Below are positions 1 to 64,000 of a DNA stretch of 64,000 nucleotides, one piece after another (the stretch's first letter is position 1; each line of letters starts with the position of its first letter). The notes beneath the pieces were generated by a model. It was not told the DNA's origin, made no database searches, and saw nothing but the letters and a program-made list of their open reading frames with translations. A program made the translations under genes and the position numbers. The stretch comes from Pedobacter metabolipauper (GTDB lineage: Bacteria; Bacteroidota; Bacteroidia; Sphingobacteriales; Sphingobacteriaceae): positions 434,001 through 498,000 of the forward strand of contig NZ_SNYC01000004.1 in NCBI RefSeq assembly GCF_004362715.1, in the 5' to 3' direction.

Positions 1-2267
1 ACAGATGGGGAATTGATAATAAAACACTGTTTTTTAACTGGAATCCTGAAAATAGTGAAAAGGACCAGCTTTATAAGATTACAGTCGATGCCGTTAAGCC
101 AGAAAAGACCGATGATAAATCGCTTGAAAAGGCAATGGGAACTACCTATACCTATACAAATGATGGTACGGTAGGTCTGTCAGAAAGATCCGGTGATATT
201 TATCTGTATTACATAAAGACGAAGAAAGAACAGCGCCTAACCAATACCGTTGAACGGGAAAGTAATGCACAATTTTTAAGCAATGGAAATGTTTCATACC
301 AGCGTGGAGATAACCTTTTTCTAATTGATCTGAAAACAAATGAAACAAAGCAGCTTACCAATTTTGTTAAAGGAAAAAGAGCAGGTGCTGCACCAGAAAG
401 ACCGAAAGTATCAGAACAAAATACCTGGTTAAAGAATGATCAGATGCAGATGTTCGATGTCCTTAAGAAAAGGGCCAGGCAGGGTGGTGGTCAAGGCGGC
501 GGACAGGGCGGTGGCTCAATGCGTTTTAACCGCTTCAATGCCGGCCCGCCAGAAAAGACCATAAAAGCAATCTACCTGGATGATAAATTTCTAAGTGCTT
601 TAGTCGTTAGCCCGGATGCACGGTTTATCACTTATAAACTGACCACATCGGCTGCTGGCGGACAAAACACCATCGTTCCCAGTTATGTAACGGCTTCAGG
701 CTATACAGAAGATATCCCGGGACGCGCAAAAGTAGGAGAACCCATGTCGGTGTCAGAAAGCTATGTGTATGACAATTTAAAAGATTCAGTATATAAAATC
801 CATACAGAACAAATTCCTGGAATTAAAGATCTGCCAGACTATGTAAAAGACTACCCAAAACAACTGGAAGAACGTAAGAAAAAGAATGAAGACAGATCCG
901 TAAATGTATCCGGCCCCTATTGGAACCAGACAGGTACATCTGCTGTTGTCTTTGTTGATGCAGCAGACAATAAAGATCTGTGGATACTAAAGCTGGATGC
1001 TGCAACTGGAAATTTGACCCTGGCAGACCGCCAACGGGATGAAGCCTGGATCGGTGGTCCGGGTATAGGCGGAAGGAGCTTTGGCTGGTTAGATAATAAC
1101 CAGATCTATTTTCAAAGCGAGGCCACCGGATATTCCCACCTGTATACCCTGAACTTAGCCACTGGTATTAAAAAGCAATTAACATCCGGAAACTGGGAAG
1201 TACAGCGGCTGCAGCTGTCAAAAGATAAAAAGACGTTTTATATTACCGCCAATAAGGAACATCCGGGTATAACCCATTTTTATTCCCTTCCTGTAAACGG
1301 AGGAACACTTCAGCAAATTACATCCATGAAAGGCGGAAACGAGATCACGCTTTCTCCGGATGAAAAATGGCTGGCCATTAATCATTCCTATATGGATAAA
1401 CCCTGGGAACTGTATATCCAGGCCAATAAACCGGGCGCTAAGGCCGTACAGGTTACCAATTCGACAAGTGCAGAATTTAATTCCTACAAATGGCGTCAGC
1501 CGGATCTGGTTTCTTTTAAGAACCGGTATGGAGCAGATGTCTATGCGCGGGTTTATCCGGCAGCTAAGCCACATCCCAACCGTCCGGCAGTTGTATTTGT
1601 ACATGGAGCAGGTTACCTGCAGAATGTTCACTATTGGTGGAGCCAGTATTCAAGAGAATACATGTTCAATAACCTCCTTGCAGACAATGGTTATACGGTG
1701 ATAGATATTGATTACACGGCCAGCTCAGGTTACGGCAGGAACCACCGTACAGGTATTTACAGGCATATGGGAGGGAAAGATCTGACCGATCAGGTTGATG
1801 GCGTGAAAATGCTGGTAGAGAAGTACAATGTAGATCCAAAACATGTAGGCCTGTATGGCGGGTCATACGGTGGCTTTATAACCCTGATGGCCTTGTTTAA
1901 TGAGCCGGATGTATTTGCCAGTGGTGCAGCACTCCGGTCGGTAACAGATTGGGCACACTACAATCATGGATATACAGCCAACATTTTAAATGAACCCTAT
2001 AATGATGAGATCGCCTATAAGCGCAGCTCCCCAATTTATTTTGCGGACGGCTTGAAAGGCAATTTACTCATGTGCCATGGAATGATAGATGTGAATGTCC
2101 ATTTTCAGGATATTGTCCGCTTGTCACAACGCTTTATTGAACTCGGAAAGAACAATTGGGAGCTTGCTGTTTATCCGGTTGAAGACCATGGTTTTGTTGA
2201 GCCATCCAGCTGGACCGATGAGTATAAGCGGATCTATAAACTGTTTGAAACCACACTGAAAAAATAA
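1..2267 (+). CDS. S9 family serine peptidase (DPP IV/prolyl oligopeptidase-like), 5' end missing
   Basis: The reading frame is open from the first bases of the window, so the true start lies upstream; an internal ATG at 135 is not the start. The visible part holds a WD/beta-propeller-like DPP IV N-terminal region followed by an alpha/beta-hydrolase domain. The catalytic triad is complete: Ser in GGSYGG (codon 1863-1865), Asp in MIDVN (codon 2088-2090), His in EDHGF (codon 2187-2189). Enzymes of this family cleave short peptides, often after Pro, and in Bacteroidota usually act in the periplasm; the signal peptide would be outside the window. A Gly/Gln run (GGGQGGGQGGG, codons near 483-515) sits inside the propeller region and probably forms a flexible loop. 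Substrate cannot be read from sequence. Confidence 0.93.
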   Translation, partial: RWGIDNKTLFFNWNPENSEKDQLYKITVDAVKPEKTDDKSLEKAMGTTYTYTNDGTVGLSERSGDIYLYYIKTKKEQRLTNTVERESNAQFLSNGNVSYQRGDNLFLIDLKTNETKQLTNFVKGKRAGAAPERPKVSEQNTWLKNDQMQMFDVLKKRARQGGGQGGGQGGGSMRFNRFNAGPPEKTIKAIYLDDKFLSALVVSPDARFITYKLTTSAAGGQNTIVPSYVTASGYTEDIPGRAKVGEPMSVSESYVYDNLKDSVYKIHTEQIPGIKDLPDYVKDYPKQLEERKKKNEDRSVNVSGPYWNQTGTSAVVFVDAADNKDLWILKLDAATGNLTLADRQRDEAWIGGPGIGGRSFGWLDNNQIYFQSEATGYSHLYTLNLATGIKKQLTSGNWEVQRLQLSKDKKTFYITANKEHPGITHFYSLPVNGGTLQQITSMKGGNEITLSPDEKWLAINHSYMDKPWELYIQANKPGAKAVQVTNSTSAEFNSYKWRQPDLVSFKNRYGADVYARVYPAAKPHPNRPAVVFVHGAGYLQNVHYWWSQYSREYMFNNLLADNGYTVIDIDYTASSGYGRNHRTGIYRHMGGKDLTDQVDGVKMLVEKYNVDPKHVGLYGGSYGGFITLMALFNEPDVFASGAALRSVTDWAHYNHGYTANILNEPYNDEIAYKRSSPIYFADGLKGNLLMCHGMIDVNVHFQDIVRLSQRFIELGKNNWELAVYPVEDHGFVEPSSWTDEYKRIYKLFETTLKK

Positions 2268-2312
2268 TAGATAAAAACTAATTATATCAAAAGATGTATA
2301 GTTTTTATCTAT
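2267..2312 (+). terminator. AT-rich hairpin after the S9 peptidase
   Basis: A perfect 14-bp inverted repeat (ATAGATAAAAACTA at 2267-2280 and its complement at 2299-2312) with an 18-nt loop starts at the stop codon. The right arm carries the T-run. A terminator is likely, though the stem is AT-rich. Confidence 0.5.
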
Positions 2313-2353
2313 AGGTCTATCAATATTAAGTATGCTGTATATCCTGAATTTGG

Positions 2354-2384
2354 TTGCTTTTAAAGCACTATAGCTTTATCTTTG
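2354..2384 (+). promoter_or_regulatory. ahpC promoter (Bacteroidota type)
   Basis: TATCTTTG at 2377-2384 matches the Bacteroidota -7 consensus TAnnTTTG. A TTG lies 20 bp upstream, where the -33 TTTG element is expected. Transcription would start near 2388, about 17 nt before the ATG at 2405, which rules out a longer TTG-initiated frame from 2354. Confidence 0.65.
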
Positions 2385-2404
2385 CGCAACGAAAAAATAA
2401 TTAT

Positions 2405-2950
2405 ATGATAAACATAGGTCAACAATTTCCATCATTTACGAAAACAGCTGTTGTAAGCATTGAAAAAGGTAAAGAATTCGAAACTTTAACTTCAGATTCT
2501 TTAATTAACGATAACAACCAATGGACCTGCATGTTCTGGTGGCCAAAAGATTTTACTTTTGTATGCCCAACTGAGATTGCAGAATTCAACAGCAATTATA
2601 GCGAGTTCCGTGACCGTGATACTACTTTAATCGGTGCTTCTACAGATTCAGAAAACGTTCACCTGGCGTGGAGACACAATCACGATGATTTACGTGGTTT
2701 AAAATTTCCAATGCTTGCAGATACGTCTAAATCCTTAGCAGAAGAACTTGACATTTTAGAGCCAAACGAAAAAATCGCTTACCGTGCTACTTTCATCATC
2801 GATCCTCAGGGAATCGTTCGCTGGGCAAGTGTTAACGATCTAAGTGTAGGCCGTAACGTTAAAGAAGTTTTAAGAGTACTTGATGCTTTACAAACAGATG
2901 AACTTTGTCCTTGTAACTGGGAAAAAGGTGAAGCAACTTTAACGGTATAA
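2405..2950 (+). CDS. ahpC: AhpC-type 2-Cys peroxiredoxin (alkyl hydroperoxide reductase C)
   Basis: A 181-residue thioredoxin-fold peroxidase that reduces hydrogen peroxide and organic hydroperoxides in the cytosol. The peroxidatic Cys54 lies in FVCPTE. The C-terminal tail has a Cys168-Pro-Cys170 pair (ELCPCNWEKG), the arrangement known from Mycobacterium AhpC (C61, C174, C176), which is recycled by AhpD rather than AhpF. The neighbour at 3025 is an AhpD-type protein, which fits. The start at 2405 is preferred because the TATCTTTG promoter at 2377-2384 lies downstream of the more 5' TTG. A terminator follows directly. Confidence 0.93.
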   Translation: MINIGQQFPSFTKTAVVSIEKGKEFETLTSDSLINDNNQWTCMFWWPKDFTFVCPTEIAEFNSNYSEFRDRDTTLIGASTDSENVHLAWRHNHDDLRGLKFPMLADTSKSLAEELDILEPNEKIAYRATFIIDPQGIVRWASVNDLSVGRNVKEVLRVLDALQTDELCPCNWEKGEATLTV

Positions 2951-2970
2951 TTTTACTGTTTTAATTATAT

Positions 2971-3006
2971 AATCCCTGTAAATGCATTTTTGCAGGGATT
3001 TTTTAT
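2971..3006 (+). terminator. rho-independent terminator between ahpC and ahpD
   Basis: AATCCCTGTAAA (2971-2982) pairs with TTTGCAGGGATT (2989-3000) with one wobble, followed by a T-run. It lies only 19 bp upstream of ahpD and would reduce ahpD expression relative to ahpC unless read through. Confidence 0.8.
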
Positions 3007-3024
3007 ACCCCAAAAAAAGATATC

Positions 3025-3609
3025 ATGAGCGAAATTACAGAAACAATTCAAGAATTACTGGCAACAGTTGGCCTTGATGCAGATTATAGAAATGAGAGTT
3101 TATATTTGCTGGAAAAAGGAAACTCCAGATACGTACGTGACCTTAAACTAAACTTTACCAGTACATTTACCTCGTCTCATTTAACGGAAAAAGAATGTGC
3201 GCTGGTTGCTTTGAGCATTGCCGTAAACAACAGCAATAAAGTGCTGATCGAATTCTTCGAAAAGCTGGCCTTATCTAAGGAAGCAACCGCTTCAGAAATT
3301 GCAGAAGCAGTTGGCTGCGCATCACTGCTTGCACTTAACAATGTATTTTACAGGTTCCGTCATTTTACAGGAAAAGAGAAATACACTCAAATCCCTGCCC
3401 GTGTACGCATGCAGATCATGAGCAGCCCTGTAACATCAAAAGAGTTCTTTGAGTTGATGAGCATCGCTGTATCGGCCGTAAACGGATGCGAAATGTGCGT
3501 AAATGCACATGAGAATTCTATCCTGGGTCTTGGAGCTACAGAAGAGCGTATTTTTGATGCAGTACGCATTGCATCAATCGTGACCTCCGCAGGAAAAGTG
3601 ATTTACTAA
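3025..3609 (+). CDS. ahpD: AhpD-type carboxymuconolactone-decarboxylase-fold alkylhydroperoxidase
   Basis: A 194-residue all-helical protein of the CMD/AhpD family. The redox motif Cys155-x2-Cys158-x3-His162 (GCEMCVNAH) matches the catalytic C-x2-C-x3-H of AhpD. In mycobacteria AhpD passes electrons from dihydrolipoamide (SucB/Lpd) to AhpC; that role here is inferred from the motif and from adjacency to an AhpC with the C-x-C tail. No convincing separate promoter is visible in the 19 bp after the ahpC terminator, so expression probably depends on read-through. Confidence 0.9.
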   Translation: MSEITETIQELLATVGLDADYRNESLYLLEKGNSRYVRDLKLNFTSTFTSSHLTEKECALVALSIAVNNSNKVLIEFFEKLALSKEATASEIAEAVGCASLLALNNVFYRFRHFTGKEKYTQIPARVRMQIMSSPVTSKEFFELMSIAVSAVNGCEMCVNAHENSILGLGATEERIFDAVRIASIVTSAGKVIY

Positions 3610-3667
3610 TATTCCGTCACTGCAGAACCCTATAAACTTTGGAATTCGTTATTCCTTAAGGATATAA

Positions 3668-3715
3668 ATCAACAGAAAGAGCCTGCATCATAATGATCAG
3701 GCTCTTTCTGTTGAT
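3668..3715. terminator. Bidirectional hairpin between ahpD and ppc
   Basis: A perfect 18-bp stem (ATCAACAGAAAGAGCCTG at 3668-3685 and its complement at 3698-3715) whose loop folds further (ATCAT-A-ATGAT). It separates two convergent genes. There is no long T-run after the stem on the plus strand, but the arm contains CTCTTTCTG. Confidence 0.7.
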
Positions 3716-3735
3716 AGTCAATCGCAACCGTTTAA

Positions 3736-6324
3736 CTAAGCTAAGTTCCGGCCGGCGTTCACAATGCCATAGACCGTTCTTATCGCGAGTTTTTCGTACG
3801 ATTGTTTCTCTTCATCCGTAATTTCGTTCTGAAGCTGTTCTAATGCATAATGCTGGATCAGTACCAAAGGCAATACGATCTTCTCTCTAACGGCAATTGA
3901 GCGCTTTTCTACAGGATAATTCTCCATTAAGGTCTCATGGCCTGCCAGCTTTAACAGCATTTTCTTAGAAAGTTCAAATTCATCATATAAGATCTTCCAG
4001 AACTGCCCGTATTCCTGATCGTTGATGAAATGCGCGGTAACTGCGAAATCAGCTTTGCTCATAGACATCATGCAGTTATCTATGATCGTTTTGAAATACC
4101 CGGATTCCTGGTAGGTTTTAACCACCTTATCCCAGTTGCCGTTCTTGTCCTGGGTGTTCAGGGCCGTTCCAACGCCGTAAAAGCCGGGGATATTTTGTTT
4201 CAGCTGACTCCAGGCCGTTACAAAGCTAATTGCTCTCAGATCTTCTAATTTTAAAGCTTCTCCGGAATTTCTTTTAACCGGCCTGCTGCTGATGGTAATT
4301 TTAGAAAGCAGGGTAAGCGGAGAAAACTTCTCTAAATAACTTAAAAACAGCGGATGTTTTCTAAGGGCAACAAAAGAATTGTAGCTTTCTTCGGCCATCA
4401 AATCCAGAATATTTTTGTGGACCGGATCAAGCAAAATGTTGTGTTTTTCTTTAATACCGGCAGAGATCCCTGCATTGATCAATTGCTCAATATTAAATTC
4501 AGCACTGTCAATCGATCCATACTGAGAACTTATCGTTTGTCCCTGAATGGTTAGCTGGATATTCTTATTGGCAATTTCCTTACCCATAGAAGCGTAAAAA
4601 CGATGTGTCTTACCACCGCCCCTTGAAGGCGGGCCACCACGTCCATCAAAAAAGGCGAGCTGAATGTTGTGCGCATCAGAGGTTTCAGTTAACGCAACCT
4701 TCGCATTAAAGATAGACCAGTTCGCCATTAAATAGCCGCCATCTTTAGTGCTGTCTGAGAAACCAAGCATGATGTCTTGTTTATTGCCACGGCTTTCCAG
4801 GTGCTTTTTATAAAAAGGATGATTGTAAAGCGTATCCATGATCTTAGAAGCGCCGGCAAGATCATGTACCGTTTCAAACAACGGAACAAAATCGATAGAA
4901 AGGTTATCTTCCTCCCAGCCGTTCCATAAGAAAAGTTCAATCAGCTGAAGAATATCACTAGCCTGCTGGCAATTGCTGATAATGAAACGGTGACAGGCCA
5001 GTTCACCATTGCTTTGCTGCATCTGTTTAATCTCGGCAATGGTTTGCAGCGTATCTTCCGTTAGCGGGTCAGCAGGATCACTGTAAATTACTTTGGCACT
5101 TTTGAAAGATAGGGTATTGATCTTTTCTTCCTCAGACAAGTCTTCATAATTCTCAGGAAATAAAGAAATGATCGGTTTACTCTGTCTGCAGTACGCATGA
5201 ACATCTCTTAATACACGGCTGTCTTGTCTGATGTCCAGCGAAGCAAAATGACAGCCATAAAGGTTTATCTTCCGGATCAGGTCAGACGCAAGGTCAGAAA
5301 ACAAACCGTCGTGATTGTCAATCAGCGTCTTTTTTATGGTGTTGAGCTGCTCAACCAGTGCCTCGCAGATATTTTCCATTTCAATGTTCGGGTCAAAAGC
5401 ATTTTTGTAAAGCACATCCTGTACAATCGCAATTGGATCTTCAACCCCTCTAAATGTAATCCGGCGTTTAAGGTTCCTAAAATCTCTGTAATAACACCTG
5501 AACAGGATCTGACGCAGCATCTTGGAAACCTGGATGGTAGATTCCGCATGTACATTTGGATTCCCGTCACGGTCACCACCCGGCCAAAAGCCAAGTTCAA
5601 TGATCTTTCTGGATTCCAGGTTGTAGTCATTTAAGCTTCTGTCAACCTCAGACTGGATGTTTGCAGCAGCAAAGTAAAATACATTTTCAAGATACCAGGC
5701 TAAACTTAGCGCTTCATCAACAGGCGTTGGCGATTTCTTGTTAAAAAATGGCGTTTTCCCCAATTGCTGAAGCAGCAAATGGATGGTAGAAATATCATTG
5801 ATCCGGATCGCTGCGGTCAGGTCTGTAATGATCGACAAAACACTGCCGGGATAAAACTGGGTAGGGTGGGCGGTAAGTACCAAACGCAGTGAAAAGTCTT
5901 CGATCAGTTTTTCGATCTTTGTATTCAACTCCGGATTATCGACCCCTTTTTTAAGATAAGACAACAACGCATTGTGTTCATCAGCAGCGTTTAATTTATT
6001 GAAAGAAGCATCCTCAACAGCATCAAACAAAACCACCTGGCGCTCAATATATTGAATAAATCTAAAAAGAAGATCGATGATGTCCTTATTCGAATTGTTT
6101 TGGGTGTATTTCTTAAAAAAGGCATTAATGATGTGGTTGGGTGTATCCTGATTGTGTACACCATCCTCACAGTACTTAATAAATAATGGCAATAGTGTAC
6201 CAGTGTCCTTTATTTTATAAAAAGGGAGGGTAAGAAAAAGACTGTTATACAGCTCAAATCTTGAGACCACCTCGTTATTAAATATGGATTCTCTCTGTCC
6301 TTTTGCGCGTAGTTTCTGCATCAT
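3736..6324 (-). CDS. ppc: Phosphoenolpyruvate carboxylase
   Basis: An 862-residue cytosolic enzyme that carboxylates PEP with bicarbonate to oxaloacetate, refilling the TCA cycle. Family motifs occur in the expected order: LTAHPTQ near residue 152 with the catalytic His, GFWPGGDRDGNPNV, MLGFSDSTKDGGYLMANW, and FFDGRGGPPSRGGG. Length is close to the roughly 880-930 residues usual for bacterial PEPC. The C-terminus reads YGIVNAGRNLA, diverging from the usual ...AAGMRNTG ending. It is transcribed alone, convergent with ahpD. Confidence 0.95.
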   Translation of the reverse strand: MMQKLRAKGQRESIFNNEVVSRFELYNSLFLTLPFYKIKDTGTLLPLFIKYCEDGVHNQDTPNHIINAFFKKYTQNNSNKDIIDLLFRFIQYIERQVVLFDAVEDASFNKLNAADEHNALLSYLKKGVDNPELNTKIEKLIEDFSLRLVLTAHPTQFYPGSVLSIITDLTAAIRINDISTIHLLLQQLGKTPFFNKKSPTPVDEALSLAWYLENVFYFAAANIQSEVDRSLNDYNLESRKIIELGFWPGGDRDGNPNVHAESTIQVSKMLRQILFRCYYRDFRNLKRRITFRGVEDPIAIVQDVLYKNAFDPNIEMENICEALVEQLNTIKKTLIDNHDGLFSDLASDLIRKINLYGCHFASLDIRQDSRVLRDVHAYCRQSKPIISLFPENYEDLSEEEKINTLSFKSAKVIYSDPADPLTEDTLQTIAEIKQMQQSNGELACHRFIISNCQQASDILQLIELFLWNGWEEDNLSIDFVPLFETVHDLAGASKIMDTLYNHPFYKKHLESRGNKQDIMLGFSDSTKDGGYLMANWSIFNAKVALTETSDAHNIQLAFFDGRGGPPSRGGGKTHRFYASMGKEIANKNIQLTIQGQTISSQYGSIDSAEFNIEQLINAGISAGIKEKHNILLDPVHKNILDLMAEESYNSFVALRKHPLFLSYLEKFSPLTLLSKITISSRPVKRNSGEALKLEDLRAISFVTAWSQLKQNIPGFYGVGTALNTQDKNGNWDKVVKTYQESGYFKTIIDNCMMSMSKADFAVTAHFINDQEYGQFWKILYDEFELSKKMLLKLAGHETLMENYPVEKRSIAVREKIVLPLVLIQHYALEQLQNEITDEEKQSYEKLAIRTVYGIVNAGRNLA

Positions 6325-6399
6325 ATTTAAAGGGTATTTTTTCGCGCTTAAGCTACCAAAAAGGATTTAAAAAAAAGACACCCGTCTTTTATTAATTTT

Positions 6400-6431
6400 T
6401 TTGATTTTTTTACAAAAAAATTCTATCTTAG
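6400..6431 (+). promoter_or_regulatory. Promoter with -33 and -7 elements pointing into an apparently gene-free gap
   Basis: TTTG at 6400-6403 and TATCTTAG at 6424-6431 are separated by exactly 20 bp, matching the Bacteroidota TTTG-N19-21-TAnnTTTG layout with one mismatch. The same TATCTTAG occurs upstream of terC. It points to the right, away from ppc and towards the convergent efflux operon end, so no known gene uses it. Confidence 0.5.
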
Positions 6432-6464
6432 TTCCATAGAGGTTAAACAAATCCTTTTAAACTT

Positions 6465-6515
6465 ATGTGCGGATTTGAGTGCGGAAACGCAATAAATCAG
6501 GCAATTAATTGTTAA
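6465..6515 (+). CDS. Possible 16-residue Cys-rich peptide
   Basis: ATG to TAA encodes MCGFECGNAINQAINC, with three cysteines. It lies about 30 nt after the predicted transcription start. A frame this short arises easily by chance, and the hairpins at 6448-6477 and 6480-6491 overlap it, so the RNA itself may be the product. Confidence 0.2.
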   Translation: MCGFECGNAINQAINC

Positions 6516-6527
6516 TTTTTTGGGACG

Positions 6528-6560
6528 AAAAAGCCGGTTAGAATTCTAACCGGCTTTTTT
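6528..6560. terminator. Perfect palindromic bidirectional terminator
   Basis: A 32-bp perfect palindrome made of five A, GCCGGTTA, GAATTC, TAACCGGC and T-run. It ends the efflux operon on the minus strand, 3 bp beyond the stop of the MFS gene, and the candidate transcript on the plus strand. Confidence 0.85.
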
Positions 6561-6562
6561 GT

Positions 6563-8110
6563 TTAATGCAGGTCCGCCGGGACCTGAACATTCTTCTTAA
6601 ATTTTTGAAGATATAGTAATGGGATGGAGCACAACAGGATCAGTCCTGCTACCCAGTAAGCATCACTGTAGGTTAACAATAACGATTGTTTGGTCACCGT
6701 TCCTTCAATGGCTTTGGTCGCCAATATCTTTGCATCCAGGTAGGAGTAGCCTTTAGACATGAAATTCTTGATAAATGCATTAAAGCGTTCCGTAAATGCC
6801 GGATTGTACTCGTTGATGTTTACCAGCAGGCTGCTGCGGTGAAAACCCTGACGAACATGGATCAGCGTGGTTAAGGCCGCAATACCAAATGATCCGCCCA
6901 GCTGACGCATCATATTGTTTAAGCCAGAACCCTGGCCAATCTCAGCACCTTTTAAGTCTTGAATGGCCAGTGTGGTTAGCGGAACAAACAATAAAGCCAT
7001 ACCAACTCCTCTAATCATCAATGGCATGAAGAAATCATCTCTTCCGGATTGTAGTGTTGAGTTGCTCAACATGGTACAAAACACAAAGAATAAGAACATG
7101 CCTATGGTTGCCATAAACTGGGCAGGAATATTTTTCTTCAGCATAATCCCTATAAATGGCATCATCACAATGGTACATAATCCTCCCGGAAACAAGAGTT
7201 CCCCCGTTTGAAGCGCTGAAAATCCAAGCAGGTTCTGACAAAATATAGGGAATACGAATACAGAACCATACAAACCAAATCCTAAAATAAACGAAGTGAA
7301 CATACCGACAGAAAAACTCCGGTGTCTCATGATCTTAAAGTTTACGATGGGATGGTCTGTACTCATTTCTCTCCAGATAAATAACAGCAAACCCAGAACA
7401 GATGCTACTGCCAAAGCAGTGATGTAAGGTGTAGCAAACCAGTCTTCGCTTTCTCCTTTTTCCAGTAAGGTCTGCAAACTTCCAACAGCGATCGCCAGTA
7501 AAGCAATACCCCACCAGTCTACCGGCATCCCTTTTCCATCTTTTGGCGTCTCCTTAACAAACATATACGTACAGTAGGCCGCGAGGATCCCGACGGGAAT
7601 ATTCACATAGAATATCAAAGGCCATGAACTGATCTCCAGCAGATAACCGCCAATTGTTGGTCCAACCGTGGGGCCAACTACAGCACCCAGGCCAAACAAA
7701 GCGGTGGCAATACCTACATCTTCACGTGGCCAGGTTTCTATTAAGATGGCCTGTGCCGTTGAGATCAATCCGCCACCGGCCAATCCCTGCAGAATCCTGA
7801 ATGCGATCAGTTCTTCCAAATTGGTTGCATTACCACATAAAAAAGAGGCAATGGTAAACAGAACGATAGAGAAGAGAAAATAGTTTTTTCGTCCAAAACG
7901 ACTCCCCAGCCAGCCAGACATGGGCAGGATGATCACATTGGCAACCGCATAACCGGTAGATAGCCAGGCCACATCCTCCAGGGTTGCACCTAAGTTACCT
8001 TGTATCTGGGGTATGGCAACGTTTACAATCGTGGTATCAATCAACTCCAGTAAAGAAGCTGTGATCACTGTAAACGTGATTACCCACTTTTTTAAACCTT
8101 TCTCGGCCAT
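6563..8110 (-). CDS. emrB: DHA2-family MFS multidrug efflux pump, EmrB/QacA type
   Basis: A 515-residue inner-membrane proton antiporter with about 14 hydrophobic segments. Motif D1 is seen as LIDTTIVNVAIP near residue 23, the loop 2-3 motif as GSRFGRK, and antiporter motif C as GAVVGPTVGPTIGG. EmrB proteins pair with an HlyD-type adaptor and a TolC channel, and both genes lie just upstream in the same operon (4 bp from the adaptor gene). Likely exports hydrophobic toxic compounds; the substrate is unknown. Confidence 0.93.
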   Translation of the reverse strand: MAEKGLKKWVITFTVITASLLELIDTTIVNVAIPQIQGNLGATLEDVAWLSTGYAVANVIILPMSGWLGSRFGRKNYFLFSIVLFTIASFLCGNATNLEELIAFRILQGLAGGGLISTAQAILIETWPREDVGIATALFGLGAVVGPTVGPTIGGYLLEISSWPLIFYVNIPVGILAAYCTYMFVKETPKDGKGMPVDWWGIALLAIAVGSLQTLLEKGESEDWFATPYITALAVASVLGLLLFIWREMSTDHPIVNFKIMRHRSFSVGMFTSFILGFGLYGSVFVFPIFCQNLLGFSALQTGELLFPGGLCTIVMMPFIGIMLKKNIPAQFMATIGMFLFFVFCTMLSNSTLQSGRDDFFMPLMIRGVGMALLFVPLTTLAIQDLKGAEIGQGSGLNNMMRQLGGSFGIAALTTLIHVRQGFHRSSLLVNINEYNPAFTERFNAFIKNFMSKGYSYLDAKILATKAIEGTVTKQSLLLTYSDAYWVAGLILLCSIPLLYLQKFKKNVQVPADLH

Positions 8111-8114
8111 TTTT

Positions 8115-9158
8115 TTAGTCTTTTATAGAAACAGAAACTTTAACACTCATTCCGGGGCGTAATTTTGCCAGGATATCTATAGGTGCTTTAGTAATTTTTA
8201 TTTTAACGGGAACCCGCTGAATAACCTTAACAAAGTTACCGGTTGCGTTATCAGGTGGCAGCAATGATCCTTTTGCGCCGGTTATAGGTGCAAAATTGTA
8301 AACGGCTCCCTCAATGTCCGCATCAGGATACGCATCTACTTCAATCTTCACCTTTAAACCGGGATTGATCTCTTCCAGCTGGGTTTCTTTAAAGTTCGCA
8401 GTTACATAAATGCTGTTTTCATTTACAACAGAGAAAAGAGACTGACCAGCCTGTACCAGCTGACCCTTTTGGACATTCTTTTTGGAAACGATGCCTGCTG
8501 CAGGGGCTTTGATATTTGTATAAGAAAGCTGAAGTTTAGCGAAATCTACGTCAGACTGGCGCTGTGATACGCCATTGTTGCTTACAGCCAGCTGAGACTG
8601 TGAGGTGCCTACCTGTTTAACTGCAGCTACATATTGATCGTTGGCAGCAGTAAAAGCGGCCTGGGCAGATTCTTTTTGTGCTTTAGCCTGATCAAATTGC
8701 TGCTGGGTAATGGAGCCGTCCTTTACCAGGTTTGCATAGCGTTCGTAATCTTTCTGGGCAAGGTTTAATTGCACCCTTGCCGCTTCAATATTTGCTTTGG
8801 CTGTACTGGTATTGGCTGATGTAGCTGCAATCTGCGATTCAGAAACACCAACGCCGGCACTGGCACCTTTTTGTCCGGCCATTGCTTGTTCCAGTTTCAC
8901 CTTGTAATCGCTGTCATCCAGTTTCACCAGGATATCCCCTTCGTTAACTTTTGTGTTCTCCTCAAATCCAATCTCTTGAACATAACCGCCAACACGGGCA
9001 ACAACCGGGCTAATGTCGCCATCAATCTGTGCATCATCTGTATCAACATGTTTAGTATAATAGATGTATTCTTTAGTACCAAATATGGCTCCTAGTACGA
9101 TCAATACCCCTAGTATGATCGGTATAACTTTATTTTTGTTTTTCTTTTCGGTTGTCAT
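8115..9158 (-). CDS. emrA: HlyD/EmrA-type periplasmic adaptor of the efflux pump
   Basis: A 347-residue membrane-fusion protein. One N-terminal membrane helix (residues about 12-30) is followed by a lipoyl/barrel-sandwich half (DGDISPVVARVGGYV), a long Ala/Gln-rich alpha-helical hairpin (about 95-210), the second lipoyl half (IKAPAAGIVSKKNVQKGQ) and a beta-barrel ending RPGMSVKVSV. It links the inner-membrane EmrB pump to the outer-membrane TolC-like channel. It sits between these two genes with gaps of 4 and 21 bp. Confidence 0.93.
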   Translation of the reverse strand: MTTEKKNKNKVIPIILGVLIVLGAIFGTKEYIYYTKHVDTDDAQIDGDISPVVARVGGYVQEIGFEENTKVNEGDILVKLDDSDYKVKLEQAMAGQKGASAGVGVSESQIAATSANTSTAKANIEAARVQLNLAQKDYERYANLVKDGSITQQQFDQAKAQKESAQAAFTAANDQYVAAVKQVGTSQSQLAVSNNGVSQRQSDVDFAKLQLSYTNIKAPAAGIVSKKNVQKGQLVQAGQSLFSVVNENSIYVTANFKETQLEEINPGLKVKIEVDAYPDADIEGAVYNFAPITGAKGSLLPPDNATGNFVKVIQRVPVKIKITKAPIDILAKLRPGMSVKVSVSIKD

Positions 9159-9179
9159 TACTGTAGTTGTTATGGTGTT

Positions 9180-10496
9180 TTATTGGGATATTTTTCCAGT
9201 TGATTTTAATAAGGTATAATAAGCCAGTCCGGCATCGGCTTTTGCAAGCTCTAAGTTAATTTTGGCCTGGTACAATAACGTTTCTGCATCAATCCTATCA
9301 ATTGCAGAAGCCACATTGTTTTTATATTTTGAAGCTAAAAGGTTGTCGTTTTCAGTGGCCTGGGCAATAGATGTTTCCAGTATCCTGATCTTGCTGGTTG
9401 CCAGCTGGTAATCCTGGTAGTTTTTGTTGATCTCTGTTTTAACCTGATCAGAGAAGATATCTTTCTGGATCACCACATTTTTTTGCTGAATGCGGGCATC
9501 GGTTACCTTATTTTTATTGGTCCATAAAGTACCAATGTTCCAGGATATGTTGGCGCCCAGGGTCATCGGAACAATGTATTGTTCGGCCGGGGGTATAAAT
9601 TTACCGCTGGGATTAATATAATACAGGTTGGCACCTACACCAACGGTTGGCCGGGTGTTAGCCTGTATAGATTTAATATTTACATCGGCCACCTTATTTT
9701 GAAGATCAAGCTGTCTCAGTTCCTGGCGGTTGCCAAAGGCCATTTCAATATAGCTGTTTAGCGGGGCAGCTGGTTTTAAATCATTCGAAGGGTCCGTAAT
9801 TTCAATCTCGGTATTTTCATCAAGCCCCAGTAAAATGTCCAGGTTATAATTGATGATCTTCCGGTTGCTTTCAATTTCCATTTCTGTTAAGGATATATTG
9901 GCCTGCTGTAACTGAAATCTCAATACATCATTTTTGGTAACCACTCCCTGGTCAAAGAAACGTTGAGATTGTTTTAATTGTCCGGCAATTGATTCCAGAT
10001 TTTGCGCAACAACCTTCTTGCTTTGCAGAACTTTAAAAAGATTATAGTAAGTGCTGATTACAGCGTAACTTATTTCCTCTTTGCTTTTGTCTGCGTCAAG
10101 GCGGGCAACCTCCGTTAATAAACGGGTTGATTCTTCTGCATACTTGAGTTTGCCGCCACCATATACCAGCTCTTCAACAGCAGCAGTACCTACAAAGGCA
10201 TTTGCACGCTTAGGCAGGTTAATTGGATCAGCGCCGCCAATGGTTAATTTATTGGTTGGGATCTGGGCATGGTTATATAAAAAAGAGGCGCTGGCAGTTG
10301 GCAGCGCATTGTCTTTAACAATGGCCAGCTGCTGAACAGCTTCGTCGATCTTATTTTGTGAAAGTTTGAGGTTCTTGCTATTTGCGATGCCCAAATCTAA
10401 AGCCTCCTGTAAACTTATTTTTCTAACATTTTGGGCATACAGCATTCCCGGAAGCAGTAAGGCCAAAAAACTTAATTTAATTGGTTTTTGTATCAT
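9180..10496 (-). CDS. TolC-family outer-membrane efflux protein
   Basis: A 438-residue protein with an N-terminal signal peptide (cleavage after about residue 21, LLPGMLYAQ) and two outer-membrane-efflux-protein repeats rich in long amphipathic helices. It forms the trimeric exit duct for the EmrAB-type pump encoded downstream. Its start overlaps the end of the TetR gene by 20 bp, showing translational coupling within one operon. Confidence 0.92.
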   Translation of the reverse strand: MIQKPIKLSFLALLLPGMLYAQNVRKISLQEALDLGIANSKNLKLSQNKIDEAVQQLAIVKDNALPTASASFLYNHAQIPTNKLTIGGADPINLPKRANAFVGTAAVEELVYGGGKLKYAEESTRLLTEVARLDADKSKEEISYAVISTYYNLFKVLQSKKVVAQNLESIAGQLKQSQRFFDQGVVTKNDVLRFQLQQANISLTEMEIESNRKIINYNLDILLGLDENTEIEITDPSNDLKPAAPLNSYIEMAFGNRQELRQLDLQNKVADVNIKSIQANTRPTVGVGANLYYINPSGKFIPPAEQYIVPMTLGANISWNIGTLWTNKNKVTDARIQQKNVVIQKDIFSDQVKTEINKNYQDYQLATSKIRILETSIAQATENDNLLASKYKNNVASAIDRIDAETLLYQAKINLELAKADAGLAYYTLLKSTGKISQ

Positions 10497-11112
10497 TTTT
10501 GGGTGTTAAATAAATTGTAATCAGATCTTTTAAGTGTTTGATCAGTCGATCTGTAATGATTTTCCTGTCCTCCGTATTGTTAATGTCCAGATTAGTGCCT
10601 GATGTAATTTTTGAAGGCGATATAGCCACATAGCTAATGGTTCCCATTAAGGTTGCAATAAGCATTCTTACATCAACTTGTCTAAAGCTGCCATCTTTAA
10701 TACCATCATTAATGATTTGTTCAATAACCAATCTGTTTTCGGCCATAGAATTCTTTATCCTGACAAACATTTCTGGCCGTTGTGTCAACGACAGCTCTCT
10801 GTGCATCATTTTATGAAACGCATGATTTTCAAGAATCCTCCCGGTGTAGTCTTCAACAACCTTAAGCAGCTTTTCCATTCCCGATAAATTATCGTTGCTA
10901 ATGCTGGTTAATTGTTCTTTAAAGCCCTCAATCCTTCCGTCCATAACTTCCATGAATACACCTTCCTTAGAGCCAAAGTAGTAATTGATCATTGCCATAT
11001 TTGCACCCGCTTCTTTTGCAATTTGACGGGTAGAGGTACCCTCATAGCCCAATTCACAGAAAAGTTTTTCTGCGGCTTCCAGGATACTCGATCTTTTATC
11101 TGTCTTTTCCAT
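10477..11112 (-). CDS. TetR/AcrR-family repressor of the efflux operon
   Basis: From the preferred start at 11112 the protein has 211 residues, beginning MEKTDKRSSILEAAEKLF. The N-terminal HTH (about residues 8-55, TSTRQIAKEAGANMAMINYYFGSKEGVF) is canonical; the C-terminal part is the ligand-binding helical domain. A longer in-frame ATG exists at 11160, but the 16 extra codons would be encoded by a perfect 22-bp palindrome that is better explained as the operator. The gene is first in the operon with tolC, emrA and emrB, so it probably represses its own operon until a drug-like ligand binds. Confidence 0.9.
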   Translation of the reverse strand: MEKTDKRSSILEAAEKLFCELGYEGTSTRQIAKEAGANMAMINYYFGSKEGVFMEVMDGRIEGFKEQLTSISNDNLSGMEKLLKVVEDYTGRILENHAFHKMMHRELSLTQRPEMFVRIKNSMAENRLVIEQIINDGIKDGSFRQVDVRMLIATLMGTISYVAISPSKITSGTNLDINNTEDRKIITDRLIKHLKDLITIYLTPKNDTKTN

Positions 11113-11130
11113 TTCTTTAGAGTGCCCAAA

Positions 11131-11152
11131 ATTAATCAATCGATTGATTAAT
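11131..11152. promoter_or_regulatory. Perfect 22-bp palindromic operator upstream of tetR
   Basis: The half site ATTAATCAATC is followed immediately by its exact complement GATTGATTAAT. It lies 18 bp upstream of the preferred tetR start at 11112 and just downstream of a weak minus-strand -7-like element (GAACTTTA, 11166-11173). Size and symmetry fit a TetR-dimer site. It may also affect the divergent alcohol dehydrogenase gene about 110 bp away. Confidence 0.7.
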
Positions 11153-11260
11153 TCAGACATTTTAATAAAGTTCTCTAATAATTGACTAAATTCTGACTTT
11201 TGGATAAACCTTTTTTATTCATTCCTGTTCAGTTTTTATCTACTTATAAAAACAACAATT

Positions 11261-12417
11261 ATGAAAGCAGCAGTATTTCACAAACCAGGGGATATTAGTT
11301 ATGATACCGTAGCTGACCCCCGTATTGAACAACCTGGAGATGTTATCTTACGGGTTACCTCAACCGCAATCTGCGGATCAGACCTTCACATTCTCAGCGG
11401 AGCTGTTCCGCAAACCACTGACATGATCATGGGACATGAATTTATGGGGATTGTTGAGGAGGTTGGCGCTGAGGTAAAGAATCTTAAAAGAGGAGACCGT
11501 GTTATTGTTCCGTTTCCAATAGCATGCGGGCAGTGTTTTTTCTGTAATCACGGTGCATCTCCAAGCTGTGAAAACTCTAATTACAAGCACTACGGTCCCA
11601 ATGGGGATATGATGGATCAAAAAGGGGCCGCATTATTTGGATATACAGATTTATATGGAGGTTATTCCGGTGGACAAGCTGAGTACGTTAGAGTACCCTA
11701 TGCTGACATTAGCCCGAGGATTATTCCGGATAACCTAACCGATGAACAGGCCCTTTTTTTAACCGATATATTTCCAACAGGATGGTCGGGCATAGATTGG
11801 GCACAGCTTAAAGGAGGTGAAGTGGTTGCCATTTTTGGATCAGGTCCAGTTGGCCTGATGGCTCAAAAGGCGGCATGGATCAATGGAGCAAGCCGGGTGA
11901 TCGCGATTGATCCGCTCGATTACCGCTTAGAAAAAGCACGTGCCGTAAATAATGTGGATACGTTGAATCCTCATAAGGTAGATGTCGTGGAGGCAATCCG
12001 GGAAATGACTGGAGGAAGAGGTGCAGATGTATGCGTGGATGCTGTCGGATTTGAGCCCGAGCGTAATTTTATGGATAAGGTTAAGCAACCATAAATTTTG
12101 AAAAGGGAAGTATAAAGGTTCTTGAAATGTGCTTTGAAGCAGTTAGAAGAAGCGGAACGGTATCTATATTGGGTGTATATGGCAGCCCATACGATAATTT
12201 CCCGCTGTTCCGGATCTTTGATAAGGGAATAACGATAAAACAGGGACAAGCCCCTGTATTGAATTATATCGATCACCTGATTGAACTGGTTAAAACGGAA
12301 AAGGTTGTTCTTGATGATATCATTACGCACAGCTTGCCGCTTAGCGAAGTAAGTCACGCCTACAAGATCTTTGACGAAAAAGAAGATGATTGTGTTAAAG
12401 TTGTTTTAAAACCATAA
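11261..12417 (+). pseudogene. Zinc-dependent alcohol dehydrogenase interrupted by a -1 frameshift
   Basis: Codons 11261-12094 encode the N-terminal 277 residues: catalytic-zinc GHEFMG, a structural-zinc Cys cluster (CGQCFFCNHG...SC) and the Rossmann segment VAIFGSGPVG. The frame then stops (TAA 12092-12094), while the missing C-terminus (GSIKVLEMCFEAVRRSG... to VVLKP) continues one frame away to 12417. The switch point is near 12082-12091: restoring one G in AAG-CAACC would give VKATINFEKGSIKV. Joined, the protein would be about 385 residues, the normal family length, so the loss is one base. It resembles the glutathione-independent formaldehyde-dehydrogenase/threonine-dehydrogenase-like branch. 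Either a recent pseudogene or a sequencing error; the rest is well conserved. Confidence 0.85.
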
Positions 12418-12428
12418 TAATTATTGAT

Positions 12429-13223
12429 ATGGAAAATTCTAAGAAATATGCGCTCATAACCGGCGCAACCAGCGGAATTGGTTATGAACTGGCAAAACTC
12501 TTTGCACGGGATGGATATAACCTGGTTATTGTTGCACGCAACCAGCGGGAACTGGATAGCAAAGCGGAAGAGTTCAAAGAAAACGGAATAGAAGTAATAT
12601 CAATTGCAAAGGACCTGTTTGAAAGAGATGAAGCTTTTTCATTATACGACGAAGTTAAAGATTTGGGAATTACAATCGATGTACTTGTAAATGATGCAGG
12701 TCAGGGAGTATATGGTGAATTTAAGGATACAGATATTGATCGGGAACTGGCAATAATTGATCTCAACATTTCTTCATTGGTGATCTTAACCAAGAGCTTT
12801 TTAAATGATATGATAGCCAGAAACTCAGGTAAAATATTAAACCTGGCCTCTATAGCCAGCAAAGCTCCGGGTCCATGGCAATCTGTTTATCATGGCACTA
12901 AGGCATTCGTGCTTTCCTTTACAGAAGCGATCCGCGAGGAACTAAAAGATTATGACATCACCATCACAGCCCTTATGCCTGGAGTTACAGATACCGACTT
13001 TTTCAATAAAGCAGATATGCTGGATAGTAAGGCTGTACAGGATAAGGATGCGATGGCTGATCCGGCTCATGTAGCAAAGGATGGATATGATGCGCTAATG
13101 GCAGGAAAGGATAAAGTGATCTCCGGATTTAAAAACAAAGTTCAGGTAGGCATGAGTAATTTAATGCCAGACAGCACAGTGGCCCATACGATGTATGAGC
13201 AGCAAAAGCCGAAAGAAGAATAG
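12429..13223 (+). CDS. Short-chain dehydrogenase/reductase (SDR)
   Basis: A 264-residue classical SDR. The N-terminal NAD(P) motif is TGATSGIG (residues about 10-17), the NDAG motif follows, and the active site is Tyr154-x3-Lys158 (SVYHGTKAF) preceded by a catalytic Ser in LASIASKAPG. The Arg at the end of beta-2 (VARN) suggests NADP preference. It lies 11 bp after the broken alcohol dehydrogenase and is probably co-transcribed. Substrate not recognised. Confidence 0.9.
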   Translation: MENSKKYALITGATSGIGYELAKLFARDGYNLVIVARNQRELDSKAEEFKENGIEVISIAKDLFERDEAFSLYDEVKDLGITIDVLVNDAGQGVYGEFKDTDIDRELAIIDLNISSLVILTKSFLNDMIARNSGKILNLASIASKAPGPWQSVYHGTKAFVLSFTEAIREELKDYDITITALMPGVTDTDFFNKADMLDSKAVQDKDAMADPAHVAKDGYDALMAGKDKVISGFKNKVQVGMSNLMPDSTVAHTMYEQQKPKEE

Positions 13224-13260
13224 GTCTATGTACAGATTTTCTACCGGTAGAATAAGGTAA

Positions 13261-13413
13261 GCGTCCGGATAGCGTTAAGGTCATCTCCTCACACAATACA
13301 CGTCTCATTCACTCCTTCTTCACAAAAAGGTACCTTTTTGTGAACTAAATGTGAACAAGGTGTGAAGGAGACGTGAATGAGACCGCTTCTCAGCCTTAAC
13401 ACTATCACTACGC
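13261..13413. repeat. Nested inverted-repeat element with 11-bp periodic GTGAA iterons
   Basis: Three concentric inverted repeats share one centre: outer GCGTCCGGATAGCGTTAAGG (13261-13280) against 13394-13413 with 4 mismatches; middle GTCTCATTCAC (13302-13312) against 13373-13383, perfect; inner TTCACAAAAAGGT (13319-13331) against 13332-13344, perfect and loop-free. The pentamer GTGAA recurs at 13340, 13351, 13362 and 13373, exactly 11 bp apart, and its complement TTCAC at 13308 and 13319, also 11 bp apart. It does not code. It may be a MITE- or REP-like unit, or a two-sided terminator/structural element. Confidence 0.7.
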
Positions 13414-13468
13414 AACCCTTGCCGCGCCTTTTTCCTGAATTCGCTTTACAGGGTGTCTTATTACAGAA

Positions 13469-13852
13469 TTACTTCTGGTTTTCTAACCATTTTCGCTCAA
13501 TGACATAAGAGAGGATCAGACCGATTCCACCAAAGATCCCAATGAATCCAAAATAGATCGCAGTGCTTTCACCGTGTCTAAAGGAATGATGTCTGTTTGA
13601 CAGATCCAGGCTATTTTCTACGATCATATCTGTGAATAATGCAATGATCAAACCCAGGCCTATTCCAACCAGCAAAAGACCAAACTTTAAACTTAAAAAA
13701 GGTTTGGGTGCACTTGGCAATACTTTTCTGATCCCGGGGTCTATTCCGCGTTCAATCATTGCCATTTTTTCTTTGTTTGACATATACCTGATGCCAAAAA
13801 CCAATGCAGCTGTACAGATAAAGAATGAGATTAATATTAGTGGGGCTTCCAT
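13469..13852 (-). CDS. Small membrane protein, DUF6249-like
   Basis: The preferred start at 13852 gives 127 residues (MEAPLILISFFI...). It has three hydrophobic segments (about 2-20, 52-72, 98-118) and a conserved-looking cytosolic patch MAMIERGIDPG after the first. Such MIERG proteins are common in Bacteroidota, often next to sigma/anti-sigma genes; an ECF sigma gene lies about 550 bp away on the other strand. Function unknown. An earlier in-frame ATG at 13882 would add ten polar residues before the first membrane segment and is less likely. Confidence 0.7.
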   Translation of the reverse strand: MEAPLILISFFICTAALVFGIRYMSNKEKMAMIERGIDPGIRKVLPSAPKPFLSLKFGLLLVGIGLGLIIALFTDMIVENSLDLSNRHHSFRHGESTAIYFGFIGIFGGIGLILSYVIERKWLENQK

Positions 13853-14029
13853 TTTATTTAATTTTAAATTTCTAATTAACAATTATAGAACTGGTGTTCT
13901 GTAGGCTATGACGACATCCCGTTTAATCAGGTTACAGGCAATCGTAAATAATCAACATTCTTTTCTATATCCAGTCTTGAGTAACGGACAAACTTGTAAA
14001 GTAAAATCTGAATAAGACACGATAAGGAT

Positions 14030-14037
14030 TACTTTTG
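14030..14037 (+). promoter_or_regulatory. -7 promoter element of the SMR gene
   Basis: TACTTTTG matches TAnnTTTG and lies 16 bp before the ATG at 14054. The leader is too short for a guanidine riboswitch. Confidence 0.55.
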
Positions 14038-14053
14038 CATAAAACCAAAGATT

Positions 14054-14377
14054 ATGAGCTGGATCATTTTAATTATCGCCGGGATGTTTGAGGTAGGTTT
14101 TACAACCTGTTTAAAGCTTTCCAATAATTTCTCTAACCTAAAGTGGACTTTAGGTTTTGCGGTTTGTATTGGATTAAGCTTTTACTTTTTAAATAAGGCT
14201 ACGCAAACCTTACCAATGGGCACAGCCTATGCAGTCTGGACAGGAATTGGAGCCGTAGGTACCGTAATTGTTGGAATCCTGTATTTTGATGAACCGGCAA
14301 ACTTCTGGAGGATCTTTTTTATTGTAACCCTGATCGGATCCATCCTCGGACTAAAATTCTTTGCAGGTGAGCATTAA
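14054..14377 (+). CDS. Small multidrug resistance (SMR) transporter, SugE/Gdx-like
   Basis: A 107-residue, four-helix inner-membrane protein. The essential Glu of helix 1 is present (IIAGMFEVGFT, Glu13), and the helix 2-3 signature LPMGTAYAVWTGIGAVGTVIVG is typical. SMR proteins work as dual-topology dimers that exchange protons for guanidinium or quaternary ammonium compounds. AG-x-x-E-V favours the SugE/Gdx guanidinium-exporter branch over EmrE, but this needs a tree. It has its own promoter at 14030-14037. Confidence 0.88.
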   Translation: MSWIILIIAGMFEVGFTTCLKLSNNFSNLKWTLGFAVCIGLSFYFLNKATQTLPMGTAYAVWTGIGAVGTVIVGILYFDEPANFWRIFFIVTLIGSILGLKFFAGEH

Positions 14378-14426
14378 TTTGTAGCATGCTGTAACCTGCA
14401 GGATAGAACGTACGTCATAACATCAT

Positions 14427-15008
14427 ATGCAGCAAAGGCAAACGGATCAAGACCTGATCATACAAATTCTGGAGGGTAATACCACGGCTTATGCCGAGCT
14501 GGTAAAACGCCACCAGCGCTTTGTATTTACTTTGGCCCTTCGTTTTGCAAAAAATAGGGAAGATGCAGAAGAAATTGCACAGGATTGTTTTGTGAAAGCA
14601 TACCGCGCATTGGGTACATTTAAGCAAACCTCAAAATTCTCTACCTGGTTGTATACCATTGTTTATACTACATCAATGTCCTTCTTGCGTAAAAACCGAT
14701 TGGATACCTTATCTTTAAATGATGAAGAGAATGGTATTCATCTGGAAAGTCAAATCTCTCCTTTAAATGCAGATCTGGCTGAAAAGAGATCCACAAATGC
14801 TTACCTTAATCAGGCAATCGCGATGCTTTTACCGGATGATGCAACAATTATAGCATTGTTCTATATGGGAGAGCAAAGCCTGGAAGAAATTGCGCAGGTA
14901 TTAAATATGGAGGCCAATACGGTTAAAGTTAAGCTGCACCGGTCCAGGTTACGCCTCAAAGAGAAATTGGTATTTTTGTTAAAAGATGAAGTAAAGGAGC
15001 TATTATGA
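14427..15008 (+). CDS. ECF-type RNA polymerase sigma factor
   Basis: 193 residues with sigma-2 (about 22-90, YAELVKRHQRFVFTLALRF...DCFVKAYRAL) and sigma-4 (about 125-180, LEEIAQVLNMEANTVKVKLHRSRLRLKEKL) and no sigma-3, the ECF layout. Its stop overlaps the start of the next gene by 4 bp (ATGA), and that gene encodes a small membrane protein likely to be its anti-sigma factor. The inducing signal is unknown. Confidence 0.9.
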   Translation: MQQRQTDQDLIIQILEGNTTAYAELVKRHQRFVFTLALRFAKNREDAEEIAQDCFVKAYRALGTFKQTSKFSTWLYTIVYTTSMSFLRKNRLDTLSLNDEENGIHLESQISPLNADLAEKRSTNAYLNQAIAMLLPDDATIIALFYMGEQSLEEIAQVLNMEANTVKVKLHRSRLRLKEKLVFLLKDEVKELL

Positions 15009-15382
15009 AAATTACAGACGATGAATTAACGCAGCTGTTAAAGGGAATGGAACTTGAAGAGCCTTCTATGTCCTTCACCCGCAATATCATGGAGCAGGTA
15101 AAATTAGAAATACCTCCGGTTTCATTAAAGACAAAGGTTGATTACAAAGTTATCTACGGTATTGCTGCAGTATTTCTGACTGCAATTATTGGCATTTTTA
15201 TTTATGCCCTGGCAAATGCCGACTTCAACTATGCCTTACCAAAAATGGATCTGCAGGTAAATATCCAAACCGAAAAGATACTAACATCAACAGCTTTGAA
15301 GGCGTTCTTGTTTGTCGACCTTGTAATTGCATTAATCTATCTGGATAGTTTTTTAAGAAGAAAAAAAACTGAAAAAGCTTAA
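15005..15382 (+). CDS. Probable membrane-bound anti-sigma factor
   Basis: 125 residues. The first 45 (DDELTQLLKGMELEEPSMSFTRNIMEQV) are acidic and helical, suited to sigma binding; two membrane segments follow (about 48-70 and 95-115). No zinc HXXXCXXC motif is visible, so this is not a ZAS-type anti-sigma. The role is inferred mainly from the ATGA overlap with the ECF sigma gene and the topology. Confidence 0.65.
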   Translation: MKITDDELTQLLKGMELEEPSMSFTRNIMEQVKLEIPPVSLKTKVDYKVIYGIAAVFLTAIIGIFIYALANADFNYALPKMDLQVNIQTEKILTSTALKAFLFVDLVIALIYLDSFLRRKKTEKA

Positions 15383-15384
15383 TA

Positions 15385-15942
15385 TTACTTAATCGTAACC
15401 GGAAGTTCAACCGCCGTAAGATCCCAGGCAATGACCAGGTTAGCTGTTTTTTCCTGAGGGGCAGTAAATGTGATGGATAAAAACTCAACAGGCTTAGCCA
15501 TCGTTTTTACCGGAACATCAACCCGCACAACATCTTTAGCTTCATTATAGGTATAAGCACCCCATCTGTCGGTCTGTTTGTTGATGATCAGGCTCCAGGT
15601 GTCTTTATTTGGGATCGCAAACAGGCTGTAAGTGCCTGCTTTAATACTTTTCCCACCAATAACTACCGGCTTAAAGAACTTTATTTCAGTAGATTCGTTT
15701 GCACCAACACGCCAGACTTTTCCAAATTGCTCCAGTACACCAAATACCTCACGGCCCTTTTTAGCCGGACGGGAGTATACCACTTTAATTAATGGAGAAG
15801 AATCGTCCTTCGCTTTTGCTGCATTTAAAGGGTAATAAACAATGTCTGCGGGACTGGAGTCCGGGGCAGCAAATTTTGCATCCTGGGCATTTGCAACAAT
15901 AGAAAATGTTGCAAACAAAGCACATACTACCAATCTTTTCAT
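15385..15942 (-). CDS. DUF2911 secreted protein
   Basis: 185 residues with a clear signal peptide (MKRLVVCALFATFSIVANAQ) and the conserved DUF2911 body: VVYSRPAKKGREVFG, FGKVWRVGANESTEI, and the LIINKQTDRWGAYTYNEAKDVVRV region. These are abundant exported beta-rich proteins of unknown function in Bacteroidota. The gene is convergent with the anti-sigma gene, with 2 bp between the stops. Confidence 0.9.
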   Translation of the reverse strand: MKRLVVCALFATFSIVANAQDAKFAAPDSSPADIVYYPLNAAKAKDDSSPLIKVVYSRPAKKGREVFGVLEQFGKVWRVGANESTEIKFFKPVVIGGKSIKAGTYSLFAIPNKDTWSLIINKQTDRWGAYTYNEAKDVVRVDVPVKTMAKPVEFLSITFTAPQEKTANLVIAWDLTAVELPVTIK

Positions 15943-15978
15943 AGCGTATTGTAAGAGGTGAAAAAAGAAAGCCCCAGT

Positions 15979-16161
15979 TTAGTACTGACGGCCTTTTACG
16001 ATTGAATTTAAGAAGATCGCTCCAAAAATAAATCCAAGGATTCCGCCTAAAATCGACCAGCCAAAACTTCCGGAGATAACTGCTGCCGTTAAAGCGCCAA
16101 AGAACAGGCCTAAAACATAATATACCCAGTCAAAGCTGTTTTTGTTTTCTTGTGTAGTCAT
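15979..16161 (-). CDS. Small two-helix membrane protein of unknown function
   Basis: 60 residues from ATG 16161 (MTTQENKNSFDWVYYVLGLF...) with two Gly/Ala-rich hydrophobic segments (about 12-31 and 33-53). An upstream in-frame ATG at 16182 is rejected because the minus-strand promoter TATCTTTG (16180-16187) overlaps it. The following DUF2911 gene begins 36 bp downstream and may be co-transcribed. No family recognised. Confidence 0.65.
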   Translation of the reverse strand: MTTQENKNSFDWVYYVLGLFFGALTAAVISGSFGWSILGGILGFIFGAIFLNSIVKGRQY

Positions 16162-16179
16162 TGTAATTATACTTTGCGC

Positions 16180-16187
16180 CAAAGATA
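16180..16187 (-). promoter_or_regulatory. -7 promoter element
   Basis: TATCTTTG on the minus strand, 18 bp upstream of the ATG at 16161; it fixes the start of the small membrane protein gene. Confidence 0.6.
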
Positions 16188-16235
16188 TTGATTTATTTTA
16201 TTTATCCCCAATTGTTGATCGTACAAATTATAGCC

Positions 16236-16658
16236 CTAAGGCTTATTTATAACCGCTACAGTTAACCTGCTGATGCAATTTAGCTTACCAGCATCGGTAT
16301 AGATCTTAATTTCCCAAACATGGGTTTTTGCACCAATATGCAGCGGCTTGCAAATACCTGTAACCCGGCCGCCTTTTACTGGTCGTAAATGATTTGCATT
16401 TACTTCAAGCCCAACAGCAACATACTTTTCAGGGTCAATACACATATAAGACGCAACGCTTCCAAGGGTTTCCGCTAAAACGACAGAAGCTCCGCCATGC
16501 AAAATCCCGGCAGGCTGGTGTGTCCGTTCATCAACCGGCATGGTTGCCGTTAAAGAATCTGTTCCAACCTCAGTAAATTGGATGTCAAGCAATGCACCAA
16601 GATGGTTTTTGGGGCGGTCATTGAGCATCTCCGCTGTAAAAACAGAAAACCAGGTCAT
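16236..16658 (-). CDS. Hotdog-fold thioesterase (PaaI/EntH/MenI-like)
   Basis: 140 residues with the signature HQPAGILHGGASVVLAETLGS, where His-Gly-Gly and the Glu of LAET form the active site of this acyl-CoA thioesterase class, and the NANHLRPVKGG strand that follows. Members hydrolyse aromatic or dihydroxynaphthoyl-CoA esters; MenI (menaquinone synthesis) is a sensible guess for a Bacteroidota but is unproven. It overlaps the DinB gene by 4 bp, so the two are co-translated. Confidence 0.85.
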   Translation of the reverse strand: MTWFSVFTAEMLNDRPKNHLGALLDIQFTEVGTDSLTATMPVDERTHQPAGILHGGASVVLAETLGSVASYMCIDPEKYVAVGLEVNANHLRPVKGGRVTGICKPLHIGAKTHVWEIKIYTDAGKLNCISRLTVAVINKP

Positions 16659-17167
16659 AAATATCTTTCTTTAATGATTTGAGTGTGGTGGATCAGATGT
16701 CCGGCAATAACAAATACCAGGGCCCTAACGGATATTTTCCTTCCGGATGCAATGCCGCTTCTATCGAGTTCTTCCTCTTTTAGGGATCTGAACAGGTACA
16801 AGTTGGCTTTTCTTAATAGCGCAAACTCTTCAGAGAAACTATACATACTGCGTTCAGAGAAATGTGCCGCAGCAACATAATCGTCTTCTTCAAAACCGGG
16901 AAGCTCTTGTTCTTCAGCACGGGCAAAACAGGTAAGCCGGTATACCAGAATTCGTTCCGTATCGATGATATGGCCAATTAACTCTTTGAGGGTCCATTTA
17001 CCGGGAGCATACGCATAATCCCCCTTTTCTGTTAAACTGTTTATAAACTCAGCAAATTCAGTGGCCTGCCGTTCCAGCAGATCAAGAATGTCCCCGTCAA
17101 TAAGGTCAATGAGCTTAATGTACGTTTCTCCCCATGCAGGATATTCATTAGTTTGAGGTCGGTTCAT
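16655..17167 (-). CDS. DinB-family putative metal-dependent protein
   Basis: 170 residues forming the DinB/YfiT four-helix bundle. Three well-placed His positions (LIGHIIDTER, GHLIHHTQII) match the metal site. DinB-like proteins include thiol transferases, but most are uncharacterised. The start overlaps the end of the histidine-kinase gene by 20 bp, and the end overlaps the thioesterase gene by 4 bp, so the three form one operon. Confidence 0.85.
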   Translation of the reverse strand: MNRPQTNEYPAWGETYIKLIDLIDGDILDLLERQATEFAEFINSLTEKGDYAYAPGKWTLKELIGHIIDTERILVYRLTCFARAEEQELPGFEEDDYVAAAHFSERSMYSFSEEFALLRKANLYLFRSLKEEELDRSGIASGRKISVRALVFVIAGHLIHHTQIIKERYL

Positions 17168-18362
17168 AAGTAATGCTGCTTTTTAAGATGATACGAAATG
17201 TAGTTCCTTTACCAAGTTCTGAATCTTTAACAAAGATCTGTCCGCTATGGTAATTTTCGATGATCCGTTTGGTTAAGGACAATCCAAGTCCCCATCCCCG
17301 CTTACGGGTCGTATAGCCAGGTTGGAAAACAGCATCGAACTTAGAGCGTGCAATTCCTTTACCGGTATCAGAAACATCAATAAAAACTTCTTCTTTGGTT
17401 AGGTTCTCAATAATATTTACGGTAATACTACCTTCATTTTCAATCGCATTTGCTGCATTTTTAAGCAGATTCTCTGTAACCCAGTCAAATAAAGGCACAT
17501 TGAGCAATGCACGTACCTGGTCGTCACCGGTAATGGTAAAAATTACCTTGTCAGAAGTGCGCAGTTTAAAGTAATCAATAAAGTCTGAGATCACGGTATA
17601 TACCACATGATCTTCTAAGATCGGTTTAGACCCTATTTTAGAAAAACGGTCAGTAATGACTTCCAGGCGTTTAATGTCATTTTCCATCTCTGCAATCAGC
17701 GGATCATCTTCGGCATCAAAGCGCGATTTCATCAGTTCTACCCAGGCCATGAGTGAAGATATTGGAGTACCCAGCTGGTGGGCGGTTTCTTTGGCCATAC
17801 CAACCCATACCTGGTCTTGCTCAGCCTTACGTGCAGAACTGAAAGCAACATAGGCCGTTAACAGGAATAATGCAATTACGCCAAGCTGAATGTATGGAAA
17901 GTACCGGAGCTGCGTTAATGTCGGCGAATCTTTATAGTAAATGTTCCAGCGTGTTCCATTCAGGCCAATGATCGGCGTAGGCGGATGCTGCTTTTTCATT
18001 TTTCGTAATTCTTTAGCAAAGTATTCCGGATCGTAATTTACATTGACCTTTTTTTCAACATCATAATTGGTCTTTGTGGTATCCAGGCCTTGATAGCTGA
18101 GTATAACCCCGCCAGAGTCTGTCATGATTACGGGAAGCTTGTTATTGGTTCGGATCAGGTCTATTAATCCGGTATAATTATCGTCGTCATACATGATAAA
18201 GGACTGCTCTGTAACCCGAACATAAAGCTGGAACTGGACCTGTTCTTCACGCTCCATCTTTTTAACGAATGAATCGCTGTAAAACACAGAGGCTGTACCT
18301 ATAATGATGGCAAATACCAGTAAAAAGAATTTCCAGCGGCGTTTTTTTTCGTATGGATTCAT
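17148..18362 (-). CDS. Membrane sensor histidine kinase
   Basis: 404 residues. Membrane helices at about 11-28 and 155-174 enclose a periplasmic sensor domain of about 125 residues without a recognised fold. The H-box is AKETAHQLGTPISSL with His195, followed by a HATPase domain with N (ENLLKNAANAIENE), G1 (DTGKGIA) and G2 (GWGLGLSLTKR) boxes. The AHQLGTP variant is common in Bacteroidota kinases. No response regulator is adjacent, so its partner is elsewhere. It is the first gene of an operon with DinB and the thioesterase. Confidence 0.9.
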   Translation of the reverse strand: MNPYEKKRRWKFFLLVFAIIIGTASVFYSDSFVKKMEREEQVQFQLYVRVTEQSFIMYDDDNYTGLIDLIRTNNKLPVIMTDSGGVILSYQGLDTTKTNYDVEKKVNVNYDPEYFAKELRKMKKQHPPTPIIGLNGTRWNIYYKDSPTLTQLRYFPYIQLGVIALFLLTAYVAFSSARKAEQDQVWVGMAKETAHQLGTPISSLMAWVELMKSRFDAEDDPLIAEMENDIKRLEVITDRFSKIGSKPILEDHVVYTVISDFIDYFKLRTSDKVIFTITGDDQVRALLNVPLFDWVTENLLKNAANAIENEGSITVNIIENLTKEEVFIDVSDTGKGIARSKFDAVFQPGYTTRKRGWGLGLSLTKRIIENYHSGQIFVKDSELGKGTTFRIILKSSITYEPTSN

Positions 18363-18431
18363 AAATCTGAAGGCAAATTACAAAATAGCATTCAAAAATG
18401 TATCAATAGAACGGTAACGCGGTAAAAAATA

Positions 18432-18439
18432 TATCTTTG
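18432..18439 (+). promoter_or_regulatory. -7 promoter element of gltX
   Basis: TATCTTTG, 11 bp before the gltX ATG at 18451. Confidence 0.65.
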
Positions 18440-18450
18440 CAAATCGTATT

Positions 18451-19959
18451 ATGGAAAAGAAAGTAAGAGTAAGATTTGCTCCAAGTCCCACCGGCGGACT
18501 GCATTTAGGTGGTGTACGTACCGCCTTGTTCAACTATTTGTTTGCTAAGAAACACAATGGAACTTTTATACTCCGTGTGGAAGACACAGATCAAACCCGC
18601 TTTGTAGAAGGAGCGGAAGAATATATCACTTCATGCCTGCAATGGTGCGGTATTTCTCCCGATGAAAGTCCAGCCATTGGAGGCCCCTTTGCACCTTACC
18701 GTCAGAGTGAGCGTAAAGCTACCTATAAGCAATATGCAGATCAGCTAATCACAGATGGTTATGCCTATTATGCTTTTGACACCCCGGAAGAGCTGGATGC
18801 CAAACGTAAAGAGATTCCTAACTTTACCTACGGACTTTCCACGCGTGATGGTATGCGTAATTCATTAACCTTATCAGAAACAGCCGTATCTGAGCTATTG
18901 GCTGCTAATACGCCCTATGTGGTAAGGATCAAAATGCCAAAGGATGAACTGGTTTCTTTTAACGACCTGATCCGTGGCTTTGTAAGTTTTGATACCAATC
19001 TGGTTGATGATAAGGTCTTGCTTAAGGCAGACGGCATGCCTACCTATCATTTAGCGGTAGTTGCTGATGATAAGGCCATGGAGATCAGTCATATATTTAG
19101 AGGAGAAGAATGGCTTCCCTCAGCCCCAATTCATATTTTATTATGGAGATACCTGGGTTGGGAAGATCAAATGCCGCAGTGGGTTCATTTACCACTAATC
19201 TTAAAGCCGGATGGAAACGGGAAGCTGAGCAAAAGGGATGGCGACCGTTTAGGGTTTCCGGTATATGCGCAAAACTGGACTGATCCTAAAACCGGCGATC
19301 TGACCAAAGGATTTAAAGAACTGGGTTTTATGCCTGAAGCATTTGTTAACTTATTGGCTATGCTGGGATGGAATGACGGAACAGATCAGGAAATATTTTC
19401 ATTAGAAGAACTGGTAGAAAAGTTCAGTATAGAAAGAGTCAGTAAGGCAGGGGCCAAGTTTGATTTTGAAAAAGCAAAATGGTACAACCATGAATGGATT
19501 AAAACAGCAGCAGCAGAAAAGTTGCTGCCCGCAGTAAAAGCTGTTTTTGCAGATCAGGGAGTCGCAATTAATGATGATGTACACCTTTCTAAAATAATTG
19601 ACCTGATTAAAGACCGGTGTAACCTGATCACTGATTTTTTTACACAAGGTATTTATTTTTTTGTTGCTCCATCGGAGTACGATAGTGCTGCCGTAAAACC
19701 AAAATGGAGCGAAGAAAAAGCCCTGTTTTTTAAAGCGTATACCCAACTGATCAGTGATGGGTTTTCTGCAGCAGAATTGGAAGAAAAGTTTAAAGAACTC
19801 GCTGTAACGCACAATTTCAAACCCGGAGAGTTAATGCTTCCATTACGGATCATGCTGGTAGGCGGTAAATTTGGCCCGGGGGTATTTGATATTGCTGTTG
19901 CCCTGGGCGCTGAAGAAACTAAAGAAAGAATTGCAAACGCAATTGCCGCATTTAATTAA
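18451..19959 (+). CDS. gltX: Glutamyl-tRNA synthetase
   Basis: A 502-residue class I synthetase that charges tRNA-Glu. The HIGH-type motif is seen as SPTGGLHLGGVRTALFNYL (about residues 11-29) and KMSKS as KLSKRDGD (about 258). The tRNA-binding C-terminal domain is complete. Monocistronic, with a TATCTTTG promoter immediately upstream. Confidence 0.97.
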   Translation: MEKKVRVRFAPSPTGGLHLGGVRTALFNYLFAKKHNGTFILRVEDTDQTRFVEGAEEYITSCLQWCGISPDESPAIGGPFAPYRQSERKATYKQYADQLITDGYAYYAFDTPEELDAKRKEIPNFTYGLSTRDGMRNSLTLSETAVSELLAANTPYVVRIKMPKDELVSFNDLIRGFVSFDTNLVDDKVLLKADGMPTYHLAVVADDKAMEISHIFRGEEWLPSAPIHILLWRYLGWEDQMPQWVHLPLILKPDGNGKLSKRDGDRLGFPVYAQNWTDPKTGDLTKGFKELGFMPEAFVNLLAMLGWNDGTDQEIFSLEELVEKFSIERVSKAGAKFDFEKAKWYNHEWIKTAAAEKLLPAVKAVFADQGVAINDDVHLSKIIDLIKDRCNLITDFFTQGIYFFVAPSEYDSAAVKPKWSEEKALFFKAYTQLISDGFSAAELEEKFKELAVTHNFKPGELMLPLRIMLVGGKFGPGVFDIAVALGAEETKERIANAIAAFN

Positions 19960-20033
19960 TCGCTAACGTTTTCATGAATTTGGTATAACAATTGTCGCAA
20001 AGCTTTTGTTATATCAAATTAGGGAAAAATTAT

Positions 20034-20867
20034 ATGCAATGGTTCGGTAAGGGAAGCGGTAATATTGACGATAGGCGCGGCATGAGTGGCGGTGCTATAG
20101 GTGGCGGCCTTGGAATTATTGTTGTCATTCTTGGATTAATTTTCGGTACTGATCTTACGGGACTGGTAAGCCAGCTTCCTATTGAAGGAGCGGCGACAGA
20201 AGGTAAAAGAGGTGTGCCCACAGACCCCGCAGGAAAATTTGTTGCAGGTGTGCTGGAATCTACAGATTCGGTTTGGATTGCCCAGTTTAAAGAAATGGGA
20301 TCGGAATACGAACAACCCGTGCTATCCATTTTTGATGACCATGCGGAATCTGCTTGCGGAAGTGCGAGTGCTGCAGTAGGACCTTTTTATTGCCCCGGCG
20401 ATCGCCACGTTTACATTGACCTGTCCTTTTATAAAGAATTAAGTGATCGCTTTGGCGCTGCCGGTGATTTTGCACAGGCCTATGTCATCGCACATGAAGT
20501 TGGCCACCATGTTCAAAACCTGTTGGGTATCTCCGATAAAATGCAGCAGGCAAGAGGCCAGCTGTCTGAAACAGAATACAACCGGCTGTCTGTGAAACTC
20601 GAGCTGCAGGCTGATTTTTTTGCGGGCCTTTGGGCGCACCACGCACAAAACTTAGATAATTTCAGGTTAGAAGCCGGAGATATTGAAGAAGCGCTGACCG
20701 CAGCAAATGCAATTGGCGATGATAAGCTCCAAAAGCAGGCGCAGGGAGAAATTGTTCCCGATGCCTTTACGCATGGTACATCGGCACAACGGATGTACTG
20801 GTTTAAAAAAGGCTTTGACACCGGCGACTTTAAGCAAGGAGATACATTTAATTCCAATGAATTGTGA
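20034..20867 (+). CDS. YpfJ-type neutral zinc metallopeptidase
   Basis: 277 residues from ATG 20034 (MQWFGKGSGNIDDRRG, the typical family N-terminus). A 14-codon longer frame from 19992 is rejected because it lacks this conserved beginning. One membrane segment follows at about 20-40 (IGGGLGIIVVILGLIFG), then a C-terminal domain with HEVGHH (His154, Glu155, His158) and a downstream ELQADFFAG Glu that completes a zincin-like site. The family is annotated as putative metalloprotease; activity has not been shown for most members. Confidence 0.9.
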   Translation: MQWFGKGSGNIDDRRGMSGGAIGGGLGIIVVILGLIFGTDLTGLVSQLPIEGAATEGKRGVPTDPAGKFVAGVLESTDSVWIAQFKEMGSEYEQPVLSIFDDHAESACGSASAAVGPFYCPGDRHVYIDLSFYKELSDRFGAAGDFAQAYVIAHEVGHHVQNLLGISDKMQQARGQLSETEYNRLSVKLELQADFFAGLWAHHAQNLDNFRLEAGDIEEALTAANAIGDDKLQKQAQGEIVPDAFTHGTSAQRMYWFKKGFDTGDFKQGDTFNSNEL

Positions 20868-20996
20868 TCAAATGTATGTTGCAACTGATATTATTAAAAT
20901 TTAACTGTTAATATTCTTTATAGTTGTATAACTTTAACCCTCAACTACAATATAGACCCAAACAAATGACAACCACAAGCTTACTTATTCTTGCTA

Positions 20997-22121
20997 ATGA
21001 TACTAATAGTAGATGATACTCCAGAGAACCTGATTTCTCTTAAAAAGGTTCTGGAAAGACACAATTTTGAAGTAGATACGGCAGCATCTGGCGAAGAAGC
21101 ATTAAAGAAAGTTCTTAAAAATGAATACGTTCTTATTATTCTGGATGTACAGATGCCAGGGATGGATGGATTTGAAGTTGCTGAGGCCATATCAGGATAC
21201 AGCAAAGCAAAAGAGACAGCGATCATCTTCTTATCTGCTGTAAATACAGAACTTAAATTTATTACAAAGGGATATTCTTCAGGTGGTTTGGATTACATTA
21301 CAAAGCCTGTGGATATGGATATCCTGCTTTTAAAGGTCAAAACCTTTTACCGGATCTACGAACAAAGCAGGAAGCTCATAGAGATTCAAAATGCACTGCT
21401 CGATGAGATCGAATTCCGGAAACAGGCCGAGCGCAAAAAGGACGAATTTATCAGTATTGCAAGCCATGAATTAAAAACCCCGTTAACCAGTGTTAAGGGA
21501 TATATTCAACTGCTGGAAAGGAACATCGATAAAGGGGATATTGAAACAGTTAAAAAACACCTGGGCAAGGCACAGGTACAGTTAGAAAAACTAAATGAAC
21601 TCATCGCAGATCTTTTGGATATATCCAAGATCGAAAGCGGAAAACTCAAATTCAATAAAAAACATTTTGTGATGGACGCCATGCTCGATAGCGTCATAGA
21701 GATCATCAACCAGTCTAATCCTGAATTTAAGATCATCCGGGAAGGTAAGGCAGAGCTTGAAATTTATGCCGATGAAATGCGTATTGAACAGGTAGTCATC
21801 AATTTCTTAACCAATGCCATTAAATATTCTCCCGGAACCAGCGAAGTTCATATTAAATTGAGTGCAGATAATGACCAGATTTACCTGGGCGTTCGTGATT
21901 TTGGGATCGGTATCAACGAGGCGCAGCAGAAACATGTGTTCGATAAATTTTACCGGGTAGAAGAAACCGCCATACACTTTCAGGGACTCGGGATCGGACT
22001 ATACATTTCTGCCGAAATCATCCAGAGACATGGCGGAGAAGTCGGTGTTAAGAGCATTTTAGGTGAAGGTTCAGAATTCTATTTCACCTTACCGTTAAAC
22101 CAGGAAAAAGAAACAGATTAA
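20997..22121 (+). CDS. Receiver-histidine kinase (REC-HisKA-HATPase)
   Basis: 374 residues from ATG 20997 (MILIVDDTPENL), a typical receiver N-terminus. A REC domain (phospho-Asp in LIILDVQMPGMDG) is followed by a short coiled linker, a DHp domain with His157 (SIASHELKTPLTSV) and a complete HATPase domain (DFGIGI, GLGIGLYISAEI). No membrane helix: a soluble kinase that takes phosphate through its own N-terminal receiver. First gene of the signalling island, 16 bp before the hybrid kinase. A weak -7 (TAACTTTA) lies near 20929. Confidence 0.9.
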   Translation: MILIVDDTPENLISLKKVLERHNFEVDTAASGEEALKKVLKNEYVLIILDVQMPGMDGFEVAEAISGYSKAKETAIIFLSAVNTELKFITKGYSSGGLDYITKPVDMDILLLKVKTFYRIYEQSRKLIEIQNALLDEIEFRKQAERKKDEFISIASHELKTPLTSVKGYIQLLERNIDKGDIETVKKHLGKAQVQLEKLNELIADLLDISKIESGKLKFNKKHFVMDAMLDSVIEIINQSNPEFKIIREGKAELEIYADEMRIEQVVINFLTNAIKYSPGTSEVHIKLSADNDQIYLGVRDFGIGINEAQQKHVFDKFYRVEETAIHFQGLGIGLYISAEIIQRHGGEVGVKSILGEGSEFYFTLPLNQEKETD

Positions 22122-22137
22122 TATTATTACATCGTAT

Positions 22138-25100
22138 ATGAATACATCTTTAAAAAATAACCTTCGCATTGGCTTAGGGCTATCCTTACTGATACTTTTT
22201 ATTACCTCATTTGCCTCTTATACCAGCATCAATAACCTCATCAAAAGTTCAGACCTTGTATCGCATAGTAACCAGGTCATGTCTAACCTTGATGGTATAA
22301 TTTCTACCTTAAAGGATGCGGAGACGGGTCAGCGGGGCTACCTGTTAACCGGCGATAAGGTCTTTCTTGAGCCGTATAACGGAGCAAAGGACCGGGTAGT
22401 AGATCTTGCCGGTCAGGTTGCATTAGAAACCGTCGATAACCCGTTTCAGCAGCAAAACATAAAAAAACTACAGGAAATCGTTGAAGGGAGATTAAATATC
22501 ATAGAAGAAACCGTGGTGGTTAAAAACCGGGGCGGAAACATCAGTATTTCAGAATTGTTAAGGGGTAAGGTCTATATGGATGATGCCCGTGCGTTAATTA
22601 AAAAGATGCAGGCAGAAGAGAAAAGGCTCCTGTTTAAAAGAACAGATGAACTGAACAAAGTTGCTGGTTATACACCTGTATTAATTCTAATTGCCGCCGC
22701 TCTCGCTATTCTGATCACCGTATTTTTCTATTTAAAAGTGTCCTCTGATTTTTCTACACGAATGAAACTTCAGAAAGAACTTCAGGATAAAAATGAAGAG
22801 ATTGATAAGCGGATAGAAGTAATTCAGGGCATAGCCGGACAAATATCCAACGGGGATTATAACATCAGGCTTGATGAAGCACAAAAAGATGGACTGGGAA
22901 GCCTGGCCGGCTCTTTAAACGCAATGGCCGAATCCCTGCAGTATTCCTTTTCTCTTTTAGCCGATAAAGAATGGCTCCAGTCTGGTATTGCCAGCTTAAA
23001 CGACAAAATGGTTGGCGAAAAGAGTGTAGAAGCACTGGCAAATGATGTTCTGGAAAACATCGTTGAACGTACAAATAGTGTTGTTGCTGCATTCTATGCC
23101 TTAACGGACCATCATGTATTATATTTGTCAGGAAGTTATTCATTGGTGTCCGGACAAAAGAAAGAAACCCTTAAAGTTGGAGAAGGAATAGCCGGACAGG
23201 TTGTTAAATCTGGAAAGCCAATCTTACTGAACGATATTCCGGATGATGAATTGACCATCAGCTATGCTTCTGGAAATACAAAACCAAGAAACGTAGTTGC
23301 TGTGCCGATCTATAGAAACGAGATCCTGATGGGGGTAATGGAGTTTGGCAGTTTAACGGCATACGCGCCTTTACAACTGGAATTCCTCAATACCGTTTCT
23401 AATAATATCGGTATTTCTGTTTACACCGCTCAAAACCGTAAAAAACTACAGGAGCTTCTGGAAGAAACGCAAGCGCAAACCGAAGAATTGCAAGCACAGC
23501 ATAGTGAGCTGGAAGGGCTAAATGCAGAGCTGGAAGCCCAAACCCAGAAAATTCAAACTTCAGAAGAAGAATTAAGGGTACAGCAGGAAGAACTGCTGCA
23601 AAGTAACCAGGAACTTGAAGAAAGAACCAGCTTGCTGGAAGAAAAGAACCAGTTGATCCAGGAACGAAACCTGGATATCCAGCAAAAAGCGGAACAGTTG
23701 GAATTGAGCACTAAATATAAATCGGAATTTTTAGCGAATATGTCCCATGAACTGCGGACACCTCTAAACTCTATTTTATTGCTGTCAAAACTGATGTCTG
23801 AAAATAAAGACCTGGATGAAGAATACATTGAATATGCAGAAGTTATTCAAAGTTCAGGACAAGGATTACTCGGTTTAATTGATGAGATTCTCGATCTTTC
23901 AAAAATTGAAGCAGGGAAGATGAAGCTTGAATTTGCCGACATTAACATCACGGAAATCTCAACCGATATGCGCTCTTTATTCAATCCACTGGCTAAGAAT
24001 AAAAATCTGGAATTGGTCATAGACGTTGAAGAAACCGTAAAAACCATTAATACCGATAAAATGCGGTTGGAGCAGATCATTAAGAACCTGCTATCCAACG
24101 CAATTAAGTTTACATCAGCAGGAAAAGTTTCCTTAACCATTAAAAAAGACGAGGTAAATAAAGCCGTATTATTTAAAGTGACAGATACCGGAATCGGTAT
24201 TCCAGCGGATAAGCAAGGACTCATCTTTGAAGCATTTCAGCAGGCAGATGGATCTACCCGCCGTAAGTTTGGCGGTACAGGATTAGGGCTTTCTATCAGC
24301 AGGGAACTGGCAAAGCTGCTTGGTGGTGAAATTGAGCTGACCAGTAAAGAAAACGTAGGAAGTGAGTTCACATTCTCTCTACCTTTAGAAAGGACTCCTG
24401 AAGATAAGCTGGTACTTGAAGAAGGCTCTGGAAACCATTATTACGAAGCACCTGCAGAGGTCATCATTCCCCAGCGCTTTACAGTAAGTCATATTCCGCA
24501 AGAAGTAGAAGACGACCGTGATCATATTCAGCCTGGCGATAAGATCATTCTGATCATAGAAGACGATACCTCATTTGCAAAAACCCTGTTGAAATTTACA
24601 AGGAACAGAAATTATAAAGGAATCGTTGCAGTTAGGGGAGATGTTGGTATAGAGCTCGCCAATCACTTTAAACCATTGGCTATTTTACTGGATATCCAGC
24701 TGCCGGTTAAAGATGGATGGCAGGTTATGGAAGAGCTAAAATCTAATCCGGATACCCGGCCAATCCCGGTACATATCATGTCGTCAATGGAAGTTAAGAA
24801 GGAAAGCTTATTAAAAGGGGCTGTAGATTTCATTAACAAACCATTTGCCCTTGAACACATGCAGCAGATTTTCCAAAAGCTGGAGCATGCATTGAGCAGA
24901 CACCCTAAAAAAGTACTGATCGTTGAAGAAAATAAACAACATGCCGAAGCGCTAAGCTACTTTTTAAGTAATTACAACATCACGACTGAAGTAGCCGGTA
25001 ATGTGAACGAGAGCATTGATGCCCTTCAAAAAAGAGAAGTAGACTGCGTGATCCTGGATATGGGCATCCCGGATAAGAATGCCTATGAGACACTGGAGAC

Positions 25101-25716
25101 CATTAAGAAAAGTGAAGGATTAGAGAATCTTCCGATCATCATCTTTACAGGTAAGAACCTATCTAAAGGTGAAGAAAGCCGGATCAAGCAATATGCAGAT
25201 TCGATTGTGGTTAAAACAGCCCATTCTTATCAGCGGATATTGGATGAGGCCGGATTATTCCTGCACCTGGTAGAAGAAAAAACAGTTGCTAAAACTAAAA
25301 AAACATCGGAACGAATTGGTGGCTTATATGAAGTGCTCAATGGTAAAACCGTATTGATCGCTGATGATGATGTGCGTAATATCTTCTCGCTAACCAAAGC
25401 CCTGGAGCAGCATAAAATGAAAGTGCTGGCTGCAACAGATGGTAAAGAAGCCCTTCAGATTTTAAAAGAAAACCCATTAATTGATATTGTTTTAATGGAT
25501 ATGATGATGCCGGAAATGGACGGTTATGAAAGTACCAAAGAAATTAGAAAGATGCCTGCATACAAACATTTGCCTGTTTTAGCTGTTACAGCCAAGGCAA
25601 TGATGGGAGACCGCGAAAAATGTATTGCTGCGGGAGCATCAGATTACATTTCTAAACCAGTTGATATTGATCAGCTGATCTCATTGCTTCGTGTTTGGCT
25701 TTATGATAAGGTTTAA
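22138..25716 (+). CDS. CHASE3-HAMP-GAF hybrid histidine kinase with three receivers
   Basis: 1192 residues. Membrane helices (about 10-30 and 179-200) flank a periplasmic CHASE3 sensor (DAETGQRGYLLTGD signature). Then come a HAMP-like linker, GAF (about 290-430), a long coiled coil (about 435-525, Glu/Gln-rich heptads), DHp with His537 (MSHELRTPLNSI), a HATPase domain, and receivers at about 801-915, 923-1030 and 1069-1185. The acidic pocket of the second receiver reads VEEN instead of DD, although its phospho-Asp (ILDMGIP) and Lys are present. The layout suits a phosphorelay hub. It is followed 3 bp later by a single receiver gene. Confidence 0.93.
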   Translation: MNTSLKNNLRIGLGLSLLILFITSFASYTSINNLIKSSDLVSHSNQVMSNLDGIISTLKDAETGQRGYLLTGDKVFLEPYNGAKDRVVDLAGQVALETVDNPFQQQNIKKLQEIVEGRLNIIEETVVVKNRGGNISISELLRGKVYMDDARALIKKMQAEEKRLLFKRTDELNKVAGYTPVLILIAAALAILITVFFYLKVSSDFSTRMKLQKELQDKNEEIDKRIEVIQGIAGQISNGDYNIRLDEAQKDGLGSLAGSLNAMAESLQYSFSLLADKEWLQSGIASLNDKMVGEKSVEALANDVLENIVERTNSVVAAFYALTDHHVLYLSGSYSLVSGQKKETLKVGEGIAGQVVKSGKPILLNDIPDDELTISYASGNTKPRNVVAVPIYRNEILMGVMEFGSLTAYAPLQLEFLNTVSNNIGISVYTAQNRKKLQELLEETQAQTEELQAQHSELEGLNAELEAQTQKIQTSEEELRVQQEELLQSNQELEERTSLLEEKNQLIQERNLDIQQKAEQLELSTKYKSEFLANMSHELRTPLNSILLLSKLMSENKDLDEEYIEYAEVIQSSGQGLLGLIDEILDLSKIEAGKMKLEFADINITEISTDMRSLFNPLAKNKNLELVIDVEETVKTINTDKMRLEQIIKNLLSNAIKFTSAGKVSLTIKKDEVNKAVLFKVTDTGIGIPADKQGLIFEAFQQADGSTRRKFGGTGLGLSISRELAKLLGGEIELTSKENVGSEFTFSLPLERTPEDKLVLEEGSGNHYYEAPAEVIIPQRFTVSHIPQEVEDDRDHIQPGDKIILIIEDDTSFAKTLLKFTRNRNYKGIVAVRGDVGIELANHFKPLAILLDIQLPVKDGWQVMEELKSNPDTRPIPVHIMSSMEVKKESLLKGAVDFINKPFALEHMQQIFQKLEHALSRHPKKVLIVEENKQHAEALSYFLSNYNITTEVAGNVNESIDALQKREVDCVILDMGIPDKNAYETLETIKKSEGLENLPIIIFTGKNLSKGEESRIKQYADSIVVKTAHSYQRILDEAGLFLHLVEEKTVAKTKKTSERIGGLYEVLNGKTVLIADDDVRNIFSLTKALEQHKMKVLAATDGKEALQILKENPLIDIVLMDMMMPEMDGYESTKEIRKMPAYKHLPVLAVTAKAMMGDREKCIAAGASDYISKPVDIDQLISLLRVWLYDKV

Positions 25717-25719
25717 TAT

Positions 25720-26085
25720 ATGGTAAATAAAATATTAATAGTTGATGACGACAACAGGAACATCTTTGCTTTAACAGCGGTTTTAAGAGCAAAAGGATAC
25801 CAATGCCTGTCTGCAATCGGTGGTGAGGAAGCCATAACCTTGCTGAAGCAGAATAAAGAAATTGCCGTTGTACTGATGGATATGATGATGCCTGGAATGG
25901 ATGGATACCAGGCCATGGCAAAAATGAGTGAGACCCCTGATCTTAAAGAGATCCCTGTGATCGCTGTGACTGCCCAGGCTATGGTTGGGGACAAAGAGCG
26001 GTGTATAAACGCTGGAGCTGTGGGCTATGTTTCCAAGCCGATAAACGTAGAAGAGTTGACCCGGTTACTTGCAATTTACATGTAA
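25720..26085 (+). CDS. Single-domain response regulator
   Basis: 121 residues, REC only. Acidic pocket VDDDN, phospho-Asp in VVLMDMMMPGMDG, conserved Thr/Ala (AVTAQAM) and Lys (VSKPIN). It closely resembles the third receiver of the preceding hybrid kinase, suggesting a local duplication and a role as its diffusible phospho-acceptor. Its stop overlaps the next start (TAATG), so it is translationally coupled to CheR. Confidence 0.92.
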   Translation: MVNKILIVDDDNRNIFALTAVLRAKGYQCLSAIGGEEAITLLKQNKEIAVVLMDMMMPGMDGYQAMAKMSETPDLKEIPVIAVTAQAMVGDKERCINAGAVGYVSKPINVEELTRLLAIYM

Positions 26086-26912
26086 TGAATTTAGACGCAC
26101 CAGTAATCAGTGATGAACAGGTTGAGATTTTGCTTTCCGACTTATTGGAACAATATGGATATGACTTTACAGGATATTCCAGAGCATCCTTGAAACGCAG
26201 GATAACGCGGCTGTATTCTTTGGATAAAGCACTCAGCTTTGCCGAATTCAGATATAAGGTAAACAACGATAGTGCCTATTTTAAACGGTTTGTAGAACAA
26301 ATAACCGTCAATGTGACGGAGATGTTCAGGGACCCTCAGTTCTTTAAAACCCTTCGGGATGAGATTTTACCTAAACTGGGTACTTACCCGCTCATCCGGA
26401 TTTGGATTGCTGGCTGCTCCACCGGTGAAGAGGCCTATTCCATCTCCATCATCTTAAAAGAATTAAACCTGCTGCATAAATCGCTGATCTACGCCACAGA
26501 TTTAAATCCAGCTGTTTTGGAAAAAGCAGGGTTAAGCATGTTTGCCATGAGCCAGATGAAGCAGTATTCTGAGAACTATATTTTATCCGGAGGCATTAAA
26601 GACTTCTCCAGTTACTATACGGCAAACTATTCGTTGGCAAAATTTGACTCCGAACTTAAAAGTAAGATCATTTTTTCTACACATAATTTAGTCTCAGACC
26701 ACTCTTTTAATGAATTTCAGTTAATTTTATGCAGAAACGTACTGATCTATTTTGATCGGGAGCTTCAGCATCAGGTCCTTGATCTTTTTGACGAAAGCCT
26801 GGAAGATTTGGGATACCTGGCATTAGGAACTAAGGAGACGGTCGACTTTTCCGGGATTTCTAAGAAATATAAAAGATTACAAGGGAATAAAATTTGGCGT
26901 AAAACAACATAA
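26085..26912 (+). CDS. CheR-type protein-glutamate methyltransferase
   Basis: 275 residues from ATG 26085 (MNLDAPV...), which overlaps the preceding stop. The short N-terminal helical domain is followed by a SAM-binding Rossmann domain (RIWIAGCSTGEEAYSISI) and the RNVLIYFD signature, all typical of CheR. In chemotaxis CheR methylates receptor Glu residues. Here there are no receptor, CheA or CheW genes, so a non-chemotactic target, possibly the neighbouring CHASE3 hybrid kinase, is inferred. The start at 26001 in the same frame lies inside the receiver gene and is rejected. Confidence 0.92.
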   Translation: MNLDAPVISDEQVEILLSDLLEQYGYDFTGYSRASLKRRITRLYSLDKALSFAEFRYKVNNDSAYFKRFVEQITVNVTEMFRDPQFFKTLRDEILPKLGTYPLIRIWIAGCSTGEEAYSISIILKELNLLHKSLIYATDLNPAVLEKAGLSMFAMSQMKQYSENYILSGGIKDFSSYYTANYSLAKFDSELKSKIIFSTHNLVSDHSFNEFQLILCRNVLIYFDRELQHQVLDLFDESLEDLGYLALGTKETVDFSGISKKYKRLQGNKIWRKTT

Positions 26913-27481
26913 TGAAAAAGTGTGAGGCATTTATAATCGGAGGTTCTGCCGGCAGCTTAGAGGTACTTTTAAAAGTATTGCCGCTAATAGACCCTGCTAT
27001 AACCTTTCCTATTGTCATTGTGATCCACCGTAAGCATGGAACAGACTCCCTGCTTCCTGATCTGTTATCCAGCCGTACTACGCTCCGTGTAAAGGAAGTA
27101 GATGAAAAAGAGGTTTTAGCAGCTGGTACGATTTACATAGCCCCATCCGACTATCATTTGTTAATAGAGCAGGACCATACCTTTTCCCTGGATTATTCAG
27201 AAAAGATCAACTATTCCAGACCGTCAATAGATGCTACATTTCAAACCGCAGCAGAAGTATATAAGGATAAACTGGTCTGCTTACTGCTTTCCGGTTCTAA
27301 TTCTGATGGTGTAAACGGATTAAAGATGGTTAAATTTTGGAATGGTCTGGCTACAATACAAGACCCGGAAACCGCTCAGGTGGCCTACATGCCCGCTCAG
27401 GCAAAACTGCTGGTTAAAATAGACCGGGTTTTGCGTATTGAAGATGTTGCAGAATTTATAAATTCCCTTAATTTTATCTAA
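26912..27481 (+). CDS. CheB-type methylesterase catalytic domain without receiver
   Basis: 189 residues comprising only the CheB esterase domain: Ser12 (GGSAGS), His39 (VIHRKHG) and Asp132 (SGSNSDGVNG) form the expected triad. The N-terminal REC that normally gates CheB is absent, so activity may be controlled by one of the free receivers on either side. Start and CheR stop overlap (TAATG). Together with CheR it would add and remove methyl groups on a shared partner. Confidence 0.92.
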   Translation: MKKCEAFIIGGSAGSLEVLLKVLPLIDPAITFPIVIVIHRKHGTDSLLPDLLSSRTTLRVKEVDEKEVLAAGTIYIAPSDYHLLIEQDHTFSLDYSEKINYSRPSIDATFQTAAEVYKDKLVCLLLSGSNSDGVNGLKMVKFWNGLATIQDPETAQVAYMPAQAKLLVKIDRVLRIEDVAEFINSLNFI

Positions 27482-27514
27482 GTTTGTCAACCTGAATTAT
27501 AAATGCAATTATAA

Positions 27515-27883
27515 ATGAGTAAGAATAAAAAAGTATTTGTATTCGACGATAACACAGATATCTTAGAATTGTGTACCATCATCCTGGAAGATGCCGGTTA
27601 CGAGATTAAAACATCGGCCACATCAAATAATATCATAGACCAGGTCTTGTCGTATACTCCTGATATTATCTTTATGGATAACTGGCTTCCTGATGTAGGG
27701 GGTATAGATGCCACCAGAGCGCTTAAAGGACATGAAACGCTGAAATGTATTCCAGTCATTTATTTCTCTGCTAATAACGACGTAAAGGCCCTGGCAGAAC
27801 AAGCTGGTGCAGATGGTTACTTATCAAAGCCGTTTGATATACAGGAACTGGAAGATATTATCAGTCTCCATCTTTCAGCATAG
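27515..27883 (+). CDS. Single-domain response regulator
   Basis: 122 residues, REC only, with pocket FDDN, phospho-Asp in IIFMDNWLPDVGG, and Lys in LSKPFD. It ends the signalling island and is convergent with the lipoprotein gene, with 2 bp between the stops. It could be the missing receiver of the CheB protein, or a phosphate sink. Confidence 0.92.
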   Translation: MSKNKKVFVFDDNTDILELCTIILEDAGYEIKTSATSNNIIDQVLSYTPDIIFMDNWLPDVGGIDATRALKGHETLKCIPVIYFSANNDVKALAEQAGADGYLSKPFDIQELEDIISLHLSA

Positions 27884-27885
27884 GT

Positions 27886-29565
27886 CTATTTTACACCCAG
27901 CACATCAAAACCCTGTTCAAATAAGATATCAACAGGAATCCCCTTTTTAGTTAAACGGTCAAGATCGGATTGAAGCTCTGGAGAGATTATTGCCATCTCT
28001 TTTTGTGTTTGCGCTACGGCGGCCTTATCTCCATTTCCCTGCAGGGTAATGATTACCTGACTTAGCTTGTTCATGGCAGCTTCAAACTTTACATAATCCA
28101 CTTTATAAGTTCCGTTCGCACTTCTGATAAATGCACCGTTTTCCTTAAAAAAGTTAAAGCATTGCATGTTTGCTTTGCCGTGAGCACTTGCAGCCCCAAA
28201 TCTTACAGAGCGCAAAATTCCAGCCATGTAGGTGGTATAGAACTGTTTAATGTCGCCAGATAACGCTCCTTTTTTAAGTAGTCCGGTAACCATGTAAAGG
28301 CCTAAAACATCAGCTTTGCCCTCTTCCAGCCAGGAATATTGTTCCTGTAAAGCTTCTTTAACAAATCCTTTTCCGGTAATCGTTTTCTTGATACCTAATC
28401 CGTGCGCCACTTCATGAAACATGACGTTTGCAAAAAAAGCATCAAAATTGATGTATTGCAGCTGCTCTTTATCGATCAGCTCATTGGCAATCGGAATTAA
28501 GATCTTATCGAACTTAGACTTCATGGCATTTTTTAACTGGGAGCGTCTGGTTCCTTTCTTTTGCTGAATAACTTCATCATTAGGCAGGTTAACAGCAATG
28601 GTTTTTGATCCGGCATTACAGTCACCAGCGTAATACACTACATCATACGCATTGAGTTCTGAATCTGTACCAGGCTTTTCCTTTTTATATTTTTCTGCAA
28701 CCGGTAAGCCTCTTTGTAATTCCGGAAGCATAGAAACGTATTTAGCCAAACGCTTGCTCCATACTTTATCTTTGATCAAAACATAAGATTCATAGGACGC
28801 ACGTGCATTAAAAAGCTTATCCTCGTAATTTTCAATTGGCCCAATGATGATGTCGAGACTATTGGTTTTCATATCCAGCCAGGCATAATCACTGGCCGTA
28901 TAATTATCCGTTACCAGGGCATCTGCGCGTAAATTAAGGTATTTCTTAAAGCCGGCATCTTCTGCAAGGATTGCAGCCTGCTTGAGCAGGTTAGAAGCCT
29001 GCTGTAATTCAGCAGCAAATAAGACATGGTATGGAATTGAGCTTAATTTTCCGGTGCTATCCTTCCTGATCACCGAATAGAGTCCGTGTTTATCTTTCAC
29101 GTCAGATTTTTCAAGATCCGCTTTAGTCATTCCGGCAGGGTAAAAGCTGGAAGCATCCGGTTTTGGACCTACGCCGGTAACAAAAGGCTTGTCGCCGTTA
29201 AGCCTGTCCCAGGGACCGTAGTTGATCAGTACAAAGGATTTTGTTTTTTCGTCCTTTATGGTGTTCAAAAGACTGTCGCGCTGCGGATAGGCTTGCTTCC
29301 AGAACAGGTCATCCATTATTTTAGCCGCCTGGATCAATAAAGGAAGGATCTTTCGTTCATTAACCGTAAGGTTATTGAGGTTTGAGGTGAGTTTAACTTT
29401 GGTATAAATATCTAAGCGGGCATCTACATATTTTTTTAAACTATCTTCTGCAGATGTCTTTTTTTGAGTGGTTTTTGTATTTCCAGCGGGACTGGTGCAG
29501 GATGCAATCGCGGTAATTATGGAGCAGCCGGCAATAAAAAGGCTTGCCTTGGTAATGGTTTTCAT
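27886..29565 (-). CDS. Lipoprotein zinc peptidase, dipeptidyl-peptidase III (M49)-like
   Basis: 559 residues with a lipoprotein signal (hydrophobic stretch ending in AIASC near residue 23). The zinc site reads FHEVAHGLG with a downstream EEGKAD Glu. M49 enzymes have the longer HEXXGH (HELLGH) and EECRAE, so this protein is related but carries the regular HEXXH spacing. Such proteins are annotated as DPP3-family Zn hydrolases in Bacteroidota. It probably faces the periplasm or outer-membrane surface; substrate unknown. Confidence 0.82.
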   Translation of the reverse strand: MKTITKASLFIAGCSIITAIASCTSPAGNTKTTQKKTSAEDSLKKYVDARLDIYTKVKLTSNLNNLTVNERKILPLLIQAAKIMDDLFWKQAYPQRDSLLNTIKDEKTKSFVLINYGPWDRLNGDKPFVTGVGPKPDASSFYPAGMTKADLEKSDVKDKHGLYSVIRKDSTGKLSSIPYHVLFAAELQQASNLLKQAAILAEDAGFKKYLNLRADALVTDNYTASDYAWLDMKTNSLDIIIGPIENYEDKLFNARASYESYVLIKDKVWSKRLAKYVSMLPELQRGLPVAEKYKKEKPGTDSELNAYDVVYYAGDCNAGSKTIAVNLPNDEVIQQKKGTRRSQLKNAMKSKFDKILIPIANELIDKEQLQYINFDAFFANVMFHEVAHGLGIKKTITGKGFVKEALQEQYSWLEEGKADVLGLYMVTGLLKKGALSGDIKQFYTTYMAGILRSVRFGAASAHGKANMQCFNFFKENGAFIRSANGTYKVDYVKFEAAMNKLSQVIITLQGNGDKAAVAQTQKEMAIISPELQSDLDRLTKKGIPVDILFEQGFDVLGVK

Positions 29566-29679
29566 ATTCCTTGGTTTTATAAGTATGAGTGCCGCAGCTT
29601 AATGATCAGCAGTTTTAGTCTCATATAATTGCGACTAAAATAGTAAAAAATAGTAATTTCACATCTTTATACTTCCTTT

Positions 29680-30495
29680 ATGAAAATTTACCCTTACCTG
29701 GCCTGTCTGGTTCTTTTAGCTTCTTGTTCTGTTAACAAATATACAGCCACAAATAAGATCTATAAAAAGCAGGCTGCGGGCTACGCAGAAACCATTAGAT
29801 CCTTTCCGCCTGTTAACCAGGCCATAGATTCTTTATCACCAGACCAGCAATCCTGGGTTGGATCAATCAACTTCGGAATCAGGAAACCAAATTATGTGGT
29901 AATACACCATACCGCACAGGATTCCCTGCAGCAAACCATCAATACTTTTATCGTAAAGGGCAGGTCTGAAGTCAGTTCTCATTATGTAGTCGGCAGAAAA
30001 GGTGAAGTGGTTCAAATGGTTAATGACTACCTGAGGGCACACCATGCGGGGATCGGGAAATGGGGTAATGATAAGGACCTGAATTCTTCATCCATAGGGA
30101 TTGAAATTGACAATAACGGTAAAGAACCCTACTCAGCCGTTCAGCTAAAAAGTTTAATGACGCTTTTGGCTACATTAAAGAAACGGTATAACATTCCGGC
30201 AGCAAACTTTATCGGCCATGCCGATGTTGCTCCCGGAAGGAAAAACGATCCCAGGAATTTCCCCTGGAAAGTATTTGCTAAAAAGGGTTTCGGCTTGTGG
30301 TATGATGATGTGCTGCTGTTACCGCCGCCGGATTTTGATGCTGTAGCCGCACTTAGAATTATTGGCTATGACGTTAAGAATCTTCCTGCCGCTATTGAAG
30401 CATTTAAGATCCACTTTGTACAGACGGATATTACACAGGTATTGACACCTGCAGATAAACTGATCCTGTTTAATTTATACAAGAAATACATGTAA
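29680..30495 (+). CDS. Lipoprotein N-acetylmuramoyl-L-alanine amidase (Amidase_2)
   Basis: 271 residues with a lipobox at LLASCS (Cys about residue 16). The amidase_2 fold shows zinc-ligand candidates in VIHHTAQ and GHADVAPGRKNDP, plus the SSIGIEIDNNG strand, as in AmiD/AmpD-type enzymes that split the bond between muramic acid and the stem peptide. The C-terminal about 60 residues (RIIGYDVKNLPAAIEAFKIHF) resemble a peptidoglycan-binding helical module. Likely outer-membrane anchored, acting in wall recycling. Single gene with a strong terminator. Confidence 0.9.
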   Translation: MKIYPYLACLVLLASCSVNKYTATNKIYKKQAAGYAETIRSFPPVNQAIDSLSPDQQSWVGSINFGIRKPNYVVIHHTAQDSLQQTINTFIVKGRSEVSSHYVVGRKGEVVQMVNDYLRAHHAGIGKWGNDKDLNSSSIGIEIDNNGKEPYSAVQLKSLMTLLATLKKRYNIPAANFIGHADVAPGRKNDPRNFPWKVFAKKGFGLWYDDVLLLPPPDFDAVAALRIIGYDVKNLPAAIEAFKIHFVQTDITQVLTPADKLILFNLYKKYM

Positions 30496-30534
30496 AAAAA
30501 GGAAGCCGGATCTCATTGATCCGGCTTCCTTTTT
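30494..30534. terminator. Bidirectional terminator between amidase and glnS
   Basis: Perfect 12-bp stem GGAAGCCGGATC (30501-30512) with its complement at 30518-30529, a 5-nt loop, a preceding A-run and a trailing T-run. It serves both convergent genes. Confidence 0.88.
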
Positions 30535-30536
30535 AT

Positions 30537-32198
30537 CTACTTATTACTTTTTGCCCAGGCATCCTTTAAAGAAACCGTTCGGTTAAATACCAGGTGGTCC
30601 GGAGTAGCATCCTTATCCACACAGTAATACCCTTTTCTAATGAACTGGTACCTGGAGTCCTTATCTGCATTTACAAGATATGGCTCTATATATGCTTTCT
30701 CAATCACATTCATGCTTTCTGCATTGATGTAATCTTTAAAATCGCCTTCTTCAGAATCCGGGGATTCTACGGTAAATAACCGGTCGTACGTACGGATTTC
30801 TGCACTTTTTGCATGCTTGCTGCTTACCCAGTGAATGGTTCCCTTCACGTTTATACCACTGGTATCTTCTCCGCTTTTGGATTCAGGGATATAAGTGCAA
30901 TAGATCTCGGTAACCTGGCCATCCGCATCCTTTTTAAAGTCTTCACATTTTACAATGTAGGCATGTTTCAGCCGTACCGTTGCTCCCGGCGCCAATCTAA
31001 ACCATTTCTTTGCGGGCTCTTCCATAAAGTCTTCGCGTTCAATCCACAGCTCATTGCTGAACGGGATCTCACGGGTTCCGCCTTTATCTTCTGCTTCCGG
31101 ATTATTCTCACCAATAAGGATCTCGTCCTTACCTTCAGGATAATTGGTAATGACCAATTTGATCGGGTCTAATACTGCCATTACACGGGTAGCCGTTTTG
31201 TTCAGGTGCTCACGAACACAAAACTCCAGCAAGCTAAGCTCAATCAGGTTTTCTCTTTTGGCAATTCCGATGCGCTCGCAAAATTCACGAATACTTTCAG
31301 GAGTATAACCACGTCTTCTTAATCCGCTGATGGTAGGCATCCTCGGATCGTCCCAGCCACTTACAATACCTTCATTTACCAGTTGAAGCAGCTTGCGTTT
31401 ACTCATCACGGTATAGGATAGATTAAGACGGGCAAATTCATATTGTTTGGAAGGAAAAATCTCCAGTTTCTCAATAAACCAGTCGTAAAGTTCACGGTGG
31501 GCAACGTATTCTAAGGTACAGATGGAATGGGTAATGGTTTCGATGCTATCGCTTTGTCCATGTGCAAAATCATACATTGGATAGATACACCATTTATTAC
31601 CGGTACGGTGGTGTTCTGCATGCTTGATCCGGTAAATTATAGGATCACGCATCAGCATATTTACACTGGCCATATCAATTTTAGCACGCAGGATGCAGGC
31701 ACCATCCTCAAAATCCCCGTTTTTCATCTGGCTAAAAAGATCCAGGTTCTCCTGGATGCTGCGCAGCCTGTAAGGACTGTCTTTTCCGGGTTCAGTTGGT
31801 GTTCCCTTTAATTCCGCAATTTCTTCGGCACTGCCATGATCTACATAGGCAAGGCCCTTTTCAATCAGCGTTACGGCAAAATCATATAAGGTATCGAAAT
31901 AATCAGAAGTGTAAAGCTCGTTTTTCCATTGAAAACCAAGCCATTTAATATCCGCTTGCTGACTGTCTACATATTCTGTTTTTTCAGTAACCGGGTTGGT
32001 GTCATCAAACCTTAGGTTGGTGTAACCACCATATTTTTTTGTCAGACCAAAGTTCAGACAAATTGCTTTGGCGTGGCCAATGTGCAAATATCCATTCGGT
32101 TCTGGTGGAAAACGTGTAATTAAGGTCTCGTATTTTCCGCTATTTAAATCGTTTTCAATGATCTCTTCAATAAAGTTCAATGATCTTTCCTCACTCAT
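30537..32198 (-). CDS. glnS: Glutaminyl-tRNA synthetase
   Basis: A 553-residue class I synthetase. HIGH motif in FPPEPNGYLHIGHAKAICLNFG, KMSKS as VMSKRKLLQLV, and the two C-terminal beta-barrel domains of GlnRS. The PPEPNGYLHIGH variant separates GlnRS from GltX. The minus-strand promoter TAACTTTG lies at 32218-32225. Confidence 0.97.
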   Translation of the reverse strand: MSEERSLNFIEEIIENDLNSGKYETLITRFPPEPNGYLHIGHAKAICLNFGLTKKYGGYTNLRFDDTNPVTEKTEYVDSQQADIKWLGFQWKNELYTSDYFDTLYDFAVTLIEKGLAYVDHGSAEEIAELKGTPTEPGKDSPYRLRSIQENLDLFSQMKNGDFEDGACILRAKIDMASVNMLMRDPIIYRIKHAEHHRTGNKWCIYPMYDFAHGQSDSIETITHSICTLEYVAHRELYDWFIEKLEIFPSKQYEFARLNLSYTVMSKRKLLQLVNEGIVSGWDDPRMPTISGLRRRGYTPESIREFCERIGIAKRENLIELSLLEFCVREHLNKTATRVMAVLDPIKLVITNYPEGKDEILIGENNPEAEDKGGTREIPFSNELWIEREDFMEEPAKKWFRLAPGATVRLKHAYIVKCEDFKKDADGQVTEIYCTYIPESKSGEDTSGINVKGTIHWVSSKHAKSAEIRTYDRLFTVESPDSEEGDFKDYINAESMNVIEKAYIEPYLVNADKDSRYQFIRKGYYCVDKDATPDHLVFNRTVSLKDAWAKSNK

Positions 32199-32217
32199 AA
32201 AAACTGTAATTTACTGT

Positions 32218-32225
32218 CAAAGTTA
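32218..32225 (-). promoter_or_regulatory. -7 promoter element of glnS
   Basis: TAACTTTG on the minus strand, 19 bp upstream of the glnS ATG. Confidence 0.6.
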
Positions 32226-32274
32226 ATATAAAACCGCTAATTTACTTACATTTACCACCTACTAAGTATAAATT

Positions 32275-32694
32275 ATGAACAAGACATTAAACAGGCCCAT
32301 CCGCGTTTTAGTGGCTAAAGTTGGATTAGATGGTCACGACCGGGGGGCTAAAATTATTGCAACTTCTTTAAGGGATGCAGGAATGGAAGTAATTTATACC
32401 GGTCTGCGCCAAACCCCTGAGATGGTTGTTAATGCCGCATTGCAGGAAGATGTTGATGCCATTGGCATTTCTATCTTATCTGGTGCCCATATGACTGTAT
32501 TTCCGAAAATAATCGAGATCATGAAACAAAAGCAGGTAAATGACGTATTACTTACTGGCGGAGGGATCATTCCTGATGGCGATATAAAAAAACTAAAAGA
32601 AATGGGGGTCGGTGAATTATTTGCACCCGGCACCACCATGGTTACCATTGTAGATTATATTAGGGACTGGGTGAGTACAAACAGAAATTTTTAG
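32275..32694 (+). CDS. Free-standing cobalamin-binding domain (methylmalonyl-CoA mutase C-terminal type)
   Basis: 139 residues, only the B12-binding Rossmann domain. The base-off/His-on motif D19-x-H21-x2-G24 ([10 protein letters not shown]), SILSGAH and TGGGIIP are all present. In actinobacteria and some Bacteroidota, acyl-CoA mutases are split between a catalytic large subunit and such a small B12 subunit; no large subunit lies here. Only 3 bp separate it from the following enoyl-CoA hydratase gene, supporting a role in acyl-CoA metabolism. Confidence 0.9.
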
Positions 32695-32697
32695 ATC

Positions 32698-33480
32698 ATG
32701 ATTTACCATACTATAGTATCAGAATTAAAAGAACAGATCCTTTACATTACCATTAACCGCGAGAGCAAGATGAATGCCCTCAATAAGCAGACACTGGAAG
32801 AACTTGCAGATGCCATTGCATTTGCAGGGAACAGCAATGAGGTTAGGGGAGTGCTTTTAACAGGTTCCGGTGAAAAGGCTTTCGTTGCCGGTGCAGATAT
32901 TTCGGAGTTCTCAGCATATACAACCGAACAAGGTGAGGCCCTGGCAAGAAATGGACATACCCATGTTTTTAATGCGATTGAGAATTGCCCAAAACCTATT
33001 GTGGCTGCCATTAACGGATTTGCATTGGGCGGAGGTCTGGAATTGGCCATGGCCTGTCATATTCGGGTGGCCTCAGATCATGCAAAGCTGGGCTTACCAG
33101 AAGTAACCCTGGGCCTTATTCCAGGTTATGGGGGTACCCAGCGTTTAACCCAGCTGGTAGGGAAAGGTAAAGCCATTGAAATGATTACCACTGCGGATAT
33201 GATCACTGCAGAAATGGCAGAGAAAATGGGTCTTGTAAATTATGTTGTTCCGCAAACGGAGCTGATTGCAAAGGCTGAAGAGATCTTAAATAAAATTAAA
33301 CAAAGAGCACCATTGGCAGTCGCAAGTGCCATTCGGGCAGTAAATGCGAATTTGCACAAAGATGAGGATGGCTTTGAGATAGAAATTGAAGAATTCGGAA
33401 AGTGCTTTAATACTTCAGATTTCAAAGAAGGTACTACTGCTTTTTTAGAAAAAAGAAAAGCCGTGTTTTCGGGCAAATAA
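32698..33480 (+). CDS. Enoyl-CoA hydratase/isomerase family protein
   Basis: A 260-residue crotonase-fold enzyme. The oxyanion-hole segments are AFVAGADISEF and ALGGGLELAMACH, and the catalytic Glu pair is in place (GGGLELA and LPEVTLGLIPGYGGTQRL). It hydrates trans-2-enoyl-CoA in fatty- or branched-acid breakdown. It is co-transcribed with the B12-binding protein, which hints at a short acyl-CoA pathway. Confidence 0.9.
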   Translation: MIYHTIVSELKEQILYITINRESKMNALNKQTLEELADAIAFAGNSNEVRGVLLTGSGEKAFVAGADISEFSAYTTEQGEALARNGHTHVFNAIENCPKPIVAAINGFALGGGLELAMACHIRVASDHAKLGLPEVTLGLIPGYGGTQRLTQLVGKGKAIEMITTADMITAEMAEKMGLVNYVVPQTELIAKAEEILNKIKQRAPLAVASAIRAVNANLHKDEDGFEIEIEEFGKCFNTSDFKEGTTAFLEKRKAVFSGK

Positions 33481-33648
33481 ACCTATGATTAATTTTAATC
33501 ATTTGATAATGAGTAAAATAATCATTTTTTACTGTATTTTGAGCCCATTTCTTATGGGGCAGATCTTTAGGAAAGTGTAGAAAATATTTCCCAGTATAAA
33601 AAAACTAGCTATATTTATCTTTATTAAGCACTAACCCTCTTTTGCTAT

Positions 33649-35052
33649 ATGAGAAAAGTATTAATTGTTGATGATGAAGTAAACATTGGATTGTTGTTGT
33701 CTAAATTCTTAACCAGGAATTCATTCAGCGTGTCCACCGCCTCTAGCGGAGTTGCTGCAATGGAGTTACTATCCAGAGAAGTATATGACCTTGTACTGTG
33801 TGATTACAGGCTGGAAGATACCGACGGTAAAGAAATGCTCATTAAAATAAAAGAAACTTGTCCGGGTACCGGGGTCATTATAATCACAGGATATTCTGAT
33901 ATCAAACTGGCTGTAGAACTGATCAAATTAGGGGCATACGATTATATTACCAAACCACTATATCCGGATGAGATCTTAAATACAATCAATAAGGCCATTG
34001 AGACTCAAATTGCATTGAATTCAAGTGAATCCGATGATTCATCAAACAATACACCCAAGCAAAAGAACACCAAGCAGCCGTATAGTCAGGATGAGAATTT
34101 TGTAGCCGGACAAAGCCCGGCTTCCAAAGAACTGCTGAAACAGATCCAGCTGGTTGCCCCAACTTCTTACAGTGTGATTTTAACTGGAGAAAGCGGAACA
34201 GGCAAGGAATCTGTAGCCCATGCGATCCACATGAACAGTCCGAGAAAAAATAATCCGTTTATCGCGATGGATTGTGGATCCCTGACAAAGGAATTGGCTG
34301 GAAGCGAGTTTTTTGGTCATGAAAAAGGATCATTTACCGGGGCTTTATATACCAAAATAGGACATTTCGAAATGGCAAATGGCGGCACCTTATTTTTGGA
34401 TGAGGTAGGGAACTTATCCTATGAAATTCAGGCCGCTCTTTTAAGGACCGTTCAGGAACGAAAAATTAAACGCATTGGAAGTACCAAGGAAATAGACCTC
34501 GATGTGCGGATTATTGTGGCTACCAATGAGAACCTGGCCAATGCGATTCAAAAAGGAAGATTCAGAGAAGATCTATACCATCGGTTTAATGAGTTTTCAA
34601 TTAGCCTTCCTCCATTAAGCCAAAGGGGAAAAGACATTATGGTATTTGCAAATACATTCTTAGGCTTTGCAAACCGGGAACTGGATAAAAATGTACAGGG
34701 CTTTTCCGAAGAAGTGGAAGAGTGCTTTTTAACCTATAACTGGCCTGGAAATGTCAGGGAGCTGAAAAATGTGGTAAAGCGTGCAGCATTGCTTACAGAA
34801 ATGCAGGAAATCCAGTTAAAGGCACTTCCCCTGGAAATCTCTACCTATGCAAAGGCTACGGCGATTGAAACCTCAATTGCACGGGCAGAAAAACCAAGGG
34901 ACTTAAAAAATGCAGCCCTGGAAGCAGAATATGATGCGATTTTAAAGGTGCTTAGAGAAGTGAACTTTAATAAGACCAAAGCCGCCAGGATCCTAAATAT
35001 AGACCGGAAAACATTATACAATAAAATGAGGGCCATTAACCTGGATACATAG
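33649..35052 (+). CDS. NtrC-family sigma-54-dependent response regulator
   Basis: 467 residues: REC (1-120, phospho-Asp in LVLCDYRLEDTDG), AAA+ domain (about 150-380) with Walker A GESGTGKES and the sigma-54 contact loop GSFTGA (residues 227-232), then a Fis-type HTH (about 425-465, NKTKAARILNIDRKTLYNKM). It should activate RpoN promoters when phosphorylated, most likely by the kinase encoded directly downstream. First gene of a long same-strand run extending to 40.4 kb. A TATCTTTA-like -7 lies near 33615. Confidence 0.94.
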   Translation: MRKVLIVDDEVNIGLLLSKFLTRNSFSVSTASSGVAAMELLSREVYDLVLCDYRLEDTDGKEMLIKIKETCPGTGVIIITGYSDIKLAVELIKLGAYDYITKPLYPDEILNTINKAIETQIALNSSESDDSSNNTPKQKNTKQPYSQDENFVAGQSPASKELLKQIQLVAPTSYSVILTGESGTGKESVAHAIHMNSPRKNNPFIAMDCGSLTKELAGSEFFGHEKGSFTGALYTKIGHFEMANGGTLFLDEVGNLSYEIQAALLRTVQERKIKRIGSTKEIDLDVRIIVATNENLANAIQKGRFREDLYHRFNEFSISLPPLSQRGKDIMVFANTFLGFANRELDKNVQGFSEEVEECFLTYNWPGNVRELKNVVKRAALLTEMQEIQLKALPLEISTYAKATAIETSIARAEKPRDLKNAALEAEYDAILKVLREVNFNKTKAARILNIDRKTLYNKMRAINLDT

Positions 35053-36684
35053 GTGTTAGCAGCAGCAGTTATCGGCATCGGATTTTTAGTACTGCTGTAT
35101 TTTGGAATTAAATGCAGGGCTGTTGTCAAACATTTAAAGGATAGTCTGACTGTATTGCAAAATGAAAATAACCAGCTGTCTGAAAAAACAGAACTGCTGT
35201 CCCTTGCCGAGCAGATCTCCCGCCTCGGAACCTGGCAGATCTCAATTGGCGATGGCATAATAGGCTGGTCTGATGAGCTGTATGCTATCTATGGATTTCA
35301 GAAAAAGGATTTTCGTCCCGATCTTGCCATAAATGAACAAATGGTGGCACCCGAGTACCGGGTAAAAGTCAAAAAGGAAATCGACAATGCCATTAAAAAT
35401 AAAAGCCCTTTTGCCATAGAATACCAGATCATACAGCCGTCCGGAATCCGGAAATATGTATTGTCGCAAGGATTTTATGTAGAAAAGGAGCATAAAATTG
35501 TCGGAACCCTTCAGGACATTACCGAGTTAAAAGAAGCCGTTCTTAAACTTAAGATCAACGAATCTTTATTTAGGGAAGCCGAGATCGTCTCGCATAGCGG
35601 CAGCTGGGAGTGGATTGAAGGAAAGGAGTTTGTCCTTTGCTCCGATGAAATGTACAATCTGCATGGGTACCTGCCGCATTCTGTTTTTATTAATTTATCC
35701 TTCTATAAAAAACTGATCCATAAAGACGATGTTCAGAAAGTGATGGATGAAATTTCTGTAGCGTACCAGAACAAAGCTAAATTTAAGATCAACTACCGGA
35801 TCGTATGGCCCTCTGGAGAGATCAGACATGTACTTTCTACAGCAGAATACAAAAAGATCAGTTTGAATGAGAATTACGCCTATATTGGAAATACACAGGA
35901 TGTAACCCAGCTTCGTGAAGCACAAGTCCTGCTGGAAGAAAAAATGGTTGAACTTAAGCGTTCAAACCAGGATCTGGAGCAGTTTGCATATATCGCATCC
36001 CATGACTTACAGGAGCCATTACGGAAGATCCAGTCGTTTGGAAATCGTTTAAATGATAAGTTTTCCGAAGTGCTGACTGAGGAAGGCCTGGATTATCTGG
36101 GACGCATGAGAAATGCAGCCTCCCGGATGCGGATCTTGATTGATGACCTGTTGAATTTCTCAAAGGCAGCCCGTGATCAAAAAAACTACCTCAGACTGAA
36201 TATGGCTTCGGTTATAGAAAAAAGCATCAGGATCCTGGACCATAGTATAGAGACCAGCAAAGCGGAGATTGAATTGGATGCCAACCTGGAAATAGAAGGT
36301 ATTGAGACCCAATTGGTTCAGTTGTTTCAGAATCTGATCAGCAATTCGATGAAATTTACAAAGCCGGGACAACGGCCGCACATTGAAATTACAGCACAAA
36401 CCAGATCTGGCGCAGAGATTAAGATGGAAGGGATTGATCAGGAACAACACTATGCCGTGATTGAAGTTAGGGATAAGGGGATTGGCTTTGATGAAGAAAA
36501 TGCGGAAAAGATATTCGATATATTCTATCGCCTGCATGCCCGTACGGCGTATGATGGCACAGGAATTGGATTAGCCATTTGCAGAAGGATAGCTGAGAAT
36601 CATTTTGGTTTTATCTATGCGAATAGTGATCCTGGTAAAGGAGCTTCTTTTACACTGGTTTTACCTCAAAAACAAATTAAATAG
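35053..36684 (+). CDS. PAS-domain histidine kinase, GTG start
   Basis: 543 residues. The stop of the regulator (TAG) is followed directly by GTG, taken as the start (VLAAAVIGIGFLVLLYFG forms an N-terminal membrane helix). Two PAS domains (about 50-165 and 170-285) precede a short coiled coil, the DHp domain with His317 (YIASHDLQEPLRKI, the phytochrome-like type) and HATPase (DKGIGF, GTGIGLAICRRI). With its immediate upstream partner it forms a complete two-component system. Confidence 0.9.
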   Translation: MLAAAVIGIGFLVLLYFGIKCRAVVKHLKDSLTVLQNENNQLSEKTELLSLAEQISRLGTWQISIGDGIIGWSDELYAIYGFQKKDFRPDLAINEQMVAPEYRVKVKKEIDNAIKNKSPFAIEYQIIQPSGIRKYVLSQGFYVEKEHKIVGTLQDITELKEAVLKLKINESLFREAEIVSHSGSWEWIEGKEFVLCSDEMYNLHGYLPHSVFINLSFYKKLIHKDDVQKVMDEISVAYQNKAKFKINYRIVWPSGEIRHVLSTAEYKKISLNENYAYIGNTQDVTQLREAQVLLEEKMVELKRSNQDLEQFAYIASHDLQEPLRKIQSFGNRLNDKFSEVLTEEGLDYLGRMRNAASRMRILIDDLLNFSKAARDQKNYLRLNMASVIEKSIRILDHSIETSKAEIELDANLEIEGIETQLVQLFQNLISNSMKFTKPGQRPHIEITAQTRSGAEIKMEGIDQEQHYAVIEVRDKGIGFDEENAEKIFDIFYRLHARTAYDGTGIGLAICRRIAENHFGFIYANSDPGKGASFTLVLPQKQIK

Positions 36685-36698
36685 AATTAACGGGAAAG

Positions 36699-38156
36699 AT
36701 GGAACAGATCAGGGTTTTATTAATTGACGATGATGAAGACGATTATGTCCTAACTAAAGAAATATTTGACCAAATTTCAGATCGCTATGTTTTGGCCTGG
36801 GTTAACAATTACGAAAATGGAATTGCAGCCGTACTAAAAAAGGAGTTTGATGTTTATCTGGTGGATTACCGGCTCGGAAACGGAACGGGAATCGATCTGC
36901 TCAATGAAGCAATCAACTCTGGCTGCGAACAGCCAATTATTATGCTTACTGGTAATAACGATCTACTCATTGATGAGCAGGCCAAGAATATCGGAGCCGC
37001 AGATTACCTGGTCAAAGATGAAATAGATGCTTCTTTACTGGATCGCAGTATCCGCTATTCCATCAAGCAGACCAGCATCTTGAAAGCATTAAAGGATAGC
37101 GAGATTAAATATAGGACCATCTTTGAAAAGGCTAAAGATCCAATCCTGGTTTCTGATTATTCAGGCAGGATCCATGATATGAATGCCGGCGGGTTAAGTT
37201 TCTTTGGCTATGCGCATTCAGAAATTATTAACCTGACTGATGATGTGCTGTTTAAGAATACCATTGACGGAGAGAAATTCAGAAATCTTTTAGAGAAAAA
37301 AGGAGCATTGATCGATTTTGAATGTGAACTGCTTGCTAAAGACGGCACTGCTTTTTATTGCAGCCTGTCATCCGTAATCCAAATTGATATGATCCGGGTC
37401 TCTGAAGTATACCACACCATTATCCGGGATTTAAGTTACAGAAAGGATATTGAGGAGAAATCTGTAAAAATTGGGAAGATGTCAATCTCAGAACATATAG
37501 CCAGGGGACTGGCAGAAGAGGTGCGGGATCCGCTGACCACCATAAACTTTGCCTTAGATGAACTGGCCGCTGATGAAAATCTGCTGGCAAATGAAACGGT
37601 GCAGTCTTATATTGAGATCATTAAAAATAACTGCGACAAGCTGAACATGCTGATGCATGACTTTATTTCCAGCACAGAAACAAAAACGCTGAACCTGCAA
37701 AGACACAGCATTGTAGAAATCATTGAAGAGGCCGTGTCGGAAATGGACGATCTTATTTCCGGAGAAAATATCAGGCTAACGATGAAGCTCGAGGAAACGG
37801 AGCAAAAGGTATTGCTTGATAAGCCAAAAATAAAACACGCGATTACCAGCGTGATTAAAAATGCTGTCGAGGCAATGACTAGTTTTCCAAAGACCATCCT
37901 GATCAGGGGAACAGCAGACCGCGACAGGTATGAGATTGGGATTAAAGACAATGGCTGCGGGGTGAGTATAGAGAACCGCGATTATATTTTTGAACCTTTT
38001 TTTACAACAAAGAAACGGGCAAACGGGTTGGGTCTGACCCATGCACAGCGGGTATTAACCACGCATAAGGGGAACATTGAATATGAATCACTTCCTGAAG
38101 GCAGTTTATTTTTGCTGCACATCCCTTTGTATTATGAAGAAGAGCTTTGGCTTTAA
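36699..38156 (+). CDS. Receiver-PAS-histidine kinase with Glu in place of the phospho-acceptor His
   Basis: 485 residues: REC (phospho-Asp in VYLVDYRLGNG), PAS (about 135-250), then a DHp/HATPase module. The H-box, normally AHEVRNPLT, reads AEEVRDPLT, so the phospho-acceptor position is Glu273 and the following Asn is Asp. The ATP-binding boxes are intact (NAVEAM, DNGCGV, FEPFFTTK, GLGLTHA). Either a pseudo-kinase that regulates the kinase upstream, or a phosphatase, or it uses another residue. It follows the PAS kinase by 14 bp. Confidence 0.88.
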   Translation: MEQIRVLLIDDDEDDYVLTKEIFDQISDRYVLAWVNNYENGIAAVLKKEFDVYLVDYRLGNGTGIDLLNEAINSGCEQPIIMLTGNNDLLIDEQAKNIGAADYLVKDEIDASLLDRSIRYSIKQTSILKALKDSEIKYRTIFEKAKDPILVSDYSGRIHDMNAGGLSFFGYAHSEIINLTDDVLFKNTIDGEKFRNLLEKKGALIDFECELLAKDGTAFYCSLSSVIQIDMIRVSEVYHTIIRDLSYRKDIEEKSVKIGKMSISEHIARGLAEEVRDPLTTINFALDELAADENLLANETVQSYIEIIKNNCDKLNMLMHDFISSTETKTLNLQRHSIVEIIEEAVSEMDDLISGENIRLTMKLEETEQKVLLDKPKIKHAITSVIKNAVEAMTSFPKTILIRGTADRDRYEIGIKDNGCGVSIENRDYIFEPFFTTKKRANGLGLTHAQRVLTTHKGNIEYESLPEGSLFLLHIPLYYEEELWL

Positions 38157-38166
38157 ATAAACGCAT

Positions 38167-39219
38167 ATGTCAATATTTACTTACAAACAGAGGAATTATA
38201 TCAATCTGGGCATTATTATCGCCTTAGGATGTCTAATTGTATACTCTTTACAAGGAATTTTTGGTTCCATTTTAAGTACACTGGTCTTATATACCATTTT
38301 AAGGCCGGCATACAATTACATGGTTGATGTAAAGCTGATGAACAGAAGCTTCTCTGCGGTGCTGCTGCTCTTTGTTTCTTTCATCGTACTCATTCTTCCT
38401 TTTTACACGCTGAGCAGTATGGTCATTGATAAAATTGCGGAACTGCAGAACGATCCGGGCTATTTCAAAAATATGCTTTATAAACTAAAGCACCTGGTGC
38501 CTGCTGGAGGCAACAATCAGAAATTTATAGAAGACGGGCTTAACAAAGCAGGAACATGGGCAACCGGGTTATTTCCTTCTATTATATCCGGTGCATTTAA
38601 CATCGTGCTGGGATTGCTCTTAATGTATTTCCTGCTTTATTTTATGCTGGTAGAAAAGGAAAAGTTCGAGTCTGCACTGGTAAAATATGCGCCTTTCAGG
38701 GAACAGAATGCGCAGCGCTTTGCAGAAGAAATGCGCAATATGACCTATGCCAATGTTTTGGGACAGGGATTTATAGCACTGGTTCAGGGATCTCTGGTCG
38801 GCCTGGCCTTTTATTTCCTGGGCTATTCAGATCCCGTATTCTGGGGGGTAATCACCACGTTCATCTCCTTTGTACCAATATTGGGGCCTCCAGTTGTTTT
38901 TGTTCCGGCTGCACTCATGCAAATTGCCAATGGCAATAACTTTGCGGGATGGGCCATGCTGATCTTTGGATTCGTTGTGGTGATCAATATCGATAATGTT
39001 CTTCGGTTTATGATTGCAAAAAGAGTTGGGAATATACATCCGGTCATTACTGTAATTGGCGTAGTTATTGGTATACCACTATTTGGAATATTAGGACTCG
39101 TATTCGGACCCTTATTAATATCTTATTTTGTATTATTGATCAAGATCTATGAAACGAGCGCCATGGCGACTGACAGATTAGAAAGAATTAAAACAATTTC
39201 CGAACAGGACGCGTTATAA
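38167..39219 (+). CDS. AI-2E family membrane transporter
   Basis: 350 residues with about seven to eight hydrophobic segments and the PerM/AI-2E pattern (GYSDPVFWGVITTFISFVPILGPPVVFVPAAL and HPVITVIGVVIGIPLFGILGLVFGPLL near the C-terminus). Family members export small molecules or act as antiporters; a role in autoinducer-2 export is not implied. It lies 10 bp after the kinase gene, so it may be controlled by, or signal to, that system. Confidence 0.9.
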   Translation: MSIFTYKQRNYINLGIIIALGCLIVYSLQGIFGSILSTLVLYTILRPAYNYMVDVKLMNRSFSAVLLLFVSFIVLILPFYTLSSMVIDKIAELQNDPGYFKNMLYKLKHLVPAGGNNQKFIEDGLNKAGTWATGLFPSIISGAFNIVLGLLLMYFLLYFMLVEKEKFESALVKYAPFREQNAQRFAEEMRNMTYANVLGQGFIALVQGSLVGLAFYFLGYSDPVFWGVITTFISFVPILGPPVVFVPAALMQIANGNNFAGWAMLIFGFVVVINIDNVLRFMIAKRVGNIHPVITVIGVVIGIPLFGILGLVFGPLLISYFVLLIKIYETSAMATDRLERIKTISEQDAL

Positions 39220-39286
39220 TATTACCAGTTAAGGCAGCGTAAAACTTAAGCACGTAAAATTAAACATTAACATAAATTAAAGTATC

Positions 39287-39553
39287 ATGAATGATAATTC
39301 AAAAGTATTAGTTGGGCTTTTAGCCGGTTTAGCTGCAGGTGCAGCACTAGGTTTGTTATTTGCTCCTGAAAAAGGAAGTGAAACCAGAGATAAATTAAGC
39401 CAGTCATTAAAAGATCTTGGAGATTCTATTAAAGACAAAGCGGCAGATGAAATTAATAACCTTGCTGGTTTAAAAGATAAAGTAGTAAGTTCCGTAAAAA
39501 ATAAACTCCGCCAAACTGAAGAAGAGTTTGCTGATGATGTTGAACACGCCTAA
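39287..39553 (+). CDS. YtxH-domain small membrane protein
   Basis: 88 residues with an N-terminal Gly/Ala-rich helix (VLVGLLAGLAAGAALGLLFAPEKGSETRDKL), the YtxH/gas-vesicle-like signature, and a charged C-terminal amphipathic helix. Usually linked to general stress in other bacteria; the function is unknown. Followed by a holin-like gene and a small unknown gene, a common Bacteroidota trio. Confidence 0.88.
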   Translation: MNDNSKVLVGLLAGLAAGAALGLLFAPEKGSETRDKLSQSLKDLGDSIKDKAADEINNLAGLKDKVVSSVKNKLRQTEEEFADDVEHA

Positions 39554-39581
39554 ACGATAATAAAGCTTAAAATCAAAAATA

Positions 39582-39965
39582 ATGCAGGAGAATAAAGAAA
39601 AGGGACTTGATGACCTATACGAAGATGCCAAGAGCTATTTAGATACGAAGGTTGAATACACGCGTCTTTACCTGGTTGAAAAAATATCTAAGATATTTGC
39701 CGATATGGTAACGAATGCAGCTGTGATCTTCTGCTTTGTACTGGCTTTCCTATTTGGTACGTTCACGCTTGCCCTATTTTTATCAGATGTTCTTGGAACA
39801 TATACCAAGGGCTTTGGCTGTGTTGCTTTGATTTATATACTGTTAGCATTAATTGTATATTATACTAAGGATAAGTACATTGAGAAAGCTATAATTAACT
39901 TTACGATCAGAAATTACTTTAATAAATTGGCCGACAAGGATGAAGACGAAGAGCAGAAGATATAA
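39582..39965 (+). CDS. Holin-X-like (DUF1469) membrane protein
   Basis: 127 residues with an N-terminal charged helix, two membrane segments (about 41-65 and 72-97) and a basic/acidic tail. It resembles the YqjE/actinobacterial holin-X superfamily, which despite its name is chromosomal and unrelated to lysis. Nothing phage-like surrounds it. It overlaps the next gene by 26 bp. Confidence 0.75.
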   Translation: MQENKEKGLDDLYEDAKSYLDTKVEYTRLYLVEKISKIFADMVTNAAVIFCFVLAFLFGTFTLALFLSDVLGTYTKGFGCVALIYILLALIVYYTKDKYIEKAIINFTIRNYFNKLADKDEDEEQKI

Positions 39966-40392
39966 TATCAACAACCTGGATGAACTCCATAAAATGGTAT
40001 GTAGTTTAAAAGATGAGGGCAATCTTAAAAAAGAAGCACTGATCAGCGATACCAAGGTTTACGTTAAACAGTTTAGCCTGGGTAATATCATTAAACGGTA
40101 TGCTACGCCTTCTGCATTTCTTAAGGTTGATGAGAAGTTAAATATTAGCAGCAGTGTAATGTCTTTGGTACTGCCATTGGTTATGAACAGTACAATTTTC
40201 AGAGGTTCCGGGTTAATCACCAAAGCACTTGTAGGCCTTGCCTCAGGTAAGGTTGGAAAGTCTTTGGATGCAGAACACCTTTCTGGCATATTTAACTCAG
40301 TAAAATCATTGTTTACGGGTTCTAAGAAGAAAAAGCCGAAGGAAGGATATGCTGTAGATTATGGGATTCCGCCGGATAGCGAAACTTATTAA
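39940..40392 (+). CDS. Conserved-looking hypothetical protein following the YtxH/holin pair
   Basis: 150 residues. The N-terminal pattern MKTKSRRYNINNLDELHKMVCSLKDE is typical of a Bacteroidota family that starts with a YNIN-x-LDEL helix; the middle is hydrophobic (SSVMSLVLPLVMNSTIFRGSGLITKALVGLASG), suggesting two membrane-spanning or membrane-associated segments. The start inside the preceding gene is supported by that N-terminal pattern. A strong terminator follows. Function unknown. Confidence 0.7.
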   Translation: MKTKSRRYNINNLDELHKMVCSLKDEGNLKKEALISDTKVYVKQFSLGNIIKRYATPSAFLKVDEKLNISSSVMSLVLPLVMNSTIFRGSGLITKALVGLASGKVGKSLDAEHLSGIFNSVKSLFTGSKKKKPKEGYAVDYGIPPDSETY

Positions 40393-40395
40393 ATA

Positions 40396-40421
40396 AAAAA
40401 GGGAGCTTAGCTCCCTTTTTT
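40396..40421. terminator. Bidirectional terminator
   Basis: GGGAGC-TTA-GCTCCC at 40401-40415 with an A-run before and a T-run after; it lies between the hypothetical gene (+) and aspS (-). Confidence 0.8.
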
Positions 40422-40428
40422 ATTGCCG

Positions 40429-42174
40429 TTATACGGTTGTTTGTATTTTCAATTCTTTCAGTTGTTTTTCATCAATGGTTGATGGGCTATCAATCATCAC
40501 ATCTCTGCCTGAATTATTTTTAGGGAACGCAATAACGTCTCTAATACTGTCCAAACCAGCGAAAATTGAGCATAAACGATCAAAACCAAATGCAATTCCA
40601 CCATGTGGGGGAGCGCCGAACTCAAAGGCATCCATCAAAAAGCCAAATTGCTTTTGGGCCTCTTCATTAGAAAACCCTAAATGCTTAAACATCAAGGCCT
40701 GTAATGTCCTGTCGTGAATCCGGATAGAACCACCGCCAATTTCAGTACCATTTACAACCATGTCATAGGCGTTTGCACGCACGGCTCCCGGATTGGTATC
40801 CAGCATAGCGATATCCTCTGGCTTTGGAGAAGTGAACGGATGGTGCATGGCATGATAACGGCCAGACTCTTCGTCCCATTCTAAGAGCGGGAAATCCAAT
40901 ACCCACAGTGCGCTAAACTTATTTTTATCACGTAAGCCCAAACGGTTTCCCATTTCCAGGCGGAGTTCACTTAATTGCTTGCGTACCCTGTCAGTTCCTC
41001 CTGCCATGATCAATACCAGGTCTCCAGGTACCGTATTCAATGCAGCAGACCATTTTTTTAACTCATCTTCATCATAAAACTTGTCTACCGACGATTTTAA
41101 TGAACCGTCCTCATTATGTCTCAGGTAAATTAACCCTGTGGCACCAATCTGAGGGCGTTTAATGAAGTCTGTAAGCTCGTCAACTTGTTTACGGGTATAA
41201 CCAGCGCATCCTTTGGCATTGATTCCAATAACCAGTTCTGCGTTGTCAAATACCGGAAAATCTTTTCCTTTAACCAGTGCTGTCAATTCAACAAAGGCCA
41301 TGTCAAAACGGGTATCCGGTTTGTCAGATCCATAGAGGCGCATGGCATCGGCATACTGCATTCTTGGAACTTCCGGCAGGTCAAAGCCCCTGATGTCTTT
41401 GAACAAGGTGCGGATCAGTCCTTCAAAGGTATTTAAAATGTCTTCCTGTTCAATAAAAGACATTTCACAGTCTATTTGTGTAAATTCGGGCTGCCTGTCT
41501 GCACGCAGATCTTCATCTCTAAAGCATTTTACAATCTGGAAATACCGGTCAAATCCGGAAACCATCAGCAATTGCTTAAACGTTTGTGGAGATTGCGGCA
41601 ATGCATAAAATTCACCAGCGTTCATGCGGCTTGGAACGACAAAGTCCCGCGCTCCTTCAGGAGTTGATTTGATCAAAACCGGGGTCTCTACTTCAATAAA
41701 GTCGAGCCCATCCAGATACCGGCGAACAGCCTGCGCCATTTTATGGCGAAGGATCATGTTATTGCGTACCGGGTTTCTGCGCAAGTCAAGATACCTGTAT
41801 TTCATGCGCAGGTCATCACCGCCATCTGTTTCATCCTCAATTAAAAAAGGAGGAAGCTTTGCGGCGTTCATAACTTCAAGCGCTGTTATTTTAATTTCAA
41901 CTGCTCCGGTTGGCATTTTAAGATTTTTGTTCGAGCGCTCTACAACAAGACCGCTTGCTTTAATTACAAATTCCCTTCCCAGGCTGCGGGCAGCCTCACA
42001 CAGTTCGCGGTTATCGTCCATATTGAAAACCAATTGGGTAATTCCATATCGGTCACGAATGTCAATAAAAGTCATTCCTCCCAGATCCCTGGATTTCTGT
42101 ACCCAACCGCACAAGATCACATTTTCCCCTAAGTTCTCAATAGTTAAAGCTCCGCAAGTAGTTGTTCTTAACAT
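40429..42174 (-). CDS. aspS: Aspartyl-tRNA synthetase (bacterial type)
   Basis: A 581-residue class II synthetase: N-terminal OB-fold anticodon domain, catalytic core with motif 2 ([18 protein letters not shown]) and motif 3 (GIAFGFDRL), and the GAD insertion that marks the bacterial type. The minus-strand promoter TATTTTTG at 42195-42202 lies 20 bp upstream. Monocistronic. Confidence 0.96.
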
Positions 42175-42194
42175 TATTAATCCTAATTAAGCCG

Positions 42195-42202
42195 CAAAAA
42201 TA
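42195..42202 (-). promoter_or_regulatory. -7 promoter element of aspS
   Basis: TATTTTTG on the minus strand, 20 bp before the aspS ATG. Confidence 0.5.
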
Positions 42203-42321
42203 TTCATTTTGAACCATATATTTCAACCGCAGGCGATTTTACTTGGTATATTGAAAAAATTTTCAGTAAAGATGCAACGTTTAAAAAAAAACGGCGTCAC
42301 TTAACCTGAATAAGAGAAACA

Positions 42322-42870
42322 TTGGAAACAGTATATATCGATAAACACGTTACCCTGGTTAATGCGTGTAAGCAAGGCGACCGAAAGGCGCAGTTTGAGA
42401 TTTACAAACTGTATGCAAAAGCTATGTATGCGATAGCACTGCGGGTTGTAAACCATGAAGCAGAAGCAGAAGATGTTTTACAGGAAGCTTTTCTGGATGC
42501 CTTTAGCAGGATAGATACATTTAGGGAAGAAACTACATTTGGGTTATGGTTAAAGCAGATCGTGATCAATAAATCCATCAACCTGCTCAGAAAGCGTAAA
42601 GCAGAACTGGTAAGCATAGACGGCATTGATCTTGCTGATGAACTGGACAATGATGAAGAGGATCTGGAGTTTAAAGTAAATGAAATAAAAGAAGCGATGG
42701 AAAAGCTTCCGGATGGATACAGGGTAGTGCTCTCGCTGTATTTATTTGAGGGATATGATCATGAGGAAATTGCACACATCCTTAAAATATCAGAAAACAC
42801 ATCCCGTTCACAATATATGAGGGCCAAGGTTAAGCTAAACAGCTTATTAAAAGAGAGGAGTTTAAAATGA
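42322..42870 (+). CDS. ECF-type sigma factor, TTG start
   Basis: 182 residues from TTG 42322; an in-frame stop lies 13 bp upstream and the next Met is inside the sigma-2 domain, so TTG is the only sensible start. Sigma-2 (about 25-92, YKLYAKAMYAIALRVVNHEAEAEDVLQEAFLDAF) and sigma-4 (about 125-178, YDHEEIAHILKISENTSRSQYMRAKVKL) are present. Its stop overlaps the next gene by 4 bp (ATGA). First gene of a three-gene coupled operon. Confidence 0.88.
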   Translation: METVYIDKHVTLVNACKQGDRKAQFEIYKLYAKAMYAIALRVVNHEAEAEDVLQEAFLDAFSRIDTFREETTFGLWLKQIVINKSINLLRKRKAELVSIDGIDLADELDNDEEDLEFKVNEIKEAMEKLPDGYRVVLSLYLFEGYDHEEIAHILKISENTSRSQYMRAKVKLNSLLKERSLK

Positions 42871-43397
42871 GTAAGAAATTAGAAGAGTACATAAGAGCGC
42901 ATAAAAAAGATTTTGATACCGGAGGATTTTCATCGGATAAGCTGTGGACGAGGATTGAACAGCAATTAGACCAGGAAAAAATAAAAAAGCCCTCAAGGGT
43001 GCCGTATTGGTTAGGTATAGCTGCATCCCTTATCGTTATGATGGCGATTACTTTTATATATACCTATCGTAGTCCGGAAGCGGAGAATACCATTGCCGAT
43101 GTAAATCCAGGCTTTGCAAGAAAAGAAATGAGATTTGCCAGTCTCATTGAAGAGAAAAAAGATAGCCTGGAAGTTTATGCCAAAGATAATCCAGACCTGT
43201 ATAAACAGTTTAGCTCAGACCTTGGAAAACTGGGTGAAGATTATGAACGCCTAAAAAAGGAATTGCAGAATAGTCCAAATCAAAGACTTGTTGTTAAAGC
43301 GATGAGTAAGAACCTGGAACTGCAGCTACAGGTAATTAATCAACAATTGTCAATCATTTACGAAGTGAGTCAATCGAATAAGGAGAACAAAATATGA
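42867..43397 (+). CDS. Probable anti-sigma factor with extended periplasmic part
   Basis: 176 residues: a polar N-terminal part (about 1-44), one membrane helix (about 47-66, WLGIAASLIVMMAITFIYTY), and a helical, probably periplasmic C-terminal part of about 105 residues (EEKKDSLEVYAK... LELQLQVINQQLSIIYEV). It overlaps the ECF sigma gene by 4 bp and the following gene by 4 bp. The sigma-sequestering role is inferred from position and topology; no known anti-sigma domain is recognisable. Confidence 0.65.
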   Translation: MSKKLEEYIRAHKKDFDTGGFSSDKLWTRIEQQLDQEKIKKPSRVPYWLGIAASLIVMMAITFIYTYRSPEAENTIADVNPGFARKEMRFASLIEEKKDSLEVYAKDNPDLYKQFSSDLGKLGEDYERLKKELQNSPNQRLVVKAMSKNLELQLQVINQQLSIIYEVSQSNKENKI

Positions 43398-44695
43398 AAA
43401 AGTTAACAGTTGGAATGGCGGGGTTGGTTTTCATAGTAAACCTTGCTTATGCACAAACACCAGGCCCGGTCCAGGAACCGCGTGAAACCAGGGTTCGTGT
43501 AGAAAATAGAGTATCAGTAGTGGTTAACGATACCGATGTTCGTGTAAAAAGCACAATACAGGATGATGGCCCAATGCGGAACAAGTCTGTTAGCAAATCT
43601 TTTTCTGCAGGTAATTCGGATAAATTGGTGTTGAGCAATTCTTTTGGTTCTATACAGATCAAAGTATGGGATAAAAGAGAAATTAAAGTCGATATCGACA
43701 TCAAAGCCTATGCAAACAGTGATTCAGAGGCACAGGAGCTTATAGATGCAGTAAGTATAGAATCAGGCAAAACCGGAGATGAAATTGCATTTAGAACCAA
43801 ACTGGACCGCGAAAATAAAAACTGGGGCAATGGAACCAGGAATGGTAAGAAATGGAGAAGAGAGGTGAAGATCAATTATGTGGTCTACATGCCGGCATCC
43901 AACTCATTAACCTTATCTCAGATCTATGGAAGCGGAGTAACTATCGGAGATTTCTCGGGCCCGCTTTATGCAAAAGTGCAGTTTGCGGATTTTACCGCAC
44001 AAAACTTAAAAAATTCAAACAACTACATCTCTGTTCAATACGGAAAAACAAATATCCAAAGCGTAAATGTAGCCAAAATTAGACAGCAATATGGCTCCGG
44101 ATTAGTTATTGGAACAGTAAATACCCTCGATCTTGATGCCCAGTACAGTTCTGTAAATGTAACTACCGTTAATGGAAACGCATTGATTAAGCAGCAATAT
44201 GGCGGCGGCTTAGCCCTTGGTTCGGTAGATAACCTGGATCTTAATATTCAATACGCCAGCGCTAAAATTAATACCATCAAAGGAAACGCAAAGGTTGATC
44301 AGCAATATAACAGTATAACCATTGGGTCAGTAGGTAAACTGGACCTGAGTACTCAATATACAACAGTGAATGTAGGCGTGCTTAGAGGAGATGGTAAATT
44401 TAATATGGAATACAATAAGCTGATCATTGGAGAAATTACAAAAGGCTGTAAGGTTTTAAATATAGATGGTGAATATGTAGGTATTTCAACTGGCTTTAGC
44501 GAAGGCTACGATGCAGATTTCGATGTTCAAACCAATTATGCGTCATTTAAATATGGAAGTGGTGTTGCAGCCAGACAGATCAATAATGACGATAAAGAAT
44601 ATTCCTCTAAAAAGTATTATATCGGGAAAATAGGTAGTGGAAGTTCGGCAACAGTTAAAATAAAATCTGAATATGGTTCAGTAACCTTTAAGTAA
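43394..44695 (+). CDS. Secreted beta-repeat protein (DUF4097-like) in sigma/anti-sigma operon
   Basis: 433 residues with a signal peptide (MKKLTVGMAGLVFIVNLAYAQ). The C-terminal half has regular repeats of 35-36 residues beginning QQYG/QQYN at residues about 231, 267 and 303, each with the pattern QQY-x-S/G-x-x-x-IG-x-V-x-x-LDL-x-x-QY-x-x-x-x-V/I, suggesting a right-handed beta-solenoid as in DUF4097-type adhesin-like proteins. ATGA overlap links it to the anti-sigma. A terminator overlaps its stop codon. Function unknown. Confidence 0.8.
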   Translation: MKKLTVGMAGLVFIVNLAYAQTPGPVQEPRETRVRVENRVSVVVNDTDVRVKSTIQDDGPMRNKSVSKSFSAGNSDKLVLSNSFGSIQIKVWDKREIKVDIDIKAYANSDSEAQELIDAVSIESGKTGDEIAFRTKLDRENKNWGNGTRNGKKWRREVKINYVVYMPASNSLTLSQIYGSGVTIGDFSGPLYAKVQFADFTAQNLKNSNNYISVQYGKTNIQSVNVAKIRQQYGSGLVIGTVNTLDLDAQYSSVNVTTVNGNALIKQQYGGGLALGSVDNLDLNIQYASAKINTIKGNAKVDQQYNSITIGSVGKLDLSTQYTTVNVGVLRGDGKFNMEYNKLIIGEITKGCKVLNIDGEYVGISTGFSEGYDADFDVQTNYASFKYGSGVAARQINNDDKEYSSKKYYIGKIGSGSSATVKIKSEYGSVTFK

Positions 44696-44707
44696 AAGGT
44701 TTTTTTT
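44683..44707 (+). terminator. Terminator overlapping the stop of the repeat-protein gene
   Basis: AACCTTT (44683-44689) pairs with AAAGGTT (44695-44701) across a 5-nt loop, followed by T7. Confidence 0.7.
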
Positions 44708-44714
44708 ATCTTAG
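44707..44714 (+). promoter_or_regulatory. -7 promoter element of terC
   Basis: TATCTTAG, the same variant seen at 6424-6431; it lies 20 bp before the terC ATG and directly abuts the preceding terminator. Confidence 0.45.
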
Positions 44715-44734
44715 CCCCCACAAGCACTTATTCT

Positions 44735-45529
44735 ATGGAATTTTTAAGCAGCCCGGAGGCCTGGATATCTCTTTTAACGCTAACCCTTTTAGAAATTGTT
44801 CTGGGGATTGACAACATTATCTTCATCTCTATATTATCGGGCAAACTGCCTAAAGAACAACAGAAAAAAGGCAGACAGGTAGGATTAGGCCTTGCTATGA
44901 TCACCAGGATTCTGCTACTGCTTTCCCTTACCTGGGTAATGACCTTAACGGCACCATTATTTAGCATTGGCGGCATATTCAACATAACAGATGTTGAATG
45001 GCTGCATAAATTGGAAATATCCGGAAGAGACCTGATCCTGATCGTAGGGGGTCTGTTCTTAATCTATAAAAGTACCCACGAAATCCATGATAAACTGGAA
45101 AGTGAAGAAGAAAAAGAGGTTGCAGGAAAAGTATATTCATTTAGCGGCGTTATTGTTCAGATTCTGTTACTCGATATCGTTTTCTCACTGGATTCTGTAA
45201 TTACCGCAGTAGGTATGGCAGAACATGTAGAGATCATGATTGCCGCAGTTGTAATTGCCGTGATCATCATGATGATCTCCGCCTCTGCCATCAGTAATTT
45301 CGTAAATAACCACCCAACCGTAAAAATGCTCGCCTTGTCTTTCTTGTTGTTAATTGGTGTTTCCCTATTGGCAGAAGGCTTTGAACAGCACATTCCTAAA
45401 GGCTACATCTATTTCGCTATGGCATTCTCTATTCTGGTAGAGATGTTGAATTTAAAAATGAAAAAGAATTCAAAGAAACCATTGGCACTTAGAAACACCC
45501 CTCAGGAAGAGCAAGAGCAAACTAAATAA
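44735..45529 (+). CDS. TerC-family integral membrane protein
   Basis: 264 residues, about seven membrane helices. The two acidic repeats that mark TerC/Alx proteins are seen as LEIVLGIDNIIF and LLDIVFSLDSVITAVG. Family members export manganese or other metal ions and appear in tellurite-resistance loci; metal export is a reasonable inference. Followed 8 bp later by the nucleoid-associated protein gene. Confidence 0.92.
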   Translation: MEFLSSPEAWISLLTLTLLEIVLGIDNIIFISILSGKLPKEQQKKGRQVGLGLAMITRILLLLSLTWVMTLTAPLFSIGGIFNITDVEWLHKLEISGRDLILIVGGLFLIYKSTHEIHDKLESEEEKEVAGKVYSFSGVIVQILLLDIVFSLDSVITAVGMAEHVEIMIAAVVIAVIIMMISASAISNFVNNHPTVKMLALSFLLLIGVSLLAEGFEQHIPKGYIYFAMAFSILVEMLNLKMKKNSKKPLALRNTPQEEQEQTK

Positions 45530-45537
45530 TTCCCTTA

Positions 45538-46593
45538 ATGATTTCTTTTTTTGAAGCCTCCCTGGCAGAACTTTCCATCCACAGGATTGGAAATAAGTCT
45601 CAGGATGAATTTTATGTGTTGTCTGAACAGTCTGTAGTGATCAAAGACAACATGCTAAGCAACCTGTTGCAACAATACTTTTTAAGTTCATTTGAAAAAG
45701 TAAACGAAGTATACCGTTTCTTTCATCCAAATGCAGACCTGAACTTAAATGAAGTATACCACTTTGCTGCCGCAATATTTGAAAATGGTGAGACCTTTCA
45801 CGAGAACAGTAAAGAACTGGCTAAATACTTATATGATGTTTCCGGACACCCAAAAATTAAGTCAGGAGAGCTTTATCTCGCTTATTTTGAGAATGTGCAG
45901 ATTGAAGGAGAGCTTCATGATGCTATAGGGATCTTTAAGTCAGAAACTAAAGAGACGTATTTGAAGGTTTACCCTGAAAATGAAGGCTTTGGACTCAGCT
46001 ATGAAGAAGAAGCCATCAACATTAATAAACTGGATAAAGGATGTTTGATCTTTAATACCGATAAAGATCAGGGCTTTCGGGTTGCAGTAATAGACCAGAC
46101 AAATAGAAGTGCCGAAGCGGTATATTGGAAAGATGAATTTTTGAAGCTGAAGATCAGGAACGATAACTTTAATCAAACCAATAACGTACTTGGCGTTTAT
46201 AAGAACTTTGTAACCGAGAAGCTGGATCAGGATTTCGACATCTCCAAAGCAGATAAGATAGACTTGTTAAACAAGTCTATGAAGTACTTTAAAGAGAAAG
46301 AAAGCTTCGATCTTGACGAGTTTTCAAACGAAGTTATCGGCAATGCCGAAGGGATCGAATCTTTTAAGAACTACAAGAAAAGCTATGAAGAAGAGTTTGA
46401 TGCCCCCATTCCGGATAGCTTTGACATTTCTGGTGCAGCAGTAAAAAAGCAGGCCCGGGTTTACAAAAGCGTATTAAAGCTGGACAAGAATTTCCACATC
46501 TATATTCATGGTGATAAGGAGCTGATTGAAAAAGGCTTTGATGATGATAAATCGATGAACTACTATAAGGTTTACTTCAGAGAAGAGGAGTAA
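45538..46593 (+). CDS. Nucleoid-associated protein (NA37/YejK-like)
   Basis: 351 residues matching the NdpA/YejK group: N-terminal LSIHRIGNKSQDEFYVLSE, central VYFEN-type strand LYLAYFENVQIEG, and a C-terminal SYEEEFDAPIPDSFDISGAAVKKQARVYKSVLKLDKNFHIYIHG domain. The family binds DNA in the nucleoid; its role in Bacteroidota is not described. Probably in one operon with terC. Confidence 0.85.
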   Translation: MISFFEASLAELSIHRIGNKSQDEFYVLSEQSVVIKDNMLSNLLQQYFLSSFEKVNEVYRFFHPNADLNLNEVYHFAAAIFENGETFHENSKELAKYLYDVSGHPKIKSGELYLAYFENVQIEGELHDAIGIFKSETKETYLKVYPENEGFGLSYEEEAININKLDKGCLIFNTDKDQGFRVAVIDQTNRSAEAVYWKDEFLKLKIRNDNFNQTNNVLGVYKNFVTEKLDQDFDISKADKIDLLNKSMKYFKEKESFDLDEFSNEVIGNAEGIESFKNYKKSYEEEFDAPIPDSFDISGAAVKKQARVYKSVLKLDKNFHIYIHGDKELIEKGFDDDKSMNYYKVYFREEE

Positions 46594-46596
46594 CGC

Positions 46597-47496
46597 CTAA
46601 AGGATATATTCATCATTAATTGGTTTCACCGGCTCGGGAACATTGGTTTCTCCAAGCATTTCAAGCAGGTTGATCTCAATGGTCCGCGTAATCTGGTTCA
46701 ATGGCAGGGCGGCTGAGTTGTTTTCAAACGGATTGATCAGGCTCATCCCATTGATCTGGGTAGATACAAAGACAAAGCCAACCAGCCAGCCGATAAATAT
46801 AGACCAGTAACTTAAATAAGCACTGATCACCAGCGTAATGGATATCACAAACAGCCAGACAAATACTTTGGTGAAATAGGAGTAAGTAGTTGGAAATACC
46901 GTGTTTTTAATGCGCTCGCAGCCACCCATATGGTGGGAGAAGTTGGTAAGCAGTTCATTCATCTGCATAAACCTGAACCCGTCAATGTATCCGCTTTTTG
47001 AAAGCAATTGTAAGTCATCAGCTTGAAGCGAGAGGATGGCATTGTGTAGGTTTCTGTGTTTTTTGATGGTTTCTACTTCTTGGATACTTAAATATTTGAT
47101 GTAAAAATTGTCATCGTAATTACGGAGTGCGCCTTTCAAAGTATAGAGGAAGGCGATGTGCCTGCATACCATTCTTTTTACGGTTTCCTGTGCATCGCCG
47201 GTATGATCCACATAAGAGATCAGGTTTCTGGCCCATGAACGGGAATCATTGACCAGTGCGCCCCAGATCTTCCTGGCCTCCCACCACCTGTCATAAGCCT
47301 GGTTGTTGTTAAATCCAATAAAGAATGCAATAGCCGTTCCCAGAACACTAGGGATGATGGTTGGGATATTGATATGATGAGCAATCAGAAATTCACGGGC
47401 AAAAAAGGTAACGGTGCAGGAGAAGATCATGATCAGATCTACCTTCCAGGTGTTGATCAGTATTCTGCTGAGCCTGATGTTTTGTGTAATTAGCAT
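46597..47496 (-). CDS. Bestrophin-like anion channel
   Basis: 299 residues, four hydrophobic segments, with the bestrophin/UPF0187 signature FNNNQAYDRWWEARKIWGALVNDSRSWARNL and the pore-lining first helices (IPTIIPSVLGTAIAFFIGFNN). Bacterial homologues form pentameric ion channels in the inner membrane. Convergent with the nucleoid-associated protein gene and divergent from the transporter gene. Confidence 0.9.
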   Translation of the reverse strand: MLITQNIRLSRILINTWKVDLIMIFSCTVTFFAREFLIAHHINIPTIIPSVLGTAIAFFIGFNNNQAYDRWWEARKIWGALVNDSRSWARNLISYVDHTGDAQETVKRMVCRHIAFLYTLKGALRNYDDNFYIKYLSIQEVETIKKHRNLHNAILSLQADDLQLLSKSGYIDGFRFMQMNELLTNFSHHMGGCERIKNTVFPTTYSYFTKVFVWLFVISITLVISAYLSYWSIFIGWLVGFVFVSTQINGMSLINPFENNSAALPLNQITRTIEINLLEMLGETNVPEPVKPINDEYIL

Positions 47497-47604
47497 TTTA
47501 GGTCTTTTAAAAGATTAATCTACAAACAAAAGCCGGTAATGTTTGAGGATTTGCGGTATTTATAATATTTATGGCTAAGGATACTGATAATTGGGAATAA
47601 ATTG

Positions 47605-47612
47605 TAGCTTTA
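47605..47612 (+). promoter_or_regulatory. -7-like element of the MHS transporter gene
   Basis: TAGCTTTA resembles TAnnTTTG and lies 23 bp before ATG 47636; it argues against the longer TTG start at 47591. Confidence 0.35.
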
Positions 47613-47635
47613 TTAAAGCCAAATATGAATCCGGT

Positions 47636-49171
47636 ATGCGTATTGAATCCCAAAAGAATAGTATTTTTAAAGTAATTGGAGCGTCCTCTTTAGGAACACT
47701 CATTGAATGGTATGATTTTTATATTTTCGGAAGCTTAGCCACCATTATTGGTGCACAGTTGTTCCCGGCAGATGCGGGTGCTTCTGCGCTGATCAATACA
47801 CTCGCTATATTTGCAGCCGGCTTTATCGTCAGGCCTTTTGGCGCACTGGTATTCGGCCGTTTGGGAGATCTTATCGGAAGGAAATATACCTTCCTGCTTA
47901 CGCTGGTATTGATGGGTGGCTCTACCTTTCTGATCGGACTAATTCCTTCTTATTCCAGCATTGGCTATGCCGCACCCATCCTGGTCTTAATTTTACGCTT
48001 AATACAAGGACTGGCATTGGGTGGCGAATATGGAGGGGCAGCAACCTATGTTGCAGAACATGCACCTGCCAACCGGAGAGGTTTTTTTACCAGCTGGATC
48101 CAAACTACGGCAACCGGAGGCCTTTTTCTTTCTTTAGGGATCATTGTGCTGACGAAGAACCTGATCGGAGCGGAAGATTTTGCCGCATGGGGATGGCGAA
48201 TTCCCTTCCTGTTGTCTATACTGCTGGTTGGCGTCTCTATTTATATCCGCATGAAAATGCATGAGTCGCCAATGTTTACCAAATTAAAATCAGAAGGAAA
48301 GGTATCTAAAAACCCATTGAAAGAAAGTTTTAGTAATAAAACGAATTTTAAGATGGTGTTACTGGCTTTATTTGGGGCCACGATGGGTCAGGGGGTAATC
48401 TGGTATACCGGGCAGTTCTACGCCCAGTCATTTTTGGAGAATACCTGTAAAGTTGATTTTAATGATTCCAGGTACATCCTCTTGTGGGGAATCGCATTTG
48501 CAACACCCTTCTTTGTTATCTTTGGGGCCTGGAGCGATAAGGTAGGCCGTAAATGGATCATGCTTACCGGAATGCTTTTGGGTATTGTCTTTTATCGTCC
48601 AATTTATCAGGTTTTTTTAGATGATACAGACGTTTCCAGGGTCAGCCAGCAGGATATTAAAGAAAGCACGGTGCCGGTAGTGACCAGAACAGCTGTGCCT
48701 AAATCTTTGGATAGTCTAATCACCAGAACATCCGCCGTAACACTGCTAAATGGCGCATCCTATACCAGGGTAGAAACCTATACCCGCTTTGCTGAACGGG
48801 AAAAAACAGATCAAAGACATCCCGATACATTTAAGGATAAAAAACTATCTGCGCCAGTGTTCTGGAAGTTTGTAGGGCTGATCTTTTTTCAGATCCTGCT
48901 GGTTACAATGGTGTATGGGCCAATTGCAGCATTCCTGGTTGAGCTCTTTCCAACAAAGATCAGATACACATCCATGTCCCTGCCTTATCATGTGGGTAAC
49001 GGAGTGTTTGGAGGCCTGGTCCCTTTCATTGCAACATTAATTGCAAGCTTCTCAGGCGCTACACCATTGTCTGGCTTATGGTACCCGATAGGGATTGCTG
49101 CATTAAGCCTGGTTATCGGAACAATCTATTTATCCAATAAAAAACCTGATCATGGAGAAAGTGATCATTAA
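47636..49171 (+). CDS. MHS-type MFS transporter with a large internal loop insertion
   Basis: 511 residues from ATG 47636 (MRIESQKNSIFKVIG). Twelve predicted helices; the metabolite:H+ symporter signatures are clear (GTLIEWYDFYIFG, RPFGALVFGRLGDLIGRK, GEYGGAATYVAEHAP). Between the mid-protein helices lies a hydrophilic insertion of about 80 residues (about 325-408, rich in Thr, Arg and Asp) absent from classical ProP/ShiA. Members import organic acids, betaine or proline. The next gene, 12 bp away, encodes a small membrane protein that probably works with it. Confidence 0.88.
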   Translation: MRIESQKNSIFKVIGASSLGTLIEWYDFYIFGSLATIIGAQLFPADAGASALINTLAIFAAGFIVRPFGALVFGRLGDLIGRKYTFLLTLVLMGGSTFLIGLIPSYSSIGYAAPILVLILRLIQGLALGGEYGGAATYVAEHAPANRRGFFTSWIQTTATGGLFLSLGIIVLTKNLIGAEDFAAWGWRIPFLLSILLVGVSIYIRMKMHESPMFTKLKSEGKVSKNPLKESFSNKTNFKMVLLALFGATMGQGVIWYTGQFYAQSFLENTCKVDFNDSRYILLWGIAFATPFFVIFGAWSDKVGRKWIMLTGMLLGIVFYRPIYQVFLDDTDVSRVSQQDIKESTVPVVTRTAVPKSLDSLITRTSAVTLLNGASYTRVETYTRFAEREKTDQRHPDTFKDKKLSAPVFWKFVGLIFFQILLVTMVYGPIAAFLVELFPTKIRYTSMSLPYHVGNGVFGGLVPFIATLIASFSGATPLSGLWYPIGIAALSLVIGTIYLSNKKPDHGESDH

Positions 49172-49183
49172 CATAAAAAAGAA

Positions 49184-49426
49184 ATGATGAATGCATTAAA
49201 AAAAGCAATGGGGTTATTTTGGATCGTACTTGGTCCGGCATGTATACTGTTCCTGTTTATGCAGGCATTTGAAAAAGTAGGCCTTGCCGAAGCGGGCGTA
49301 GCAAAAACGAATACGGCCCTGCAATGGGGTATTATCCTGTTTATTTTTATACCGATCGCTGCGGGACTGGTTATATTCGGATATTATGCGTTTAAAGGGG
49401 AGTACGATAAGCTCCCCGAAGACTAG
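49184..49426 (+). CDS. Small two-helix membrane protein (DUF6814-like) next to the MHS transporter
   Basis: 80 residues with two membrane segments (about 10-29 and 47-69) and a cytosolic tail. It begins MMNALKKAMGLFWIVLGPA; either of two adjacent ATGs may be used. It follows the MHS transporter by 12 bp. Small partners of this kind are often adjacent to such transporters in Bacteroidota; the link is inferred from position. The stop abuts the convergent methyltransferase gene. Confidence 0.7.
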   Translation: MMNALKKAMGLFWIVLGPACILFLFMQAFEKVGLAEAGVAKTNTALQWGIILFIFIPIAAGLVIFGYYAFKGEYDKLPED

Positions 49427-50611
49427 CTACAACACCCGGATCAGCAACCCTTTAAGATACTCACCTTCCGGAAAAGAGATCCGTACCGGGTGGTCTTCCG
49501 GCTGGTTAAATTGCTTGATGATCTGCACTTCTTTACCCGCATCTAACGCCGCCCAGGCGATGATCTGTTTAAAGGTTTCCATATCTACCGCCCCGGAGCA
49601 GGAGAATGTAGCCATTATACCGCCGCTTTCCAGTAAAAGCATGCCAAGCCTGTTCAAATCCTTATAAGCTCTTGCAGCCCTGTCTAAGGCTGAACGGGAG
49701 GGTGCATACTTAGGGGGGTCTAATACAATCACATCAAACTTGCGGTTTTCATCTTTGAAGATGCGCAATTGCTTGTTTACGTCAGACTGGATGCTGGTTT
49801 GAAGATCAGCACTAAACCCATTCAACCCAAGGTTGTGCTGTAAAGTTTCAATGGCCAGGGCAGAGCTGTCTACACTGGTCACCTGTGATGCACCTTGCTT
49901 TAAGCTGTTCAGGGTAAAGCCTCCGCTATAGCAAAAGCAATCCAGCACCGATTTGCCTTTGGTGTATTCGGCTAAGATCATTCTGTTGTCCCTTTGATCG
50001 CAATAGAATCCGGATTTCTGTCCATCGGCGATGTTAATGTGATAAACAATGCCATTCTCCTTAACCTCAATAAATTCAGGAGGGGTTTCTCCCCATAACA
50101 ATCCCTGCTCTGCTTCAAGGTTCTCATGCTTACGCGCAGAAGCATCACTCTTGTCAAATATTCCTTTCGGATCCAGTTCTTGTTTTAAAATGTCAATAAG
50201 ATCGTTTTTTACAAGTTCCATTCCTGCACTTAAAATTTGCAGGGAAAGAAAATCTGCATATTTATCTACAATCAGTCCGGGTAAAAAATCAGACTCACTA
50301 AAAACCAAACGACAGGTATTGGTCTGCTCGTTTAACACATGCGAACGCGATGCAATGGCGCTTTTAAGTTTTTGGTGATACCAGGCGGCATTGATTAACT
50401 GGTCTTTTTCCCATTCTAACAGGCGTACTGCAACGCGCGACTGATCGTTATAATAGCCATAAGCCAGAAAAGATTTATCGGCCGCAAGCACTTGTACCAC
50501 CTCACCATTTTCCGGTTTCCCCTTAACGTTTTCAATGGCCCCTGAAAAAATCCATGGATGCCTTTGCAGTGCAGCTTTCTCTTTACCTTTTTTAAGTATT
50601 ACATCGATCAT
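49427..50611 (-). CDS. RlmI-like class I SAM-dependent rRNA methyltransferase
   Basis: 394 residues: N-terminal PUA domain (HPWIFSGAIENVKGKPENGEVVQV), EEHEE-like linker, and a Rossmann methyltransferase with SAM motif I (VLDCFCYSGGFTLN) and the DPPKYA catalytic motif. RlmI methylates C1962 of 23S rRNA at C5; substrate identity here is inferred by similarity. The start is 4 bp from a minus-strand TATCTTTG, implying a leaderless or near-leaderless mRNA. Divergent from csaA. Confidence 0.9.
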   Translation of the reverse strand: MIDVILKKGKEKAALQRHPWIFSGAIENVKGKPENGEVVQVLAADKSFLAYGYYNDQSRVAVRLLEWEKDQLINAAWYHQKLKSAIASRSHVLNEQTNTCRLVFSESDFLPGLIVDKYADFLSLQILSAGMELVKNDLIDILKQELDPKGIFDKSDASARKHENLEAEQGLLWGETPPEFIEVKENGIVYHINIADGQKSGFYCDQRDNRMILAEYTKGKSVLDCFCYSGGFTLNSLKQGASQVTSVDSSALAIETLQHNLGLNGFSADLQTSIQSDVNKQLRIFKDENRKFDVIVLDPPKYAPSRSALDRAARAYKDLNRLGMLLLESGGIMATFSCSGAVDMETFKQIIAWAALDAGKEVQIIKQFNQPEDHPVRISFPEGEYLKGLLIRVL

Positions 50612-50615
50612 GGGG

Positions 50616-50640
50616 CAAAGATAAAGAAAATGTAACTTTA
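50616..50640. promoter_or_regulatory. Divergent promoters of the rlmI-like gene and csaA
   Basis: Minus-strand TATCTTTG (50616-50623) lies 4 bp from the rlmI-like ATG. Plus-strand TAACTTTA (50633-50640) lies 17 bp before the csaA ATG. The two -7 elements are separated by only 9 bp. Confidence 0.55.
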
Positions 50641-50657
50641 GCGTTTACGAATATAAA

Positions 50658-50993
50658 ATGGAAGAAATTAATTGGGATGATTTCGAAAAGGTAGCGCTGC
50701 ATGCCGGAACAATTCTGGAGGTGCTGGACTTCCCTGAAGCGAGACGACCGGCTTATAAAGTTAAGGCAGACTTTGGTGAATTCGGTATTAAAATGAGTTC
50801 TGCCCAAATTACGGCACAGTATACGAAGGAAGAATTAATCGGGCAGCAGATTGTAGGGGTAATCAATTTTCCAAAGAAGCAGATCGGTAAGTTTATGTCT
50901 GAATTTCTGGTAACGGGCTTTGCAGATGAAAATGGAGACATTATACTCACCACGCTGAAAGGTAAAGTTCCAAATGGAAGCAAAATGGTATAA
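50658..50993 (+). CDS. csaA: CsaA-type tRNA-binding protein
   Basis: 111 residues comprising a single OB-fold EMAP-II-like domain (DFEKVALHAGTILEVLDFPEARRPAYKVKADFG, then SSAQITAQYTKEELIGQQIVGVINFPKKQIG). CsaA proteins form homodimers that bind tRNA and have been described as export chaperones in Bacillus. The last residues (GKVPNGSKMV) are typical. It precedes tadA by 23 bp. Confidence 0.92.
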   Translation: MEEINWDDFEKVALHAGTILEVLDFPEARRPAYKVKADFGEFGIKMSSAQITAQYTKEELIGQQIVGVINFPKKQIGKFMSEFLVTGFADENGDIILTTLKGKVPNGSKMV

Positions 50994-51004
50994 ATTTATA
51001 ATCT

Positions 51005-51012
51005 TACCTTTG
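51005..51012 (+). promoter_or_regulatory. -7 promoter element of tadA
   Basis: TACCTTTG ends 4 bp before the tadA ATG at 51017, giving the same spacing as at the rlmI-like gene. Confidence 0.5.
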
Positions 51013-51016
51013 GTGC

Positions 51017-51490
51017 ATGACCTTTTATAATTTTTCAGAACAAGAAAACCCAAATGCCGAAGACGAGCATTACATGCGTTTGGCATTGCAGGAGGCACAA
51101 AAAGCATACGATTTAGAAGAGATCCCGATCGGGGCCATAATTGTCAGCAACGGACGGATTGTTGGGCGCGGGCACAATTTAACCGAACAGCTGAATGATG
51201 TAACTGCTCATGCAGAGATGCAGGCCTTTACTGCAGCCTCGCAAACACTTGGCGGCAAATACTTAAAAGAATGTACCTTATACGTAACCATAGAGCCCTG
51301 TGTAATGTGTGCCGGCGCGAGTTACTGGACACAGATTGGCAGATTGGTTTATGGTGCTCCGGAACCTAAAAGAGGGTTTACCACAAAAGATGCAGCCCTG
51401 CTTCACCCCAAAACGATTTTAAAGGGGAATGTATTATCCGCAGACTGCGGAAACCTGATGCGCAGGTTCTTTGAAAATAAAAGAGGTTAA
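51017..51490 (+). CDS. tadA: tRNA-specific adenosine deaminase
   Basis: A 157-residue cytidine-deaminase-fold zinc enzyme that converts A34 to inosine in tRNA-Arg(ACG). Zinc and catalytic residues: HAEMQAF (His and the proton-shuttle Glu) and PCVMCAGA (two Cys). Length is normal. If transcription starts at the A of the ATG the mRNA is leaderless; a start at the Met in EHYMRLAL would also give a functional enzyme, but the first ATG is preferred. Confidence 0.95.
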   Translation: MTFYNFSEQENPNAEDEHYMRLALQEAQKAYDLEEIPIGAIIVSNGRIVGRGHNLTEQLNDVTAHAEMQAFTAASQTLGGKYLKECTLYVTIEPCVMCAGASYWTQIGRLVYGAPEPKRGFTTKDAALLHPKTILKGNVLSADCGNLMRRFFENKRG

Positions 51491-51529
51491 ACTTGACAAA
51501 CAATTGAACAAAACTTAACCCGCGTTTGT

Positions 51530-51537
51530 TATATTTG
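51530..51537 (+). promoter_or_regulatory. -7 promoter element of sodA
   Basis: TATATTTG, 51 bp before the sodA ATG; the leader is longer than for most genes here. Confidence 0.6.
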
Positions 51538-51588
51538 CTCAGCTTACGCTCCTCAAATTAAATTTTATAAACATAAATTATAAACAAT

Positions 51589-52194
51589 ATGGCTTTTGAA
51601 TTACCTGCGTTACCTTACGCAACAGACGCACTAGAACCGCATATCGATAAACTGACCATGGAAATTCACCATGGCAAACATCACCAGGCTTACGTAACCA
51701 ATTTAAATAAAGCTTTAGAAGGCAAACCAGAAGCTGGTCAGAGTATTGAAGAGATCGTTAAGAACATCTCAAAATTCCCGCCTGCAGTTCGTAACAACGG
51801 TGGTGGTCATTTTAACCACTCCTTGTTCTGGGAAGTTATAGCCCCAAATAAAGGCGGAGAGCCTAAAGGTGATCTTTTAGCTGCAATTAATGCTGCTTTT
51901 GGATCATTTGCTGATTTCAAAACTAAATTTGCTGAAGCTGGTGCAACCCGTTTCGGTTCTGGATGGGCTTGGTTAAGCGTTGGTGCTGATAAAAAATTAG
52001 TCGTTTCTTCCACTCCAAATCAAGATAATCCATTGATGGATATCGCTGAAGTAAAAGGAACACCAATCTTAGGAATGGACGTTTGGGAACATGCTTACTA
52101 TTTGAAATATCAAAACAAACGCCCGGATTATATTGCTGCATTCTGGAATGTAGTAAACTGGGATGCTGTAGCTGAACGTTTCAAAAAAGCATAA
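51589..52194 (+). CDS. sodA: Superoxide dismutase, Mn type or cambialistic
   Basis: 201 residues of the Fe/Mn SOD family. Metal ligands: His27 (MEIHHGKHH), the NHSLFW His (about 77), and Asp and His of MDVWEHAYY. Gly occupies the position where FeSOD carries the active-site Gln (NNGGGHFNH), and the Gln is in the later TPNQDNPL, which is the MnSOD arrangement. Codon use is strongly biased as in highly expressed genes. It is convergent with oxyR. Confidence 0.95.
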
Positions 52195-52208
52195 CTATTT
52201 TAATATAC

Positions 52209-52255
52209 ATACAAAAGAAGCCTGTGAATGCATTATTCACAGGCTTCTTTTGTAT
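52209..52255. terminator. Strong terminator after sodA
   Basis: Perfect 19-bp stem (ACAAAAGAAGCCTGTGAAT at 52211-52229 with its complement at 52235-52253) and a 5-nt loop, extendable by two more base pairs. The arms carry A- and T-runs, so it can end transcription from both sides. Confidence 0.85.
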
Positions 52256-52329
52256 AAAATAATTCTGACATATAAAACCTTCAGACCAGTGGCAGCTTCT
52301 TCAGTCCCACAGGTTCAGCGAAACTGGAA

Positions 52330-53262
52330 TCAGATCCCAATCACATCCTTTTTCTTTTTTTGCTTCATCGTCTTTGGAATTACTTCCAGGATCTCTTCTT
52401 TCAACGCATTTAGCGTTCTTTTCTTAATGAAGTTCTTATGGGTAACCAGGCTAATCTCGCGAACCGGCTCTGGCGATTTAAAATAGCGCACCTTGCTCAG
52501 CTGTTTGTTGCTGAGTTCTTCTAAGGCGAGTTCTGGTAATAAGGTAGCGCCGTTATTGATGTCAACCATCCTTATCAGCGTTTCTACACTGCCCGTATTG
52601 TAGGTGAGACCCTGAAGCCTGTTCTGTTTGGTAGACCGGCAGATGTTCAGTACCTGTGAGCGCATACAATGCCCCTCATTGAGCAACCAGATATTCTCAT
52701 CCTCCAGGTCGTCCGCATCTATCGTTTTTTTCTTATACAGCTTACTGTTCTTCGAAATATACGTTACAAAATTCTCGTAATAAAGGGGAGTTTCAGTGAT
52801 GGCATTATCTGCAAGCGGCGTCGCCAGAATTCCGCAATCCAATACACCGGTCTTCAGGTGATGAATGATGTCTTCTGTGGTATATTCCCAAATCAGTAAA
52901 TTCAGATCAGGATACTTCTCCATCATTGCTGCAATTACCTTGGGCAAAAGATAAGGCGCTATTGTAGGGATAATACCTACTTTAAGCTCTCCAACCACGT
53001 CCATTTGCTGGCTGCTGATGATCTCTTTGATCTTCTGGCTTTCCTGCAATACGATGCGGGCCTGTTCAATCAGCTGCGCACCGATTTCGGTAGGGATCAC
53101 CGGCTGTTTGCTGCGGTCAAAGATCTTAACGTTCAGCGTTTCTTCGAGTTTTTGCACCTGCATGCTTAGGGTCGGCTGTGTTACAAAACATTTTTCAGCC
53201 GCCCCAACAAAACTTCTGTATGTATCCACTGCTACGATATATTCCAGTTGTACTAAAGTCAT
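52330..53262 (-). CDS. oxyR: OxyR-type LysR-family hydrogen peroxide sensor
   Basis: 310 residues from ATG 53262 (MTLVQLEYIVAVD). N-terminal winged HTH (about 1-60), C-terminal effector domain. The redox cysteines fall at Cys199 (EGHCMRSQ) and Cys208 (NICRS), the same numbers as in E. coli OxyR. It should activate peroxide-defence genes after disulfide formation; ahpC and sodA in this window are plausible targets. A longer frame from 53298 is rejected because the promoter (53287-53294) lies within it. Confidence 0.94.
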   Translation of the reverse strand: MTLVQLEYIVAVDTYRSFVGAAEKCFVTQPTLSMQVQKLEETLNVKIFDRSKQPVIPTEIGAQLIEQARIVLQESQKIKEIISSQQMDVVGELKVGIIPTIAPYLLPKVIAAMMEKYPDLNLLIWEYTTEDIIHHLKTGVLDCGILATPLADNAITETPLYYENFVTYISKNSKLYKKKTIDADDLEDENIWLLNEGHCMRSQVLNICRSTKQNRLQGLTYNTGSVETLIRMVDINNGATLLPELALEELSNKQLSKVRYFKSPEPVREISLVTHKNFIKKRTLNALKEEILEVIPKTMKQKKKKDVIGI

Positions 53263-53265
53263 ATA

Positions 53266-53307
53266 GCTAAAGTTTATTTTCTTTAGCAAATATATCAATT
53301 TTAGCTA
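53266..53307 (-). promoter_or_regulatory. oxyR promoter and candidate autoregulatory site
   Basis: Minus-strand -7 element TATATTTG at 53287-53294. An inverted repeat GCTAAAG (53266-53272)/CTTTAGC (53281-53287) with an 8-bp spacer lies between promoter and ATG, and a further TAGCTA is at 53302-53307. LysR regulators commonly bind such sites upstream of their own genes. Confidence 0.5.
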
Positions 53308-53378
53308 TTTGATCCGGCTATTGTTAAACAAATGATACAGGGATCACCGATAATTGGAATGAGAATAAATAGAATCCG

Positions 53379-54308
53379 TTAAACGTGTTTCTCTAAAAAA
53401 TCCTGATAAGCCAGTTTAATGCCTTCTTCCAGTTCAATCTGATGTTTCCAGCCCAGCTCATGCAATTTAGATACGTCCATTAATTTGCGCGGGGTACCGT
53501 CTGGTTTGCTGCTGTCAAATGTTAACGTACCTTCAAACCCAATAATACGTTTGATCAGCAAAGCAAGGTCCTTAATGGTTAGGTCTGTTCCGGTACCAAC
53601 ATTAACAAAACCTGCATCGTTGTAGTTCTGCATCAGGAAATAACAGGCTTCGGCAAGATCATCAGCAAAAAGAAATTCACGCATAGGTGATCCCGAACCC
53701 CAAATGGTTACTTCAGGAGTGCCATTAACTTTTGCCTCATGGAATTTGCGGATCAGTGCCGGTAAAACATGAGAGTTTTGAGGATGGTAATTGTCATTAT
53801 ATCCGTATAAGTTAGTTGGCATAACGGAAATAAAGTTACATGCATATTGGTCACGGTATGCATCGGCCATTTTGATGCCTGCAATCTTTGCAATGGCATA
53901 AGGCTCGTTCGTTTCTTCCAGCAAACCGGTAAGCAGATATTCTTCTTTTAACGGTTGCGGAGCAAGTTTAGGGTAAATACAGCTGGAACCCAGGAACATT
54001 AATTTTGTTACCGAATTTTGATAAGCCTGGTGGATCACATTGTTTTGGATACAAAGATTTTCATATAAAAAATCTGCCCTGTAGGTATTGTTCGCAACTA
54101 TACCACCAACTTTAGCTGCAGCTAAAAAAACATACTCAGGTTTCTCCGCTTCAAAGAAGTCTTTAACAGACTGCTGGTCGCGTAAATCAAGCTCTGCCGA
54201 TGTGCGGGTAATGATGTTACTAAAACCTTCTTTAATAAGTTTACGATAAATTGCAGAACCAACCATTCCGCGGTGTCCAGCTACGTATATTTTTGCGTTT
54301 TTTTCCAA
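53379..54308 (-). CDS. fcl: GDP-L-fucose synthase
   Basis: A 309-residue SDR-type epimerase/reductase that converts GDP-4-keto-6-deoxymannose to GDP-L-fucose. NADP motif [10 protein letters not shown], active site YAIAKIAG (Tyr-x3-Lys), and the [28 protein letters not shown] segment are family hallmarks. The start is TTG at 54308 (no ATG is in frame before the Rossmann motif). The GDP-mannose dehydratase partner is not in the window. Minus-strand promoter TATTTTTG at 54328-54335. Confidence 0.93.
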
Positions 54309-54327
54309 TGTCTGTTAATAGTTTATA

Positions 54328-54335
54328 CAAAAATA
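54328..54335 (-). promoter_or_regulatory. -7 promoter element of fcl
   Basis: TATTTTTG on the minus strand, 19 bp before the TTG start. Confidence 0.45.
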
Positions 54336-54390
54336 GTAAATAGAATCAACTACAGTGTTTGTGAATGAATTTTAAGTTGCTGATTTTATC

Positions 54391-54398
54391 TAAATTTG
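54391..54398 (+). promoter_or_regulatory. -7 promoter element of trmB
   Basis: TAAATTTG, 16 bp before the GTG start of trmB. Confidence 0.55.
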
Positions 54399-54414
54399 CA
54401 TAAAAATAGTAGTT

Positions 54415-55062
54415 GTGGGTAAAGATAAGTTAAGAAAGTTTTCAGAAATAGACACATTTCCCAATGTTTACCAGTTAGAAGCTGGTAAAGAATTGAAAGG
54501 GAACTGGGCTTCAGGACATTTTAAGAATGACAATCCAATTGTTTTAGAGCTGGCTTGCGGTAAAGGGGAGTATTCTGTTGGGCTAGCCAAAATGTTCCCG
54601 GAAAAAAACTTTATTGGAATTGATCTAAAAGGGAACCGCATTTGGAGAGGGGCACGTACCGGTGTAGATGAAGGGATTGCCAACCTTGCTTTTTTAAGGA
54701 TCCAGATCGAGGATATTGTTGAATACTTCGGGGAAAATGAGGTAGAAGAGATTTGGATCACTTTTCCAGATCCGCAGCCTCAGGACAGCCGGGAGAAAAA
54801 GCGGTTAACATTCCCTGGGTTTTTAAATAAGTACAAAACATTTCTGAAGCCCGGAGGTAAAATAAATTTAAAAACGGACAACGACGGTCTGTATCTTTAT
54901 ACCGTTGAAAAAGTGGAAGAACTCGGGTTAAACTGTTATAAAAAAACAGATCAGCTTTATACTTCTGAATTTTATGATGCTGTGCTTTCTATTAAAACGC
55001 ATTATGAAAGGATCTATTTAAAACACGATAAGAACATTAACTATATTCAGTTCTCTTTATAA
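54415..55062 (+). CDS. trmB: tRNA (guanine-N7-)-methyltransferase
   Basis: 215 residues, GTG start (position supported by the promoter at 54391-54398). SAM-binding motif LELACGKGEYSVGLA and the TrmB signature EEIWITFPDPQPQDSREKKRLTFPGFL, which carries the catalytic Asp and the tRNA-contacting loop. It methylates G46 in the tRNA variable loop. The stop overlaps the next start by one base (TAATG). Confidence 0.93.
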   Translation: MGKDKLRKFSEIDTFPNVYQLEAGKELKGNWASGHFKNDNPIVLELACGKGEYSVGLAKMFPEKNFIGIDLKGNRIWRGARTGVDEGIANLAFLRIQIEDIVEYFGENEVEEIWITFPDPQPQDSREKKRLTFPGFLNKYKTFLKPGGKINLKTDNDGLYLYTVEKVEELGLNCYKKTDQLYTSEFYDAVLSIKTHYERIYLKHDKNINYIQFSL

Positions 55063-55388
55063 TGGAACAAACATTCTACGACCAGGTATTTGAGGTAGCC
55101 AGGCTGATTCCAAAGGGCAGGGTAACCTCTTATGGGGCTATTGCCAGGAGTTTGGGCTCTGCAGGTTCTGCGCGTATGGTTGGCTATGCAATGAATGCAG
55201 CCGGAACGGCACACCCTCCGGTTCCCGCGCACCGGGTAGTAAACAGCAGCGGTCTGTTAACCGGTAAGTTTCACTTTACGCCACCAGAACTGATGCAGGA
55301 GTTGTTGGAGCAGGAAGGAATAACAGTTAAAGAAGATAAGATCCAGAATTTTAAAGCACTTTTCTGGGATCCCCTTACCGAACTTTAA
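55062..55388 (+). CDS. Alkyltransferase-like protein (MGMT fold, Ala at the active-site Cys)
   Basis: 108 residues, only the MGMT C-terminal DNA-binding domain (VTSYGAIARSLGSAGSARMVGYAMN). The PCHRV active-site motif reads VPAHRVV, so the methyl-accepting Cys is Ala56 (GCG codon). This is the hallmark of ATL proteins, which flip and bind O6-alkylguanine and hand it to nucleotide-excision repair. Translationally coupled to trmB by a one-base overlap, although no functional link is evident. Confidence 0.9.
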   Translation: MEQTFYDQVFEVARLIPKGRVTSYGAIARSLGSAGSARMVGYAMNAAGTAHPPVPAHRVVNSSGLLTGKFHFTPPELMQELLEQEGITVKEDKIQNFKALFWDPLTEL

Positions 55389-55390
55389 TT

Positions 55391-56080
55391 CTATTTCTTC
55401 ATGGCATTATAGGCAGATACAAAGGCCCTGACCAACTTTGCATCAAAGGTCTCTGTCGCATTGATCCGCTCAGCAAGATCCTCATCGTTATTTAACTTTT
55501 GAAGCAGGATAGATTTGATCTGCTGGTTCTTTCCGGCAGAGTTTCCGCCGTCAGCAGGGATCTCCAGCATCGGCCCTGTGCCAAATTTCTCAATAAAATA
55601 AGTTTCAGGTACAACCCGTTTAACAGGTTCTGCACTGCCGTTCCTGTTGCCGCCAAAGGTAATCCCTCCGCCAACACCAACACCGCCAAAACCTCCAGAT
55701 CCGCCTCCAATGCCTATAGATGGTCTGATCCTGGCACGTTTAGGCTGAACTTCTTCCACTCCGGTGGCTCCGCCAAATGCATATAAATTTACCGTTCCCT
55801 GTTCGATCAGCTTAAAGAAACGAAGCTCCATCTTTTTCTTAACCAAAACGGGTTTGCTTACATAAGTCTGGCCATTCCATACAAATTCTTTGATGTCTTT
55901 GGCTTTATACAATGAAATGGTTTCGTCTTCATTCTTGAGTGCAACATTAGAGAAATCTGTGCCCTGAATGGTTCCGCGGATAAAGTTACCCTCCGAAATG
56001 ACTATAATATCCTGTGCATTTGCGGCCAGTGCTGCAATAAAAAATAGACCGAAGAATAAGTATGCTTTTATTGATCTCAT
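55391..56080 (-). CDS. Exported Gly-rich hypothetical protein
   Basis: 229 residues from ATG 56080 (an alternative TTG at 56089 adds three residues). Clear signal peptide (MRSIKAYLFFGLFFIAALAANAQ). The first 80 residues have beta-strands (IVISEGNFIRGTIQGTDFSNVALKNEDETISLY), followed by a Gly-rich patch (GIGGGSGGFGGVGVGGG) and a helical C-terminus. No family recognised. Convergent with the ATL gene, 2 bp between stops. Confidence 0.75.
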   Translation of the reverse strand: MRSIKAYLFFGLFFIAALAANAQDIIVISEGNFIRGTIQGTDFSNVALKNEDETISLYKAKDIKEFVWNGQTYVSKPVLVKKKMELRFFKLIEQGTVNLYAFGGATGVEEVQPKRARIRPSIGIGGGSGGFGGVGVGGGITFGGNRNGSAEPVKRVVPETYFIEKFGTGPMLEIPADGGNSAGKNQQIKSILLQKLNNDEDLAERINATETFDAKLVRAFVSAYNAMKK

Positions 56081-56171
56081 AAGAATCAAATAACGTAAAA
56101 TATTAGCTATTTGTTATGGATAGTGTATACAATTATTTAAGCATTATTTGATGTGATCAGCGGAGTATTGC

Positions 56172-56179
56172 TACCTTTA
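56172..56179 (+). promoter_or_regulatory. -7-like element of polA
   Basis: TACCTTTA, 21 bp before the polA ATG. Confidence 0.4.
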
Positions 56180-56200
56180 TCGGAGTAACATTGAACAGAT

Positions 56201-59011
56201 ATGAAAAAACTCTTCCTTCTTGATGGTATGGCGCTGATTTACAGAGCGCACTTTGCATTAAGTAAAAACCCAAGATTTACCTCCACGGGTATCAATACAT
56301 CAGCAGTAATGGGGTTTGCAAATACCCTAATGGAAGTATTGAAAAAGGAAAATCCTACACATATAGCGGTGGTTTTTGATACCGATGCCCCTACAGAGCG
56401 GCACATCGATTTTGAAGCCTATAAGGCACACCGTCAGGCAATGCCGGAAGACTTATCTGCGGCACTTCCATATATTTTTAAGCTGATCGAAGGATTTAAG
56501 ATCCCGGTCATCACAAAAGATGGCTTTGAGGCGGATGACATCATTGGGACACTGGCAAAAGAAGCTGAAAAACAAGGCTTTACCGTGTTTTGTATGACCC
56601 CGGATAAGGATTTTGCACAACTCGTTTCTGAAAATATCTTCATTTATAAACCCGCTCGTATGGGGAATGAAATGGAAATAATGGGCGTGCCTGAAGTCCT
56701 TGCCAAATGGGAGATTGAAAATGTACTGCAGGTAATTGATATTTTAGGACTTTGGGGCGATGCGGTAGATAACATCCCTGGAATTCCTGGAATTGGAGAA
56801 AAGACAGCCAAGCTTTTAATCAAACAATACGGCTCTATTGAGCGCATCATAGAAAATGCCCATGAACTAAAAGGCAAACAACGGGAGAATGTGGAGACCT
56901 ATGCGCAGCAAGCCATGGTTTCTAAAAAACTCGCCACAATTATCCTGAATGTACCTGTAGAATTTGATGAAAGCACCCTCATACTTGAAGAACCAAGCAG
57001 GGAATTGTTAGAACCCCTGTTTGCTGAACTCGAATTCAGAACCATAGGAAAACGGGTTTTTGGTGATGGTTTCAGTGTGAACGATTCCAAATCAAATGGC
57101 TCTCAGCAAATTGATCTTTTTGGAAATGCCGTAAACGAGCCGGAAAACAGGTCTAAAACGTTTGTTGCACCGCCTTCATTATTCGAACAGCCACAGGCAA
57201 AAACGATAGAGAATACCCCCCATGATTATAAACTGGCAGATACACCTGAACTGCGCAAGAACTTAGCTGATCTTTTAATGCAGCAGGAAAGCATCTCCTT
57301 TGATACGGAAACCACCGGAACGGATGCAAACCTTGCAGAGCTGGTCGGCCTGTCTTTCAGCATCAAGCCGGGAGAAGGATATTATATTCCGGTTCCGGCA
57401 GACCGCGATGGGGCCTTACTTATTTTAGAAGAGTTTAGGGGCGTACTGGAGCATGAAAAGATAGCCAAGATCGGACAGAACATCAAGTACGATATGCTTA
57501 TATTAAAGTGGTATGGAATCTCTGTTAAAGGGATCTTATTTGATACCATGCTTGCCCATTATTTAATTGATCCGGATACACGCCACAATATGGACGTGCT
57601 GTCAGAGAACTATTTAAATTATTCGCCCATCTCGATTACTGCGCTGATTGGAGCTAAAGGAAAAGGCCAGGGAAACATGCGCGATGTTCCTGTAGAAAAG
57701 GTCATTGATTACGCAGCAGAAGATGCAGATGTAACCTTGCAGCTTGCCAATGTGTTCAGGCCGATGCTCAAAGATTTAAATGCCGAAAAGCTCGCTATGG
57801 ACGTAGAAAACCCATTGATCTACGTGCTTGCAGATATAGAAAAGGAAGGTGTCCGGATTGATATGGATACCCTCGTGGCCTATTCTAAAGAGCTGGAACT
57901 GGATATCCGGAAATTTGAGCAGAATGTGTACGATAAATGCGGAATTAAATTCAACCTGGCTTCACCAAAACAGCTTGGAGAAGTCTTATTCGATAAGCTG
58001 CAGCTGGATCCTAAAGCAAAAAAAACCAAGACTGGTCAATACCAAACCGGGGAAGATGTTTTGCTGGCCCTGGCCCATAAAAGTGATATTGTTCAGGATA
58101 TTTTAGACTTCCGCCAGCTTCAGAAGTTAAAATCTACCTATGTGGATGCATTGCCATTACTGGTAAATCCTAAAACGGGCCGGGTACATACCAGCTATAA
58201 CCAGGCCGTTGCTGCAACAGGCCGGTTGAGCTCTAACAATCCAAACCTGCAGAATATTCCGATCCGTACCGCACGCGGAAGAGAGGTAAGAAAAGCATTT
58301 ATCGCGAGAGATGAGAACCACATACTGTTATCTGCGGATTATTCCCAAATTGAACTCCGCATCATTGCCGATATCAGTAAGGAAGAAAATATGCTGGATG
58401 CGTTTAATAAAGGAATTGATATCCATACCGCTACAGCAGCCAAAGTATACGGAATAACGATTGAAGAGGTAGACAGTACCCAAAGACGCAATGCAAAAGC
58501 AGTAAACTTTGGGATCATTTACGGACAGTCGGCATTTGGATTATCCCAAAACTTAGGCATCCCAAGAAAAGAAGCCGCAGAAATCATAGAACAGTACTTT
58601 GCCCAGTATCCGGGCATCAAAAGATACATGACCGATACCATGAACTTTGCACGTGAAAATGGCTTTGTTGAAACCATCCTTGGTCGCAGAAGGTATCTCC
58701 GTGACATCAATTCTGCCAATCAGACCGTTCGTGGATTTGCAGAGCGAAATGCAATCAATGCACCAATACAAGGTTCAGCAGCAGACATGATCAAAGTAGC
58801 CATGATCAACATTCATAAAGACATTCAGGATCAGAATTTACAATCCAAAATGACCATGCAGGTGCATGATGAGCTGGTCTTTGATGTGTTGAGATCGGAA
58901 GTGGATGCCATGAAGAAGATCATTGCTCACCGCATGAAAACAGCCATTCCAACAACAGTACCCATTGAAGTAGAGATTGGTGAAGGTGATAACTGGCTGG
59001 CAGCACATTAA
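56201..59011 (+). CDS. polA: DNA polymerase I
   Basis: 936 residues with all three domains. The 5'-nuclease (about 1-290) has DGFEADDIIGTLA and GDAVDNIPGIPGIGEKTA. The 3'-5' exonuclease (about 345-540) keeps its DEDD residues (SFDTETTGTD, GQNIKYD, YAAEDADVTL), so proofreading looks intact. The polymerase has ATGRLSSNNPNLQNIPIRT, DYSQIELRIIADIS, the O-helix RRNAKAVNFGIIYG and the MQVHDEL motif. It repairs gaps and removes Okazaki primers. Confidence 0.96.
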   Translation: MKKLFLLDGMALIYRAHFALSKNPRFTSTGINTSAVMGFANTLMEVLKKENPTHIAVVFDTDAPTERHIDFEAYKAHRQAMPEDLSAALPYIFKLIEGFKIPVITKDGFEADDIIGTLAKEAEKQGFTVFCMTPDKDFAQLVSENIFIYKPARMGNEMEIMGVPEVLAKWEIENVLQVIDILGLWGDAVDNIPGIPGIGEKTAKLLIKQYGSIERIIENAHELKGKQRENVETYAQQAMVSKKLATIILNVPVEFDESTLILEEPSRELLEPLFAELEFRTIGKRVFGDGFSVNDSKSNGSQQIDLFGNAVNEPENRSKTFVAPPSLFEQPQAKTIENTPHDYKLADTPELRKNLADLLMQQESISFDTETTGTDANLAELVGLSFSIKPGEGYYIPVPADRDGALLILEEFRGVLEHEKIAKIGQNIKYDMLILKWYGISVKGILFDTMLAHYLIDPDTRHNMDVLSENYLNYSPISITALIGAKGKGQGNMRDVPVEKVIDYAAEDADVTLQLANVFRPMLKDLNAEKLAMDVENPLIYVLADIEKEGVRIDMDTLVAYSKELELDIRKFEQNVYDKCGIKFNLASPKQLGEVLFDKLQLDPKAKKTKTGQYQTGEDVLLALAHKSDIVQDILDFRQLQKLKSTYVDALPLLVNPKTGRVHTSYNQAVAATGRLSSNNPNLQNIPIRTARGREVRKAFIARDENHILLSADYSQIELRIIADISKEENMLDAFNKGIDIHTATAAKVYGITIEEVDSTQRRNAKAVNFGIIYGQSAFGLSQNLGIPRKEAAEIIEQYFAQYPGIKRYMTDTMNFARENGFVETILGRRRYLRDINSANQTVRGFAERNAINAPIQGSAADMIKVAMINIHKDIQDQNLQSKMTMQVHDELVFDVLRSEVDAMKKIIAHRMKTAIPTTVPIEVEIGEGDNWLAAH

Positions 59012-59046
59012 TTGGCAAAAAGTGATCCTGTTAAAAAAATCATTTC

Positions 59047-59140
59047 TGCAAAAAGAGATATATTGTTCGCCTCCTCAAATCTTTGGTCCTGAAAAAGGGC
59101 AAAAATTTGCATGTCGTCTCACAGCATATCTCTTTTTGTA
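59047..59140. ncRNA. Hairpin-closed candidate ncRNA, possibly 6S-like
   Basis: A perfect 13-bp stem (CAAAAAGAGATAT at 59049-59061 with 59126-59138), extended by a wobble and a T-A pair, closes a 64-nt loop. Inside, TTTG-G-TCCT pairs with AGGG-CAAA around an A-rich loop. The loop contains AATCTTTG (59078-59085), one mismatch from the TATCTTTG promoter element. Size and shape fit a 6S-type RNA such as the 6S-Flavo family, but no clear promoter was found on either strand, so the orientation is open. Confidence 0.35.
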
Positions 59141-59290
59141 AAGTAGGTATCTGGTAATTATAGTCCAGGGATCGCTGCCAATGCAAGTAACCGCAATTCA
59201 CCATTTTTCTTTTGTTGACAGTAGATTATTTATGTTGCCGGAGATCATTTATTTTGAATGCGTTCTCCTATTGCTTTGTGTTAAAATTTA

Positions 59291-59298
59291 TATATTTG
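59291..59298 (+). promoter_or_regulatory. -7 promoter element of the ECF sigma gene
   Basis: TATATTTG, 42 bp before the ATG at 59341. Confidence 0.5.
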
Positions 59299-59340
59299 TT
59301 TAACGGAGCCTTAACCAAATATACCAAATGAACTTTTTTT

Positions 59341-59931
59341 ATGCAGGCTAAACAGGTTTCATTGTGGACGGACGAGCAATTGATCGACCTGCTTAAGCAG
59401 GATGATGAAGCGGCTTTTCAGCGCATTTACCGTAAGTACGTTTCCAAACTGTACGCCTCCGCCTATAATCTGCTGCGTGACCCGGTCGCCTGCGAGGAAA
59501 TTGTACAGGAACTATTTATCCAGCTTTGGATTAAACGACATGAACTGGAGATCAAGAACCTGAATTCCTATCTGTATATGGCAACCAGAAACAGGGTGCT
59601 TATGGGATTACGAACGAAGAAAATAGCGCTCGACAACGATGCCCTGGAATTCCTGGAATCTAATTATTCATCAGATAGCCTGATCAGAGAGAAACAGCTC
59701 AACAGAGAAATTGACAATGCGATCCTGAGCCTGCCTGAAAAGTGCAGGGAAATTTTTATCCTCAGCAGGAAGCAGCAGCTCTCCAACCGTGAAATCGCTG
59801 AATTGATGAATATCTCCGTTAAAACAGTCGAAAATCAAATCACCAGGGCCCTTCAAAAGCTTCGGCACTCCTTAAAATATTACCTGCTCGTGATTGCCAT
59901 CTGCCCATGGATGATCAAATATTTCTTTTAA
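59341..59931 (+). CDS. FecI-type ECF sigma factor (Bacteroides expansion family)
   Basis: 196 residues with sigma-2 (about 25-92, FQRIYRKYVSKLYASAYNLLRDPVACEEIVQELFIQLW) and sigma-4 (about 125-178, SLPEKCREIFILSRKQQLSNREIAELMNISVKTVENQITRAL), followed by a hydrophobic tail. It precedes FecR and a SusC-type transducer, the classic cell-surface signalling order. It would direct transcription of the downstream susC operon when released by FecR. Confidence 0.93.
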   Translation: MQAKQVSLWTDEQLIDLLKQDDEAAFQRIYRKYVSKLYASAYNLLRDPVACEEIVQELFIQLWIKRHELEIKNLNSYLYMATRNRVLMGLRTKKIALDNDALEFLESNYSSDSLIREKQLNREIDNAILSLPEKCREIFILSRKQQLSNREIAELMNISVKTVENQITRALQKLRHSLKYYLLVIAICPWMIKYFF

Positions 59932-60009
59932 TCTAAGTTTTATTAAAAAAAATTAGATTCTGGTTGGGGGTAGCGCCTCTTTTCTGCATCATACAGTTAA
60001 TAGCCAAAT

Positions 60010-60948
60010 ATGAATCTAACCAAAAAGATTGCAGATCAAATCTGTAAATACTACGAGGACCTGGAAATGAACGCCGGAAAAATCAGCCCTGAAATGTCGT
60101 CAGACCTTCAGGAGGAACTGGTATATGAGCGTATTATGCAGGGCATTGCGCATCGGGAAAAAGCCAAATACCGGTTCAGGAAAATCTTTGCAGCTGCATG
60201 TGCCGCAGTGGTCATGTTTGCGCTGCTCATTACTGGCTATCATCAGTTAAGTCCGTCAAAACCTATAGAAAATCAAGTTACGATGCGTACTGCAGTTGCC
60301 CTTAAAGGCCGTGTAATACAACTCACCCTGATGGATGGTACCGTGATCTGGCTCAACTCAGGTACTAAATTGACCTATCCAACGTCCTTCAGTAACCATA
60401 CCCGTGAGGTTACGCTCGATGGAGAAGCCTACTTCCAGGTAACCCACAATCCAAAAAAGCCTTTTCTGATTCATACCAGCCGGTTAACGACCAGGGTGCT
60501 TGGTACAAGTTTTAACATTAAGGCTTACCAGGAAGACCGCGAGATCCAGGTTGCCGTGTTAACAGGCAAGGTAGGGGTAACGCATCTTGCATCTGAAGGA
60601 CAACGTTCAGAAACTAAACTCCTGATGCCGAATGAACGGATTACCTATAATAAGGAAAATCAGCACATGAGCGTGGAAAAAATGACAAGGACAGAAAACC
60701 TGATTTCCTGGAGAACAGGAGATCTTCAATATGATGAAGAACCGCTTGGTACGATCGTAGCAGATCTGCAGCGGAAATATTCCATAAAGATTGGCATCAG
60801 TCCGGCACTCGAAAAGCGCAGGGTTACCGTTGATCTCAATAATGAAAGTATTAAAAAGGTAATGGTCATCTTGTCTGAGGTAACAGGGGCCAAAATAATA
60901 GAAACCAAAGAAGGCTTTATTTTACGTAAAAACACACAACCAGAGTAA
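60010..60948 (+). CDS. FecR-type transmembrane anti-sigma/signal transducer
   Basis: 312 residues. The cytosolic N-terminal part (about 1-62) binds the sigma factor, a membrane helix follows (about 63-82, IFAAACAAVVMFALLITGYH), and the periplasmic FecR domain contains LMDGTVIWLNSGTKLTYPTSF, REVTLDGEAYFQV and RVLGTSFNIKAY. The C-terminal DUF4974-like part (LGTIVADLQRKYSIKIGI) resembles an STN contact domain. It reports the state of the outer-membrane receptor to the sigma factor. Confidence 0.93.
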   Translation: MNLTKKIADQICKYYEDLEMNAGKISPEMSSDLQEELVYERIMQGIAHREKAKYRFRKIFAAACAAVVMFALLITGYHQLSPSKPIENQVTMRTAVALKGRVIQLTLMDGTVIWLNSGTKLTYPTSFSNHTREVTLDGEAYFQVTHNPKKPFLIHTSRLTTRVLGTSFNIKAYQEDREIQVAVLTGKVGVTHLASEGQRSETKLLMPNERITYNKENQHMSVEKMTRTENLISWRTGDLQYDEEPLGTIVADLQRKYSIKIGISPALEKRRVTVDLNNESIKKVMVILSEVTGAKIIETKEGFILRKNTQPE

Positions 60949-61005
60949 TCTAAATATTCACCAAACGAGCCACCATATGACCTAAAAACCTACCTGAAAG
61001 AAAAA

Positions 61006-61028
61006 CCCCGTCCTAAGAAAGGACAGGG
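61006..61028 (+). promoter_or_regulatory. Leader hairpin upstream of the SusC gene
   Basis: CCCCGTCCT-AAGAA-AGGACAGGG forms an 8-bp stem with one C/A mismatch. It lies 92 bp before the ATG in a 171-bp gap without a T-run, so attenuation or mRNA protection is more likely than termination. Confidence 0.35.
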
Positions 61029-61119
61029 TATATTAAGTAAGCCCAAAACCAAATTTGCCTGCGACGTCGAAATCTTACAGCAAATAGGGCAATTTTCTTA
61101 CAATTAATCCAACTAAATT

Positions 61120-64000
61120 ATGGAAAAATCTCTATACAAGCATAGAGTAATTCAACGTGTTTTATCATTTATGAAATATACCATTGCTGTCATCATGATA
61201 CTTTGCGGTTTTTTCACTGTTGCTACCGCAACTCACACTTACGGACAGAAAATATTAGATAACCAGGTAAGCCTTAGCCTGAAGAAAGTAAACTTAAAGA
61301 AGGCACTGGATCAGATCGCCGCAGAAGCCGGGGCTAAAATTGCCTATGGTGACGGGATCATAGATCAATCTATAATCATTAACCAGGATTTTGACAAGGT
61401 TAAGCTTGGCAAGGTGCTGGAAAGATTGCTTTTTCCCAATGACATTAACTTTTCCGTAGTTGACAATGTGGTGATCTTGAAAAGATCAGTTCAAAGTAAA
61501 TTTGTGAACAAGATCATTCAGGGAATGGTGGTAGATTCTGCAGGTATACCTTTGCCTGGAGTATCTATCCTTGTTAAAAACAGGCGTAATATCGGAACCA
61601 CTACCGATGTGGATGGTAAATATCTGATCAATATCCCGGATGATTCCCCTACTTTGGTTTTCAGCTTTGTTGGATTCGTAACCCAGGAAGTTTCTGTAGG
61701 ATCGAGATCTACGCTCAATGTCATCCTGAAAGAAGTTAAGGCAGACTTATCTGAGGTTGTTGTTGTGGCTTATGGTACCCAGAAAAAGGCCAACGTGACA
61801 GGGTCTGTAGTCTCAGTGGGCACCGCAGATCTGCTCCGTACGCCAACAGCCAGTTTAACCAATAGTCTGGCAGGCCGGCTTCCGGGGCTGACCACCGTGC
61901 AGAACAGCGGAAATCCTGGTGACGATGGATCGGTGCTTAACATTCGCGGCTTTGGTACGTATCAGGGTAAAGATCCATTGGTACTGGTTGATGGTATTGA
62001 GAATTCTATAGACCGTATAGATGCCAATGAAGTTGAATCTATTAGTCTTTTAAAGGATGCAGCGGCCACGGCGGTATTTGGAATGAAAGGGGCAAACGGC
62101 GTATTGCTGGTGACCACCAAAAGAGGTCAGGCCGGAAAACCTGTAGTATCCTTAACATCCCAGGTATCTGTACAGTCTCCGGTGCGGCTTCCTGAATACC
62201 TGGATTCCTATGATGCGCTTACCTTATTCCGTGAGGCACTGAACAATGATAATCTGAATGCCAATCTGTATACTGATGAATATATCTCGAAGTTTCGTGA
62301 CCGCAGCAACCCAACCTACCAGTACCTGTATCCGAATGTAGACTGGCATGAAGAATTGCTGAAACCCAATTCCCTGATGAACCAGACCAACTTAAACGTA
62401 AGCGGAGGTTCTGCCACGGCCAGGTATTTTGTGTCCATGTCTTACCTTGGGCAGGATGGTTTGTATAAGTATGACGATCTGAACGACTACAATATCAATG
62501 CTTATATGAATAAATATAATTTCAGAAGCAACGTTGATATTAACATTACAAAACATTTGAGCCTGGAGATCAACCTGGCCAATGTGGTTCGCGAGCGGAA
62601 TTATCCAAATGAGGACACCAATACATTTTGGTCAGAATTGAGAAATACACCATCTTATCTGTATCCGGTATCCAATCCTAACGGCTCTATACCTGCAAAA
62701 AAGGATTTACCTCCAAGTCCATACGGACGACTCACGCAATTTGGTTACCGCCGGTTGTTTGAAAATACACTTGCCGCTATTGGCGGTTTCAACTTGCAGC
62801 TTCCTTTTGTAACGGAAGGTTTGAGCTTTAGGACCCGTTTTGCTTTTGATGCACAAAGTTACCGCGACATTACACGTCAGCGTAATTACTCTACCTATAG
62901 GTTTACCATTGATGAGAATCAAACGGATTTGAGTAAGGGTGTATATGAAGAGATGAGTACAGGTGATGGATTGCTCAACTTTGCAGTTTCATCCAATGCC
63001 AGCCGCAAGTCTACCTATGAGGCCTATCTGAATTACGATCGTACCTTCGCCTCAAAACATGCCGTGACGAGTATGATCCGGTACAACCAAACCCAAAGAT
63101 TTACAAATGCAGGTGATCCAATCGGGGCATTGCCTTACAAACAGCTCGGCCTGGTAGGAAGGGTCAACTACGCCTATGACCGTCGCTACGTGCTGGGTTT
63201 TGATGCGGGTTACAATGGTTCTGAAAATTTTAAAGGAGGACGGAGAATGGGCTTTTTTCCCGCAGTTTCGGCTTCATGGATAGTATCTAATGAATCCTTT
63301 TTAGAAAATTCAAATGTCTTCAACCTGCTTAAATTAAGGGCATCTTTCGGTACTGTCGGCGTAGACAACAGCGTGGGCAGGTTTGCCTACCTGAGTACCT
63401 GGGCAACTGGCGGCGGCAGCGGCTACCGCTTTGGAAAGGATGCTGATGGCAATAGCTACAGCAGTGCACAGGAAAGTGCCTCTGGTAATGAATTCCTGAC
63501 CTGGGAAAGGGCAAGGAAAACAAATATTGGTTTAGATGTGGAACTATTCAAACAAACCATTGTATTTACTACTGATGTGTTCCAGGAAAGACGTACACAG
63601 ATCCTGACCGAAGCGAAGATCATTCCTGACGTTTCAGGGATCCAGAGCCTCCCTGCCATCAATGCCGGTATTGTAAGTAATAAAGGTTTTGAAACAGAAC
63701 TGACCTGGCGTAAGGTCTTTGGAAGGAGTTCGGCCATGCTGCGCGGATCTTATTCTTATGCAACCAATAGAATAGATTATGCTGCCGAGCCCAATTATAA
63801 ACTTGCTTACCGGGGAATGAAAGGTACGCAGATCTTTGAAGTACAGGGTTTAACTGCCCTGGGGCTCTTTAAGGATCAGGCAGATATTGCCAGCAGCCCG
63901 GTGCAGCAATTTGGTGCCGTACGGCCCGGAGATATCAAATATTTAGACCGCAATGGCGATGGAGTGGTCAATACCCAGGATGAAGGATATTTGGGAGAAA
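61120..64000 (+). CDS. SusC/RagA-type TonB-linked outer-membrane receptor with STN domain, 3' end missing
   Basis: At least 960 residues; the frame is still open at the window end. After a signal peptide (hydrophobic segment about 20-38, ending TYGQ) come an STN secretin/TonB domain (about 45-125), a carboxypeptidase-regulatory-like beta-sandwich (about 132-205, IQGMVVDSAGIPLPGVSI), a TonB-box-like VVVVAYGTQKK, the plug (LLRTPTASLTNSLAGRLPGL, VLNIRGFGT, PLVLVDGIE) and the barrel. The STN domain marks it as a transducer that signals through FecR. A SusD partner is expected just beyond the window and would help indicate the substrate. Confidence 0.95.
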   Translation, partial: MEKSLYKHRVIQRVLSFMKYTIAVIMILCGFFTVATATHTYGQKILDNQVSLSLKKVNLKKALDQIAAEAGAKIAYGDGIIDQSIIINQDFDKVKLGKVLERLLFPNDINFSVVDNVVILKRSVQSKFVNKIIQGMVVDSAGIPLPGVSILVKNRRNIGTTTDVDGKYLINIPDDSPTLVFSFVGFVTQEVSVGSRSTLNVILKEVKADLSEVVVVAYGTQKKANVTGSVVSVGTADLLRTPTASLTNSLAGRLPGLTTVQNSGNPGDDGSVLNIRGFGTYQGKDPLVLVDGIENSIDRIDANEVESISLLKDAAATAVFGMKGANGVLLVTTKRGQAGKPVVSLTSQVSVQSPVRLPEYLDSYDALTLFREALNNDNLNANLYTDEYISKFRDRSNPTYQYLYPNVDWHEELLKPNSLMNQTNLNVSGGSATARYFVSMSYLGQDGLYKYDDLNDYNINAYMNKYNFRSNVDINITKHLSLEINLANVVRERNYPNEDTNTFWSELRNTPSYLYPVSNPNGSIPAKKDLPPSPYGRLTQFGYRRLFENTLAAIGGFNLQLPFVTEGLSFRTRFAFDAQSYRDITRQRNYSTYRFTIDENQTDLSKGVYEEMSTGDGLLNFAVSSNASRKSTYEAYLNYDRTFASKHAVTSMIRYNQTQRFTNAGDPIGALPYKQLGLVGRVNYAYDRRYVLGFDAGYNGSENFKGGRRMGFFPAVSASWIVSNESFLENSNVFNLLKLRASFGTVGVDNSVGRFAYLSTWATGGGSGYRFGKDADGNSYSSAQESASGNEFLTWERARKTNIGLDVELFKQTIVFTTDVFQERRTQILTEAKIIPDVSGIQSLPAINAGIVSNKGFETELTWRKVFGRSSAMLRGSYSYATNRIDYAAEPNYKLAYRGMKGTQIFEVQGLTALGLFKDQADIASSPVQQFGAVRPGDIKYLDRNGDGVVNTQDEGYLGE

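Follow-up and report, generated by a model that had tools for sequence, protein, structure and literature searches.

The pseudo-histidine kinase gene at 36699-38156 (+ strand, 485 aa) of the window, the 64,000-nucleotide stretch of Pedobacter metabolipauper DNA analysed here, is best explained as a former AtoS/NtrB-type receiver-controlled kinase that has come to regulate the neighbouring kinase and NtrC without catalysis, gated by its receiver, a reading to which a probability of about one half is given. It is based on a single ancient loss of the phospho-acceptor His, operon-like linkage, co-occurrence with the neighbouring kinase, selection, and an intact receiver and ATP boxes. The pseudokinase is ancient, under purifying selection and located inside a putative NtrC operon.

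Pfam recognizes in the 485-aa protein a receiver (residues 6-114), a PAS domain, HisKA (268-323, whose 25.9 bits fall slightly below the 26.9 cut-off) and HATPase_c (374-477); the domain spans are receiver 1-125, PAS about 133-250, DHp 255-330 and CA 331-477. At 37512-37532 (GCAGAAGAGGTGCGGGATCCG, translated AEEVRDP) the position of the phospho-acceptor His in an active HisKA is occupied by Glu273 (GAA, 37515-37517, +), and the +4 position, where HisKA phosphatases have Thr or Asn and where Asn is usual, by Asp277 (GAT, 37527-37529, +), as the preliminary description had stated; the acidic residue adjoining the His position is present as E274. That description was equally right in calling the ATP-binding boxes and the receiver Asp complete. 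The N, G1, F and G2 boxes are all found (N388; D417-x-G419-x-G421; F431; G443/G445), and Asp56 (36864-36866, +), the receiver phospho-acceptor, stands in a full catalytic set with D11, T84 and K106. The protein has the layout of a Rec-controlled kinase, in which a receiver with an intact phospho-site lies N-terminal to DHp-CA, and it has the general features of a pseudo-histidine kinase, namely a HisKA/CA fold without acceptor His that is retained under selection. An AlphaFold2 model of the window protein and 22 relatives shows an ordinary kinase fold (mean pLDDT 86, pTM 0.53) with unreliable relative placement of the domains, and structure did not separate the candidate mechanisms.

The normal kinase and NtrC-type regulator reported directly upstream are indeed there. 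The regulator (33649-35052, +) is a sigma-54 response regulator with REC, AAA+ and Fis-type HTH domains and an intact receiver Asp52; the active-looking sensor kinase (35053-36684, +), which opens with a GTG directly after the NtrC stop codon, has an N-terminal hydrophobic stretch, a PAS-PAS-HisKA-HATPase arrangement and an intact His317. An AI-2E/PerM-type membrane protein (38167-39219, +) begins 10 bases past the pseudokinase and is probably on the same transcript, giving the order NtrC, kinase, pseudokinase, PerM-type on a single strand, the genes being separated by 0, 14 and 10 bases. In five genomes (L002, L010, L088, L121, L122) the downstream PerM-type gene has shrunk to short matching remnants. 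No Rfam families were found within 30000-43000 of the window.

This arrangement is shared by relatives: an NtrC gene lies upstream in all 26 His-less loci with at least 4 kb of upstream sequence, and the kinase lies within 1.5 kb upstream in 40 of 42 His-less loci as well as in the window. The upstream kinase has its His in every matched locus (82/82), and the NtrC Asp is present in all 94 matches that cover its position (99 matches overall). Among the His-bearing relatives, a same-strand NtrC gene is found upstream in 18 of 33 loci, and in 10 of these 18 no further kinase of this kind was matched in between, suggesting that the active ancestor was itself an NtrC kinase; it probably served the adjacent NtrC in that role. 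Two side observations concern the same region. A stand-alone receiver-like ORF of 133-156 aa lies between the kinase and the (pseudo)kinase in 13 of 16 loci inspected, which belong to other clades (L011, L012, L014, L015, L018, L019, L021, L022, L028, L032, L154, L169, L172); the window's clade has no such gene there. The upstream kinase frame, 543 aa in the window, measures about 815-824 aa in the majority of E2-clade genomes, a gap which indicates exchange or shortening of its sensor part.

Within its own genome the pseudokinase is the single exception among 69 HisKA matches, all of them aligned, as the other 68 have the His. Together with a published survey in which His-less HisKA domains are rare (0.9%, 722/76,471; PMC12632262), this indicates that the Glu273 observation is both real and unusual. 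A weak HisKA match at 17634-17792 (-) of the window, with 25.7 bits, has the H-box AHQLGTP, with Gln in place of the needed acidic residue.

Relatives were collected as 80 loci from a scan of named species genomes, extended by genus and family searches, and 109 distinct proteins remained after removal of matches below 150 bits and of proteins sharing the last 200 residues. The alignment of 83 rows omits 26 members of the L052-L080 set, almost all of them cyanobacterial, and the tree, which was built from 76 rows without the H-box columns, omits seven more (L048-L050, L067, L073, L075, L160). In this tree all 43 members of one Sphingobacteriaceae clade lack the His, and all 33 relatives outside it have it. 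The distinction is a single change with clade support of 100/100, present in 200/200 bootstrap trees, with no regain; L165 forms a long branch and its placement is unsure. The His was thus lost once, anciently, in the ancestor of a large Sphingobacteriaceae clade, and the loss was then fixed. The loss dates within the family's history, since further genera of this family are represented among the His-bearing relatives (L112, L155, L156, L161-L163). The preliminary description had named His-bearing orthologues as a sign of recent decay; these occur only outside the clade. Its judgement that a simple read error is unlikely holds, as two base changes separate CAT or CAC from GAA, and sequencing error or local decay is ruled out by the agreement of all 42 clade relatives. 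Frameshifted copies were met in L160 (G246), which is His-less and broken after the PAS domain, and in the His-bearing L067 (Chitinophaga sedimenti). L016, titled Flavobacteriaceae bacterium PS02338, groups among Pedobacter in both trees and is probably misnamed.

The residue that replaced the His varies. Across the 43 His-less rows it is Glu in 23, Asn in 12, Asp in 4, Lys in 2, and Leu and Arg in 1 each, with at least 10 changes within the clade; the window's own clade has Glu in 10 of 12 members and Asp in the other two. That several residues are tolerated argues against Glu as a clade-wide essential phospho-mimic. Tyr, the residue characteristic of DivL, occurs in none of the 43.

Distribution within the genus ties the pseudokinase to the kinase. 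Of 145 genus genomes, 25 have a pseudokinase match (E up to 1e-60) and exactly the same 25 have a kinase match (E up to 1e-120), with NtrC matched in 135. NtrC without a pseudokinase match occurs in 110 genomes, and in none of the 40 of these that were inspected was either gene found past NtrC. The kinase and pseudokinase are gained or lost as a unit in this genus. On a quick NtrC tree, in which 18 of 72 inner branches are starred, absence of the pair amounts to 5 changes by parsimony count, of which the starred branches force only 1. NtrC can evidently be controlled without the pair, since its Asp is kept in the 40 sampled genomes without it.

Selection acts on the whole protein in the window's clade. 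For five pairs within this clade dN/dS is 0.02-0.04 over the gene and 0.01-0.04 in CA, ratios that are rough because dS is high, often >1 or saturated, as it is for the window and L005. The ratio of CA to REC distance is 1.5 in the window's clade and 2.0 in the E2 clade compared to 1.2-2.3 in six His-bearing groups; with the low dN/dS, this indicates that the dead core of the window's clade is held about as tightly as the core of His-bearing kinases. The ratio is higher in the N clade (6.9) and in the basal group (2.95), so in other lineages the constraint has shifted to the receiver. With L165 excluded, the half of DHp helix 1 that follows the His site has a conservation of 0.64 in His-less and 0.58 in His-bearing proteins, and the half before it 0.46 and 0.49. 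The conserved half after the His site fits, without proving, continued docking of a receiver. The suggestion that this protein is a pseudo-kinase or a phosphatase tuning the upstream pair can be divided: its pseudokinase part is supported by the absence of the His throughout the clade, by conserved gene order, by a distribution identical to that of the kinase and by purifying selection, and its phosphatase part is unlikely for the window's clade, as set out below.

Several relatives have been reduced further. Five of the 43 rows (L157, L158, L159, L164, L165), accounting for three changes on the tree, stop at 327-334 aa, before CA. Assembly artefacts were considered and rejected, as the next gene begins about 60-240 bases on in four of them (L157, L158, L159, L165), leaving no room for CA. 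In the genus of G206 the short form is found in 6/6 genomes: four proteins consist of REC-PAS and the DHp region, with a degraded H-box in L250, and two are REC-PAS only (258-259 aa). In five genomes (L158, L165, L250, L251, L252) NtrC is followed by the short protein and the kinase is missing or a remnant, so the kinase is not the pseudokinase's sole partner. The receiver is damaged in three of these five loci, in two lineages: L165 has lost the phospho-Asp, and the sister species L251 and L252 have lost one of the acidic pair. Its sites are intact in all 41 His-less rows that have the kinase (0/41 damaged). Decay of receivers without the kinase, though in few and related events, points to the kinase as the source of the receiver's phosphate.

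The same series speaks for a phosphate sink or decoy, in which only REC-PAS would matter, draining the 35053 kinase and competing with NtrC, and the core would be a leftover dimerisation stalk. This explanation would account for the loss of the ATPase domain, for REC-PAS on its own in two genomes from a single genus and for the decayed receivers of kinase-less loci. It also agrees with conservation in the His-less set being highest in the receiver (mean identity 0.68 vs 0.42 for CA; 0.48 and 0.43 in His-bearing proteins). The kinase core is clearly not needed everywhere, given that CA is fast-evolving or lost outside the window's clade and that REC-PAS can occur alone. A sink is the less likely reading, at perhaps one chance in four, as DHp and CA of the window's clade are under strong purifying selection, beyond expectation for a leftover.

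A dedicated NtrC~P phosphatase is less probable again. The appeal of this idea is that HisKA phosphatase activity does not require the His, according to the survey mentioned (PMC12632262), so that its loss would leave a one-way enzyme. In the CrdS work, kinase activity of HisKA proteins is described as needing the His and its acidic neighbour, and phosphatase activity as needing Thr or Asn at +4, and the CrdS N375D variant is reported to have no significant phosphatase activity (PMC3510030). The +4 residue is Asn in 33/33 His-bearing relatives and is kept as Asn in 26 of the 43 His-less rows, for which phosphatase activity is possible on the sequence; in the window's clade it is Asp in 12/12 members, the very change made in CrdS, and CA is missing from 5/43 rows. 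As a general function phosphatase activity is therefore rejected for the window's clade. With Glu or Asp at the His site and Asp at +4, kinase and phosphatase activities are both predicted to be absent there, and without an acceptor His the pseudokinase is not expected to have autokinase activity.

Neutral decay of a useless kinase might be read from the 120 of 145 genus genomes with no pseudokinase match, the faster evolution of CA in the N clade and the frameshifted copy in L160, but it has very little probability against a dN/dS near 0.03 for the window's clade, the long persistence across genera and a receiver whose Asp56 is kept and which is intact in 42/43 tree rows. Least credible of all is a relocated acceptor, the His of the SEHIAR motif raised in the preliminary description: H266 (37494-37496, +) precedes position 273 by one heptad (exactly 7 residues), which would put it on the same face of the helix, and is present in 23/23 E/D-clade rows, but Ile follows it in all 23 where the kinase activity described for HisKA calls for an acidic neighbour (PMC3510030), the position is Arg in 17 His-less rows besides these 23, including the N clade, and in 31/33 His-bearing relatives, and columns 239 and 356 likewise have a His specific to particular clades.

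A receiver-gated regulator acting without catalysis could work in the following manner. The ancestor would have been an AtoS/NtrB-type receiver-controlled kinase serving the adjacent NtrC-type regulator; it lost its phospho-acceptor His once, and the window's clade also exchanged the phosphatase Asn for Asp. The resulting pseudokinase should neither phosphorylate nor dephosphorylate NtrC and would act by binding. The upstream kinase would phosphorylate Asp56 in the N-terminal receiver, and receiver, PAS domain and helical stalk would shift a DHp-CA dimer that may still bind nucleotide and dock a receiver. By holding or releasing NtrC, or by pairing with the upstream kinase, this dimer would set the level of active NtrC. 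Such a protein would combine a receiver-driven change of shape, for which LvrB is the precedent, with an output that needs no catalysis, for which DivL and NifL are. Among these steps we infer the phosphorylation of Asp56 by the neighbour, the binding of nucleotide, the docking to NtrC and the sign of the effect. More tentatively, a cognate kinase of a sigma-54 regulator may have turned into a phospho-receiver-gated anti- or co-activator from which later lineages dropped the ATPase domain and then the DHp domain as a graded series; its own receiver would read the neighbouring kinase's phosphate, and the nucleotide-responsive dead core would dock NtrC without chemistry.

In comparing the protein to known systems, AtoS (below the curated cut-off) and AtoC (below cut-off) are the best NCBIfam names of the pseudokinase and the NtrC-type regulator, respectively. 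Both AtoS and CrdS differ in being active kinases with the His, and they are not known to have an N-terminal receiver. NifA is not known to have a phospho-receiver, whereas the window's NtrC keeps one. The positions examined in CrdS of the CrdS/CrdA system (PMC3510030), namely His, Glu and Asn, are all present in the ancestral HE(I/V)RNP box. NifL, the anti-activator of NifA, is similar in combining PAS, an H-motif and GHKL and in its place near the gene of a sigma-54 activator, with which it shares an operon, and it is described as controlling NifA by binding rather than phosphorylation, as the non-catalytic output proposed here would; its described architecture has no receiver, and its sensing is FAD-based and redox-dependent (PMC8063818).

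LvrB of Leptospira, a Rec-controlled kinase and one of the structural matches of the pseudokinase model, has an N-terminal receiver that drives a DHp-CA core and is phosphorylated by the upstream kinase LvrA (PMC13269768), which is also the best NCBIfam match, below cut-off, of the 35053 kinase. Unlike the window protein, LvrB is an active kinase with its His (H161) and is described as Rec-DHp-CA without PAS, with the putative anti-sigma factor LvrC as its partner (PMC13269768). DivL, a pseudo-histidine kinase of Caulobacter, has a non-His phospho-site across orthologues, keeps all ATP boxes, is described as having neither kinase nor phosphatase activity, both of which are also predicted absent in the window's clade, and has relatives that often lack DHp-CA when the partner is missing (PMC4211667). 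It differs in having Tyr (Ala once) rather than Glu, Asn, Asp, Lys, Arg or Leu at the site, in a described architecture with PAS domains and no N-terminal receiver, and in binding a separate phosphorylated regulator, DivK (PMC4211667). The DivL structure 4q20_B matches the pseudokinase model (Z 21.3, rmsd 6.5, 207 aligned) in a tie with ordinary kinases.

Literature searches found no paper on this His-less kinase family, and in the literature covered DivL is the only His-less HisKA with a described mechanism. What is new in comparison to known pseudokinases is the receiver-first layout, the sigma-54 context and the graded reduction. An annotation as 'histidine kinase' would mislead for this gene across the whole clade. 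A single loss can be traced here via extant steps: other residues in place of the His, Asp in place of the phosphatase Asn, and the disappearance of CA, of DHp and of the partner kinase. With these steps, a constant operon-like arrangement and an output of known type, it becomes testable why a kinase is retained after it has stopped phosphorylating, in what would be a natural case of an enzyme becoming a regulator without catalysis.
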